From a virus, in the IMG/VR virus record IMGVR_UViG_3300034105_002198, positions 1-44,738 of that record: 44,738 nucleotides of DNA; one strand, 5' to 3'. A program made the translations under genes and the position numbers. Of this stretch, positions 1-44,738 are shown in pieces. The stretch's first letter is position 1. Each line of letters starts with the position of its first letter. The notes under the pieces are model-generated. The model worked only from the letters and a program-made list of their open reading frames with translations, made no database searches and had not been told where the DNA came from.

Positions 1-12
1 TGACAAGAATGC
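1..12. repeat. 12-bp terminal direct repeat, left copy
   Basis: The first 12 bases (tgacaagaatgc) are identical to the last 12 bases of the window. A 12-mer match exactly at both ends is very unlikely by chance. It either marks assembly closure of a circular or circularly permuted genome, or reflects 12-nt cohesive ends that were filled in. The position, just upstream of the small terminase gene, is where cos sites sit in lambda-type phages. Confidence 0.9.
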
Positions 13-85
13 TCGTGCCCTCGCCGGAATAGCCAGATGTCTCCCTGACAGGGGGCCCTTGTAGAAAATAATTGTCGTTAATAAC

Positions 86-136
86 ATTGTCGTATAGAGA
101 TTGTCGTATAGAGATTGTCGTATAGAGATTGTCGTA
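86..136. repeat. Tandem 14-bp repeats in the terminase-upstream non-coding region
   Basis: Three perfect tandem copies of attgtcgtatagag (86-99, 100-113, 114-127) are followed by a partial fourth (128-136). The core ACGACAAT (minus strand) also occurs at 71-78 next to AT-rich DNA. On the joined molecule the block lies upstream of the small terminase gene, with a GGGCCC palindrome at about 52-59 and GGGGCCCC at 44703-44710 nearby. Repeats here could be binding sites for the small terminase (cosB/pac-like) or promoter operators. The spacing is too short and there are no spacers, so this is not a CRISPR array. Confidence 0.8.
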
Positions 137-153
137 AGCGTATATCGTATAGA

Positions 154-684
154 CTATGTGCTCTGCGATGCCTTAGCTCTACGCTTCTCCCATCCTTGCG
201 TTGCTGCTCGTGCGTAATTCACCCTGCTACGTTGACTCTTCTGATTGCGTGTGAAGAAAGTGAAGCGGTTGCTAAAGTCCTCCGCCACCATGCTAATCCA
301 ACACCGCGTCTTGCCTAACGCTTGGGCCATATCCTCAAGCGACACGACCTTCTCTTTCTTGGTGCGTAGCATCGTTGGTGCCAGTAGCCAAATGACTGCA
401 AGCATCCTGATCAATGCCCGATACATGCCTCGCTTACTGTCGAACTGTATGCCATCAGTGACGAAGTCCATCACCTCGTACAACAACCTCGCCGCCCTGC
501 GGTTCACTTCATCCTCCAGTTCTGATGGTAGTTCACCATTTTCGAACCATCCATTGCGTGCATCGGCAATAGCTGCAAAGTCTGGTGTGACCGTAGCCAC
601 TTGCACCATGTCGTCTGGATTGTCTAGATCGCGGACCCATGCAGAGCCTAGTTTGTTATGCTTCGATTCGTCGATGTTCTTCAT
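154..684 (-). CDS. Hypothetical protein with possible helix-turn-helix
   Basis: A 176-aa protein I cannot assign to a family. Residues about 115-140 (SLEDMAQALGKTRCWISMV...) have the spacing of a helix-turn-helix, followed by a basic tail rich in Arg, Lys and Ser, so DNA binding is plausible. It is the last gene of the minus-strand series and overlaps the stop of the upstream thymidylate-synthase-fold gene by 4 bp (ATGA), which suggests translational coupling. Downstream lies only the repeat-bearing non-coding region. It could be a regulator of late genes or a packaging accessory factor. Both roles are inference. Confidence 0.75.
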   Translation of the reverse strand: MKNIDESKHNKLGSAWVRDLDNPDDMVQVATVTPDFAAIADARNGWFENGELPSELEDEVNRRAARLLYEVMDFVTDGIQFDSKRGMYRALIRMLAVIWLLAPTMLRTKKEKVVSLEDMAQALGKTRCWISMVAEDFSNRFTFFTRNQKSQRSRVNYARAATQGWEKRRAKASQST

Positions 685-1472
685 GCTCGGATGTAATTGT
701 TGATGGCGGTTGGATTTGTGTGAAGATCGTGAAGCCAGTCGATGAACGCACTCGGGTTCTCGAAGGTCCCTAGGTTCGGCATCGTGAAGGTTGGTGTTGG
801 GTCTAGCGAACCTAACACTGCCATAGCTTTAGCTCGGTCGTCTTCATACAGATGGCATGAAGCCGCCGTCAGTGTGATGTAGCCTAGCACATCAACCTTC
901 ACTCCGGCCGCTCTAAGCCGTAGAGCCAAGTAGTGCGACAACATCGAGAAGCTGAATATGTCGTACGGCCAACCTAGCCATACATCTGAGCTACGCATGG
1001 TGTCGAAGCACTGCAGTATGCCGTCGCGCAACAACCACTGCACTGACAATGTGCACGGAATGTCTCTTGATTCTGGCGGGTTCTCACGCCAGATGTTGAT
1101 GACCGCTTGCCGTGTGTTCGGGTCTTTAACGAACGCTTGAATTACTGAGTCTAGTTGAACCGCTACCTTTGGACCGTATGCGCCGTGCAGAGTTTGTCCG
1201 TCATCGGAGAACTTCGCATAGGTCGGCGCATACGGTAGCAAGGTGCTCAGGCGATTGTCGCCTGTAATAATCCACTCCGCCTCTACCGCTGCGAACTGGT
1301 GACTGAGTTTGCGACCTGGAGTCATGACGAGCGGTGAGCTCATCGATATACAACTCTGCTGCGCGAACACTTCGAACACGGTTCGGCCTCGAGTGTGAAC
1401 TTTGTGGCCGTTTTGGAGCGTGCGGTTGAGCAACGCCAACCAGGATCGGTCAGTAGATGGGATTTGTGGCAT
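681..1472 (-). CDS. Thymidylate-synthase-fold enzyme, predicted dCMP hydroxymethylase
   Basis: A 263-aa protein of the thymidylate synthase fold, matching the length of E. coli ThyA (264 aa). Visible landmarks are Glu64 in the E-x-x-W motif, Arg121 in the phosphate-binding NTR segment, the catalytic Cys140 (DIPC), the RSSDVWLG loop at 160-167, and His207/Tyr209 (HLY). In ThyA the residue after the LGLPF loop is Asn177, which selects dUMP. Here it is Asp171 (LGWPYD). Asp at this position is the known signature of T4 dCMP hydroxymethylase, so the substrate is predicted to be dCMP with methylene-tetrahydrofolate, giving 5-hydroxymethyl-dCMP. The gene follows the P-loop kinase gene with a short gap. 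A dCMP methylase activity is the main alternative. Direct evidence is limited to sequence motifs. Confidence 0.85.
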   Translation of the reverse strand: MPQIPSTDRSWLALLNRTLQNGHKVHTRGRTVFEVFAQQSCISMSSPLVMTPGRKLSHQFAAVEAEWIITGDNRLSTLLPYAPTYAKFSDDGQTLHGAYGPKVAVQLDSVIQAFVKDPNTRQAVINIWRENPPESRDIPCTLSVQWLLRDGILQCFDTMRSSDVWLGWPYDIFSFSMLSHYLALRLRAAGVKVDVLGYITLTAASCHLYEDDRAKAMAVLGSLDPTPTFTMPNLGTFENPSAFIDWLHDLHTNPTAINNYIRA

Positions 1473-1476
1473 GGGA

Positions 1477-2490
1477 TTATCGGAGTGCGTTGATTAGGTC
1501 TTGAGGAGCGTGACCAAATTTACCTACAAACGATGGATGGTAAACATCTTTGTAAGCTACGCCGATTTGATCTAAGGTTTTGGCCGCTCGACGTCCGAGC
1601 GATATGAAGGACATCGGCTTCGCCTGACTGAGCTTCGTCAACCGTTCGATGCCATCTGTATCGTTGGCATTCACCCAGATGTAATCGAGTTCGTCGACCG
1701 CAGCATCGTGCATCGCCTTCGATACGGCACGATTCGTAGCGCTTAGAGCTGCGAACGGCCATGCAGCGCAGGATTGATCTCCGACGATCACGTGAGACGC
1801 AAACTCGTAGTGACCGAGCAGATTGTGATCGTGTAAGTCAAACTTTGCTTCTTGCCACTGGCGTTCGCGTAGCGACACCGACCGTTGGAAGCTCATCAGC
1901 GCATGTTGGGTCACGTGCGGCCCGTGGAAATCAATGTCGTACAGAGCCACATCAGGACGATCATAAAGACCTCCTTGGGCGATGATGCTCTCGACATAAT
2001 CTTGATGGACTGGACCATCGTAAGTGCGGGTACCGTAGTAGAGGTCACAGTAGAGTTTGGCGAGTTGCTCGATCTCAGGACCTGGCAAATACATTTCTTC
2101 GCGATTGCGACAACTAACCGCGTGGCGATCTACTGCCGACTTAGGGTCTGGACATGCCATGACATAGACTCCACCCAGACGACGGATGACTCGGTCTAAG
2201 CCGCGAACTTCGTAGGCCAGACCCGAACCTTTGCGGTAGACTCGGCTGTAGATGTTCTCACTCATCCAACCGCGATCGAGTATGAACGTCCGGCCAGCAC
2301 GAAGACTCGCTTCGGCCTGAAGCAACACTCGGTGATTGGCTCGATACATCTCTTGGTTATCTTTGATGTAGGTCAAGTGTTCATAGCGACTGTTTGGAAA
2401 GAGCTTTTGGATAGTTTGAGCGTAGACCGTCTTGCCGACGGCGTCTGGTCCGTCGAGGATAATGAACGCGGGTGGTTGTGTTACTTGCAT
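1477..2490 (-). CDS. Deoxynucleoside monophosphate kinase-like protein with extra C-terminal domain
   Basis: The N-terminal half is a P-loop kinase of the thymidylate kinase type. It has a Walker A loop GPDAVGKT at residues 14-21 and a DRGWMSE motif at 72-78, typical of phage dTMP/dNMP kinases. The C-terminal half (about 215-337) is a separate domain with a SLGRRAAKTL segment and a late HPS motif (about 318-320), reminiscent of the uracil-DNA-glycosylase-like domain seen at the end of some phage kinases. I chose ATG at 2490 because the longer reading frame runs deep into the Nudix gene; the remaining overlap is 10 bp. Given the dCMP-hydroxymethylase-like gene downstream, a role like T4 gp1 (phosphorylating hydroxymethyl-dCMP) is likely. 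A kinase acting on bases in DNA is an alternative. Both are inference. Confidence 0.8.
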   Translation of the reverse strand: MQVTQPPAFIILDGPDAVGKTVYAQTIQKLFPNSRYEHLTYIKDNQEMYRANHRVLLQAEASLRAGRTFILDRGWMSENIYSRVYRKGSGLAYEVRGLDRVIRRLGGVYVMACPDPKSAVDRHAVSCRNREEMYLPGPEIEQLAKLYCDLYYGTRTYDGPVHQDYVESIIAQGGLYDRPDVALYDIDFHGPHVTQHALMSFQRSVSLRERQWQEAKFDLHDHNLLGHYEFASHVIVGDQSCAAWPFAALSATNRAVSKAMHDAAVDELDYIWVNANDTDGIERLTKLSQAKPMSFISLGRRAAKTLDQIGVAYKDVYHPSFVGKFGHAPQDLINALR

Positions 2491-2987
2491 GACGCGAGGA
2501 TGTCGAGGATGGTGGAAGTGTTGGTTTTGTAGAATTCCACGAATGACTTGTGGAAACCATAATCGTCGGCGAGTGTTTCGCATTCAGAGACCGGGACGAA
2601 TTTGAATTCGTCATGTTTATCGGGTTCGCGATTGATGATGCTATCGAAGTTTTCAACGTGCAACACGAACGTCGAAATGACCCAATGGAAAGCGTCAGCT
2701 TCATTGAGCACGATATTCTCGTAGTAACCAACGAAGTGCGTGCTTTGCGGTTGGAGGTTGAACTCTTCGAGCAGTTCGCGCTTAGCACACTCGACTAAGC
2801 GTTCACCGATGTCGTGAAGCCCGCTAGGCAAACTCCAGATGTTCTTAGCACTGCGGACGTTGTTGCTGCGGTGGATGATCAGAACTCTGTCACCATCGGT
2901 GACGAGCATCTGAGCTACGGTATAGGGCGTGGCTTGGGTCAAGCGTTTCCAGTCATTGCGGGGTGGTATCATGGTGCTCTGTTTCAT
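2481..2987 (-). CDS. Nudix hydrolase
   Basis: A 168-aa protein with a complete Nudix box at residues 56-78: Gly56, Glu62, Arg70-Glu71 and Glu74-Glu75 fit G-x5-E-x7-R-E-U-x-E-E-x-G-U apart from Phe in place of the last Gly. Nudix enzymes hydrolyse nucleoside diphosphates linked to another group, including dNTPs. The substrate cannot be read from the sequence. Its place directly before the kinase and the dCMP-hydroxymethylase-like enzyme suggests nucleotide-pool control, for example removing dCTP as T4 gp56 does, or sanitising an unwanted nucleotide. The start codon overlaps the stop of the 114-aa reading frame as ATGA. Confidence 0.9.
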   Translation of the reverse strand: MKQSTMIPPRNDWKRLTQATPYTVAQMLVTDGDRVLIIHRSNNVRSAKNIWSLPSGLHDIGERLVECAKRELLEEFNLQPQSTHFVGYYENIVLNEADAFHWVISTFVLHVENFDSIINREPDKHDEFKFVPVSECETLADDYGFHKSFVEFYKTNTSTILDILASCK

Positions 2988-3328
2988 TTTTGGTTTTTCT
3001 GTATTTGAACTGCATGGTGCAGTCCGAAAGTGGTATCGTAGGGGTCGTAGGGGTACTTTGAACTTGTAGGGGTCGTAGGGGTATTTCCAAATGTAGGGTC
3101 GTAGGGGTATTTGCTGGTTTGGTATGTGTTATATAAAAAGAGATACATCACTATATAACAAATACCCTCGAACCCCTGCAGTTCAGAAATACCCCAGCGA
3201 CCCCTACTGGAATCAACCACCGGCATAGCTGGCGCGCCAAGACAGTGTGGATTGGACACAACTGGTTCAGGTGAACACATGTGTTCAACTGAACTGACTG
3301 GTTTAGTGTTCAGTCGAACCGAGTTCAT
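2984..3328 (-). CDS. Possible 114-aa protein spanning the iteron region
   Basis: This reading frame overlaps the helicase stop and the Nudix start by 4 bp (ATGA) at both ends. It is preceded by a perfect Shine-Dalgarno sequence (AAGGAGGT, six bases before the ATG). These favour real translation. Against it, the protein is low in complexity and resembles no family I know, and the internal repeats fall in different codon frames (YPYDP in two copies, TPTTPT in another), so selection seems to act on the DNA rather than on the peptide. It may be a coupling ORF that keeps ribosomes moving through a cis-acting site. Confidence 0.4.
   Translation of the reverse strand: MNSVRLNTKPVSSVEHMCSPEPVVSNPHCLGAPAMPVVDSSRGRWGISELQGFEGICYIVMYLFLYNTYQTSKYPYDPTFGNTPTTPTSSKYPYDPYDTTFGLHHAVQIQKNQK
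3038..3207. repeat. Iteron cluster with AT-rich dyad, candidate replication origin
   Basis: Three direct copies of a roughly 21-bp unit, gtaggggtcgtaggggta(ttt), start at 3038, 3066 and 3093. Two inverted copies lie at 3160-3178 (degenerate) and 3187-3207 (near perfect). Between the two sets is a dyad whose 15-bp arms (ggtatgtgttatata at 3121-3135 and its near-complement ending at 3165, one mismatch) enclose an AT-rich loop. Iterons flanking an AT-rich, meltable dyad beside the helicase and primase genes fit a replication origin. A transcriptional control region is the alternative. Confidence 0.65.
3265..3294. promoter_or_regulatory. 30-bp near-perfect palindrome
   Basis: The sequence from 3265 to 3294 is its own reverse complement apart from one symmetrical pair; its core is gaacacatgtgttc. 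It begins about 30 bp after the helicase stop and precedes the iteron cluster. A second, shorter gttcagtcgaac palindrome lies at 3308-3319. It could be a dimeric protein operator or an RNA hairpin. No U tract follows. Confidence 0.6.
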
Positions 3329-4602
3329 GGTTTGACCTCCTTCATGCTAGTCAGCATCCAACTGGACCTAGCAGCGGCTCGAACGGCTCGACCGTCGTCT
3401 TTGGCCGCTAAGCGCGCTAGGTAAACACCGCACGCAGTAGGGAAGCTGAAGAGCTTGGCAGCGCTTTTATTGCCCTCGGTTAGGCACTCTTCGAGATGAG
3501 TCGAGGTCACCGTGATCGCTGTATCCTTGCCGCCAAACATCACCGACTCGATCAAATCCCACATACGTTCTTCAGGCGCGTGTTCGCCTAACGATTCCAT
3601 CAATTCAGGATGTTGATACGTCGTGATGCCGTATCGTTTATCTTTAAGTGCTTCAGGAATCTCAATGTCCATCAACCATGCCGCCATGGCGGGCAACTGC
3701 GAAATCAACAAATCCCTCCACCCAGTGAATGAGTTCAAGTCATCAGGCATTTCGTAGTCGGCCTTCATGGCTTTGAGCAGCATGATCTTGTCACTCATGG
3801 ACTCATCGATTGGTGGCAGTACCATAATGTTCTCACCGTCGGCGTTAAGCGTGATGCTGCATCGCCAAAATGGTCGAAGCGCGAACGCGTCCTTCCGTTT
3901 CTTGTGGCAGCTATGACTCAGTTCAGCGGCAATTTGCTTGAGCTCCTTACCGAAATGTCTTCGAGTTCGAATGTCAGTTCCGGCCGCTTCATCACCGATG
4001 ACCAGATGCTCCGCCCTAAACATCTCACTGTTGAATGTGGTCTCGCCAACCAGGTATCTGAATGGCTTGGCTTCTCGGCCAAAGAACGCCGTGAGCAACA
4101 TTTGGAGCAATGTCTTACCGCTGCCATGTTCACCTGCAATGGCCATGATTTGACCAGGCCTGAACTTACCGCTACTGAGGCTTTCGATGGCGATCTTCAA
4201 CCATCCATATAGGTAGACATCTTGGTCACCTAGCAGGCCGCTTATGAAGCGCTCCAGGTCATCCCAACCACCGACCTTAGGTTCCACAAAGCATGGGTCA
4301 GACGTGACTAGAATGATGCCGGCTTTATCCTTGCGTGGTCCAGCGTCGTGACCCGCAAGCGGTCCAGCGTAGAGCACGTGGTTAATGTCGACGATTCGTA
4401 GCAACTCCACGTCGACTTCGCTCATACCGCCTCCTTCCTTTGAAGTCGAGAATCCTAGCGATTGGAGTTTGAGTTTAAGATGCGTGCGGTCACATTGAAT
4501 GTATGCTCCACTTGAGGCTCTAATCCAGAAACTGCGGTCTTCCGGATCGTAGTAAGCTTCATATTCTGGTCTCGGTGAATCTTCTGGCGATGGGATGGTC
4601 AT
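3325..4602 (-). CDS. Replicative helicase of the primase-helicase type (P-loop/SF3-like)
   Basis: A 425-aa ATPase with Walker A GEHGSGKT at residues 157-164 and a Walker B-like strand HLVIGDEAA at about 199-207. The layout (about 150 residues, then an ATPase core in which the Walker B acidic pair closes a hydrophobic strand, then a region reading ITLNADGENIMVLPP) resembles the helicase half of phage and plasmid D5/DUF5906-type primase-helicases. The expected job is unwinding DNA at the fork, with the primase supplied by the separate upstream gene at 4838-5833. The start codon overlaps the stop of the small zinc-finger gene (ATGA). Confidence 0.8.
   Translation of the reverse strand: MTIPSPEDSPRPEYEAYYDPEDRSFWIRASSGAYIQCDRTHLKLKLQSLGFSTSKEGGGMSEVDVELLRIVDINHVLYAGPLAGHDAGPRKDKAGIILVTSDPCFVEPKVGGWDDLERFISGLLGDQDVYLYGWLKIAIESLSSGKFRPGQIMAIAGEHGSGKTLLQMLLTAFFGREAKPFRYLVGETTFNSEMFRAEHLVIGDEAAGTDIRTRRHFGKELKQIAAELSHSCHKKRKDAFALRPFWRCSITLNADGENIMVLPPIDESMSDKIMLLKAMKADYEMPDDLNSFTGWRDLLISQLPAMAAWLMDIEIPEALKDKRYGITTYQHPELMESLGEHAPEERMWDLIESVMFGGKDTAITVTSTHLEECLTEGNKSAAKLFSFPTACGVYLARLAAKDDGRAVRAAARSSWMLTSMKEVKP
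3335..3342 (-). promoter_or_regulatory. Perfect Shine-Dalgarno sequence, unique in this genome
   Basis: On the minus strand the sequence reads AAGGAGGT followed by six bases and then ATG at 3328. It lies inside the last codons of the helicase gene. Nearly all other starts here lack any SD-like sequence, so it stands out. It could also arise by chance from the Lys-Glu-Val codons it encodes. Confidence 0.5.
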
Positions 4603-4841
4603 GCGTTGAGTTTGGCGTGGAGAGTTGTAAGTGTATCATCACATGAGTAATTTCCGGGGGCAAAAGCCGAGCGACCGGGGGCGCAGCAGAGACACAGTTT
4701 GCAAGTGCCTCGGTGTTTGTGTCCAAGGAACAACTGAGCACAAGTTCGACACGAGCATAAGTAGTTGCCGTTCTCAAGCACAAAGTCCTCAGGGAAACTG
4801 CGAGGGCTTTTGGATAGGTCATCGATTTGTTGCGTAATCAT
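4599..4841 (-). CDS. Small cysteine-rich zinc-binding protein
   Basis: An 80-aa protein with a likely zinc site: Cys31 and Cys34 pair with Cys47 and Cys50 (CRTC ... CKLC). His41 and His43 lie between them and another CC follows at 52-53. It sits between the primase and helicase genes and overlaps both by 4 bp, so it is probably translated together with them. In many primases a zinc ribbon helps recognise template DNA. Here that module may be encoded as a separate polypeptide. This role is inference from position. Confidence 0.75.
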   Translation of the reverse strand: MITQQIDDLSKSPRSFPEDFVLENGNYLCSCRTCAQLFLGHKHRGTCKLCLCCAPGRSAFAPGNYSCDDTLTTLHAKLNA

Positions 4842-5833
4842 GGGGTGTCAAGGTATAGCAATGTTTGAATTGTTTTAGTATCTTTTCTTGTGCGGCCCGC
4901 AAGTCTGACTGGCTGCGAGGCACGCAATGTTGATGGGTCACACTTCAATCCCTTGAGCATGGCCCCAAGTTCCTTCGTGTTGTTGTCGCTCTCCCAGTCG
5001 AACCAACCATGCAACGATCGACGACCAGAGAACACTACGGCTCGAAGCTTAGCGCCCCTCGACACCATCCAGTTGAACACGGCACCGACCTGATTAACAT
5101 CAAGTTCATCAGACTCAACGACCATGTAGCGCATCGACTGGACGTTCGAGTTTGACCGGTTCTCGCTGCCTGGCTTGAATGTGCAGTGACTGATGAACTC
5201 GTGGGCCAGGTTCTTGATGCCACGCCAGTCGTCTATGGTTTTGAAGTTTTGGCGGTAGTCGAATGTCTTGCCATTGGCCTTTTGACCCACGCCAGATTGC
5301 CACGGCATTCCGGCCCAAATGTGGTCATAACCCATAAACATGGTCGCGAGGAACGTGTCGGTCTGCTCCGCTGGTGTCCATGATTCCATGCCCCCGGCTT
5401 CAGCGATCTCGGCCATCGTCCATGAGTAGTCTCGCAGTATGCCATCGAGTGCTCGGGCTCCTGCTTGATGGGCCCTTTCCTCCACGATCTTCCGCTTACG
5501 AATCTCGGCCTTCGACTCAATGGCGATGGGTGTGATGTATCGCTTGGCAGACTCAATGGCCCTGCGGACCTCGTCGTCCTTGCTGTCATCGTCCTCGAGG
5601 TCGAAGGCGGTCTTCCACGCTTCGAAGATACCGTCTTCATCCCATCCGAGCTCCAACATTCGTGGAGTCACCATGATCATAAAGTTGTTGCGGCCTTGGC
5701 CTTCGGCCGGTGGGTTCTCCAATTGGTGACCAATCCAGGTCTCCAAACGTTGCCTTGCGGCATCCAGGTTCTTGTGGTCATTGTCATGGCGGCTACCGGC
5801 CGCATTCTGACGCGCTTTCTTAGGCGGTGGCAT
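4838..5833 (-). CDS. DNA primase, archaeo-eukaryotic-primase-like
   Basis: A 331-aa protein. Its C-terminal part carries VESDEL at about 239-244 and SGRRSLHGWF at 269-278. These match the acidic strand and the sGg+SlHgW nucleotide-binding motif found in AEP/PrimPol-type primases of phages and plasmids. An Asp/Glu-rich helical region occupies residues about 60-130. The start at 5833 overlaps the end of the small zinc protein gene by 14 bp. With the helicase at 3325-4602 it forms a primase-helicase pair split over two genes. I see no second strong acidic motif upstream, so the catalytic set is only partly identified. Confidence 0.75.
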   Translation of the reverse strand: MPPPKKARQNAAGSRHDNDHKNLDAARQRLETWIGHQLENPPAEGQGRNNFMIMVTPRMLELGWDEDGIFEAWKTAFDLEDDDSKDDEVRRAIESAKRYITPIAIESKAEIRKRKIVEERAHQAGARALDGILRDYSWTMAEIAEAGGMESWTPAEQTDTFLATMFMGYDHIWAGMPWQSGVGQKANGKTFDYRQNFKTIDDWRGIKNLAHEFISHCTFKPGSENRSNSNVQSMRYMVVESDELDVNQVGAVFNWMVSRGAKLRAVVFSGRRSLHGWFDWESDNNTKELGAMLKGLKCDPSTLRASQPVRLAGRTRKDTKTIQTLLYLDTP

Positions 5834-6077
5834 GTGTGGATTCAGCTGATTGTTCTGAGAGTAGTGGTTGGCCGAACATTAGGCGGAACCGGTTGCCGAC
5901 TGGCATCTTGCCAAGCAGCACGGCCTGTTCCGCCCTACGGCGTCGGACGCAGATGACACAGAGCCGAATTCGGTCGAAGACCGATGGAGCCCATTGCCAT
6001 ACGATTGGTCCGTCGTAGATGCAACGTTCGCAGTCGTCGCAGATGAACTTTGTAGGTTCGGCTCTGTAGTCGTCCAT
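5820..6077 (-). CDS. Small zinc-ribbon-like protein
   Basis: An 85-aa protein with two Cys pairs, CDDC near residues 13-16 and CVIC near 40-43, spaced as in a zinc ribbon, and an Arg-rich stretch (RRRRAEQ) just after. It lies between the DNA polymerase and the primase genes with almost no gap on either side. DNA or RNA binding in replication is a reasonable guess; no specific family is recognised. Confidence 0.75.
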   Translation of the reverse strand: MDDYRAEPTKFICDDCERCIYDGPIVWQWAPSVFDRIRLCVICVRRRRAEQAVLLGKMPVGNRFRLMFGQPLLSEQSAESTHATA

Positions 6078-6081
6078 GGGA

Positions 6082-8076
6082 TTATTTCATGTAGAAATCA
6101 GACGCGATGGCCTCGGCTCCGAATGGACAGTCGGCCATCCAGCTCGGCGGCACCGCCATCACTTCTTCGACCTCTTTCGGACTGATGCCTTTGTCGGCAT
6201 CCATGATGAGCTCATCGTGCGATGTGAATAAGATGTCGCCGCACGGCTTTTGCTTACCTCGCTTCGTTACGATGCTGAGGTGGCGGCCGAACTCACGTTG
6301 GACATTCAACATCATCACACCGAACGCATCGCGGGCACAGGCTTGAGTCAGGTTCTCGGCGAGCAATCCTCCGTAGAAGAAGGACAACCCTCCGGACAGT
6401 TGCTTCTTTGCGGCATACTCCATGCGGTAGGACCCTGCGTCGCTGACCTCCTCGAGCGACAACCGATTGTTCGGCGTGCTCGCGGCTTTCTTGGTCTTAC
6501 CGCCCTTAGTCTTCTTGCCGTAAACGTCGGAGCGACGGGCAATCTGCGGGTAGTAGTAAGTCATCGGGCGACCGCTAGGCAACTCCATGATGTAAGCCGG
6601 CACGGTTCGACCGTCGGGCAGAGTCACCCACTCTGGGTTGTCGACGCTCTCGATGAACTCGCTTTGCAGTCGGTTCCACAACCCTGTGATCTTGGTCTCC
6701 TTCTTGCGGAAGTCGATGACCTGGGCTTTCGACTCAGCAGCGGTCATGATGTATTGGTATTGCGTCTTCGCGAACACCATGTATTTCATCCAACCGCAAC
6801 CGTAGCCGAGACCGAGGACACGAATCTTAGCGAGTTGGTAGAGGCGTTTGTCACCCTTCTTCAACTCCTCGGGTTTGTCCCATCCCATCGTCGTCCTCGC
6901 ATGAGCTTCGTAGGGCGTGATGCCTTGGCGCATCAACTCAAGCTTCTCCTCATCACCGCTCAACCATGCCATGGACCTGGGCTCAATCTGGGCCGCATCT
7001 GAGATGATCAAATGTCTGCCCTTGGATGCAACGATGCAGCGACGCACATCGACACCATGGACTGGCTCTTTGCCAAGGTTCTGCGGGTTGAAGCCGGTCT
7101 CGCCTGTGCCGCCCTTACCTTGGCCGCCGGACCAGCGGAGCGTGTGAGCACCGCCATACTTCATCGGATAGGGGAAGCGGCCCTGCGGAGTAATTCGGTC
7201 ACGCATGATGAGCAAGCGTTTGTAGACCGTGTTGCACTTCCGCCATTCGCGCATGTGGTTCACCCATGGATACTGGTCACCATACTCTTCTTCCCATGCC
7301 AGATAGTTGGGGTCGTCTTCGCTGGTGGATGGTGGACGAATGACACCGACCTCGTCGCACTTGGCGTGCAGGGCCTTGATCGAAGTCACCCCGCTTTCCC
7401 ATGTGCATTCCCATGGGACTTTGGCCGCGGCGGCCTTCATGTGCTTCTCCATCGCTTTGATGCCTGCTTTAACCATTGGCAAGTCGAGCGGCAACCCAAG
7501 TTGGCACTGTTCATACGTGGCCACGCTCAGACGCCGCTCAAGCTCTGGCCATTGATGTGCGTTATCGGTCCATGCCTTCCATGTCCAGATGGTATCACCA
7601 ACGTTGGACTCGACGATCTGGTCCCAGACTCCGGCGTCCTTCATTTCCTGCTCGGTGCGACCCAAGGCTTTCGCTCGATAGTCTTTGCTAACCGCAGCGT
7701 CGTAGAGGTCCTTGATGCCGGCCTTCAAGCTTCGGCCAGCTCGGAGGTAGACCGCGAGGTTAGCCACGCAATTCCACTCGGCGAATTGTGCATGCTCGAT
7801 GAGTCCCTTTTCTACCAGGACGTCATGGACCATCTTATCGAAACTAGCATTCCAGCTGACTATGAGTCGGCCCTTCAGCGATGGCCAGTCGAAGTCCTCG
7901 GGTCGACCGGTGTAGGTCTGTTCACCGTCGTAGACAGTGACCAAGTAAACGTCGACCTTCGGATGGTGAAGGTAAGCCCAGGCTCCCATGGTTCTGATGC
8001 TGACGATGTCGTCGTAGTAAGTTTCAAAGTCCACTGCTACCGCAGGGCCCGAGTTCAAGTCGTAGAGTTCGCGCAT
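6082..8076 (-). CDS. DNA polymerase I (family A), phage replicative polymerase
   Basis: A 664-aa family A polymerase with a 3'-5' exonuclease domain and no 5'-nuclease domain. Exo motifs are DFE at 16-18 and N76-x3-D80. Motif A is SDAAQIEPR (Asp360). Motif B is K417-x7-Y425 in AKIRVLGLGYG. Motif C is HDE at 620-622. At the position of E. coli Phe762 this enzyme has Leu421, a variant described in many virioplankton PolA proteins and discussed as a marker of polymerase behaviour and lifestyle. The short form is usual for phage replisomes. The gene lies upstream of the primase and helicase genes and is probably co-transcribed with them. Confidence 0.95.
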   Translation of the reverse strand: MRELYDLNSGPAVAVDFETYYDDIVSIRTMGAWAYLHHPKVDVYLVTVYDGEQTYTGRPEDFDWPSLKGRLIVSWNASFDKMVHDVLVEKGLIEHAQFAEWNCVANLAVYLRAGRSLKAGIKDLYDAAVSKDYRAKALGRTEQEMKDAGVWDQIVESNVGDTIWTWKAWTDNAHQWPELERRLSVATYEQCQLGLPLDLPMVKAGIKAMEKHMKAAAAKVPWECTWESGVTSIKALHAKCDEVGVIRPPSTSEDDPNYLAWEEEYGDQYPWVNHMREWRKCNTVYKRLLIMRDRITPQGRFPYPMKYGGAHTLRWSGGQGKGGTGETGFNPQNLGKEPVHGVDVRRCIVASKGRHLIISDAAQIEPRSMAWLSGDEEKLELMRQGITPYEAHARTTMGWDKPEELKKGDKRLYQLAKIRVLGLGYGCGWMKYMVFAKTQYQYIMTAAESKAQVIDFRKKETKITGLWNRLQSEFIESVDNPEWVTLPDGRTVPAYIMELPSGRPMTYYYPQIARRSDVYGKKTKGGKTKKAASTPNNRLSLEEVSDAGSYRMEYAAKKQLSGGLSFFYGGLLAENLTQACARDAFGVMMLNVQREFGRHLSIVTKRGKQKPCGDILFTSHDELIMDADKGISPKEVEEVMAVPPSWMADCPFGAEAIASDFYMK

Positions 8077-8082
8077 GGCAGG

Positions 8083-8676
8083 TTAGGCTGGGGTTTCTTC
8101 GGAGGTTGCAGCTTCGGTCTTGCGGACCGGGGCTTTCGTGTAGGGTTCGAACTGGGTGTAGGTAACTTCCTCGAGGCCGGTCTTGTCCTCAGGCAGCCAG
8201 TAGGTGTCGACACTCACGGCGAACACGTCGTCTTTCTGGAAGCATCCAAGCGTGCCAGTCTGGTTGATCATAGCGAGGTCAAGCTCGCGCGCTCTCTTCG
8301 CACCTTTGGGATCGGTCAAGAACGACATGGCGTTCATCGCGTTAACGGACTCAGTCCAAGCAAACATGAGCTCGACACCGCCTGGGACTCGAGGCAGCGA
8401 CTGGATCGTCAGAGCCAGTTTGCGACCGGCGTCGTTGGAGCGATTCGGCACAGACTGTTCGAACTTGTCTTTATGGCCCCGCCACTTTTGGTTTACACCG
8501 CGTGGAATATCCGGTTTCAAGGTGAAGACTTTGAAGTCCTTATGGATGAGGTGGACACCGTGTTCGTCGCCGAACTCCTTGAGTTTGCCGATGACTTCGA
8601 TGCGGGTGGCACAGAACTCAGTGAGCATGCGATGGAGGGGTGATACAGGATGGATGAGGTAATACGAGGTAGCCAT
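8083..8676 (-). CDS. Hypothetical protein upstream of DNA polymerase
   Basis: A 197-aa soluble protein with no motif I can name. The C-terminal 30 residues are rich in Lys, Thr, Glu and Ala and look disordered, as in single-stranded-DNA-binding proteins, but no OB-fold signature is evident. It ends 6 bp before the polymerase start, so it is probably translated from the same message and may work in replication. Confidence 0.8.
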   Translation of the reverse strand: MATSYYLIHPVSPLHRMLTEFCATRIEVIGKLKEFGDEHGVHLIHKDFKVFTLKPDIPRGVNQKWRGHKDKFEQSVPNRSNDAGRKLALTIQSLPRVPGGVELMFAWTESVNAMNAMSFLTDPKGAKRARELDLAMINQTGTLGCFQKDDVFAVSVDTYWLPEDKTGLEEVTYTQFEPYTKAPVRKTEAATSEETPA

Positions 8677-8712
8677 TGGCGTATGTTTGTAGGTTTGGGG
8701 TTGCGGGGGTGA

Positions 8713-9102
8713 TTATGATGTCATGACCCACTTTTGGACATGAGAGATTGGGCGAGGTAGCACGGCAAGTAAAGCGTCGAACTCGGCTTGAGTCGGACCG
8801 AAGCCTTTCTGAGCTTCGAGGCAAGCCGCATGCGCCGCCGCGGAATTGGTGGCGTCACGGATGCCTGCCAAGTCACCGAGCAAGGCGGCCGTAACCGGCA
8901 GGGTGGTCGGAGGCGGCAGAGCGGCGACCGTGGCCCGAGCTCTCCATGTGTTCGGCGCTTCGTAGAGGCAGATGTAAGCGACTCGCTTGCCAGCGGCGTA
9001 GAAGTCCGTGCGGTCAGAGCTTAGGTTGGGATGGGCCTGCGGGAAGTGCTTCGCGACGTAGGCTTCGGCCAGAGGCCGTGATGTGAAGTTGCGTGTGTTC
9101 AT
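8713..9102 (-). CDS. Hypothetical protein
   Basis: A 129-aa protein of unknown function beginning MNTRNFTSRPLAEAYVAKHF. I prefer ATG at 9102 over the longer frame because the extra 20 residues would run into the intergenic space before the preceding gene (stop at 9122). The central part is rich in Ala, Pro and Leu. It lies in the replication operon. Confidence 0.7.
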   Translation of the reverse strand: MNTRNFTSRPLAEAYVAKHFPQAHPNLSSDRTDFYAAGKRVAYICLYEAPNTWRARATVAALPPPTTLPVTAALLGDLAGIRDATNSAAAHAACLEAQKGFGPTQAEFDALLAVLPRPISHVQKWVMTS

Positions 9103-9121
9103 AGGGGTCAGAGGTTTGAGG

Positions 9122-10012
9122 TTACTTAGCGACGATCGTGGCACCGCGTGGGCGTTTACCAAAGGCGAAGAACTTGTCGTTGTCCGACACGGTCCATGTC
9201 GCGGTGAGCTTGACGCGGCGTCCCTTGAGTGGACCGTCCTCGCTGTCGAGCAGGTGGGAGATGCCGGAGGGAACCGAGCACCAGAACTTCTGGCCGAGGT
9301 CGTTCACCACCATCATCTTCCATGACACACCGAACTCGTTGTCATACTCCTTCACCGCCACGACCTTGCCTTCGATCGGGTAAGCACCGCTCTTCACTTC
9401 AACGGTCGGCACCACTTCTGCGGGGCGGTTAGCAGCGTATTCAACGTCGCGCTTCATCGAAGCCGTGACCGCGGACTTCTGTTTGTCTGAGATTGAACCA
9501 TACTGCATGAGTTTACAGATGATGTCACGGACGAACCAGTTCTTAGCGTGGACCGCATCGCCGACGTGCTCCAAGATGGTCTTCAGTTCAAGGTCGTTCT
9601 CAATCGTCTGAGCGAGCTTGGCAGCGTCGTTCTCACGGCGAGCACGAGCGGCCGCAGCGTCGCGGATGCGTTTGGCTTTGAAAGCGTCGCGGCCTTCGAT
9701 GTGGAGTTTGTCGCAGCAGATGTCGCCGAAGCAGACGCGCTCCTTCGTCTCCTTGTGCTCGGCAGCACAAACGTAGCGGACGTTGCCTTGGCCGCAATGT
9801 TGGCACTTATGCCAGTTGCGTTCCGGGAACATGGCGAGCATCTCGTTCAACCACTCTTCGCGGCGGCGCATAAACTCACGGCGTGCGGCTTCGCCTTCTT
9901 CGAACGAAGCGAAGGGACTGAACCACGTGAACTTTGGCGGTTGGTTGTCGGCGTATCCAACGATGCGGTAGGCCGAGGGGTCAAAATTAACTGGGTTGTG
10001 GATGGTGCTCAT
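9122..10012 (-). CDS. Hypothetical protein with zinc-ribbon-like motif
   Basis: A 296-aa protein starting MSTIHNPVNFDP. A cysteine cluster (CQHC ... CAAEH ... VCFGDICC) at about residues 71-105 resembles a treble-clef or zinc-ribbon site. An Ala/Arg-rich helical stretch and a C-terminal domain with beta character follow (KVVAVKEYDNEFGVSWKMMV). The longer frame to 10087 would cross the promoter, so the ATG at 10012 is chosen. It is the first gene after the promoter at 10047-10077 and opens the replication operon. A nucleic-acid-binding role is likely but not proven. Confidence 0.75.
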   Translation of the reverse strand: MSTIHNPVNFDPSAYRIVGYADNQPPKFTWFSPFASFEEGEAARREFMRRREEWLNEMLAMFPERNWHKCQHCGQGNVRYVCAAEHKETKERVCFGDICCDKLHIEGRDAFKAKRIRDAAAARARRENDAAKLAQTIENDLELKTILEHVGDAVHAKNWFVRDIICKLMQYGSISDKQKSAVTASMKRDVEYAANRPAEVVPTVEVKSGAYPIEGKVVAVKEYDNEFGVSWKMMVVNDLGQKFWCSVPSGISHLLDSEDGPLKGRRVKLTATWTVSDNDKFFAFGKRPRGATIVAK

Positions 10013-10046
10013 TTTGTGTGTTGCACAGGGTATGCTGTGTGGATGG

Positions 10047-10077
10047 ATGGTATAGCGTGGATTCTTGTCGTAAACAA
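10047..10077 (-). promoter_or_regulatory. Promoter P1 of the repeated TTTACG family
   Basis: On the minus strand, TTTACG (10074-10069) is followed by 16 bases and TACCAT (10052-10047); TTGTTT-N17-TATACC is an overlapping alternative. A perfect 18-bp palindrome (attattttcgaaaataat, 10086-10103) lies just upstream. From the palindrome through the spacer the block is nearly identical to that before the gene at 18702-18893. It would drive the replication operon that begins at 10012. Confidence 0.65.
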
Positions 10078-10182
10078 CTTTGTGCATTATTTTCGAAAAT
10101 AATTCGGCCGCACCTAATTCTCCATCATAAGTTAGCTAGCAACTCATGAAACCATGACGAATCAGATACGGCCGAAAAACTG

Positions 10183-10197
10183 TAACACTAGGTGTTA
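10183..10197. promoter_or_regulatory. Short inverted repeat, possible operator
   Basis: The sequence taacac-tag-gtgtta is a perfect 6+3+6 inverted repeat. It lies in the 319-bp gene-free region 10013-10331, between the long hairpin and promoter P1, about 100 bp upstream of the promoter. It could bind a dimeric regulator. Confidence 0.4.
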
Positions 10198-10221
10198 TAC
10201 CTTGACCCACTCTGGTTGAGC

Positions 10222-10299
10222 AGTCAGGCCAGTAGGATAGAGCGTGAACGCAACTCCCATCGTAACATGAACGATGAAGCTCTATCTACTGGCCTGACT
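10222..10299 (-). terminator. Long imperfect hairpin after the repeat-tailed protein gene
   Basis: Arms at 10222-10243 and 10279-10299 pair over about 21 bp with a single bulged base, enclosing a 35-base loop. The hairpin starts about 33 bp after the stop codon at 10332 and has no U tract behind it. It may end or process the upstream transcript. The 319-bp stretch 10013-10331 contains no gene I can support: only this hairpin, the 15-bp inverted repeat at 10183-10197 and promoter P1. Confidence 0.5.
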
Positions 10300-10331
10300 T
10301 AGTTACGGGTTTAGTGTCAACCGGCGGAGTG

Positions 10332-11249
10332 CTAGCCAGCGTTATCAACAAGGAACTGAATGAACTCGTCATCGTGCATGTTGCCCGGAGTGAGAGTCGG
10401 CACGAAGTAGGTGAACTTGCCGGTCACCTTGCGGACACCGACCATGAACGAACCGGTGTGGAGACCGTCCTTAAGGCGAGTCTTCTGGGCACCGGTGATC
10501 GTTTTAGTCAGCACGTAAGCCGTGCCGCTAATGCGCCATTCGGCCATCGCGTAAAGACCAGTGTCGTGTTCGATTGGGAAGTCCGCCGGGTCGATGCCCT
10601 CAGGTTGCTTCACCAGAATCATGCACACCAACTGTGGAAGCACGTCGGGCTTCTCGCCGTTCGGACCCCACTCAGTGTTCATGCCTTCAGCTTCGGCCTC
10701 TTCGATGGTGGCCCAGATGCGAGGGAACCCATCGGAACCGTAAGCCAAGTTCTCGACGAACTGTTTCACATATTTGAGGATCGTGATCTCAACCTCGGCA
10801 TACTCCTCGCCACCGATGACGATAGCGTCATTCAGTACGATTTCACCGGGGTTGAAACCTGCGTCACGGAGCGGACCGACGCCTTGAGTCAACTTCAACT
10901 TAGGGAAAGCGAAGTCACTGGCAGACATCTGACCGGAGCTGGCGCCGAGACGGAGACCCATTAGATTAGTGGTCGGAGCGATCTCAGCCCGTTCGGTGGT
11001 GAGAGCAAGTTCACCACCGACTTCGTCGTCGGAAGGCGCGTCGATCACTTTAGTCGAGCGAGCGGGTTTGACGGCAGGAGCCGGAGCGGGTTTCGCCGGG
11101 GTTGGTTTAGCCGCAGGAGCTGGTTTAGCCGCAGGAGCTGGTTTAGCCGCAGGAGCTGGTTTAGCAGCGGGAGCTGGTTTAGCAGCGGGAGCGGGTTTGG
11201 CGGTCGGAGCTGGAGTTGCGCCGGGGCGTGCGAATGATGATTTAGCCAT
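10332..11249 (-). CDS. Phage protein with N-terminal Ala-Lys-Pro repeats
   Basis: A 305-aa protein. Residues about 13-65 consist of repeated AKPAPA units, a flexible basic tail. The rest is a folded domain beginning near FAFPKLKLTQGVGPLRDAGF, a pattern seen in conserved phage proteins encoded near replication genes, some suspected to bind single-stranded DNA. No catalytic motif is visible. It follows the exonuclease-like gene by 26 bp and is the last gene before the long hairpin. Function is unknown; DNA binding is inference. Confidence 0.75.
   Translation of the reverse strand: MAKSSFARPGATPAPTAKPAPAAKPAPAAKPAPAAKPAPAAKPAPAAKPTPAKPAPAPAVKPARSTKVIDAPSDDEVGGELALTTERAEIAPTTNLMGLRLGASSGQMSASDFAFPKLKLTQGVGPLRDAGFNPGEIVLNDAIVIGGEEYAEVEITILKYVKQFVENLAYGSDGFPRIWATIEEAEAEGMNTEWGPNGEKPDVLPQLVCMILVKQPEGIDPADFPIEHDTGLYAMAEWRISGTAYVLTKTITGAQKTRLKDGLHTGSFMVGVRKVTGKFTYFVPTLTPGNMHDDEFIQFLVDNAG
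11085..11215. repeat. 18-bp tandem repeats encoding AKPAPA
   Basis: About seven imperfect tandem copies of an 18-bp unit (ggtttagccgcaggagct on the plus strand) encode the Ala-Lys-Pro-rich tail of the 305-aa protein. The period is a multiple of three and the copies stay in frame, so this is a coding repeat prone to length change. Confidence 0.85.
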
Positions 11250-11275
11250 GTCGTTGTTCTAGTTTTTGGTTGCGT

Positions 11276-12463
11276 TTACTTGACGTCGATGAGGTAGCAT
11301 GATGGGGCCCCGACGGTAAGGACTCCTGCTTTTCGGAGGCGATTTCTCACCTCCTGTTTTGTGGCATCCTTAGCACCCTTCGGTGCCGAGTTTGCCGACA
11401 TTGTGTCGATCGAGCCCATCGAGAATTGAGCGAGCTCTTCGAAAATTTGGATTGGCGTCGTGTTGAACTGGCTGGCCAGTTCAACGGCCGCAACCTTAGC
11501 GTTGGCCACGACGGTCTTGCCGCCCTTGTGGATAATGCGTTTGCCGATAACTTCGTGACCCTCGGCAACTAAGCTCGTAATCTTACGACGCATCGACCCG
11601 CCCCATTGTTCCATGAGGTCGGCGATGTCGTAAACTTGAGAGCCATATTGGATGATCACGGCATTACTATTGAATGCTTCTTTAGTCAAGGGAACTGATT
11701 CGTTCGGGATTGTTATCGAAGCGCCCTTCTTGATGTGCAAGGCGATCTCGTGCAGCGGAGTGCAATTGGCCTTGTTGCTGCACCACCGGCAGTTGTGTAG
11801 GACTGGGTTGAAGTCCTTGCCAGCGCGCTCTCTGACGCGCAGAGCAATCGTTTGTGCACGGATGTGCATCTTCTCGATGTCGGTGCGTGAGAATGTGGCC
11901 GTGCCTACCTCATCTCGCAATGGCTGCAAGATGTGGATTCGGATGATCTTGCACTTTGGGAACTTTGCGAAGATGCCCAAGGCGTAGGCCCACATCTGGA
12001 TGTTGGTCTCAGGGTCGTCGACTTCAATGCGACCGAACTTGTAGTCCATCATGTCGAACACACCCTTGCCTGAATCGATCGCCAAGTCCACGGTGCCGAA
12101 CTCGCAGTCTGGAATGTTCCATCCTCGGAGGTCGACCTGGAGTTCGCGGTAAATCTTCAAGGCTCCACTTTCGAACGGTTCGATGTAGGCGGCGATCTTC
12201 TCGACCGCTGAGTGTTGCTCGTCGGAATCGAGGTCCATGAACTCACGCTCCTCGGATACGTTCATCCCGAATCGCTCGAGCAAATCGTGGAGCTTGGTGC
12301 CCATGAGCGACGCGGCTGAGTCGCCTTGAGTCGGCAGGTAGGACGGACAAATCTCTCGGGACTTCAGTCCTGACGGACCGAGTTTAGCGTGCGTTCTGGC
12401 GGCGTCGACTGGAGCCTTGGAGGCCGGTTTCGTCTTTACTTTTGGGGTTGGTTTTGTTGGCAT
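11276..12463 (-). CDS. PD-(D/E)XK nuclease, DUF2800-like (RecB/Cas4-type)
   Basis: A 395-aa protein of the RecB-family nuclease type. Motifs in order, numbered from the ATG at 12463, are GTKLHDLLE (His59), GTVDLAI (Asp126), DYKFG (Asp140, Lys142) and QMWAYALG (Gln156), as in DUF2800/Cas4-like proteins. The C-terminal part has a Cys cluster (CRWCSNKANC), which in Cas4/AddB relatives binds iron-sulfur; the fourth Cys is the one in HNC just before. The longer start at 12508 would overlap the previous gene, so the ATG at 12463 is preferred. It probably processes DNA ends in recombination or replication. Confidence 0.8.
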   Translation of the reverse strand: MPTKPTPKVKTKPASKAPVDAARTHAKLGPSGLKSREICPSYLPTQGDSAASLMGTKLHDLLERFGMNVSEEREFMDLDSDEQHSAVEKIAAYIEPFESGALKIYRELQVDLRGWNIPDCEFGTVDLAIDSGKGVFDMMDYKFGRIEVDDPETNIQMWAYALGIFAKFPKCKIIRIHILQPLRDEVGTATFSRTDIEKMHIRAQTIALRVRERAGKDFNPVLHNCRWCSNKANCTPLHEIALHIKKGASITIPNESVPLTKEAFNSNAVIIQYGSQVYDIADLMEQWGGSMRRKITSLVAEGHEVIGKRIIHKGGKTVVANAKVAAVELASQFNTTPIQIFEELAQFSMGSIDTMSANSAPKGAKDATKQEVRNRLRKAGVLTVGAPSCYLIDVK

Positions 12464-12476
12464 GGGTTTGGGGTGG

Positions 12477-12698
12477 TTATGCTTTTTGTGCTTTCGTTTT
12501 GATACCAAGAGTGATAAACGACGATCTAGGACTAACGCCCTCGACGTCTTGGATTCGCCACACGTAACCGGGCAGACTGAACTTCGTGGCGGTCACGGTC
12601 AGCAGGCCGACGATGGCCGAGGGTTGGTTTGGGTCGTGCACGGTGACTTGTGTGTCGGCTAGCGAGGCTAGTTTTTCTTGGATAGTTGGATTGGCCAT
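12477..12698 (-). CDS. Small hypothetical protein
   Basis: A 73-aa protein of unknown function (MANPTIQEKLASLADTQVTV...). It has alternating beta-type residues (SAIVGLLTVTATKFSL). It lies in a run of short genes between 12477 and 13669 upstream of the nuclease, a typical accessory location. Confidence 0.7.
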   Translation of the reverse strand: MANPTIQEKLASLADTQVTVHDPNQPSAIVGLLTVTATKFSLPGYVWRIQDVEGVSPRSSFITLGIKTKAQKA

Positions 12699-12725
12699 GG
12701 TGGGATTGTTGCTTGGGAAAATAGG

Positions 12726-12938
12726 TCATGACACTTTTTCGGCTTCGATAAGAGCGCCTCCGTTCTGGCGGATGATCGCGGCCTTAGCCCAATCTCGACT
12801 GGCCGCGCTGCCGCTGTAGTCCGCATCGCCGACTTGATTGCCGTCAGCGTCCAGCGTTTGGACGACGTGAGACCGAGTCCAGCGATCGTACCAGCAGAAC
12901 ACAGTGTTGCCATTCAGACATGGGGTCTTGCGTTTCAT
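12726..12938 (-). CDS. Small hypothetical protein
   Basis: A 70-aa protein (MKRKTPCLNGNTVFCWYDRW...). It is chosen over a competing frame because its start overlaps the preceding stop as ATGA. Unknown function; one of the short early-type accessory genes here. Confidence 0.65.
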   Translation of the reverse strand: MKRKTPCLNGNTVFCWYDRWTRSHVVQTLDADGNQVGDADYSGSAASRDWAKAAIIRQNGGALIEAEKVS

Positions 12939-13318
12939 ACGGTGGGTTTGCGTTCAATGCAAGCGCCGGTCGCCACTGTGCCGCGGAAGCGCTGAGCTAG
13001 GTAGTTGGCCATCTTGCGACGATGCTTCGCGGTGCTCAAGCCGCTGCGGTAGTCGGACACTTTGACGTAGCCACGAGGACCGATGATGACCGAGGCAGAA
13101 CCGGCCAGAATGATACCCGCGATGGACTCGACTCGGATGTCGTTGGGTTCCCACTGAACGATGACGAAGATGGAGCCATCGCAGTAGGTCGACTCGGACC
13201 AGCGGAAGGTCACGTCGTATTGGGCGTTGGGCGTTGGCCAAACGTATTGGCGGACTTGCTCAGAGCGCTTCCGCTGAAGCTCAGTGACGTTGTCTGGAGG
13301 TGTGAGTTGGAAGGACAT
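12935..13318 (-). CDS. Hypothetical protein
   Basis: A 127-aa protein of unknown function. The N-terminal half is charged, the middle has beta-type segments (IIGPRGYVKVSDY), and the C-terminus is basic (STAKHRRKMANYLAQRF). It overlaps the next gene by 4 bp. Confidence 0.7.
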   Translation of the reverse strand: MSFQLTPPDNVTELQRKRSEQVRQYVWPTPNAQYDVTFRWSESTYCDGSIFVIVQWEPNDIRVESIAGIILAGSASVIIGPRGYVKVSDYRSGLSTAKHRRKMANYLAQRFRGTVATGACIERKPTV

Positions 13319-13346
13319 GGCGATTATTTACGAAAAGAATTTCGGC

Positions 13347-13529
13347 TCAACCGGGCTGCGATCCTCTCGCTACGATGGACGAGTAGGATTCGCCTCGGAA
13401 CGTGAACTCATAGACGTCTCGGCCGAACTCATCAGATGACACGTCAACGACTTCCACGCGTGACGCATCCACCCATCCATAGTCGCCGGCCCGAACCCAT
13501 GAGGGTTGTGAGTAGATTGGAATCTTCAT
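13347..13529 (-). CDS. Small hypothetical protein
   Basis: A 60-aa protein starting MKIPIYSQPSWVRAGDYGWV, with a predicted beta-rich fold. ATG at 13529 is preferred to the upstream start at 13556 because the latter would overlap the preceding 44-aa gene. Function unknown. Confidence 0.65.
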   Translation of the reverse strand: MKIPIYSQPSWVRAGDYGWVDASRVEVVDVSSDEFGRDVYEFTFRGESYSSIVARGSQPG

Positions 13530-13534
13530 GGCGG

Positions 13535-13669
13535 TTAGCGGTTGAGTCCGCGGCAATGGGCCTCAGCTTCCTTCACGCCGCCCTCAGGGCAGCGGACAAC
13601 GACTCGATCAGTGTGGCGGTCAATGACGCAGACGCAGTCATGGCGGAATTCATAGTAGTAGCGTTTCAT
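13535..13669 (-). CDS. 44-aa small protein
   Basis: A short frame (MKRYYYEFRHDCVCVIDRHT...) that ends 5 bp before the next gene. It has three cysteines, two of them in a CVC pair, and a strongly basic composition. Its start resembles that of the 63-aa gene at 18893 (MKRFF...), which also follows a member of the same promoter family. Function unknown. Confidence 0.55.
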   Translation of the reverse strand: MKRYYYEFRHDCVCVIDRHTDRVVVRCPEGGVKEAEAHCRGLNR

Positions 13670-13701
13670 AGGAGTGTGGGTTGAGGTGGAGGATTAACGA
13701 C

Positions 13702-13717
13702 CCATGACTTGTCATGG
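13702..13717. promoter_or_regulatory. Inverted repeat just downstream of promoter P3
   Basis: The sequence ccatgac-tt-gtcatgg is a perfect 7+2+7 inverted repeat. It lies about 10-25 bp after the -10 element of P3, where an operator or a 5' hairpin would affect expression of the small accessory genes. Confidence 0.4.
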
Positions 13718-13724
13718 TGAAAGG

Positions 13725-13752
13725 ATACTAACGCGAATCACCTTTACGTAAA
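13725..13752 (-). promoter_or_regulatory. Promoter P3 of the repeated TTTACG family, inside a perfect palindrome
   Basis: On the minus strand TTTACG (13752-13747) is followed by 16 bases and TAGTAT (13730-13725). The -35 element lies within a perfect palindrome at 13741-13770 (10-bp arms cctttacgta and its complement, 10-base loop). It would drive the small genes beginning at 13669. The sequence from -10 to the first ATG (TAGTATCC, six to seven variable bases, ACCATG) closely matches that of P2. Confidence 0.65.
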
Positions 13753-13770
13753 CAACTATCTACGTAAAGG
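13741..13770 (-). terminator. Perfect palindrome between the aGPT-like gene and the small accessory genes
   Basis: Arms of 10 bp at 13741-13750 and 13761-13770 match perfectly around a 10-base loop. It lies 27 bp after the stop of the aGPT-like gene, so the RNA could form a terminator-type hairpin, though no U tract follows. Because it also contains the P3 -35 element, an operator for a dimeric repressor is equally possible. Confidence 0.45.
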
Positions 13771-13796
13771 CGAAACTATTTTCGATGGAGGCTTTT

Positions 13797-14780
13797 CTAG
13801 ACCCGCTGACAGAACGCTTCGAACTCAGACATGCCGATGGTCGATAGTGTCTCCCGCTTCTGGGTCTCTAGGTGGTCGTAACCGAACTTCGGCACGAAGC
13901 GACCCCAGTAGCGGACCGCGTCACACGCGACATCCTCGATGTCCATTGGAGCGGCCGGCGCGCCGAGAATCTTGGAGCACAGTGGCACGAGTTCATCCAT
14001 GCAAGCATCGTAGAACCCTTTGCCCTTCGTGCGATTGTCGCTGGAGAACATCGCGTTTAACGCGATCATACAGTTCGCACCGTAATGACACTGACTGAGT
14101 GGGTCCATGAACTGTGGATGCCAGTCTGCAATGTCCATGACGAATGCGGTGTATGTGAACTTGAAGCGCTTGAAGTTATTCACCACGTTGAGCTCGAGCA
14201 TCCAGTCCGTCAGACCGGCGACCGAGTGGGCGTTGCCTTCCTTCAAGTGGTCGGCAATCATTTCCACGAACGACGGCCACACTTCGCAGAAGAAGTATTT
14301 GCCGCCCTGTTCGTATGGCGCCTCAGGTTTCGGGAACGGCGGCGGTTGGTTGCCGTAGCTCGTGAACATCGGTTGCTTCCATTCTTGGATGACCTTCACC
14401 ATTTGATCAATCGTCTTGCATGTGCCGAGCGTTGGCGCGATGACGTTGCAATAACCGTGGCGACGATCGCCTTCCGACTTCGGAAAGAACGACGCACCGC
14501 TGCCAGTCATGCGATGAACTCCGTAGACGTAGAGCCACTCGTTCAGTTTCCACTTGGTGGTTGGAGCGACCTTGGCATCAATGGCGTGCAGGTCCCGCAA
14601 CACATTGCTGAATCCGGCATAGCGACGGTGCACGGTATCATAAATGCTCACGTTGTCCTGCAACGCGTCACCTGTGGCACGCTTGCGCGCACCTCGGTGG
14701 TTCTGATTCTCAAGCGCTAAGGCTCGACGGTAGTAAGCGAGGAAGTCCTTGAGGTATTCGGTGGCGACTGGGTGTTTCAT
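13797..14780 (-). CDS. aGPT-pyrophosphorylase/amino acid:DNA transferase-like protein
   Basis: A 327-aa protein that resembles, in motif order, the alpha-glutamyl/putrescinyl-thymine pyrophosphorylase family, also called amino acid:DNA transferases, which in hypermodified phages attach amino acids or amines to pyrophosphorylated 5-hydroxymethyl bases in DNA. Matching segments are FSNVLRDLHAID at 57-68, the helical stretch WKLNEWLYVYGVHR at 77-90, FTYTAFVMDIADW at 208-220 and HYGANC near 232-237. The match is from memory of the pattern, not a search, so it is tentative. It overlaps the PLP-enzyme gene by 4 bp, which supports a shared pathway. Confidence 0.55.
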   Translation of the reverse strand: MKHPVATEYLKDFLAYYRRALALENQNHRGARKRATGDALQDNVSIYDTVHRRYAGFSNVLRDLHAIDAKVAPTTKWKLNEWLYVYGVHRMTGSGASFFPKSEGDRRHGYCNVIAPTLGTCKTIDQMVKVIQEWKQPMFTSYGNQPPPFPKPEAPYEQGGKYFFCEVWPSFVEMIADHLKEGNAHSVAGLTDWMLELNVVNNFKRFKFTYTAFVMDIADWHPQFMDPLSQCHYGANCMIALNAMFSSDNRTKGKGFYDACMDELVPLCSKILGAPAAPMDIEDVACDAVRYWGRFVPKFGYDHLETQKRETLSTIGMSEFEAFCQRV

Positions 14781-15778
14781 GGGGCTAGGGTGGATGGGGC
14801 TTTGTTGTGGATGGTGTTGGTGGAGAAATCGATGTCGTCATAGAACGTGACTTTTTCGTTGAACACTCGGGTGATTCCCCATGGCGCGTTCGACTCAATG
14901 TCATACCAACGATTCGATCGAGGAGCTTCGTTGTTGGCGACGTTCCAGAACAACGCGCCTTTGGCTGCCAAGTTGGCCGCCATGTATTCCCACACCTTAG
15001 CATCATAGTTGGACGCGGATGGGAATGGAGGTTGCGTCTGAGCATCCTGGACGAACGCGCGGTGGTGACTGTAGAGTTGAGCGTAACCCTTCTCGCCGTC
15101 TTGAATGTTGCGTGACACGGCCACAGCTCGGAAGTCTGGGCCGACTACCCGCCGTTTGTTAGGTCCCCATGCGATTTGAAGGGCCCTCGAAAGAACTCCG
15201 GTGCTGATGGCCGTCCACACTTCTTTCGGAACTTTGTTAGGAGTGAACATCTGCGATGCGACTTTCACAGCAGCTGCAGTGACCAGCTCATGCTTCAGTC
15301 CAAGTGGCACGAAGAACCCACCCACGCGATCAGCGAACGCTTTCGCGGCGATGTTTAAGTTCGGCATGGCAGCGATGCGGTAGAACACAGGGCGAGCCCC
15401 GAGTTCGATGGCTCTGGCTTGATTCGGCGATATGGTTACGCATGCCGGCATGAATAGTGTGAGTTGTTTTTTGTAGGTCTTGCACAACAATGCCAAAGCA
15501 ATACCAGCGTGTCCGTAGCGAGGTGCCACATATACAATGTGTTTGGCTTTGGTCGAGCGAATCAAGAGGTCTCCGAATCGACGCTTCGTTCCGCCCTCAA
15601 CTAGGTCCTCGCGAACTACGACGTGAGGAGTGTTACTGATGGGATGACGAATCGTCTCGACGATCGGAGGCGGCAACGGATCGGTCCAGTCGCGGGCTAG
15701 GTTGAGATAGTAGTCGATGGTTTTGTCATCGCTGAGGTCACGGTTCCACACGGATGTGGTATGGTTATTGTGGGGCAT
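14777..15778 (-). CDS. Fold-type-II PLP-dependent enzyme
   Basis: A 333-aa protein related to ACC deaminase/D-cysteine desulfhydrase. REDLVEGGTKRRFGDLL at 57-72 matches the family's +DDL..GGNK.RKLE motif, so Lys65 should form the Schiff base with PLP. The next conserved stretch (VYVAPRYGHAGIALA) fits the glycine-rich phosphate-binding loop region. Such enzymes carry out beta-elimination, deamination, decarboxylation or exchange on amino acids. PLP enzymes occur in phage base-hypermodification clusters; Salmonella phage ViI uses one to decarboxylate a serine adduct on DNA. Coupling with the aGPT-like gene suggests that the substrate is an amino acid linked to DNA, or a free precursor. Substrate unknown. 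Confidence 0.7.
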   Translation of the reverse strand: MPHNNHTTSVWNRDLSDDKTIDYYLNLARDWTDPLPPPIVETIRHPISNTPHVVVREDLVEGGTKRRFGDLLIRSTKAKHIVYVAPRYGHAGIALALLCKTYKKQLTLFMPACVTISPNQARAIELGARPVFYRIAAMPNLNIAAKAFADRVGGFFVPLGLKHELVTAAAVKVASQMFTPNKVPKEVWTAISTGVLSRALQIAWGPNKRRVVGPDFRAVAVSRNIQDGEKGYAQLYSHHRAFVQDAQTQPPFPSASNYDAKVWEYMAANLAAKGALFWNVANNEAPRSNRWYDIESNAPWGITRVFNEKVTFYDDIDFSTNTIHNKAPSTLAP

Positions 15779-16085
15779 ATACTTGTTTTGTTTGGTGGAG
15801 ATGGATTCGGTACAACTCGATGTGTATCGCGTTGTAGGTGATTGTGTTTGACCGCTGCAGAACAGTTTCAGTGATGACTGTTTTCTCGTCGGCTTGCGTT
15901 ATGATTCGTAGCCAAATTTGGCCGTGGATGATTCCCATCTTAAGAGAGTCTCGTACCATTGTGTCGTACCATAGTTGAATCAACGGGCCAGCGGATTCGG
16001 ATATGACGTCGTCGTGGACGGTGCTTTTGTGTAGACACACATCCCCGGCGAGCAGTCGCATCTGCATGCGTCGACTTGACGTCAT
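15765..16085 (-). CDS. Unknown 106-aa protein in the modification cluster
   Basis: A small protein (MTSSRRMQMRLLAGDVCLHK...) that I do not recognise. The start at 16085 overlaps the SGNH gene stop as ATGA, and its end overlaps the PLP-enzyme start by 14 bp, so the genes are tightly coupled. Conserved-looking residues include HKSTVHDD near 19-26. It may be a new component of the presumed pathway. Confidence 0.65.
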   Translation of the reverse strand: MTSSRRMQMRLLAGDVCLHKSTVHDDVISESAGPLIQLWYDTMVRDSLKMGIIHGQIWLRIITQADEKTVITETVLQRSNTITYNAIHIELYRIHLHQTKQVYAPQ

Positions 16086-17074
16086 CGGAAGGCCCGATAG
16101 AACTTTGGTGCAATGTGGACGGAGCGTGGTTTCTCCATGAATTGCTGGTCGAGTTTGCCGTCGCCGAGGGCCCACTCGCACGGATGTGTGTAGAAGCTCC
16201 AGCCTGCTGACTTGCGACGGTTCACGTAGTTCTCAAGTTGTTCGTTGATGAGTTGACGAAGGTCGTCCCGCTCGGCATGGGAACCATGAAACGGCTTTCC
16301 TTTGTAGTGACCGGGTCCTGGGATCTCACGCGACTCGCATTCGATCGGAAGTAACTGCACAAGTTCGACGCGGCCGATGTTGTGCCGTTCTCGCAGTTGA
16401 CGAACTTTGGTGATAAACTTATCGACCAATGTTAATGCTGCAACGCGCGGGTTTGGTTGCCGACAGACGTGGTGACGCACGTCGATGTTGCCGAAGTAGA
16501 TCGTTAGCTCGTTGACGTCATCAGTGATGAGTTGGTCTAACGTGTCGGTAGTAGCGATGTTGTGCATCGTGCAGCCCGACAACACCTCAAGGTTGTATCC
16601 AGGACGCCACACAGATGGAGCATGCGAGTCGCCAACTACCAGTTTACCAGTTTTGCATGGGTTGCGAAACGGGACCAAACTATTAGCCACGAGGTTGTTC
16701 AGTCGGACGTGTTCGTCCTTTGTAAAGCTATCACGCCACCTTGGGTTCCACGCGAAGGCCGCATAGTCTGGCATCGGATACCACACAGGAACGATCTCGC
16801 CTTTGAAGTTTGCTAGGCGCTTGAGCTTTGTGACGTTCGGGTCGGTGACGCCTCCGAACACGTTCAACGACAGTTTGCCGTTTAGGTCGAAGCCATGGTA
16901 GAGGTAGATGCGGTCGAACTTGTTCCACTCAGCTTGTTCGCCTCCGGTCCATAGTATGTCGTGCTTCATTCGGTGGTCCGACATCATGCGCGACACGATG
17001 CGGGCAAGCCCTGAGTTGTGAGAGTGGTCACTGCTGGACAGTGCCGAGAATACAGTAGCGATGGCGTGGCTCAT
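16082..17074 (-). CDS. SGNH/GDSL-type hydrolase-like protein
   Basis: A 330-aa protein with a GDSH motif at residues 148-151 (Ser150, block I), a YFGNIDVRHHV segment at about 193-203 (block III Gly/Asn), and a late Asp...His (DQQFMEKPRSVHI, His320) as in SGNH esterases. The spacing between Asp and His is longer than the usual DxxH, so the triad is only partly certain. These enzymes remove or transfer acyl groups. Its place beside the PLP and aGPT-like genes hints at acylation or deacylation of a DNA adduct. Cell-wall or glycan modification is the alternative. Confidence 0.65.
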   Translation of the reverse strand: MSHAIATVFSALSSSDHSHNSGLARIVSRMMSDHRMKHDILWTGGEQAEWNKFDRIYLYHGFDLNGKLSLNVFGGVTDPNVTKLKRLANFKGEIVPVWYPMPDYAAFAWNPRWRDSFTKDEHVRLNNLVANSLVPFRNPCKTGKLVVGDSHAPSVWRPGYNLEVLSGCTMHNIATTDTLDQLITDDVNELTIYFGNIDVRHHVCRQPNPRVAALTLVDKFITKVRQLRERHNIGRVELVQLLPIECESREIPGPGHYKGKPFHGSHAERDDLRQLINEQLENYVNRRKSAGWSFYTHPCEWALGDGKLDQQFMEKPRSVHIAPKFYRAFR

Positions 17075-17484
17075 TATAGTATGTTGTTGAGGATTGTGTA
17101 TGTGATGATGGCCACCAGTGGCCAGATTGCGGCCACGATGGCCAGGGTGCGGTAGCGATGAGCTTTGTCCCGCGCGTCTTGTAGGGTCGACTCGTAGCCA
17201 GTTTCCACGAAGACAGGGTCAGAATCTTCGGCTCTAGACAACAGCGGAGCCGTGCGGGTCCGAGTGAAGTGAATCTCCCAGTCCATCGACATGATCTGAC
17301 GCCACGTGTCGATCGGTAGACGGCGAACCTTGCCACGGTAGAGTAGCATGATGTCAAGACTTAGCGGACGTTCGCCGATGAGTCCGACTGTGGTAACTCC
17401 GGATTGGGTGTGAAGCCGTTCCATTTGGGAGTGGCATGTGTGGAACTGGCCGTCCGTAGCCAGATTGATTTCAGATTTGATCAT
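17074..17484 (-). CDS. Small membrane-anchored protein
   Basis: A 136-aa protein with a single C-terminal hydrophobic segment (LAIVAAIWPLVAIITYTIL, about 114-132) and a soluble N-terminal region of about 110 residues. It overlaps the SGNH gene by one base (TAATG). It could anchor a cytoplasmic domain to the membrane, for example for takeover or exclusion. Function unknown. Confidence 0.7.
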   Translation of the reverse strand: MIKSEINLATDGQFHTCHSQMERLHTQSGVTTVGLIGERPLSLDIMLLYRGKVRRLPIDTWRQIMSMDWEIHFTRTRTAPLLSRAEDSDPVFVETGYESTLQDARDKAHRYRTLAIVAAIWPLVAIITYTILNNIL

Positions 17485-17513
17485 AGTGTTGTTCGTTTCT
17501 GGGGGTTTATGGC

Positions 17514-17529
17514 GGGTGTTGTTTCACCC
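17514..17529 (-). terminator. Short GC hairpin after the ligase gene
   Basis: The sequence gggtg-ttgttt-caccc forms a 5-bp stem with a 6-base loop shortly after the ligase stop at 17538. There is no U tract. It is weaker than the other hairpins in this genome. Confidence 0.3.
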
Positions 17530-17537
17530 TCCAAGTG

Positions 17538-18461
17538 TTAGGTGTCGTCTGAATGGCGGATGCCAATGAACGTCGGGATGCGCGGAGCATCCTTAGCTCC
17601 GTGGGGTTGATGCTTGTAGGTAACGGTCTGACCGATGAGCGCATCACCTTTGGTCCACAGTTCGTTCGCTAGTTGGTCCGTGAAACCGGCCACCTTGAAC
17701 TCGGTGCCGTCTGGACGGCGGCAGCGGAGTGCTCCGAGTGTGCCCTTGCCGACCTTGTTGGCTTTGTGACTGGAACGCTTGGTGTGACCCGTAGCATCCT
17801 TGGTCGCCTCATTCGCGTTGTGCATTTCCTCCTCGTAGCCGATGACCACGGCCTCATCCTGTTCGAACCGCTTGAGTTTGAGCAGCGTCTGCTCCTTCTC
17901 GGTGGAGCGGCCTTGCTTGTATGGACCATATCGACTGCGGAGCATAACACCTTCAAACCCGCGGGCAAGGCACTCGGTCTCATAGACCTGCACGTCTTTC
18001 CACGAGTGGACTAATTTCTGCTCAACCAACTTCACGCGTTGGCCATGGTCAACCACTCGGCTGATCTGCGACACCCACTGTTTCATCATGACGAGACGCT
18101 CTTCAAACGGAGCGTCGACAGACAGAATATCAAACACATGGAACTCAAAGTCAGGTTGACCATCGGAACTCATGATGCCCGAACTGCAGTCGTGGAACGG
18201 TTTGTTCCGCACGATGAGTTCACCATCAAAGCGGTGTTGTGCGCTCATGATGCGCGCGAGTTCTGCTCGGATGAACTTGTTTGGAATCGGTTTGAGCTTA
18301 CGTGACTGAGCCTCGGCTTGTTTTGGGTCTGCGGTGGGCCGCATCAAGCAGCGGATGCCGTCGTATTTCGGCGAGGCATACATGGGGAACTTCAGCTTTT
18401 CGGGCTGCGTGACGTTCACGGCTAGAAGCGGTGAGAATGGTTTGTGGTCTGGTGTTGTCAT
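17538..18461 (-). CDS. ATP-dependent DNA ligase
   Basis: A 307-aa ligase of the ATP-dependent type. Motif I is K32-YDGIR (adenylation Lys32). GELIV, a motif III-like FHVFDIL and a motif IV-like GFEGVMLRS follow, ending with a motif V-like LLKLKR and an OB-fold-like tail. The short form is usual for phage ligases. ATG at 18461 was chosen because the longer frame overlaps the previous gene. It seals nicks during replication and recombination. Confidence 0.9.
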   Translation of the reverse strand: MTTPDHKPFSPLLAVNVTQPEKLKFPMYASPKYDGIRCLMRPTADPKQAEAQSRKLKPIPNKFIRAELARIMSAQHRFDGELIVRNKPFHDCSSGIMSSDGQPDFEFHVFDILSVDAPFEERLVMMKQWVSQISRVVDHGQRVKLVEQKLVHSWKDVQVYETECLARGFEGVMLRSRYGPYKQGRSTEKEQTLLKLKRFEQDEAVVIGYEEEMHNANEATKDATGHTKRSSHKANKVGKGTLGALRCRRPDGTEFKVAGFTDQLANELWTKGDALIGQTVTYKHQPHGAKDAPRIPTFIGIRHSDDT

Positions 18462-18474
18462 TGGGTGGATGTGG

Positions 18475-18690
18475 TTACTGACGGATGATGGTGCCATTGT
18501 AGGCAATGCGTGCTACGACTTTGCCACTGTCGAGGTCAACGACTGTGATGCGTGGGGCTTGGCTCGAAGGCACTCCGGTTTTGTCGCGCACCCGACTCCA
18601 TGCGGCAGCCGCGGCTTCGAGGGATTCAACTTCAGATGGTGCACCGCTGTTAGCGCGGACTGCAAGGCGTGGACGATCGATGAGTGACAT
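18475..18690 (-). CDS. Small hypothetical protein
   Basis: A 71-aa protein with Ala-rich middle helices and a beta-type C-terminus (RITVVDLDSGKVVARIAYNG). It lies between the promoter P2 gene and the ligase gene. Function unknown. Confidence 0.65.
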   Translation of the reverse strand: MSLIDRPRLAVRANSGAPSEVESLEAAAAAWSRVRDKTGVPSSQAPRITVVDLDSGKVVARIAYNGTIIRQ

Positions 18691-18701
18691 AGTAGTTGGT
18701 A

Positions 18702-18893
18702 TTAGTCGATTATTTTGAAATTGTTATTGCGAGCGAAGCCGCACTCGACGACATGGTAACCTTCAGTCTCAGCTTCGATGATTACCGGCCAGAGACGAAG
18801 TGGAACTCCAGGGACTTGAGCATTGAGAAGCATCGAGCAGAAGTTGCGAGCGGATTCGATTGAGCGTGGTGAACTAGTGAAGAAGCGTTTCAT
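18702..18893 (-). CDS. Small hypothetical protein led by promoter P2
   Basis: A 63-aa protein (MKRFFTSSPRSIESARNFCS...). The P2 -10 element (18903-18908) ends only 9 bp before its ATG, so the transcript would be leaderless or nearly so. It is the first gene of the unit that includes the ligase and the modification cluster. Function unknown. Confidence 0.65.
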   Translation of the reverse strand: MKRFFTSSPRSIESARNFCSMLLNAQVPGVPLRLWPVIIEAETEGYHVVECGFARNNNFKIID

Positions 18894-18902
18894 GGTAAGC
18901 GG

Positions 18903-18930
18903 ATACTAACGTGGATATTCTTGTCGTAAA
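18903..18930 (-). promoter_or_regulatory. Promoter P2 of the repeated TTTACG family
   Basis: On the minus strand TTTACG (18930-18925) is followed by 16 bases and TAGTAT (18908-18903). Upstream DNA (TCGAAAATAATGCACAAA) and the spacer start ACAAGAAT are shared with P1 at 10047-10077. The first gene begins 9 bp after the -10 element. Confidence 0.7.
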
Positions 18931-18966
18931 CTTATTTGTGCATTATTTTCGACGATGATTTCTGGC

Positions 18967-20622
18967 TCACTCTTTCACTTGAACCACGTCGGTCAAGTCA
19001 CCGTCGTTGATTAGCGAAATGTTGTTCAGTTTGGCCTGCACGTTTTTGGCCAGATGCTTCTCGATCTTAGTCGAAAGGAACACGATGTTCTGAAGCACAT
19101 TTGATTTACCGCCGTTGCGCGGAGCTCGGCCTAAAGCTTGGATGAGCTTGATGGCATCATAGTTTGGGCAGATGTAAGTGACTCGTGGATGGTCACCTTG
19201 TAAGTCGTGCAAATCGATGGACGCCGACCCCGCTTGCAACTGAGCTACGAAGAGCTGAGCTTTGTTCGACTGGAAATCGGCCACACGTTGGTCTCGGTCT
19301 TTCTTCGAGAGCCCGCCGACCATCTTGCGATACCGCAGGTCCTTCGGCATCTGTGACATGAACGCGTCGATGGACGGCGTGTAGTTCAAGAACACGATGG
19401 GGCTTTTGCCGGACTCGACGTCGTCCACGACTCGGTCGATGATGAACGGTAGCTTGAGCAACTCGGTGCGTTGGCGTTGACGGAGCAACTCGGTGAAAGC
19501 CGACACGTCCATCTCCTTCTCGTCGGCCTTCATCTGGTCTTCCACTTCAGATTGGTCCACAGCTTCCATAGCTAGTTTCATCCACGCTGGGACCGCTTCT
19601 GGCGCATCCACAATCTGCACTAGTATCTCATTAGGTGGCAACGCGTCTGGATAGTCCTTGAGGCCCAGACGGCAGCCGCGCTCTGGAAAGATGACGCTGT
19701 GAAGTCTCTTGAGGGTTTTCTCGCCTTGCGACCCTGGGTTCGACGAAAACGTCAAGCCGCCGAATACGCCGGGCCTCGCACCATTCTTCAGTGCCCAGTC
19801 CCAGTGGTTACCGTTATGGAGACGAAGGGCCAACCCGAGCTCGTCTAGGTTGAGTATGGACAGGACCGCGGTCGCGCTAAGTCCGAGAACCCTAATCTTT
19901 GGGTTGATGACCGCGGCCCGCAGCATTCGAGCATTGAGCGACGATGAGTTCTTGCATAGATGGATTTCGTCGAAGATGAGCAACACGTCATCGACCACAT
20001 TCCACGTGAACGTTGTTGTCGTGCGCTTGCGAATCGTGCGGTCTGCGCGGGAGATGAATTCGGTCTTCCCAGCTCTCAGCTTCTCATACGACATCACGAA
20101 CTCTGGATCCACACCGAACACTTCCGTCAGTGTGTCCTCCCACTTGGTCACCACGTTCGCTGGGCATATCACCGCAACGTTCAGACCCAAGTTCGCTGCG
20201 ACTCCTCCCGCGGTGTAGGTTTTGCCAAACCCGGTCTCACTGGCATCGAGGCCGAACTTGTGTTGTCGGATGGCCGCGATCAGGGTGGCCGCGGCAGGGA
20301 TTTGATAGTCGCGCAGCTTGTCAGCCGCGGTCTTGAGTGGCGCAAACAACTCGAGCACTGGCCGACTCGGCGGGATGGCTTCGTCCTCGGCGACTTCCTT
20401 TTCGTCGGACCACCACTTCACTTCGAACTCGTCATCATCGTTGCGGCCGACTGAGAATCCGAGCTCTTTGATTTCCTCCTTGTGCTCGCGCCACAGGTTC
20501 CAGAAATCCTTCGGGACTGAGTTGCACTTGCGGAGTAGCTTAGGCGTGCCTCCGACCACGATTCGTTTCGGAGGACCGAACTCACAGAGGTCTAGGATGA
20601 TGTCGAGGGTGTCGTTGGTCAT
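18967..20622 (-). CDS. SF2/SNF2-like DNA helicase
   Basis: A 551-aa superfamily 2 helicase. Motif I is ETGFGKT at 129-135, motif II DEIH at 218-221, motif III LSAT at about 248-251, and motif VI QALGRAPR near the C-terminus. A short N-terminal region precedes the core. Phages use such enzymes in replication-fork remodelling and recombination. A hairpin at 20648-20669 lies directly upstream of its start. It does not carry the extra subunits of a type I restriction enzyme. Confidence 0.9.
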   Translation of the reverse strand: MTNDTLDIILDLCEFGPPKRIVVGGTPKLLRKCNSVPKDFWNLWREHKEEIKELGFSVGRNDDDEFEVKWWSDEKEVAEDEAIPPSRPVLELFAPLKTAADKLRDYQIPAAATLIAAIRQHKFGLDASETGFGKTYTAGGVAANLGLNVAVICPANVVTKWEDTLTEVFGVDPEFVMSYEKLRAGKTEFISRADRTIRKRTTTTFTWNVVDDVLLIFDEIHLCKNSSSLNARMLRAAVINPKIRVLGLSATAVLSILNLDELGLALRLHNGNHWDWALKNGARPGVFGGLTFSSNPGSQGEKTLKRLHSVIFPERGCRLGLKDYPDALPPNEILVQIVDAPEAVPAWMKLAMEAVDQSEVEDQMKADEKEMDVSAFTELLRQRQRTELLKLPFIIDRVVDDVESGKSPIVFLNYTPSIDAFMSQMPKDLRYRKMVGGLSKKDRDQRVADFQSNKAQLFVAQLQAGSASIDLHDLQGDHPRVTYICPNYDAIKLIQALGRAPRNGGKSNVLQNIVFLSTKIEKHLAKNVQAKLNNISLINDGDLTDVVQVKE

Positions 20623-20647
20623 GATGGTCGAGAGGTCTACACGGAAA

Positions 20648-20669
20648 CGGCTAGGGATGGCCCTAGCCG
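20648..20669 (-). terminator. GC-rich hairpin between the K/A-rich protein gene and the SF2 helicase gene
   Basis: A perfect 9-bp stem (cggctaggg and its complement) with a 4-base loop lies after the stop at 20695. In the minus-strand RNA it is followed by a short UUUCCGU run, the closest thing to a Rho-independent terminator in this genome. It may act as a partial terminator between the two genes. Confidence 0.5.
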
Positions 20670-20694
20670 CTCGCGTTGTATTCGGTTGGTTCGA

Positions 20695-21084
20695 TTACTG
20701 CTCACCGGTTGGCGCGCGACCACCGCGGACGGTGATGCCTTCGCTGACGAGCTGTTCATTGAAGGCCGTGAGGGCGGGACCGGTGTCCTTGAAGCCGAAC
20801 GGCTTGAGGGCTTCGACCAGCTCGGCGAAGGTCGTCGCTTGAGCTGCGGCGGCTTTGGCATCGACACGTTTTTCTTCGGCCACGTTTTTGACGGCGGTCG
20901 AGCGCATGCGGTTCAGCATCCACGCGTAGGGACCATCGCGCAGGGATGGCGGTTTGGCACCGGCAGCTTTCTTCGTGGCGGGGGCGGGAGCAGGAGCGGC
21001 CACTTTCTTAGCAGGAGCGGCAGCAATTTTCTTGGCAGGAGCAGCCTTTTTGGCTGGGGTCTTCTTGGCGGTTTGTTCGGGCAT
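20695..21084 (-). CDS. Basic Lys/Ala/Pro-rich protein
   Basis: A 129-aa protein. The N-terminal half is a histone-H1-like tail of alternating Lys, Ala and Pro. The C-terminal 80 residues form a helical domain (PPSLRDGPYAWMLNRMRS ... TTFAELVEALKPFGF). The basic tail should bind DNA or RNA. It lies between the AAA ATPase and the SF2 helicase and may organise DNA for replication. No family identified. Confidence 0.75.
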   Translation of the reverse strand: MPEQTAKKTPAKKAAPAKKIAAAPAKKVAAPAPAPATKKAAGAKPPSLRDGPYAWMLNRMRSTAVKNVAEEKRVDAKAAAAQATTFAELVEALKPFGFKDTGPALTAFNEQLVSEGITVRGGRAPTGEQ

Positions 21085-21115
21085 ATCGGTGTTAGTTTTA
21101 GGTTTCGTTGAAGGT

Positions 21116-21141
21116 GCGCGGATTGGTTAGGCCGTCCGCGC
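21116..21141 (-). terminator. GC hairpin after the AAA ATPase gene
   Basis: A 7-bp GC-rich stem (gcgcgga ... tccgcgc) with a 12-base loop lies about 12 bp after the stop at 21154. No U tract follows, so termination would be inefficient or non-canonical. Confidence 0.35.
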
Positions 21142-21153
21142 GGCGGCACATTC

Positions 21154-22101
21154 TTAGAGAGCGGTGATGACGTATTCGGCAAGGTCTTTCCAGTTGTTTG
21201 CGCCGCGAGCGCGGATTTCAAGAACCTTCAGGAAGGTGCGGATGTTGAGGTCACCGATGATGTCCGCATGCTCAGAGAGCAAGTCGAGTGACTCGGTCTT
21301 GAGGTCGTCGGTAAGGTCTGGACGGATGTCTTTACTGATGGAGCGGATGCGCTCGATCTTCTCTTTAGGAGTCATCGACACGTCGACGTAGAGGCAACGG
21401 GACAGAACCGCTTGGTCTAGTTGCGTGAGGGACAAGTTACTGATGAAAATGATGCGGCCTTCGAACTCGAAGCTTTGCGGGAGGTCATCGTCTTCGTTGC
21501 CTCTGATCTCAGCGTGCCAACCGATGCGGCGCACATCGTAGGAGTCAAGTGCTCCCTTGAGGAGTGACACCGAAGTGTCATTCAACCACACCGAGTCGCA
21601 ATCGTCAAACAAGATGATGCGCTTACGGTTATTCCAGAAGAAGCGATACATGGCTTTCGGAGTCATGTAGCCTTTGACGACCACGTAACCTTTGTTGATT
21701 TCGTCCTCGTCTAGGCCCTCGTCGCTGCAGTCAGCGGAGTCGGTGACATCCTGCAGGCCGGCCGCTTTGAGGCGGGCAATGGCAGTGTAAGTCTTGCCGA
21801 GTCCACCCGAACCTGAGATGATAACGGACTTGGAGTCACCCGCGATCACCATATCAGTGAGGGTCTCGATGAAACCGAAGCGCTCATTGACGGAGAAGCG
21901 GGAGGACTTAACTTCGGCCACTGCGACCGACTTAGCTGCAGCACCGCCGGTGTAGACCTTGCGGTAGAAGCGTTGGCCTTGGAATTCGACGATGGCCATC
22001 TTGTAGGCGTCGTGCCATCCGACGTAGGATGCTTCGACCATGTCACCTTGAATCTTGACGGTAACGGGTTGTCCGATGGAGAATTGGCTTGAGTTGCTCA
22101 T
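21154..22101 (-). CDS. AAA-family ATPase
   Basis: A 315-aa ATPase. Walker A is GSGGLGKT at 97-104 and Walker B is RIILFDDCDSVW at about 161-172; sensor-like and Arg-finger-like positions follow (FISNLSL, LSRCLYVD). The first 60 residues form a small beta domain. ATG at 22101 was chosen because the longer frame crosses promoter P4. Such proteins act as helicase loaders or clamp/replication accessory ATPases; the exact role is unknown. Confidence 0.8.
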   Translation of the reverse strand: MSNSSQFSIGQPVTVKIQGDMVEASYVGWHDAYKMAIVEFQGQRFYRKVYTGGAAAKSVAVAEVKSSRFSVNERFGFIETLTDMVIAGDSKSVIISGSGGLGKTYTAIARLKAAGLQDVTDSADCSDEGLDEDEINKGYVVVKGYMTPKAMYRFFWNNRKRIILFDDCDSVWLNDTSVSLLKGALDSYDVRRIGWHAEIRGNEDDDLPQSFEFEGRIIFISNLSLTQLDQAVLSRCLYVDVSMTPKEKIERIRSISKDIRPDLTDDLKTESLDLLSEHADIIGDLNIRTFLKVLEIRARGANNWKDLAEYVITAL

Positions 22102-22136
22102 GTTATGTATTTGTTTGGGGTTGCTTTGACGACCCC

Positions 22137-22164
22137 AATCTACGACAAGTTTCCGTATCGTAAA
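22137..22164 (-). promoter_or_regulatory. Promoter P4 of the repeated TTTACG family
   Basis: On the minus strand TTTACG (22164-22159) is followed by 16 bases and TAGATT (22142-22137). AGTTG immediately before it matches P1 and P3. It would drive the AAA ATPase gene at 22101. Confidence 0.6.
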
Positions 22165-22215
22165 CAACTATTGGTCGTAAAGTGTAAATTGAGCGTGTGG
22201 CGGTGGAGGTTGCAT

Positions 22216-22248
22216 GTGGTAGGCGGAGTGTCAATCTCCGCCTACCAC
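22216..22248 (-). terminator. Strong 13-bp hairpin after the 223-aa protein gene
   Basis: A perfect 13-bp stem (gtggtaggcggag and its complement) around a 7-base loop begins 13 bp after the stop at 22262. It would be very stable. There is no U tract, and promoter P4 follows within 60 bp, so this marks a transcription-unit border. Confidence 0.6.
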
Positions 22249-22261
22249 GATGTTCGACTAA

Positions 22262-22933
22262 TTACTCCGCAGCGGTTTCTGCACGGCTGCCGGGGTGGAT
22301 TTCGTGGCCGAAGAACCACTCAAGGAAGTCGTCGAAGCCGCGACCCTCGACTCGGGCAATCGCTCCAAGCTTATTGTTATCCCCTTCGAACTGGCGGCGC
22401 AGAGCGTTGTAGGACTCCTCGACGTTTTCGAGGTCCTTGCGAAGCTCGGCTTGCTTGTCTTTGTCGTTGCCGCCGTAGAAGATGGTGCACTGACGGCGGA
22501 GGCGGCGGAACGCCCAATTGAGCGAGATGACGTTGGGGTCTTTCGGAGTGGAGACCGCCGCGGGTTTAACCACTTTTGCTATCGGCTTGGCGGCTTCAAC
22601 AACCACCTCAACCTCGGGCAGTTTGATGCGGGCTGCAACGGCTTCGGCACGGACATCGTGGTGGTCATGGCCGCCAAGGAGACCTACGACAACCGCATCA
22701 CCTTTAGCTGCGATGGTAATCCAACCAAGTTCTTGCAACTTAGTAGCCGCGGTGTGCATGTCGGCCTTAGTGAATCCCTTGACCTTTGCTGGAGGCGGAG
22801 AACCGTTGGGAGTTGACGTTTGGACGAGAGCCGCCAGCAAGGCGAGCTGAGCCGCGTCGAGCTCGGCTTTCTTGGAGAGACGGAGGGTTTTGTCGGTGAG
22901 GGACTTACGGAGGGCTGCGATGTTTGCGTTCAT
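22262..22933 (-). CDS. Hypothetical protein, mixed helical
   Basis: A 223-aa protein with a helical N-terminal half (STPNGSPPPAKVKGFTKADM ... winged-helix-like) and a charged helical second half. Residues 43-90 (FTKADMHTAATKLQELGWITI) hint at a helix-turn-helix, but not strongly. It follows promoter P5 and ends before a strong hairpin. Function unknown. Confidence 0.7.
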   Translation of the reverse strand: MNANIAALRKSLTDKTLRLSKKAELDAAQLALLAALVQTSTPNGSPPPAKVKGFTKADMHTAATKLQELGWITIAAKGDAVVVGLLGGHDHHDVRAEAVAARIKLPEVEVVVEAAKPIAKVVKPAAVSTPKDPNVISLNWAFRRLRRQCTIFYGGNDKDKQAELRKDLENVEESYNALRRQFEGDNNKLGAIARVEGRGFDDFLEWFFGHEIHPGSRAETAAE

Positions 22934-22984
22934 GTTATTCTATTTAGTTTGGTTTTGTTTGATGTGGTTGCGTCCACGACAAAC

Positions 22985-23012
22985 CTTTAACGTAGTAGAA
23001 CAGGTTCGTAAA
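22985..23012 (-). promoter_or_regulatory. Promoter P5 of the repeated TTTACG family
   Basis: On the minus strand TTTACG (23012-23007) is followed by 16 bases and TTAAAG (22990-22985), a weak -10. AATAATG just upstream resembles P1 and P2. It lies between the RuvC-like gene and the 223-aa gene. Confidence 0.5.
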
Positions 23013-23015
23013 CCA

Positions 23016-23504
23016 TTATTTGACGAAATTTTTGGACCGCCACAATTCACCCGCCTTCGCGATCAATAACGCGTCCGCTGAATACATAGTCACATTGACG
23101 GATGGGAACAGTTCTTCGGCGCGGCCTTTGAGCTTGCGCTTCCAGTCTGACTTCTCGAGTCGCTCTGGATTCTGACACTCCACCAACTTTTGCCAGCGCT
23201 GCGGCGTGATTAACTTTACGTTATACCCAAATGCGATCGCCAAGCCCTGCGCGAACTTGAAGTTGCCGTAGAGCGTAGCGATGGAGTGACCGTAGACAGT
23301 TTGCTTTGCAAAACGCTTCGAGCCGGTCCACGTGGGAATCTGTTCAATGTAGACCCAATCATTTTGTGGGTCATGACCAACTTCTGGCCTTAGCATCTCG
23401 ACTAAGCCCTCGTCTTCTTCGGGCATCTTGTCCGCGCTGACGCACTCATTGTTAACGAGACACACTATGCCGCCATTGCTGCCAGGATCTATGCCGATAG
23501 TCAT
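23016..23504 (-). CDS. RuvC-like Holliday junction resolvase
   Basis: A 162-aa nuclease with the RuvC fold. The acidic active-site positions are visible: Asp6 in GIDPGSNGG, Glu54 in VYIEQIP and Asp144 in SADALLIA. These are the standard metal-binding residues. Length is typical. It overlaps the endolysin gene by 4 bp but belongs functionally to the replication/recombination block, resolving branched DNA before packaging. Confidence 0.9.
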   Translation of the reverse strand: MTIGIDPGSNGGIVCLVNNECVSADKMPEEDEGLVEMLRPEVGHDPQNDWVYIEQIPTWTGSKRFAKQTVYGHSIATLYGNFKFAQGLAIAFGYNVKLITPQRWQKLVECQNPERLEKSDWKRKLKGRAEELFPSVNVTMYSADALLIAKAGELWRSKNFVK

Positions 23505-24094
23505 ACCAAACTTTCGGCATAGTTAGCTGCGGAGTCCCAGCGATTGACCAACCCTTTCCAAAACTTAGCGCGCTCTCCAATCGGCGGAGCAACTTTACGC
23601 TCGTAGGTTTCTCGAGCTTGGCGAAGTGCCACGATGAACTTCTGTTGCGACTGTACCGTGGCCTCAACTTTCTGTAAGGCCCCTCGAGTCTTTGGCCCAA
23701 CGGTTCCATCGTCGGCCACTCCGAGAGCCAATTGCAGAATTCTAGCTGCTCCGCGAGGCCCTCGATTAAAGCAACAATCACGCAAGAACACTTCGATGGC
23801 CGGAATCGAGGACCATCCTGCTGCGTTAGTGAACTCTGCGATGTAGTTGACCGCGGCCTCCTCAGCTTCCACGTCTTTGTTATCGTCCAACAACCGCTTT
23901 AGTTTTGCCGCAAGATCCGGATGAAATCGGTCATTGATGCCGGCAATCTCATACGTCCCACCTCCATCTGACCTAGGTAACTTATAGACCACCAGTTCGG
24001 CGGTATTACCATCGTGATCTGCGTCTTTTGTGTCTCGACGTGCTTCACACAGGAGAATGAAGCGCGCAGCCAGATTGGAGGTGGGAGTAGTCAT
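23501..24094 (-). CDS. Endolysin, GH108/PG_binding_3-type
   Basis: A 197-aa protein. The region RGPRGAARILQLALGVADDG ... TRGAL at about 113-140 matches the peptidoglycan-binding domain that follows GH108 muramidases. The N-terminal domain has the expected acidic region (LLCEARRD near 14-21), with Glu17 a candidate catalytic residue. Without a signal peptide it needs the holin for export. Spanin and holin-like genes lie nearby, completing a lysis cassette. Confidence 0.85.
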   Translation of the reverse strand: MTTPTSNLAARFILLCEARRDTKDADHDGNTAELVVYKLPRSDGGGTYEIAGINDRFHPDLAAKLKRLLDDNKDVEAEEAAVNYIAEFTNAAGWSSIPAIEVFLRDCCFNRGPRGAARILQLALGVADDGTVGPKTRGALQKVEATVQSQQKFIVALRQARETYERKVAPPIGERAKFWKGLVNRWDSAANYAESLV

Positions 24095-24096
24095 GA

Positions 24097-24345
24097 TTAT
24101 TTGTCGTTGCCAATGATTAGGGCACGAGTGAATGCCGCCTGCGAATAGAGTTTCTCGCCTGTGGCTTTCCAGCGGCCTTCGGCGAACTGATACTCTACAC
24201 CTTCAATGCTTGTCACCGAGGTCGGCGTGTAAAGCGCCGACGAGTTTAGCAATGATTCGCCGCTCTCGGTCAAGAGCTTCGATTTGCAGGAGAGCAGACT
24301 CACTGCCAACAGTAGATAGGCGAAGAACGTCAGCGTCGATTTCAT
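24097..24345 (-). CDS. Lipoprotein, possible outer spanin
   Basis: An 82-aa protein with a type II signal peptide: MKSTLTFFAYLLLAVSLLSC, with the lipobox cysteine at residue 20. The mature part is small and polar. It lies directly before the endolysin, and its start falls within a second minus-strand frame (24203-24433), as Rz1-type genes do inside Rz. An outer-membrane spanin is a good fit, which implies a Gram-negative host. Confidence 0.7.
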   Translation of the reverse strand: MKSTLTFFAYLLLAVSLLSCKSKLLTESGESLLNSSALYTPTSVTSIEGVEYQFAEGRWKATGEKLYSQAAFTRALIIGNDK

Positions 24346-24433
24346 GGATGCGTCTAAATGGGGTTGATGCGTTGACCGCTAGCCAAACTCTCGCTACTAG
24401 TTTAAGCAGTTCGATGATACTTAGAGTCGTCAC
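24203..24433 (-). CDS. Possible inner spanin overlapping the lipoprotein gene
   Basis: A 76-aa frame with a GTG start. It overlaps the lipoprotein gene in another frame, the arrangement typical of Rz/Rz1. The C-terminal half (VLRLSTVGSESALLQIEALDRERRI...) could form a coiled coil. The N-terminal segment (LSIIELLKLVARVWLAV) is only weakly hydrophobic and contains Glu, Lys and Arg, so a membrane anchor is doubtful. The frame may be accidental. Confidence 0.45.
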   Translation of the reverse strand: MTTLSIIELLKLVARVWLAVNASTPFRRIHEIDADVLRLSTVGSESALLQIEALDRERRIIAKLVGALHADLGDKH

Positions 24434-24466
24434 TGCACGCAGAGAAAGTGTGGTTGAGTCTAACTA

Positions 24467-24754
24467 TTATAGACCGAGCAAAGGAGCTAGGCGAGCTAGC
24501 GACTCAAAGATGATCTTCACCTCGGTATTGATGGCTGGCGATTCAGCCGCGGCAGCAAACACGTCCGCGTAACCCTTGGCAATCGGACTACCTATAGGGA
24601 TAGTGGCTTTACCCGAGCGCACGAATCGCTGTCCGATAATGTTAGCTGTAGTCGTGTTGCCGTCAGGTCCGAGGCGGGTGGCCAGGTATAAACTGACAGT
24701 GGTTTCCTCGGCGGTTACGTTGCCGACTGTGATTTTCTGGGAGGTGCGAATCAT
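24467..24754 (-). CDS. Hypothetical protein, probably structural
   Basis: A 95-aa protein of unknown function that looks beta-rich (KITVGNVTAEETTVSLYLAT...). It follows the collagen-like fibre gene and precedes the lysis genes, so it could be a small tail or fibre accessory protein. Confidence 0.65.
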   Translation of the reverse strand: MIRTSQKITVGNVTAEETTVSLYLATRLGPDGNTTTANIIGQRFVRSGKATIPIGSPIAKGYADVFAAAAESPAINTEVKIIFESLARLAPLLGL

Positions 24755-24812
24755 CGTGTTTAATGGGTAGTGAGTAGTGGTTTAGCGAAACTGGTTGGTC
24801 TGTGGCTGGGAA

Positions 24813-25733
24813 TTAGCGACGCAGCGCCGTGATTAGTTCATTCATCTTGGCGCGTAGCGCTTCCATGTCGACTAGTGTTGGTGGGAAATCCAAGAAAGGT
24901 ACGTCCATCGTTGGCACCGAGTTGCTGTTGTTACTGGTACCGGCAATTGCCGATGCCAGAGTAGCATTCGATACCTCTCCTGGTGCTCCATCGTTCCCAT
25001 TGCTTCCTGGTGCTCCATCGTTCCCATTGCTTCCCGCAGGTCCAGGTGGACCTCCAGGGTCACCTTGGGGTCCTTGTGGTCCATCGTTGCCTGCTGGACC
25101 TTGGGGTCCTTGTGGTCCTTGTGCTCCATCGTTGCCTGATGAACCTTGCGGACCTGGATCGCCTTGCGGACCTTGCGGACCTGGATCGCCTTGCGGACCT
25201 TGCGGGCCTTGCGGACCTCCAGGGTCACCTTGGGGTCCTTGTGGTCCTTGCGCTCCTTCGTTTCCCTGGGGTCCAGGTGGACCTCCAGGGTCACCTTGGG
25301 GTCCTTGGGGTCCTTGTGGTCCTGCTGGTCCTGCTGGTCCTGCTGGTCCTGCTGGTCCAATGATAGGATCCCACACAGCAGCCCCTTCAGTAGCATCACT
25401 GCATTCCCATTCGCGTCCATCCTGATGGACCCACCTCGACCCTACACGGAAACGCATCGAGTCTCTGTCGTCGTCATTTACAGACGGAGCACCAAAGTTC
25501 ATTCGCACTTCGCGAACGCCCATTCCACTTTGGTCAAAGAACCACAGCCTTCCACCTTCCCATCGTTGACGGTAGTCGATAGAGCATACTTGCTCGATGC
25601 CACCACCGGCACCGAGACTGCCATAACTTGGGTCGCCGGCTTGCAAGGTTGAACCGTTTAAGAAGTCGATGGGAACGCCACCCTCACCGCCACCGCCACC
25701 GCCACCGCCGAGTAAATGTATAGAGAGTCCCAT
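24813..25733 (-). CDS. Collagen-like tail fibre protein
   Basis: A 306-aa protein. A poly-Gly run follows the N-terminus ([16 protein letters not shown]), then a domain of about 100 residues. Residues about 125-255 consist of Gly-X-Y triplets ([16 protein letters not shown]), and a short helical C-terminus with [11 protein letters not shown] may trimerise the fibre. Collagen triple helices occur in phage tail fibres and form the shaft of receptor-binding structures. The start at 25733 avoids a long overlap with the previous gene. Confidence 0.85.
24975..25360. repeat. 9-bp-period repeats encoding Gly-X-Y triplets
   Basis: Imperfect repeats such as ggtccttgtggtcct encode the collagen-like section. 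They stay in frame with a period of 9 bp. Slippage could change fibre length between isolates. Confidence 0.85.
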
Positions 25734-25738
25734 AAAGT

Positions 25739-26047
25739 TCAGCCCACCTGCACGTTGATGTTGATTGTGATACCGGTATTGCACAATCCGTAGATACCAT
25801 GGCAGACAAGGGGCCATAGGATGTTGTCCGGCGTGAACACGAGGCGCTCACCTGCGGAGACCCACAACGCCGCCGTGGCGAAAGTAAAGTTGCGCTCACC
25901 AACGCTCAGAGCGAGCTTGTCGGCTGCCGAGTCCGACCGGCTAAGAATGATGAAGCGCCTTTTGCCGCTCAGGGGTAACGCGGACGCAAGTTCGACGGAA
26001 CCAGCAATGGTACCGTCATCAACGGAGATTGTTCTAGGTGAGGCCAT
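25739..26047 (-). CDS. Hypothetical structural protein
   Basis: A 102-aa beta-rich protein ([20 protein letters not shown] ... [13 protein letters not shown]). It lies between the holin-like genes and the collagen-like fibre gene, so a tail or fibre component is likely. No family assigned. Confidence 0.65.
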
Positions 26048-26107
26048 GATCAGGAGAGGAGTTTCGGGGGTGGTGCGGTGAGTGCCGCAGCGACAGATAT
26101 CGGGTTA

Positions 26108-26332
26108 CTACTTGACTGTGTAATTACGGGCGACCCAGCTAAGTCCCTGTTCTAGAACAGCCGCGGCTAGTGCGCCCAAGCCTGCCGTGATTGCAGTGGT
26201 GTGGTCCCCTGAGACGTTGTGTGATACCAGAAACGTGCTAACTCCAGTGAGGCCGATAGCAACGTATTTGAGCGCGAAGCGGGTGAACCAACCTGCGTTA
26301 GTAGTGACGATTGTGATGATGACGTTTTTCAT
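26108..26332 (-). CDS. Holin-like small membrane protein
   Basis: A 74-aa protein with two hydrophobic segments (FALKYVAIGLTGVSTFLV at about 18-35 and TTAITAGLGALAAAVLEQ at about 45-62), a charged C-terminus and a class II holin layout. It starts 2 bp after another small membrane protein gene. ATG at 26332 was chosen because the longer frame runs into that gene. Confidence 0.65.
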   Translation of the reverse strand: MKNVIITIVTTNAGWFTRFALKYVAIGLTGVSTFLVSHNVSGDHTTAITAGLGALAAAVLEQGLSWVARNYTVK

Positions 26333-26333
26333 G

Positions 26334-26510
26334 TTATTTGCGGAGGTTTTTGACGATGAGAATAATACCGGAAATGCAACCGAGTACGCCGGCCAGGACA
26401 CCTACAGCCAGCGAGGTGAGTTTCAGCCATGCCTCGATTTCGGCAAGTGTCGATAAAGAACTAACGAGAGCTACAGTGGACCCGATAAATGGAGCGAAAT
26501 GATCGTTCAT
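26334..26510 (-). CDS. 58-aa holin-like membrane peptide
   Basis: A short frame (MNDHFAPFIGSTVALVSSLS...) with a strong C-terminal transmembrane segment (LAVGVLAGVLGCISGIILIV, about 33-52), a weaker hydrophobic N-terminal part, and a basic tail (KNLRK). It ends 2 bp before the second holin-like gene. Two adjacent small membrane proteins suggest a holin/antiholin or pinholin pair. This is inference. Confidence 0.65.
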   Translation of the reverse strand: MNDHFAPFIGSTVALVSSLSTLAEIEAWLKLTSLAVGVLAGVLGCISGIILIVKNLRK

Positions 26511-26516
26511 GGATTT

Positions 26517-28469
26517 TTAATATCTTTCAGCGAATGCGTAGCAAGTGATTGAGCCGCCAGTGGGGATGGTTGTCAGGTAAGCCACAAGATCGCAGTCGGC
26601 TCGTCCGTTTAACCATTCGTCCGTATAACCTGCTCGCGAAGGGACGCTATAGGTGAGGTTAAAGATGTCTTGCGAGATGCGGAAATACGTTCCGCCTGCG
26701 TTTTTGAAGGCATACCGAATGGTCGCATAAACGCCTGCACCGTTGATGAAAATGTCCGTCGGTTTGATGGTTTTGCCAGCAACTTTGGGGATGAGGATTA
26801 TTTCTGTGATTTGTCCTGAACCTGTGACTGCGTCGACACCGTAACCGCCTAAACTAGTTGCTATAACTCCACCATAGGTGTTAGAAGTAATTTGCAAGCG
26901 CACAGAAGCTCCCGATGCGTTGCGATGCGCAGTATGGTATCGGCTATCTTCGCCATCTACATCCAATGTAACGTCCGCGCCAAAATAATTACCAATGGCA
27001 TAGGCAAGATGGCTGGCGACTGTACTTTGATCGAGGTCAGAAGTGTCGATCCATGTAGTGCCATCACTCGGATTTGTGATGGCAAAAGTAAGAGTCAAAG
27101 GCGACGCTACATCAGACTCTATGACCATTACGCCACTTCCAGTAATTGAACCAGTGACACTGTATGAGATTACAGGGTATTGAGCAGCTACAGGTGCGAC
27201 TGTGTAGCCTTGCAATACGCCAGATGCACGAACTAGGGGTGTGCTGGAGAGTGCCACGCCCGTAGCCCGCTGATAGGCAGTGCAAATCCAACTAGCCGTG
27301 CTACCGTTGGTGCTACGGAAGGTGACCACGTCCCCTGCAGCGGCGACGATGTTTGCGCCGGTCGGGAGGATGAAGGTCGTGGCGTTGTGGTTAAGCGTGC
27401 AAGTCGCGGTGAATTTCACCGTTTTAATTGTGCCAGGTCCGGCAACGCCGATGCTGCTCGCATAGGCATCTGAGATGCTGGAGTTCAACTCGATAAAGTC
27501 TGCAGGGATGCCGACTAGAGCTGCGAAGTTGGCGTTGGTGCTGCGGGTAGCGTAGTGGTCCAGTACTGCGCGGTAAGTCTGAGCGTCAATTCCGAGTTGC
27601 AAGCCTAATAAGCCACGCTGTATCGAGGTACTGGCCGCTTGCATGAGTGCCAGACCATCGCTAGTGATACCGCTGATGTTGCTTTGCAGGATGGTCCAAC
27701 TCGTGCCGACTGTGGCGTGGTTACCTGTGACCGCGGTGGTCTGGCAAACGATGACATCGCCAATCTCGACGACCACGCCAGAACTACCGCCTATCTTGCC
27801 CGCGGCAGATATGACCCAAGTGTCACCTTGCGTGGCCGCGGGATAGTTCGGGTTGGCACTGGCGTTAATGCCACCTTTGTAGGTCATGGCTCCTACAACA
27901 TTGGGGGCGTCCGCGTTGATCGTAATGATCTTAGTGACGGGGTCCACGTCTAACGTGATGTTGTCTCCTTCCGCCAGTTGTTCGACCAACCACAGTTTGG
28001 CCGCACTTCCCGCAACATCGGGAGCACCGTCATCGAGGCGAGCTGGAGAGTTGATGACTACAAGATCGAATGGTTGGCTCTTGATCGGGTTGGTGTCTCC
28101 ACTGATTCGCCACTCGATCTGAGCGCGTAGCGTAGTCTTGAGTTGAGCGCCGACTATAGCCTCTAACTGCACGGAATCTACTAGTCCAGTCCAGGTATAA
28201 CGAGTGGCAACTCCGTTACCAGAAACTGTCCAAGCGCCATCTGGGAACACAGAGGATTCCGCGTTTGGTTCTGTGACTGGTTTAACAACCAGACGCAAAC
28301 TGTCCGCGGTATAACCCGCTATAGCCGCCGGAGCTCCCGCTACTACGAAGGCGACCTTGATGATCGACGTGGTGCCGAGAATGACAGATGGAACCGACCC
28401 GACTTTGCTAGCCGGTGCCGTGGACACGTAACCGTTACGCTGGTTGATGAAAATGTTGTGGGCGTCCAT
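26517..28469 (-). CDS. Tail fibre or tail-tip structural protein
   Basis: A 650-aa protein rich in Thr, Val, Ala and Gly, with beta-structured segments and no enzyme motif. The N-terminal half contains phage-fibre-like beta strands (LEAIVGAQLKTTLRAQIEWR). The C-terminal half has short Gly-rich repeats and ends in a domain with DEWLNGRADCDLVAY. Its place after the tape measure and tail-tip genes suggests a receptor-binding or tail-tip fibre. Confidence 0.7.
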   Translation of the reverse strand: MDAHNIFINQRNGYVSTAPASKVGSVPSVILGTTSIIKVAFVVAGAPAAIAGYTADSLRLVVKPVTEPNAESSVFPDGAWTVSGNGVATRYTWTGLVDSVQLEAIVGAQLKTTLRAQIEWRISGDTNPIKSQPFDLVVINSPARLDDGAPDVAGSAAKLWLVEQLAEGDNITLDVDPVTKIITINADAPNVVGAMTYKGGINASANPNYPAATQGDTWVISAAGKIGGSSGVVVEIGDVIVCQTTAVTGNHATVGTSWTILQSNISGITSDGLALMQAASTSIQRGLLGLQLGIDAQTYRAVLDHYATRSTNANFAALVGIPADFIELNSSISDAYASSIGVAGPGTIKTVKFTATCTLNHNATTFILPTGANIVAAAGDVVTFRSTNGSTASWICTAYQRATGVALSSTPLVRASGVLQGYTVAPVAAQYPVISYSVTGSITGSGVMVIESDVASPLTLTFAITNPSDGTTWIDTSDLDQSTVASHLAYAIGNYFGADVTLDVDGEDSRYHTAHRNASGASVRLQITSNTYGGVIATSLGGYGVDAVTGSGQITEIILIPKVAGKTIKPTDIFINGAGVYATIRYAFKNAGGTYFRISQDIFNLTYSVPSRAGYTDEWLNGRADCDLVAYLTTIPTGGSITCYAFAERY

Positions 28470-28490
28470 GTGTTCGTGGTAGATGGATTG

Positions 28491-29429
28491 TCAAGTCATA
28501 TCCATTTCCCAATACGTGACGTTCGCTCCGGCTTTGACTAGCACAACGTTTGACGCCAACTCGCCAGCAAAACGCGCGATTACATTTCCAGCCGCGCTGG
28601 CTTTGACTACCCCTTCTAGGAAGGCCATGTTGACTCCGTTGATCGATGACGCGTTCGCCGCGGCTGGGGAATCATAGCTGCTTACAAAGTTGACGGTTTG
28701 GGATGTGGTCGTCAAAGTGTATTGACTCGTAAGGTATAACGACGTCGCGGTTGGACCATTCACCCCCCATCGTGACCCGTTGAGCGCGTTACCACTAGTG
28801 AATGGTATGACGAAGCGGAACCCGTAAGTTTTATTTGCATCGACTGGGAAACTGAGCCCGGTTACATCAACCAGCGTATTGGCTAGGGCGCTACTACTCA
28901 CATCAGATTTGATATGCTTAACGGTTGGGCGTAAATAGGGTCCGCCACCAGACTCTGACGGATCTACGTCGGGCAAATCTTCGTCCCCGCGCCAGATATT
29001 ATTGTAGACCTGTAAGGATACCCACTGGCAACGTCGCCAAGAGTCTGAGGATGACGGCCGCCAAGCGAACTGTGCCGCGATGGTGGCTGACATAGATTCT
29101 GGGTCCGCGCCGATCGTCATGAGGTCGTCGAGCGCCGGGACGACATAACTGACTTCAGCTTGATATTCCCCGGTGACAGAATCGTAAGTGAAACCTGACG
29201 TGCCAGCTAATACTTCGCCAGTTCCGAAATTAGGTAGTTCATCGTTGATCAAGTCTTTAGCTATGAAGACGAATTGGGCTAACTCTGGGGCTTGCCAGGT
29301 CGATCCGCGGCGAATCAATAGTAGTTGGATATGTTCGCCACTACCCCGTTGCGCCACGAGCGTCGTGGCAGCTACCCCGGTAGCAGGATCGATTAGGATG
29401 TCTTGGTCGGTATCGAATATGACTCTCAT
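28491..29429 (-). CDS. Tail-tip structural protein
   Basis: A 312-aa protein. The N-terminal part (FDTDQDILIDPATGVAATTL) resembles the first domain of the next gene's fibre region only in composition. The C-terminal half (VDVTGLSFPVDANKTYGFRF...) is a beta domain often found in phage tail proteins. Unknown exact role; baseplate or fibre attachment is inferred from position. Confidence 0.65.
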   Translation of the reverse strand: MRVIFDTDQDILIDPATGVAATTLVAQRGSGEHIQLLLIRRGSTWQAPELAQFVFIAKDLINDELPNFGTGEVLAGTSGFTYDSVTGEYQAEVSYVVPALDDLMTIGADPESMSATIAAQFAWRPSSSDSWRRCQWVSLQVYNNIWRGDEDLPDVDPSESGGGPYLRPTVKHIKSDVSSSALANTLVDVTGLSFPVDANKTYGFRFVIPFTSGNALNGSRWGVNGPTATSLYLTSQYTLTTTSQTVNFVSSYDSPAAANASSINGVNMAFLEGVVKASAAGNVIARFAGELASNVVLVKAGANVTYWEMDMT

Positions 29430-29447
29430 GTGTTTCTAACTGAGCAG

Positions 29448-29840
29448 TCAATCCTCTTCCTCTGTTCGGGCCAGTCTGGTAATCCATCGCTCCACGTGGC
29501 CGCTAAGTCTGGTTGCATCTTCAAAGCGAAGGTGCTTGAACTTTGCCGCGAACTGGAACGGATCGCGGTCCGCTATCTTACTGCCGACAGCGTCTTCGAT
29601 GTAAGCCACTACGCGTCTAGCTTCGTCGATGCCAACAACGCCTCGAGATTTTGAAAATTTGAATGGTTTGGCATTTCCCTCGGGAGCCTTCTTTTCCGTA
29701 TCCGTAAAGTTCATCACGTCATCAGTTTCCCATGTTCGACCTAGCAGCGGGAAAATGAATAAAGTGTAGCGTCGCAGTTCAGGGTAGAGCACTAATCCAG
29801 TAGCTTTCTTCCAAGTGAACGGGTCTATCTTGCGAGCCAT
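29448..29840 (-). CDS. Hypothetical tail-region protein
   Basis: A 130-aa mixed-charge protein (MARKIDPFTWKKATGLVLYP...) with no recognised motif. It lies between two tail-tip genes and starts one base after the previous stop. It may be a small tail assembly or tip protein. Confidence 0.65.
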   Translation of the reverse strand: MARKIDPFTWKKATGLVLYPELRRYTLFIFPLLGRTWETDDVMNFTDTEKKAPEGNAKPFKFSKSRGVVGIDEARRVVAYIEDAVGSKIADRDPFQFAAKFKHLRFEDATRLSGHVERWITRLARTEEED

Positions 29841-29841
29841 A

Positions 29842-30717
29842 TTATCGTATTACTGCACGAGGTACGTATTCGAAGGTCAGTGAGATGAGCCAAAGGCTCA
29901 CTCCGGGAATTTGCTCGCTCTCGACCCCGGACAACTTCCAACCCCAAGGCCAGTTGAACGTAAAGCCAGCTGAACTGTACCATGGCATATCGAAGATGTC
30001 GAAAACCTCTGGCGGGTTCTCTGGAGTCCAATGCCCTGGAATTCGATCCGTCGGCGGAACGGTCGACGACACGAACGACTCGATCAGAATAATGCGACTA
30101 GTGTCTAAAGCCGTAAACCGCTGGTCTTGCCAACCGGTGAAGTTGCCGAACTCATCGTAGAATGGAGTGTTCCCAGGTGTAAGCGCTAGAGTCGTACTTG
30201 ACGACAACACCTGGTTGTTGACCGTGATTCGCCGCTTGCGCGGCTTATCAGCTTCTACTCCGATAATACCTTTGTATGCGCATTGGAGGTTGTAGAATGG
30301 TTTGTCGATAAGACTACGATCTATGTCGACTAAAAACATTGCTGGGTAATCTGGGTGCACAGAACCTAGCGTGATGGAATCAGGTTCTCGAGTTGCAAAA
30401 CCGACTGTGGCTTCATCCCATCCGCCAGCCGTGATCTTCTCAGCCATTTCTAGAACTTTAGTCGGGTTGTGACCCGCGATGCCGCTACATTGTAGTCGAT
30501 GCACGTAGGCTTGCCCAGGAACTTCGACCGTGATCTCATCCTCGAGGATCCGCATATTTGGGAAATTTGGAGGCGCACCTCCGTTAGCAAATGCGTCGTA
30601 GCGATCTCTTTGCCAGACTTGAACTAGTTGGTCTAGTCCACGTTGGCGACGTGTGATCTTATCCTCCTCCAACCTAAAGTTTTTGAGGCCAATAATTTGG
30701 TGGCTAGCTTGAGTCAT
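29842..30717 (-). CDS. Tail protein downstream of the tape measure
   Basis: A 291-aa protein that overlaps the tape-measure stop by 4 bp. It has no signature I can name. In phages of this type the gene after the tape measure usually encodes a distal tail or hub protein, so that is the working label. Contains aromatic-rich segments (MPWYSSAGFTFNWPWGWKL). Confidence 0.65.
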   Translation of the reverse strand: MTQASHQIIGLKNFRLEEDKITRRQRGLDQLVQVWQRDRYDAFANGGAPPNFPNMRILEDEITVEVPGQAYVHRLQCSGIAGHNPTKVLEMAEKITAGGWDEATVGFATREPDSITLGSVHPDYPAMFLVDIDRSLIDKPFYNLQCAYKGIIGVEADKPRKRRITVNNQVLSSSTTLALTPGNTPFYDEFGNFTGWQDQRFTALDTSRIILIESFVSSTVPPTDRIPGHWTPENPPEVFDIFDMPWYSSAGFTFNWPWGWKLSGVESEQIPGVSLWLISLTFEYVPRAVIR

Positions 30718-32747
30718 GAGAGAGCTGTGAGGATTTGTGTTACGGTCTGACCGATCTGACTGACTACAGGGTCGCTTGGAGCTTGTTGTTGTTCAGGCTT
30801 CTTCGTCTGCGAGTCCACTGGGTTCTTCGTTGCCTGGTCTTGGTTCTTCATCTTGAAACTGTCCTGGAATTCTTTACCCTTCGCATTGGCCGCGTCGAGT
30901 CCCGGAGTAGTTATGCGATCCTTGATGGACTGTCCGCCCTTCTTGACTCCTTTGTCGTCGTAGTTGTCGAGACTGTCGAAACTCTTCATAGATTCATCCG
31001 CTCTACCACGAGCCTCATTCATTCGAGCTTGGCTTCGTGCTGTGGCTTCGTCCACTCCGCCTTGTCTTTCGCGGCTATAACCATGAATCTTACTGCGCTC
31101 GCGGTCACCACTTTTGCCTCCGCTCTTGTTTCCGTCGTCGGCTAATTCCTTCTTGAGCTTCATAGTTTCCTGAGCGATCTTCAAGGATTCGGCTTCAGTC
31201 AGACCAGTGCGCTCGGCAATCTGCCGAGTCATCTGCTGGATGTCGAGTTGCTCCTGCAACAGTTTGGCTTTCTTCTCGTGCCCCGCGGCCGACTGACGTA
31301 GGATTTCGAGCTCGAGTAGTTGGTCACTAAGCGCGGTGGACTTGCGCTGCGTTTCGTCGGCTTCCTTCTTGGCCGCCTCAGCCGCCTCTTTTGTGGCCTC
31401 GGCCACCTTCTTCACTTCTTCAGCTTGGCGACGACGTTGATCCCGCAGCGTACCCTGCAGTTCAAACAATTTCTCGGCGTCGCGGATAGCATCCAGGTCA
31501 GACCGCTTGTCTTTGACTTCATTTTGGCGTTTCATTTCGTCCGTGATCCGCTTCTGAATGGCCTCCACCGCTAAGGCAGGAGTCATGTGTTCAAGCATCA
31601 AGGAGAATTGCTTCTCGGCTAGAGACACGCGCTCCTTGTCGACGTCCGCGGTTTCCTTAGCCCGCTTTTCCTCATCGCCTTTCGGTTGGAACCTTTTGCC
31701 GGTACCGTTGGTGGAACTGAGTTCTTTCTTTTCGGGCGGTTTCTCAGGTCCTGTGCCCATACGTTCGTGCTCAAGGTCGGTGAAGGTCTTCATGAACCCG
31801 TCGGTCCCACCGGTCTCAAGACCCATAGCCCCTCCGATACTTTTGGACATACCCGCCACGCTCGCTTTGCGGACATTATTCATGAACCCTATGAACCCCG
31901 CTCCGAGTTTAATAGTGTTCATGATACCTGCGCCGATATCTGCGAAAAGTTCCTTGTTGCGGTCTAGTTCCGCAGCAAGTTGTTTGGCTGCTTCGATCGA
32001 GTTCTCGAACATGCCTTTAGTCATGGCCCCAGCGGCCTTGTCTAGAGCACTAGTGAGCGTCGAATACGCGACTCCCGCGGTATCTCCAGCACCCCCTAAT
32101 TCTCCGACTTGTTCCTTGAGAAACTCGAACAACTTACCTGCTTCCTTAGCTTTCGCGATATCTGCATTATCGATCTGCAGCATCTTCGCCAGAGCACTGT
32201 CCGACGTGATGTTGCCGGTCATGATGGACCGCATCTCTTGGGCTAACTGTTCAGTAGGGATGTTGGCATTCGCCATGGCGTTGGAGAACATCCCTACCAA
32301 CTCAATGTTATCCTCCATAGCTACTCCTGAGCTTTGAGCTGCCGCGTACGTTGCTAAGAATCCTTGGGTTAATTGGGTGATTGACGCCGACGACCTTGGG
32401 TCCATCGCGACGATCGCCTTCATGGCTTTCTCGGCTTCTCCCTGAGCCGCAGCGTCAGATAGGCCTTGGAATTTCTTCGTGACGTTGGCGATGGCGATGG
32501 TCGAGTCGTTCATCGTCTGATTGAACTCTAGTCCACGTTTAACCAACGTCCCAAGACCAATCGCTGCCCCGAGACCCCCTAGTTTTCCTGCCATGCCCGA
32601 GAGACCTCTACCAAAGATGGCTTCGGTAATATTACCGCCGCGTGACGCGTCGTCGCGGAACCTACGAATCTCTCCGCGGGCCCTCGCTAGGCTCGCTTGG
32701 TATTGAGCGATGTCGAGTCGTAGTGATGCTTCGATTGGAGATGCCAT
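30714..32747 (-). CDS. Tail tape measure protein
   Basis: A 677-aa protein, the longest of the tail block. The N-terminal part has the pattern of tape measures (IAQYQASLARARGEIRRF, then GLSGMAGKLGGLGAAIGLG). A long helical, Lys/Glu-rich middle follows (about 430-560) and then a low-complexity C-terminus. If tail length scales at about 0.15 nm per residue, the tail would be near 100 nm. This fits a siphovirus, though scaling varies. Confidence 0.8.
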   Translation of the reverse strand: MASPIEASLRLDIAQYQASLARARGEIRRFRDDASRGGNITEAIFGRGLSGMAGKLGGLGAAIGLGTLVKRGLEFNQTMNDSTIAIANVTKKFQGLSDAAAQGEAEKAMKAIVAMDPRSSASITQLTQGFLATYAAAQSSGVAMEDNIELVGMFSNAMANANIPTEQLAQEMRSIMTGNITSDSALAKMLQIDNADIAKAKEAGKLFEFLKEQVGELGGAGDTAGVAYSTLTSALDKAAGAMTKGMFENSIEAAKQLAAELDRNKELFADIGAGIMNTIKLGAGFIGFMNNVRKASVAGMSKSIGGAMGLETGGTDGFMKTFTDLEHERMGTGPEKPPEKKELSSTNGTGKRFQPKGDEEKRAKETADVDKERVSLAEKQFSLMLEHMTPALAVEAIQKRITDEMKRQNEVKDKRSDLDAIRDAEKLFELQGTLRDQRRRQAEEVKKVAEATKEAAEAAKKEADETQRKSTALSDQLLELEILRQSAAGHEKKAKLLQEQLDIQQMTRQIAERTGLTEAESLKIAQETMKLKKELADDGNKSGGKSGDRERSKIHGYSRERQGGVDEATARSQARMNEARGRADESMKSFDSLDNYDDKGVKKGGQSIKDRITTPGLDAANAKGKEFQDSFKMKNQDQATKNPVDSQTKKPEQQQAPSDPVVSQIGQTVTQILTALS

Positions 32748-32752
32748 GGTCG

Positions 32753-33511
32753 TTAGAAGTCGCGAGATGCTCGCTTGATGTAATTGTCCCAGTTTTTCTG
32801 CATGCGGCTAGTCCGTACGTCTAGCGCAAACCGGATACGCTTCTCGATACCTTTGACATTGCGCGCAAATGGAGCTGCGTTCTGCATGCGGATAATGATT
32901 CGACGATCATCGACGTCGACAATCAAGTTACCTGGAGCGTTCTGCTTGTTCAGACCGTAGGGGATGCGCGCTCCAAGGGATGTCATGGCGGGCACCCAAC
33001 CACTAGCTAAGAACCAAATTCTGCTTTGTATCTTTTCGATGTATCTGTCGATGGCTTCGGGGTTTCGAACGAACATTAAGATTCGCGGCCTCAAACGGCG
33101 GCGACCAATGGCCTGACTCCCGAAGTTCTTATGAATCTGTCCTCCGTCGAATGGTGAGAAGGACGCGCCGGTTACATTGCGCAGAACCTGACTGGCTCCG
33201 GCGTCGTCCCCAGCAGATTTCTTGGCCCAGAATGACGCAGCCGCTGCCGGCATGATTCCTCTAAGTTGCATGTAAGCGTCGTTCGGTGTGCCATACATGG
33301 ATGAGATGTCTGACGCTATAGCCGCTTTTCCATACACTTCAGCAGAACGACCCTGCGTTGTGTTGAACTGCGGAGGCGTGATCTTAGCCGCTTCGACGAT
33401 AACTAATTTTGCTTCTTGACGCAACACCTCGACTGCAGTCTTCTTAGAGGTAGTCGCTAGTCTAAGAAGAGCCGCAGTGTGTCGATCATGATTGATGTTC
33501 AACTCGCTCAT
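32753..33511 (-). CDS. Tail or neck assembly protein
   Basis: A 252-aa basic protein starting MSELNINHDRHTAALLRL. I prefer ATG at 33511 to the longer TTG start because it shortens the overlap with the previous gene. The region just before the tape measure often encodes minor tail or neck proteins. Function not assigned. Confidence 0.65.
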   Translation of the reverse strand: MSELNINHDRHTAALLRLATTSKKTAVEVLRQEAKLVIVEAAKITPPQFNTTQGRSAEVYGKAAIASDISSMYGTPNDAYMQLRGIMPAAAASFWAKKSAGDDAGASQVLRNVTGASFSPFDGGQIHKNFGSQAIGRRRLRPRILMFVRNPEAIDRYIEKIQSRIWFLASGWVPAMTSLGARIPYGLNKQNAPGNLIVDVDDRRIIIRMQNAAPFARNVKGIEKRIRFALDVRTSRMQKNWDNYIKRASRDF

Positions 33512-33716
33512 TTGTATTGTGACTCGTGGTGTCAAGAGCTCTGCGGCGTCTGACAGATAGCATCAATCGACCGGCATCCGACAACCTAGGATCAGGCCAA
33601 ATTTGGTCATGACCATCCAATAAACGTCGAGCATGAATCTTCGCCCATCCTCTGGCTAGTGGCACACTCCACATGGCATCGTCTTCGTTGGTTCCACAGG
33701 CCTGATAGAGCAGCAC
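33486..33716 (-). CDS. Small hypothetical protein in the neck/tail block
   Basis: A 76-aa protein (MLLYQACGTNEDDAMWSVPL...). It fills the gap between two larger genes, with a 26-bp overlap downstream. Unknown function; a small tail chaperone or neck protein is possible. Confidence 0.55.
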   Translation of the reverse strand: MLLYQACGTNEDDAMWSVPLARGWAKIHARRLLDGHDQIWPDPRLSDAGRLMLSVRRRRALDTTSHNTNERVEHQS

Positions 33717-33733
33717 GCAGTATTGCGCGTCGC

Positions 33734-34357
33734 TTACAGGCCAAGCGCGTTTCCCGAGTCACGTCCGTTCCCGCTAGTTGGAGGTGCAATCGTTAACATT
33801 CTCAGATAGTCAGTGCGAAGCCGATAGGCCAGTGTGACCAGGAAAGTTTGTCGGTTGGCCGGGACGTTCTTCTCGGCCCATTCGTCGATCGCTTCGAGCC
33901 ATGTCGCCATGGTCCCCACGCGCAGCGCTCGCCAGTCCTTAGGTTCATGAGAACAGAACCACAGAATCTTAACGGCCATCGGGAGATATGAGGTCACGTC
34001 GACGAACTTCGCCACATCCCAATCTTCGTCGGTCAGTTGTTGTGTCACTTCAGCTTGGGCCGCAACTCGGTATTTGTCGATTCGTTCGAAGACGCCCGCT
34101 AAGTCGATCAAGTCTTCGCTCGGAGCATCAGCTCGATGCAACGCGTGGATCAAAGTATGCCGGCCCAAACTGTAAGCATATAGAGGTCGACCATTCCAAC
34201 AGAAACCGTCTACGTCCGCCCAGGCTCGGTCTCGCAAGAACTCGGCGCGCTGTACGTAGGTCGTATCGGGGGCGCTGTCTCCAACGTCGATCGTCGATGG
34301 TGCTAAGAATGTTGCGAGTTCGGTGTCTGGGGCTTTGGATTGTTCTGCGAGACTCAT
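33734..34357 (-). CDS. Hypothetical neck/tail protein
   Basis: A 207-aa mostly helical protein (DDLAGVFERIDKYR-like segments). It overlaps the preceding gene by 4 bp. In siphophage order it falls among the head-tail connection or tail chaperone genes, but no motif supports a specific call. Confidence 0.65.
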   Translation of the reverse strand: MSLAEQSKAPDTELATFLAPSTIDVGDSAPDTTYVQRAEFLRDRAWADVDGFCWNGRPLYAYSLGRHTLIHALHRADAPSEDLIDLAGVFERIDKYRVAAQAEVTQQLTDEDWDVAKFVDVTSYLPMAVKILWFCSHEPKDWRALRVGTMATWLEAIDEWAEKNVPANRQTFLVTLAYRLRTDYLRMLTIAPPTSGNGRDSGNALGL

Positions 34358-35190
34358 AGTGTGTTCGGGCTTCCAAGATAATGTTCGAGTTTAGAAAGGA
34401 CCCGCTCGCTAGCATTTGGGTCGATGAGAGCTTGCTTCGCTGCCGCTTGAATGTGTAGCACGGGGCGAACTCCAGATAGCGTGTTCTTTAGCTTACCGCG
34501 CGCATGCAGCGCATCGTAAGCACAGCACACCGGATGTTGTGGGTCAAACCCTTCCAACGCCAACCGAAGCGGGTCTTCTGAAATCGGATTCCGCTTGGTT
34601 ACGCGTCCAGCCGAGTAGCGTTGCTCCACACCGCCGATCATTACTAGATGACCAACTGCCGACAGGTGATACACGCGAGCGCCAGGTGCGCCAGTTATGC
34701 GAACCACAGGTATGCCGATCGGTCCAACCGCAGCCGCCAAGGTCAAATCAGTCACTGGCACAGTTGGACCATTGACGAGTGACGGCAACTCAGACCCTGG
34801 GACATAAGTGAAAGACTCGCCCGTCTTTGACCGCTCTAACCGATGTGGTTGCCCAGTTTGTTGCATAGCTAGCAAAGACTCATAGCAGAGTTGGCCTCGC
34901 ATGCCGCAACACAACGGGTGAAGTGGAGTGTCTGTCTCGAGTCGTCCTGAGTTAAAGTCGCGAAGTAGAACTCGGAGCGGTGGCATCGCCAGCGTCGAGA
35001 CCAGTCCGATCCAGAATCTATGTAGTTCAGTTCGCTTGCCGTGACGCTCGACACGGTCTACTTTTTCCAGCGGATATTGGCACGGTCCGATCAAACAAGC
35101 CGCCAACCGCAGCAACTGAGTGAAGAACGAATTCGCGGAGGCGGCCGCATCGGGTTTCGTCGGGAGTTCAGGAGCAACGGTTGGCGTCAT
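34354..35190 (-). CDS. Hypothetical structural-region protein
   Basis: A 278-aa protein with several Cys residues (HPLCCGMRGQLC near 92-103, HPVCCAYDA near 220-228), unusual among structural proteins and possibly a metal or disulfide site. The start lies 32 bp after the upstream stop. Function unknown. Confidence 0.65.
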   Translation of the reverse strand: MTPTVAPELPTKPDAAASANSFFTQLLRLAACLIGPCQYPLEKVDRVERHGKRTELHRFWIGLVSTLAMPPLRVLLRDFNSGRLETDTPLHPLCCGMRGQLCYESLLAMQQTGQPHRLERSKTGESFTYVPGSELPSLVNGPTVPVTDLTLAAAVGPIGIPVVRITGAPGARVYHLSAVGHLVMIGGVEQRYSAGRVTKRNPISEDPLRLALEGFDPQHPVCCAYDALHARGKLKNTLSGVRPVLHIQAAAKQALIDPNASERVLSKLEHYLGSPNTL

Positions 35191-35222
35191 GAGATTGGCT
35201 TGGGAGATGTTTGATGAGTCGC

Positions 35223-35657
35223 TTAGGCTGTCAAGTCGACATCAGGATAGTACGACATCGAGAGCGCAAGGACCGGGATGTTCTCCAAGGCCAGCGTGCG
35301 AGTGACTTCGCGAACCATCAGGAGACGATCGTTGTCGCGGGTATAGCCGTGGATTTCCAGGCCGTCCTCAGCAAAGTGAACCAGCGTTGCCGCATAACCC
35401 ATGTGCGCGTTGGCCAAGCCGGTCATGAGACCCTCAACGGTTGGAACAGGTTCGGCCGTAAGGTCAATGTCCAACGCTTCGCGATAGACTTGAACCTGCA
35501 CGATGCCGCGCTTGACGGTTTCGGTGTGACCCTTTTTCTCAATGGTCTGAGAGCGTGGTTTGAACTCGATGCCCGTGGAGAACAGGCCAGTCTCGGCGAG
35601 CTCGTCTAGATCGTAATCAGGTAGAGCGCCGTGTTTGATGTTGGGTGATGCAGGCAT
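35223..35657 (-). CDS. Hypothetical tail protein
   Basis: A 144-aa protein (MPASPNIKHGALPDYDLDEL...) with beta-type segments (RGIVQVQVYREALDIDL). Placed where a tail tube or tail terminator is expected. No motif confirms it. Confidence 0.65.
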   Translation of the reverse strand: MPASPNIKHGALPDYDLDELAETGLFSTGIEFKPRSQTIEKKGHTETVKRGIVQVQVYREALDIDLTAEPVPTVEGLMTGLANAHMGYAATLVHFAEDGLEIHGYTRDNDRLLMVREVTRTLALENIPVLALSMSYYPDVDLTA

Positions 35658-35728
35658 AGTATTTACAAGACAGAGGTGAGCACAAAGATGATTGAGTTGA
35701 CCGCCGTATTGACGACAGTCACTCGGGA

Positions 35729-36163
35729 TTAAGCAACGAGAGGGACTCCAGAAGAGAGACCATTGCGGCGGAAGGACATTTTCGTGGTAGACTTGGCGAT
35801 GCCGATGATCGTGAGATATGTTCCCGCGGCGCGTTCACTGTGCCGACCGAGACCACCAGGAGTCGGACTAAGGATGACAATTTCGTTGCCCGCAGCGATC
35901 GAAAGCGACAGCGCCACCCCTGGTGTGTAGTCGTCATCTTCGTAGTCGACTTTGACGGGTTGACCTGCGGCGCCACCATTCAAAGCGAAGCCGTGAAAGG
36001 AGGACTTGGCGAGCACGTTAGCATCGCACTTATACCACCGCTGCGTCGCGGAGTCCTGATAAAGAGGGTCTCCGGCTTCGCATGCTTCGCCGAAGATTCC
36101 GTCGAGGGTTTTAGCGCGAACGCCTGCAAGAACATTGGTAGCGGTTTTGGAGAGATCAGCCAT
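35729..36163 (-). CDS. Small structural protein, possible decoration protein
   Basis: A 144-aa Gly-rich beta protein (GDPLYQDSATQRWYKCDAN ... FALNGGAAGQPVKVDYEDDD). The composition and repeated short beta segments resemble capsid decoration proteins of the DUF2190 type, but that is a similarity of style only. ATG at 36163 is preferred because the longer frame overlaps the preceding gene further. Confidence 0.6.
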   Translation of the reverse strand: MADLSKTATNVLAGVRAKTLDGIFGEACEAGDPLYQDSATQRWYKCDANVLAKSSFHGFALNGGAAGQPVKVDYEDDDYTPGVALSLSIAAGNEIVILSPTPGGLGRHSERAAGTYLTIIGIAKSTTKMSFRRNGLSSGVPLVA

Positions 36164-36174
36164 GACAATCTGTT

Positions 36175-37041
36175 CTATGTCAAACAATATCCGTGGAAGA
36201 CCCATTCGACCCCGTAGTCGACTGTTCGCTTGTCAGCGTCGCGCGACGTCTGCAGCTCTCCAGTGAACACAAGTTTACATAGCACGTAGCCTTCACGCTC
36301 CGCGTCTGGTCGCAGCGCTAACCAATCCGAGAAGCCGCTGCGAATAGCATTGTTCACTCGGACCAAGATGTCACTCGCTTCGTCGGGTTCGACTTGAGCC
36401 GGAAGGGCCGCGGTTGCGTCTCTCGTCTTCATTGCTACGAGCTCTAGCACGTTGACTAGAATCCTGCGACGCGCTGAAGCATTCTTAGTATCCTCGCGGG
36501 CCGCTACAAGCAAAGACGGCCGGGCTTCTTCCAGACCGTCATCCATCAATCGTCGGACCATGCCTACTCTCGCCTCTCCTTCAATGGCGGCTGTCCCGTA
36601 GCCGCCGCCGGTTGTGGTTACCTGTGGCGCAATTCCTGTGTCTGGAATTTCCCTCGTAACGCCGGTCAGCTCGATAGCCGCTCCCGTGAGCGATCGGCTC
36701 AAGGTGATCGCAGTTCCAGAGCGAGATTTCGCCACGTCTGTGATCGCGATAGCCTCGTATAATACCGCTGCGGCCTGCACTGGCGACAGGCCGTCCGTGT
36801 TGACCCAGATATTCCCGCGCTCGGGATCGTAGTCAAGCAGGTCGTATATGGTCGTCCCACTCTCAGTCGTTATTTCGAGCCTACCTGCTGTGTTCTGCAT
36901 CGTAACCACCAAGTTCGGCGGTGCGGCCGCCGGAGTCACCTGGGCCTCAGTCACCTCAGGTGGAAGATTGTATGTCGCGATAACCGCTGCGTCGCGCAGG
37001 AAGTCATACACGAGCGAAGAGAAGCGTCTGGAAATGGTCAT
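36175..37041 (-). CDS. Neck or tail protein
   Basis: A 288-aa protein with several beta-rich stretches (LVVTMQNTAGRLEITTESGT) and a helical middle. It lies after the small head-tail gene, so a neck or tail terminator role is plausible. No signature found. Confidence 0.65.
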   Translation of the reverse strand: MTISRRFSSLVYDFLRDAAVIATYNLPPEVTEAQVTPAAAPPNLVVTMQNTAGRLEITTESGTTIYDLLDYDPERGNIWVNTDGLSPVQAAAVLYEAIAITDVAKSRSGTAITLSRSLTGAAIELTGVTREIPDTGIAPQVTTTGGGYGTAAIEGEARVGMVRRLMDDGLEEARPSLLVAAREDTKNASARRRILVNVLELVAMKTRDATAALPAQVEPDEASDILVRVNNAIRSGFSDWLALRPDAEREGYVLCKLVFTGELQTSRDADKRTVDYGVEWVFHGYCLT

Positions 37042-37047
37042 GACCTA

Positions 37048-37374
37048 TTAGTTGAAGGATACCGAGGCTCGAATGGTGACTACGGTCGACCATTCATTTT
37101 CCCACCCTTGAACTTCGTCGACGATGTAGACTCGAGCTCCGTAAGTGGCGCTGTCTACTCCGGCGCGTGGACAACTGGGCAAGTCCGCCTTGCGCACGTC
37201 GACTCGCAACGTGTATTGCTTCGACATACCAGACTGAACTAGTTTCGACGGCGTGACTCCAGCCGAAACTGGGCCTTGCACCGGCAACGTCTCGTTGGTT
37301 ATACGAAGGGCCACCGTCCCGCGGTGGCGAGAGGTGGCCCATGAACGTAGCTGAGCTTGTCCGTATGCGTTCAT
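37048..37374 (-). CDS. Small head-tail connection protein
   Basis: A 108-aa protein. Two adjacent starts exist, GTG at 37377 and ATG at 37374. The ATG overlaps the previous stop by one base (TGATG). Position after the capsid and decoration genes suggests a head-tail connector or completion protein. Confidence 0.6.
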   Translation of the reverse strand: MNAYGQAQLRSWATSRHRGTVALRITNETLPVQGPVSAGVTPSKLVQSGMSKQYTLRVDVRKADLPSCPRAGVDSATYGARVYIVDEVQGWENEWSTVVTIRASVSFN

Positions 37375-37802
37375 CACACAGCACCGTGGCGACGCAGACT
37401 GAACTCGGCGCTTACTGCGGCACCTGTTGTGGTCGACGCACCGAAGGTGACTTTAGCTCGAACGTAGCGTTCGCACTCAGTGGGCAGAGAAATCTGCAGT
37501 TCGGTCGCAGCAGCCCCAACACCACCTGCTCCTGTGATGACCTTCGTGCCGATGGTCGTCGGCGTCCCGAAGTCCGTATCAGGGTGCATCTCGATAGTAA
37601 CAGTCGCTGTGCGAGTGTTAGGCAAGATGGTGGCGTTGAGCGCTGGAACTTTTACCGCGGCCGACATGTTGAGGAGACGAGCACGAGACGTGCGGTTACC
37701 AGTGTCGATGCTTGTGGTGACCACAGAAGTGGAAGCCGCCGCAGGAAGGGCGATGGACTTGAGAAGGTCCTTGTCGCGAAGATTGAAATCGAATGCAGGC
37801 AT
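37374..37802 (-). CDS. Capsid-associated protein
   Basis: A 142-aa Ala/Thr-rich protein. The segment AAASTSVVTTSIDTG with a C-terminal VRAKVTFGASTTTGAAVSAEF looks like a capsid decoration or Bbp16-type structural protein. It starts 34 bp after the capsid gene and has the same leader (AAATCTATGCC), fitting co-expression. Confidence 0.65.
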   Translation of the reverse strand: MPAFDFNLRDKDLLKSIALPAAASTSVVTTSIDTGNRTSRARLLNMSAAVKVPALNATILPNTRTATVTIEMHPDTDFGTPTTIGTKVITGAGGVGAAATELQISLPTECERYVRAKVTFGASTTTGAAVSAEFSLRRHGAV

Positions 37803-37836
37803 AGATTTATGAGTAGTTGGTCAGTTGATGTGCGGA

Positions 37837-38793
37837 TTACGCGAAGGTCTCTTCGCCGTTGATGATGGAGTCAGTGACGATCAGTGGGATGCCGGCCAAA
37901 TCAGTCGGCATAGGTACCGAATTCGGTTGGAAACCACCGGTAGCCGCCACCGCCTGACGCGAATTGCGGAGTTGACGGCGGGAACGGCGATTACACAGGA
38001 AGTAATCAGGAACAATTCCGCTCGGAAGCTTCTCGATGGCCTGTTCACCGAGTTCGTCGGTGAGACCCTTGTCGGCCTGCTCCGAGAGGTTAGCGATGCG
38101 GACTAGGGAGTAACGAGCCCCAACTTGCATGCCGATCCAACCCATCAGGGAATTGACGTAGGCGGTGAAGGCAGTGTTGTCGTCAAGGTTGACGGTTTGG
38201 ATCCGCCATTCAGGGAGCACATTCGGCAGGGTGTCACCACCGCTGACGAAGTGAACATCCTTGAGACCAATACGAACGCCCCACACAGAAGTGCAACCAG
38301 TTGTGCCGGTCGCGTCGACTTCATAGTTGGCAGCGTCATAGGCGTCAAGAAAGCCAGGGAAGCCCTTCTGATCGCCATGACCAGCAGCCACTGCTTCAGC
38401 TGAGTTGCCGTAGTAAACCTGCTTGCCGATGCGACGCATGACGGCTTCCATGACGCCTTGAGCTTCGATCATCTGATAGCTCGCAGCACCGCCTGGTTCC
38501 CAGACGTCAGCGAGGGCCTTATCAGCCGCGATCTGAGTGTCGAGGATGAAGCACTCAGTGAGACGGTTTTCGAACGTGCTCTTAGAGCGCGCGACGCCTT
38601 CATTGAGGTGACGGAACTGAGCGATTGGGAAACCCGTGCGGACCAGGGTTTTGTAGGCGGTCGACTTGATCTGACGCATTGGGAAGATGCGCATTTCAGG
38701 TTGTGTCAGAATGGACTCTTCGATGAGTCCGACCTGAACGTCGTTATTGCGTTGGAGGGCGAGGTCCAACATGGTAGGCATTCCTTCGGGCAT
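37837..38793 (-). CDS. Major capsid protein
   Basis: A 318-aa protein resembling the capsid proteins of phages that begin with an N-terminal LDLALQ segment followed by IKSTAYKTLVRTGFP and ENRLTECFILD at about 42-87, with a C-terminal GIPLIVTDSIIN. Genomic position (after portal, protease and scaffold, before connector genes) supports the call. The related family is known from several siphophages. The name would need a search. Confidence 0.85.
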   Translation of the reverse strand: MPEGMPTMLDLALQRNNDVQVGLIEESILTQPEMRIFPMRQIKSTAYKTLVRTGFPIAQFRHLNEGVARSKSTFENRLTECFILDTQIAADKALADVWEPGGAASYQMIEAQGVMEAVMRRIGKQVYYGNSAEAVAAGHGDQKGFPGFLDAYDAANYEVDATGTTGCTSVWGVRIGLKDVHFVSGGDTLPNVLPEWRIQTVNLDDNTAFTAYVNSLMGWIGMQVGARYSLVRIANLSEQADKGLTDELGEQAIEKLPSGIVPDYFLCNRRSRRQLRNSRQAVAATGGFQPNSVPMPTDLAGIPLIVTDSIINGEETFA

Positions 38794-38836
38794 AGATTTC
38801 GGTGGTGTGGGGTGTAGTTCTCTGACGTCTTGGCGA

Positions 38837-39262
38837 TTACGCGTTCACCGCAAGTTTGGCTCCTGCGGACAACTGGGTCTGACGACCCGCGATTGCTCGA
38901 GCGATCCCTTTGAGTTTCGGTTGACCGTCGTCGCTGTCGGGCTCGTTACCGCTCTTTGTAGCGATCTTCGTCGGCTTAATGCCAGCGGCCGCGATCAACC
39001 TGGCAGCTTCACCTTTAGACGCGGTGAGGTCAGCGTTGAGTTGGGCAATCTGGGCCTTGTAGCCGGTGACTTCGGCGTTCGAAGCAGAAAGTTGGCTTTG
39101 CACTGTGGTGAGCTGCGTCTGCAGCGCAGTCAGGTCGTCCGCATGGGTCGAGGCCGCAGCGGTGAGTGTAGCGTTGCTGGCTTGAAGACCAGTCATTTGA
39201 CCGTCGAGCCGAATCACTTCGGCGTTGGCTTCGTCAATGGAGGCGATGAATTCGCGGGGCAT
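38837..39262 (-). CDS. Scaffold-like coiled-coil protein
   Basis: A 141-aa protein. The middle (DGQMTGLQASNATLTAAAS ... SNAEVTGYKAQIAQLNADL) is a long coiled coil; the C-terminus is basic. Position between protease and capsid, size and coiled coil match internal scaffolding proteins that guide head assembly. ATG at 39262 was chosen instead of the upstream TTG at 39322. Confidence 0.75.
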   Translation of the reverse strand: MPREFIASIDEANAEVIRLDGQMTGLQASNATLTAAASTHADDLTALQTQLTTVQSQLSASNAEVTGYKAQIAQLNADLTASKGEAARLIAAAGIKPTKIATKSGNEPDSDDGQPKLKGIARAIAGRQTQLSAGAKLAVNA

Positions 39263-39318
39263 GATATTAGAGGTGTTGGGTTCGAATTGAAGTGGTTCTT
39301 CAACAATCCATCGTAGTG

Positions 39319-40173
39319 TCAACTCAGTTTGGAGATGAGTGTCGTCAGCGATGTAACCATTGCGTCAACCAACTTGGCTTGGCGCGCTTCCGGTGCGCGG
39401 AACATCTGTCCTTGCATGGTCTCATCGCTGACGTCAGGTCGCTTCGACCGGATGGCTTTAACGAACGACGCGTAGTCGCGGTCAACTTGAGCCTGAACTA
39501 GTGCTAGGTCCTCATCGTTCAACGGATTGCCAGGCGCTCCCATCGCCTTGTGCTTACCCGCTTTGATGATGTGCATGCGTTCGCCGCGAGCCTTCATCGA
39601 TTCGCTGCGGTCGAGAAACGCACAGTAGACGCCAATACTACCGATGCCCGCTGACTCTGTAGCGTAGACAGAATTCGTCTGCGACATTAGCCAGTAACCT
39701 GCGCTAGCGCTCATTGAATCGGTGAAGCCAAAGGTGTTCTTCGTCTTGCCGAGAGCCGCGATCATCTTACCAGCTTCAGGCACGCCGGTCACCGTTCCGC
39801 CTGGAGTGTTGAAGTCAAAGAGTACGTTTTTGATGGATGGGTCAGACGACACGAGTCCGATGTCGTGCTCTAACCCTGCAACATCGAAGCCGCCGCACAT
39901 CATCTCAAGGTTCGACATGTGTTGGCCGATCACACCCCAAACTGGGATGACCGCCAGACGGCCTTTCGTCCATACGCGGCTACCAGGCTGCGCGTGTTTG
40001 GTCAGGCCGAGTCCCACTGCCTTTGGGGTAAATGGAATCGCCAGATTGGCTGTGGTAGCCACCGAGCGACCTTCAATGTGAGACATAAGGACTTCCTGCA
40101 ACGTGTGGTGCGTTTCAGGGGTGATGAGCCATGGTTCGCCCATGACACGCTGGATAATTCGGGGGTAAGACAT
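39319..40173 (-). CDS. S49-family head maturation protease
   Basis: A 284-aa protein of the ClpP/SppA type. A serine in SASAGYW (about residue 157) and a lysine in AGKHKAMG (about 207-209) fit the Ser/Lys catalytic dyad of S49 capsid proteases such as lambda C. The start at 40173 falls one base after the portal stop. It cleaves scaffold and head proteins during assembly. Confidence 0.9.
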   Translation of the reverse strand: MSYPRIIQRVMGEPWLITPETHHTLQEVLMSHIEGRSVATTANLAIPFTPKAVGLGLTKHAQPGSRVWTKGRLAVIPVWGVIGQHMSNLEMMCGGFDVAGLEHDIGLVSSDPSIKNVLFDFNTPGGTVTGVPEAGKMIAALGKTKNTFGFTDSMSASAGYWLMSQTNSVYATESAGIGSIGVYCAFLDRSESMKARGERMHIIKAGKHKAMGAPGNPLNDEDLALVQAQVDRDYASFVKAIRSKRPDVSDETMQGQMFRAPEARQAKLVDAMVTSLTTLISKLS

Positions 40174-40174
40174 A

Positions 40175-41752
40175 CTACTTTGCCTCAAGTTTCTCAGTGG
40201 GTTTCTCTTCGTGTTTTGCAGTTTCAGCTACTTCGCCATTGCTAGGTCCACCGTCGCCGCCTTTGTTTAGAGTAATGAGGTAGTCAAACGGAACTCCGTC
40301 CTCGTGGCCTGGACCTTTCTTACTAGCCGCGTATTCCATAGCCCATGCAAGTTCGTCGATACGTGCTTTGACCATCTTACGACCCGACTTGCCACGTTCA
40401 GCCCAGAACTCTTCCCATGTGCCACAACCAGACTTAAGTCGCTCGAGTTGGAGGTTGCCTTCTTTGCCTTGGTCGACCGTGATCTTTGCGGGTCCCATCC
40501 AAGCGCATGAGTACGGGTTCTTCACTCCTTCTGGCACGACAATTTCACCCGATTGAATGCCTCGAGCTACGACCCACATGTAGAGCGGACGACATAACAA
40601 ACGAACTAGTAGGTCCTGCAGTTCCTCGAATAATCCTCCGGCTAGTGCTAGGATGGATCGGACGTTCGGGCCACTCGCATCGATCATCGACCAGACAAAC
40701 TCTGTAGTTGTACCGAAACCCGCTGCCAAGTCGCGTACTAAGAACTCGATGAATCCATTAAAGGTTGCACTCTCACGATTCGATGCCTCGAGTTTGAACT
40801 CCTCGTCCATCGCCAACTGGAGGATACCGCTACCACCGATGAAGTTGTCGAACGCGATGACCCGCTGCTTGCCATCGGACCCAGTAACCTTAGTCTTCTT
40901 GTAGGTCCCGCCGAATCCGACTGGACCGGCATCACCAGTCTTCTTGCGGATCGTCGCCGCGACGACAGAGTGAATCTTAGTCGCATGCTTTTCAAGCGTT
41001 GTCAGGTCCATGATGTCAAGGGCTGAATTGACTCCAGCATAGAGCCAAGTTAGACCGCGGATTTGCTGACTGCGCTCATAGTCGTAGACGTGCAATAACG
41101 CACTAGCCGGAATGATGTCTTCGTTCGACAAATCGAACTCACTGCGGTTACGGTCTGACAGTCGCTTGTAGGCCAGCACCGCTCCGTATTGGTCGCACTT
41201 GATGCCGTCACGGAATCCATCTTTGTCGAGTTCATGGTAGGCCGCCATTCGACTGCCGATGAACTGTGACTCAAGCCACTGGAACTGTGGGATTCCTCCG
41301 TTCTCAGACGCCTTGACTACAAAGCATTCGCCGTCGCGTAGCATCGACCTGAGCACGTTCTTCTGGAGCGTCCAGAAGTCGAGTCGACCAGAGATGTCGC
41401 AGAGCATAGCCGAATCTGCCCAGTCGCAGAAGTAGTCTTCGACTATGACATCAAACTCGACATCTCCGGTTGTCGGTATAGGACTGATACCTGTGCCGAC
41501 CGTGAACCTCGAAGTATTGTTGATCATGCCTCGTACAACACCGAGGTTGTTATAGAGCCAGCGGGCCTTACGCACCAACTGTTGACGTGTGAAGGCGGTG
41601 ATCTCGCGCCGCGAGTCAATTGGCATGCCGGATGTCGACGTGCGAACGTTGGAGTCTCCTGACCCCATGAACGGTTGGACCGATGACGACGAAACGTCGA
41701 CCGCCGACCCGAACCACGATTTAGGATTCAAGAACTTCAGTGAGGGAGGCAT
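40175..41752 (-). CDS. Portal protein
   Basis: A 525-aa portal protein of the lambda B family. The N-terminal region with RWLYNNLGVVRGMINNTSRFTV, the central segments LRDGECFVV and FQWLES, and the long C-terminal helices match. It forms the dodecameric gate for DNA entry and exit and sits just after terminase and the small connector gene. Confidence 0.9.
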   Translation of the reverse strand: MPPSLKFLNPKSWFGSAVDVSSSSVQPFMGSGDSNVRTSTSGMPIDSRREITAFTRQQLVRKARWLYNNLGVVRGMINNTSRFTVGTGISPIPTTGDVEFDVIVEDYFCDWADSAMLCDISGRLDFWTLQKNVLRSMLRDGECFVVKASENGGIPQFQWLESQFIGSRMAAYHELDKDGFRDGIKCDQYGAVLAYKRLSDRNRSEFDLSNEDIIPASALLHVYDYERSQQIRGLTWLYAGVNSALDIMDLTTLEKHATKIHSVVAATIRKKTGDAGPVGFGGTYKKTKVTGSDGKQRVIAFDNFIGGSGILQLAMDEEFKLEASNRESATFNGFIEFLVRDLAAGFGTTTEFVWSMIDASGPNVRSILALAGGLFEELQDLLVRLLCRPLYMWVVARGIQSGEIVVPEGVKNPYSCAWMGPAKITVDQGKEGNLQLERLKSGCGTWEEFWAERGKSGRKMVKARIDELAWAMEYAASKKGPGHEDGVPFDYLITLNKGGDGGPSNGEVAETAKHEEKPTEKLEAK

Positions 41753-42024
41753 GTGAAAGTGGGAACGGTGAATTTAACTGCATTGCCGTCGTAGGCTCGA
41801 AGCGCTTCTTGGAGTGCGACTAAGCGGTCCTCGGAGCTACGACCGACAGTCCAGGTGGACGAATGACCTTCAAAAGCCTCTTGAACTAACGATGAACCTT
41901 GGTCGACCTGCTCGGCCCCTAGCGCCAAATCGCGTTGTTCAACGAGCCAAACGCGGCCACTCCCTAAAGTGACTGCGTCTTTTTCTTCGGCCAATTCGTA
42001 ATAAACCTGTGCTAGCGGCGACAT
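41737..42024 (-). CDS. Small head-tail joining protein
   Basis: A 95-aa acidic helical protein. The size and position between large terminase and portal match gpW-type head completion proteins of lambda-like phages. No sequence motif supports it directly. It overlaps the portal start by 16 bp. Confidence 0.65.
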   Translation of the reverse strand: MSPLAQVYYELAEEKDAVTLGSGRVWLVEQRDLALGAEQVDQGSSLVQEAFEGHSSTWTVGRSSEDRLVALQEALRAYDGNAVKFTVPTFTCLPH

Positions 42025-42054
42025 ACGAGGCTCGCGTTTGTCAATCTGACAGTA

Positions 42055-43938
42055 TTACGTCGGCAAAGCCCACGGGTCGTGCGGCATTCTTGGAGCCTCG
42101 TCGAGTACCTTCGGTCCCTTGGGATCGGGAACTTCTTTGGGCGCACTACGCGAGTCACGTTCCGCTCTAAGGATCGGCAACATCACGTCGATTCCAGCGA
42201 GCAGGCACTTCTCGACATCACCTAAGTGGTTGTTGCCCTTTGCCGATTTCCATTCAAGGACCTTCTGACCTTTCTCGGTCTTCGTGTGCGTGAGTTGCTC
42301 ATCGGTCAGCTGAGCTTTGTATGCCTCGCCGATGTTCTGTGGCAAATACCACCCGGAACCCGTTTGCTTCTTGATCTTTGCGAGATAGAGTTGTTCTTTG
42401 TAAAGATCGTCCCGTAGTTGCACCGCGGGGATGAGAATGCCCTTGTGTTCGAAGTGAGTTTCGCGCACGGGTTGGAACAAACCGTGGTTCATCGATCGTC
42501 CTTGGCACGGGAAGAACAAGCCGGAACTCGCGATGCAGAAGTCGTAGACGCCTGACTCGCGTTTGGCTCGGAACCCTGAGTCGATGAGGCCTCGGAACGG
42601 TTGGGTCATCTCGCCGCTGGGTTGTCGATACCACCGCTCACGTAGTTCTGCTAAGTCCGCCCAGGTCGCGGCTTGACCGTAGTCGATGAGATACGAGTCC
42701 TCGTTGATCGAAACCCCACGCTGCCCCCACCAAAAACAGTCCTGTTGAACGTCGACCATCATGAGAATAAACTCCATCTCTGCCGGCAGTGTCCAGTTAG
42801 GGTCTCGCTCGTCGTAAACTTTATACTTCGGAGACGCATCGCGCACTCGCTCGACGTCGCTGATCGTGATGATCGTCGCGTGCGCAACGTAAGGCAATCC
42901 AAGGTAGTGATTGTAGAAATCGTGGATGCCACCCGCAGTGTCCTTGCCTTCGAGGAAAATGACCGCGATCTGGCCCCACGTCAGCGTTGGACTGTAGAGC
43001 GCCGATATGTGCCACGAGATGTGGCGACGAGGCGCGTTTGGATTCGTCTGAACCCATTTGCCGTCAACTACCATCTGGCCTTGTCGCCACTGCTCAACGT
43101 CGCAACCTTTGCTTGGACACGTCAACGAGGTAGTGTCACGAACCTTGTCAAGATCCCACTTGCCCTCAGCGTTGCGATTCGTCTCGCGATGGAAATTCAG
43201 ATGCTCGAACTTAAGCTCGAACTCGTGGCCGCAGACTGGACATGGCACGAAGTATTTGTGTTGCGTGCCTCGTAGGAAATACTTCCAGATGTTTCCCTCT
43301 GGAACTGTTGGCGTTGATATGCGTAGAATCTTGCGCGCATGCGAGTAGGAAATCGTCGAGGCCTCAGCGGTCGACATAGCCGGTGCGTCTCCCTCATCGC
43401 CTTCAGGCCAAGTGTCGACTTCGTCCTCGAACAGATAGCGAATCGGCCTGGACATCAAGTTCGCTGGCGAATTCGACCCTGTGAGCTCAAATGTGCACGA
43501 CTTGAAGTGCTGGACCAGCTTCTTAAAGTCGTGGTCATCGTCTGGCATCAACTCCTTAAGTGGTTCACATAGTTCAACACGGGGTTGCCACTCGCGCTCT
43601 GAGAACGACTGAGCTTTGGCGATCGTCGATGTGACGTAAAGACCGGGTCCTGGGTCCTCAGCGGCCGCGAACATCATGCAGTTGCCTAAGTAAGTCGTCC
43701 CGCCGACCTGACGCGACTTAGCCCCTGTGATTTCTTCGACGTATGGGTCTGAAAACCATTCGTGAGGACCCTTCATGTATGGCGTAAAGTTCACGTCATA
43801 CATGCCTGGCCTCGCGGTAAATCGCTTGTCGAGCCGCACATACTTTGCGCACCACTCATGCGTGTTGAGCTTAGTCTTTGGTTTCCATATTCGACCGCGC
43901 ACGTCGGCCATTGTGATGTTAGGGTCAGCTGTTTGCAT
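42055..43938 (-). CDS. Terminase large subunit, GpA family
   Basis: A 627-aa terminase. Walker A-like GAKSRQVGGT lies at about 72-81 (variant of the usual S-x-x-Q-x-GKT) and Walker B LFEDEVD at 168-174. A Cys cluster (CPVCGHEF ... CPSKGC) follows at about 237-280. The C-terminal nuclease domain includes LMMVDVQQD near residues 385-395. GpA-type terminases usually cut at cos sites. The gene overlaps the small terminase by 14 bp. Confidence 0.9.
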   Translation of the reverse strand: MQTADPNITMADVRGRIWKPKTKLNTHEWCAKYVRLDKRFTARPGMYDVNFTPYMKGPHEWFSDPYVEEITGAKSRQVGGTTYLGNCMMFAAAEDPGPGLYVTSTIAKAQSFSEREWQPRVELCEPLKELMPDDDHDFKKLVQHFKSCTFELTGSNSPANLMSRPIRYLFEDEVDTWPEGDEGDAPAMSTAEASTISYSHARKILRISTPTVPEGNIWKYFLRGTQHKYFVPCPVCGHEFELKFEHLNFHRETNRNAEGKWDLDKVRDTTSLTCPSKGCDVEQWRQGQMVVDGKWVQTNPNAPRRHISWHISALYSPTLTWGQIAVIFLEGKDTAGGIHDFYNHYLGLPYVAHATIITISDVERVRDASPKYKVYDERDPNWTLPAEMEFILMMVDVQQDCFWWGQRGVSINEDSYLIDYGQAATWADLAELRERWYRQPSGEMTQPFRGLIDSGFRAKRESGVYDFCIASSGLFFPCQGRSMNHGLFQPVRETHFEHKGILIPAVQLRDDLYKEQLYLAKIKKQTGSGWYLPQNIGEAYKAQLTDEQLTHTKTEKGQKVLEWKSAKGNNHLGDVEKCLLAGIDVMLPILRAERDSRSAPKEVPDPKGPKVLDEAPRMPHDPWALPT

Positions 43939-44671
43939 TCAAGTTCCCGCCCTTCTTGAAAATGGTCATGACCTTAATAACTTCCGCTTCGACTAGCAGC
44001 TCGATCGTCACTGGGTCGATCGCTCTTAACTCAGAGCGAGTGGATATACGTCGCGGTAGAGCTTCCAGTTCGACCTTCATCTCGCTGAATGTCCTGGACC
44101 ACACCGCGTCGACGTCAGTGACCCGCATAAGTTGCCCTGCTTCCTTCTCCGCAGTAGGAGCGATCTTGGCTAGTTTGCCCCACGCGTCGAGCATAGACTT
44201 CCATGTCTGCCACAGTTCGCGCTTCACAGCGGCGTCTGGCATGGTCTCGTAGGCTCGGTAGGCCTTGTCGCACTCCTGTTTCAACCGTTGGAGCTCGAGT
44301 TGGAATCCCTCGAGGACGTCGGTCGCTACAAGTTCAGGTGCTGAAGCACTTGTCGTTACCTTACCGGTTGGTCGCTGGTCTAGAACGTCGTCCTCCTCGT
44401 CCTCGTAACCGGGGACAACTTTGGCGGGAGTCGGTTGAACTGGTGCTTTGCGTGGGTTGAGCGGGGGCAGGCGGGTCATGTGCGCGAGCGCCCGCACACC
44501 CGACCAATCAGAACGTCGCGGGGACTTCTGCTTCATCAGGTCCTCGAGCAACATTTTCGGGTTGTCGAGGCGGTGACCTAATATCGCCCAGTTCCGCACA
44601 GTCGCTTCTGGAATACTATACGTCTTCGCATAGCGAGGTATCGTATAGAGGTATTTACGTGCTTGTGCCAT
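43925..44671 (-). CDS. Terminase small subunit
   Basis: A 248-aa protein. Residues about 9-30 (TIPRYAKTYSIPEATVRNWAI) form a helix-turn-helix like that of Nu1-type small terminases. A disordered middle (about 70-120, Asp/Glu/Pro-rich) is followed by a helical oligomerisation region. It binds the packaging site and recruits the large subunit, and it is the first gene of the packaging block. Confidence 0.8.
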   Translation of the reverse strand: MAQARKYLYTIPRYAKTYSIPEATVRNWAILGHRLDNPKMLLEDLMKQKSPRRSDWSGVRALAHMTRLPPLNPRKAPVQPTPAKVVPGYEDEEDDVLDQRPTGKVTTSASAPELVATDVLEGFQLELQRLKQECDKAYRAYETMPDAAVKRELWQTWKSMLDAWGKLAKIAPTAEKEAGQLMRVTDVDAVWSRTFSEMKVELEALPRRISTRSELRAIDPVTIELLVEAEVIKVMTIFKKGGNLNANS

Positions 44672-44726
44672 GTCGTTAATTAGGCCACCTGCGCGAAGTT
44701 ATGGGGCCCCGCTCATTTACGCTCGG

Positions 44727-44738
44727 TGACAAGAATGC
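44727..44738. repeat. 12-bp terminal direct repeat, right copy
   Basis: This is the right-hand copy of the 12-bp sequence that also opens the window. If the molecule is joined here, the small terminase gene ending at 44671 and the HTH-like gene at 154-684 are separated by only about 200 bp of non-coding DNA. Confidence 0.9.

Follow-up and report, generated by a model that had tools for sequence, protein, structure and literature searches.

The stretch of DNA analysed here (the window) comprises positions 1 to 44,738 of the IMG/VR virus record IMGVR_UViG_3300034105_002198 (44,738 nucleotides). It contains four consecutive genes, named A to D, together with an adjoining ORF and a group of nucleotide-pool genes (Table 1). 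A preliminary description made from sequence alone had reported four tightly coupled genes with overlaps of 4 to 14 bp. This held: the ORFs lie on the minus strand at the positions listed and overlap by 4 bp (D/C), 14 bp (C/B) and 4 bp (B/A). The stop codon of ORF E overlaps the start codon of D by 1 bp (its first base), and it is possible that the transcription unit extends past A-D to take in ORF E. Scans for promoters and terminators delivered matches at chance level only.

Table 1. Features of the window discussed in the text (hmC, 5-hydroxymethylcytosine).
Feature	Position	Strand	Length (aa)	Description
Gene A	13797..14780	-	327	aGPT/ADDT-superfamily helical protein (predicted); amino-acid transferase-like, proposed target the hydroxymethyl group of hmC in DNA
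Gene B	14777..15778	-	333	fold-type-II PLP enzyme, M6 gp052 kind
Gene C	15765..16085	-	106	orphan ORF between D and B
Gene D	16082..17074	-	330	SGNH-fold protein (GDSH Ser150, GNIDVRHH, His320); in dCMP-hydroxymethylase phages it neighbours aGPT-type proteins
ORF E	17074..17484	-	136	directly upstream of D; orphan with hydrophobic C-terminus
TS-family pyrimidine hydroxymethylase	681..1472	-		Asp at E. coli N177 position; predicted dCMP hydroxymethylase
P-loop dNMP kinase-like protein	1477..2583	-		nucleotide pool; candidate hm-dCMP kinase, possible UDG-like C-terminal part
NUDIX hydrolase	2481..2987	-		PF00293, E 1.8e-15; member of the nucleotide-pool gene group

A-D are not chance ORFs, because independent contigs repeatedly carry homologues of A, B and D together. 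The codon-position G+C of A-D is similar to that of the polymerase and terminase genes, and that of gene C is coding-like. Hundreds of IMG/VR contigs carry A, B and D as a conserved cassette; C is an orphan. The 106-aa product of C had been called unrecognised and remains so, with no relative among the 47,081 ORFs of all fetched loci; ORF E has no homologues in the fetched loci either. The usual operon order in the IMG/VR contigs is TS-UDG-A-X-B-D. X, present in 67 of 81 A loci, was looked for in the window and not found; it carries an E-x3-C-x3-K/R motif, and its task in A-type loci is unproven. Many A operons have an additional gene of HhH-GPD or UDG-like type; UDG-like proteins are found in A-type and thymidine-type loci alike.

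Proteins of the cassette

Single-protein scans of IMG/VR with A or B as query gave no matches. Relatives of A were reached first via a search with D and then with an alignment of A, which retrieved 195 of them in IMG/VR. Pfam and PHROG searches delivered nothing for A, neither plasmids nor 50,697 GenBank phage records contained a match, and no phage isolate carrying A came to light; because A is without a match in those phage records, the product of the A-type pathway has probably never been analysed.

The AlphaFold (AF2) model of A (pLDDT 74.9, pTM 0.76) matched an ADDT-labelled protein in BFVD (14% identity, E 5e-5, prob 1.00, TM 0.5) and, more weakly, aGPT-Pplase1 and the phiW-14 5-hmdU-kinase (HMUDK). 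The top BFVD matches are relatives of A with automatic names, and the independent structural support consists of this one good match and several weak ones. Foldseek against the PDB gave no significant match; its structural neighbours there belong to the HhH-GPD glycosylases and to the queuine salvage enzyme DUF2419, and neither of the solved ADDT chains (25qc and 8z2m) is among the PDB matches, the VIA list included. A C-terminal E-x3-C-x3-K/R motif is found in 23/23 A, 16/17 X and 49/69 HMUDK proteins (shuffle means 1.1, 0.7 and 2.8, respectively) and reads E282-x3-C286-x3-R290 in the A of the window, whereas ADDT carries E-x3-C-x2-K in its place. Alignment of A with the HMUDK and ADDT profiles by hhalign was not significant (P 0.08-0.33), and X gave no clear match to these profiles either; HMUDK against ADDT itself reaches only E 0.004. 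By fold and motif A is likely to be aGPT/ADDT-like, a model-based prediction without a significant sequence-profile match, and its transfer activity is inferred. The earlier assignment of A as aGPT/AADT-like is supported to this extent, since the absence of any structural match, which would have refuted it, was checked and did not apply.

B matches Pfam PF00291 (E 9e-6, below the curated cut-off) and phrog_7093 (E 2.6e-36), and its alignment matches M6 gp052 in hhalign (E 8.8e-14), with which it has the C-terminal PPFP..YD.K.W...FWNVG in common. K65, which lies in a GTK motif where the PALP Schiff-base lysine is expected, does not vary among the aligned B proteins (12/12), and G194 (phosphate loop) is likewise invariant in the alignment. 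B and gp052, the fold-type-II PLP enzyme of the thymidine-hypermodifying phage M6, are homologous, which confirms the previous description of a fold-type-II PLP enzyme with intact Lys65; its reaction is inferred from homology. Further fold-type-II relatives of B are found in cysteine synthase, and a B core was found inserted in a DNA methylase, which points to B acting on DNA. Plain amino-acid metabolism was dropped as a role for B, as the conserved context speaks against it.

The AF2 model of D (pLDDT 83.6) superimposes on SGNH esterases (Z 14-15, 165-179 residues). An SGNH fold is predicted for D from this model, in agreement with the earlier SGNH-like assignment, and its task is unproven. 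With the SGNH hydrolases sialate O-acetylesterase (6xpg), PAF-AH and PatB it shares the fold, the GDS serine (Ser150, 121/121 homologues) and the final, block-V histidine (His320, 119 homologues). It differs from them in its GNIDVRHH block, its N-terminal extension, its DNA-modification gene partners and the lack of a conserved DxxH aspartate; position 317 is K, Q, S or R, and E314 and S318 are conserved instead. D adjoins an aGPT-type gene in 34/34 well-flanked loci. A role as tail esterase was dropped, since the conserved context speaks against it. The preliminary description could name no counterpart for the SGNH-like protein, which failed for D: homologues occur in cultured Aeromonas T4-like phages, in one of which (phage 31) D is fused to an HMUDK_hel-like domain. 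In other phages PF18723 proteins (E as low as 7e-16) and an inositol-phosphate synthase occur in the vicinity of D, which is also found beside UDP-galactopyranose mutase. Because of these neighbours, D-containing systems may use different donors.

TS-family enzyme and the thymidine pathway

The product of 681-1472 matches PF00303 (E 1e-20) and contains GWPYDIFSF with Asp171, equivalent to position 177 of the E. coli enzyme, and the catalytic Cys140. Position 177 is Asp in the window and in every A- or D-type locus compared (57/57, made up of 31/31 for A loci, 24/24 for the further TS genes of D loci and 2/2 for MAG loci), whereas it is Asn (dUMP type) in 79/79 thymidine-type (kinase/transferase) loci. 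The gp42-type dCMP hydroxymethylase of Aeromonas phage has the same GYRND.AWQ signature. In MetaGPA (PMC8670742), Asp177 is a mark of contigs whose cytosine is modified. A single branch of the TS tree has the thymidine-type enzymes on one side, so that the Asn/Asp contrast represents few evolutionary events; the TS of the window is a long branch, and its gene lies 12 kb away from the cassette. From Asp177 and the catalytic Cys, 681-1472 is predicted to be a dCMP hydroxymethylase, its activity being inferred. The neighbouring 1477-2583 matches phrog_761 (thymidylate kinase, E 1.5e-7), and its C-terminus weakly matches the UDG-like family of A operons (E 0.012).

M6-type thymidine hypermodification employs a dUMP hydroxymethylase, a 5-hmdU DNA kinase (PF18723), ADDT (PF18724), a radical SAM protein and the PLP enzyme gp052. 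Only the B-type PLP enzyme and the TS family are common to A-type and thymidine-type loci. A/X/D and HMUDK/ADDT are mutually exclusive (0/118 and 0/81 loci), also in long records searched whole (0/15 and 0/15): no thymidine kinase, transferase or radical-SAM gene was found in A-type loci, and no A, X or D in thymidine-type loci. PF18723 matched M6, ViI and W-14, but not the window, a possibly incomplete record, and 0/15 A/D-type records; PF18724, searched by sequence, matched the same three phages, but neither the window nor three A-type records. Radical SAM is present in 30/30 B-bearing thymidine loci and absent from all A and D loci and from the window. The cassette system resembles the M6 type in its TS-family hydroxymethylase, aGPT-superfamily protein, gp052-type PLP enzyme and UDG-like protein, whereas its loci have the dCMP-type Asp177, D and usually X, and are without HMUDK, ADDT and radical SAM. 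Asp177 and the mutual exclusion lend strong support to the earlier suggestion that the pathway is cytosine-based, in the absence of nucleoside data.

Proposed cytosine pathway and rival readings

The cassette is most plausibly the DNA-level part of a post-replicative hmC hypermodification, which would do for cytosine what the M6-type pathway does for thymidine. Gene content, homology, the dCMP-type residue and mutual exclusion with thymidine genes are established computationally; no reaction or final base was measured. In the inferred scheme, the TS-family enzyme would make hm-dCMP, pool enzymes (kinase 1477-2583) would convert it to hm-dCTP, and the phage polymerase would put this into DNA. 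From its fold, motif and gene partners, A is inferred, by itself or together with D, to replace or extend the 5-hydroxymethyl group with an amino acid. As inferred from homology, B would then work on this amino acid, with decarboxylation as its most likely reaction and an amine-bearing cytosine as the product. D is placed at the hmC stage because it accompanies aGPT-type proteins regardless of which accessory genes are present; our guess is that it activates the hydroxymethyl oxygen, or transfers an acyl group to it, in place of the absent 5-hmdU DNA kinase. The benefit would be restriction protection. Points that weigh against the scheme are the absence of a Pfam or significant profile match for A, the limited independent structural support, the few evolutionary events behind the Asn/Asp contrast, the long branch of the window's TS and the distance of its gene from the cassette, the missing X and the unconserved DxxH aspartate of D. 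A bolder reading, no more than possible, is that a widespread class of uncultured phages puts amino acids on hmC with a transferase family distinct from ADDT, while D, which would activate the hydroxymethyl oxygen, stands in for the DNA kinase and serves as a common hmC-activating module for amino-acid, inositol and sugar donors.

Modification of thymine via 5-hydroxymethyluracil, as in M6 and ViI, with divergent kinase and transferase, would agree with the M6 gp052 kind of B, the ADDT-like fold of A and the UDG-like proteins of both locus types. It is regarded as very unlikely in view of Asp at position 177 in every TS-family neighbour and the missing HMUDK, ADDT and radical SAM in A/D loci. 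Also very unlikely is that A works in repair or anti-defence as a DNA glycosylase-like enzyme, the cassette serving to manage modified bases and not to make them. The PDB neighbours of A and the separate HhH-GPD or UDG-like gene of many A operons speak for it; against it stand the aGPT/HMUDK motif of A, the ranking of ADDT-type matches above glycosylases in BFVD, and the possibility that the aGPT/ADDT fold is itself glycosylase-like.

Unlikely, though less so, is a pathway in which hmC is made and modified without an amino acid, A and D attaching another nucleophile (sugar, polyol or carboxylate) and B making a precursor from free amino acids, not on DNA. D beside inositol-phosphate synthase and UDP-galactopyranose mutase and the cysteine synthase relatives of B favor this reading, but M6 gp052 is the closest relative of B with a known pathway, and the B core inserted in a DNA methylase also argues against it.

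Amino-acid-derived hypermodifications by the aGPT/ADDT/PLP route are, to our knowledge, not known on any base but thymine. If the preferred hmC reading is true, a parallel cytosine route would widen natural DNA chemistry, several hundred unannotated phage operons would be explained, and new enzymes would become available for hmC in duplex DNA, a base that animals also carry as an epigenetic mark. In that case TS position 177 would serve as predictor of the base decorated by a phage.

The 5hmC carbamoyltransferase system of MetaGPA (PMC8670742) is likewise a 5hmC-based modification with Asp177 TS-family enzymes in modified contigs, but uses a carbamoyltransferase, whereas the cassette has ADDT-like, PLP and SGNH proteins. 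The CmoA/CmoX/CmoY 5-carboxymethylcytosine-glycine system (PMC12783734) also places an amino acid on cytosine of phage DNA, but by methyltransferase and amide-ligase chemistry, and its description mentions neither a TS-family enzyme nor a PLP or SGNH protein. T4-like hmC phages, together with the Aeromonas phages 31, 25 and 44RR, share with the cassette system a gp42-kind dCMP hydroxymethylase and a D homologue; neither A nor B was found in phages 31 and 25, and the neighbour of D in phage 25 is sugar related. As D homologues are present in cultured Aeromonas T4-like phages, part of the proposal is testable now.

Gene cluster and its occurrence in IMG/VR

The 44.7-kb IMG/VR virus record carries genes for a gpA-type terminase and a portal protein, together with replication genes for a pol I-like polymerase, a ligase, a helicase and an exonuclease. 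The four tightly coupled genes of the preliminary description were confirmed, both as open reading frames and in their overlaps. No homologue of C was found outside the window among the ORFs of all retrieved loci.

Coordinates of the four coupled genes in the window
Gene	Product	Position	Strand	Overlap
D	SGNH-fold protein	16082-17074	minus	C, 4 bp
C	orphan ORF	15765-16085	minus	B, 14 bp
B	PLP enzyme	14777-15778	minus	A, 4 bp
A	aGPT/ADDT-like protein	13797-14780	minus	–

Searches of IMG/VR with the single A and B sequences gave no matches. D delivered three contigs, each also with B and A, and an alignment of the A proteins from these contigs matched 195 IMG/VR contigs, the best 80 of which were retrieved as A loci; a D alignment matched at least 590. 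The usual gene order in A loci is TS-UDG-like-A-X-B-D, TS being a thymidylate-synthase-family pyrimidine hydroxymethylase and X a family of about 330 aa. Variants are A-B-D (the window, without X), D-B-A, D-A and HhH-A-X. X or D is present in 26/26 well-flanked A loci, and D in 34 of the 36 A loci having B, the other two being truncated by contig ends. All 34 D loci flanked on both sides by 2.5 kb or more also contain an aGPT-type gene. A had no match in 50,697 GenBank phage records, and thus none of these records provides a cultured phage with the complete set.

The unannotated X (L016:3236-4258 and 66 similar loci) is the most frequent partner of A (67/81 loci); its patterns GGTGHFDGL and E-x3-C-x3-K resemble the 5-hmdU DNA kinase (HMUDK), and X may possibly serve as hmC kinase where present. 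An HhH-GPD glycosylase-like gene lies upstream of A in L035:3666-4475 and 31 similar loci, in operons mostly without B and D. UDG-fold proteins recur in A operons and in M6 (gp048) as a common yet unexplained component; window 1477-2583 encodes a dNMP kinase-like protein whose C-terminus is weakly similar to them.

Thymidine-type and probable cytosine-type loci

M6-type HMUDK and ADDT retrieved 118 thymidine-type loci for comparison. At TS position 177 (E. coli numbering) the enzymes of these loci have Asn (79/79). Asp is carried there by the A loci (31/31), by additional TS genes from D loci (24/24), by those on MAG contigs (2/2) and by the window; some loci are common to the A and D sets. 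Asp177 is a published mark of dCMP enzymes, linked to contigs with modified cytosine (PMC8670742). Aeromonas phages 31 and 25 encode both enzymes; their thymidylate synthase has Asn at this position, and their gp42-type enzyme has Asp. Because the thymidine-type enzymes all lie on one side of a single branch of the TS tree, the contrast represents few independent events; Asp177 nonetheless occurs in several distant lineages (main clade, L018, window). Its column assignment depends on an ungapped alignment, since the preceding residue in the main clade is Asn (GYRND).

None of the 118 thymidine-type loci has A, X or D, and none of the 81 A loci has HMUDK or ADDT; searches of 15 long records per side agree. 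B occurs in 30 of 118 thymidine-type and 36 of 81 A loci, TS in 80 and 31, respectively. Both locus types therefore have the PLP enzyme and the hydroxymethylase in common but differ in the DNA-acting enzymes that stand between these two. Radical SAM genes occur in 54/118 thymidine-type loci, including 30/30 having B; none were found in A, D and MAG loci.

Features of the A, B and D proteins

A gave no match in Pfam. Its AlphaFold model is helical (pLDDT 75, pTM 0.76). The BFVD matches to this model are relatives of A, followed at greater distance by a protein labelled ADDT (14% identity, E 5e-5); weaker matches are an aGPT-Pplase1, the 5-hmdU kinase of phiW-14 and an ADDT from a mycobacteriophage. 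PDB neighbours are DUF2419 and HhH-GPD glycosylases (Z ~9, a modest score for a helical model). The motif E-x3-C-x3-K/R occurs in 23/23 A, 16/17 X and 49/69 HMUDK proteins, far more than in shuffles; its ADDT counterpart is E-x3-C-x2-K. Sequence-profile comparisons of A and X with HMUDK/ADDT alone do not prove kinship. On fold and motif A likely belongs to the aGPT/ADDT superfamily; its reaction is not established.

B matches PHROG 7093 (E 2.6e-36), and its alignment matches M6 gp052 (E 8.8e-14), including an unusual C-terminal end, PPFP..YD.K.W...FWNVG. Annotated 'threonine dehydratase', gp052 is flanked by the ADDT gene gp051 and the radical SAM gene gp053, and is reportedly the decarboxylase of the 5-aminoethyl-uridine pathway (Lee et al.). 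In Erythrobacter phage R6L gp1 (L002:4648-7263) a B-type PLP domain sits inside a ParB-like/DNA methylase polypeptide, between apparent SAM-binding and catalytic methylase motifs; in Microcystis phage Mae-JY30 (L003:5743-6702) it adjoins ParB/sulfiredoxin genes. Neither phage has a TS-family gene, and the arrangement may reflect a third, methyltransferase-based use of the enzyme.

The AlphaFold model of D (pLDDT 84) matches SGNH esterases at Z 14-15. Almost every one of 122 homologues keeps Ser150 and His320, but the DxxH aspartate is not conserved. Position 172 is Asn in the window and Gly in 120 others. On T4-like contigs without A, D is accompanied by PF18723 proteins and inositol-phosphate synthase; in Aeromonas phage 31 (L004:5863-8250) it forms a fusion with a domain that weakly matches HMUDK_hel, and in phage 25 (L005:3743-7014) it lies close to UDP-galactopyranose mutase. 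Judged by its neighbours, D appears to track the aGPT-type enzyme and hmC rather than any single donor, and for this reason is by inference assigned to the hmC step. The T4-like contigs L229:7986-11800, L242:1-3920 and L250:3922-9026 combine D, a PF18723 protein and a myo-inositol-1-phosphate synthase homologue, L250 also encoding a dCMP-type TS homologue; this set might represent inositol-based hmC modification.

Proposed modification of hydroxymethylcytosine

Gene content, homology, TS residue 177 and mutual exclusion are established. By inference, hmC would enter phage DNA, A together with D would attach an amino acid to it, B would then trim the appended amino acid, and the modified base would block restriction. 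The absence of radical SAM suggests that the M6-type rearrangement is absent, and the product would likely be an amine attached to the cytosine methylene by an N- or O-linkage. That D activates the hydroxymethyl oxygen is a guess; alternatively, it may perform late acyl transfer or de-esterification.

The cytosine hypermodifications described in the literature searched are sugars on hmC (PMC6024577, PMC12838424), carbamoyl-hmC (PMC8670742) and a glycine amide of carboxymethyl-C (PMC12783734). An ADDT/PLP/SGNH route acting on hmC was not found there; its priority is uncertain because major papers and all preprints were outside that scope. Aeromonas phages 25 and 31, both carriers of D, are cultured and testable.
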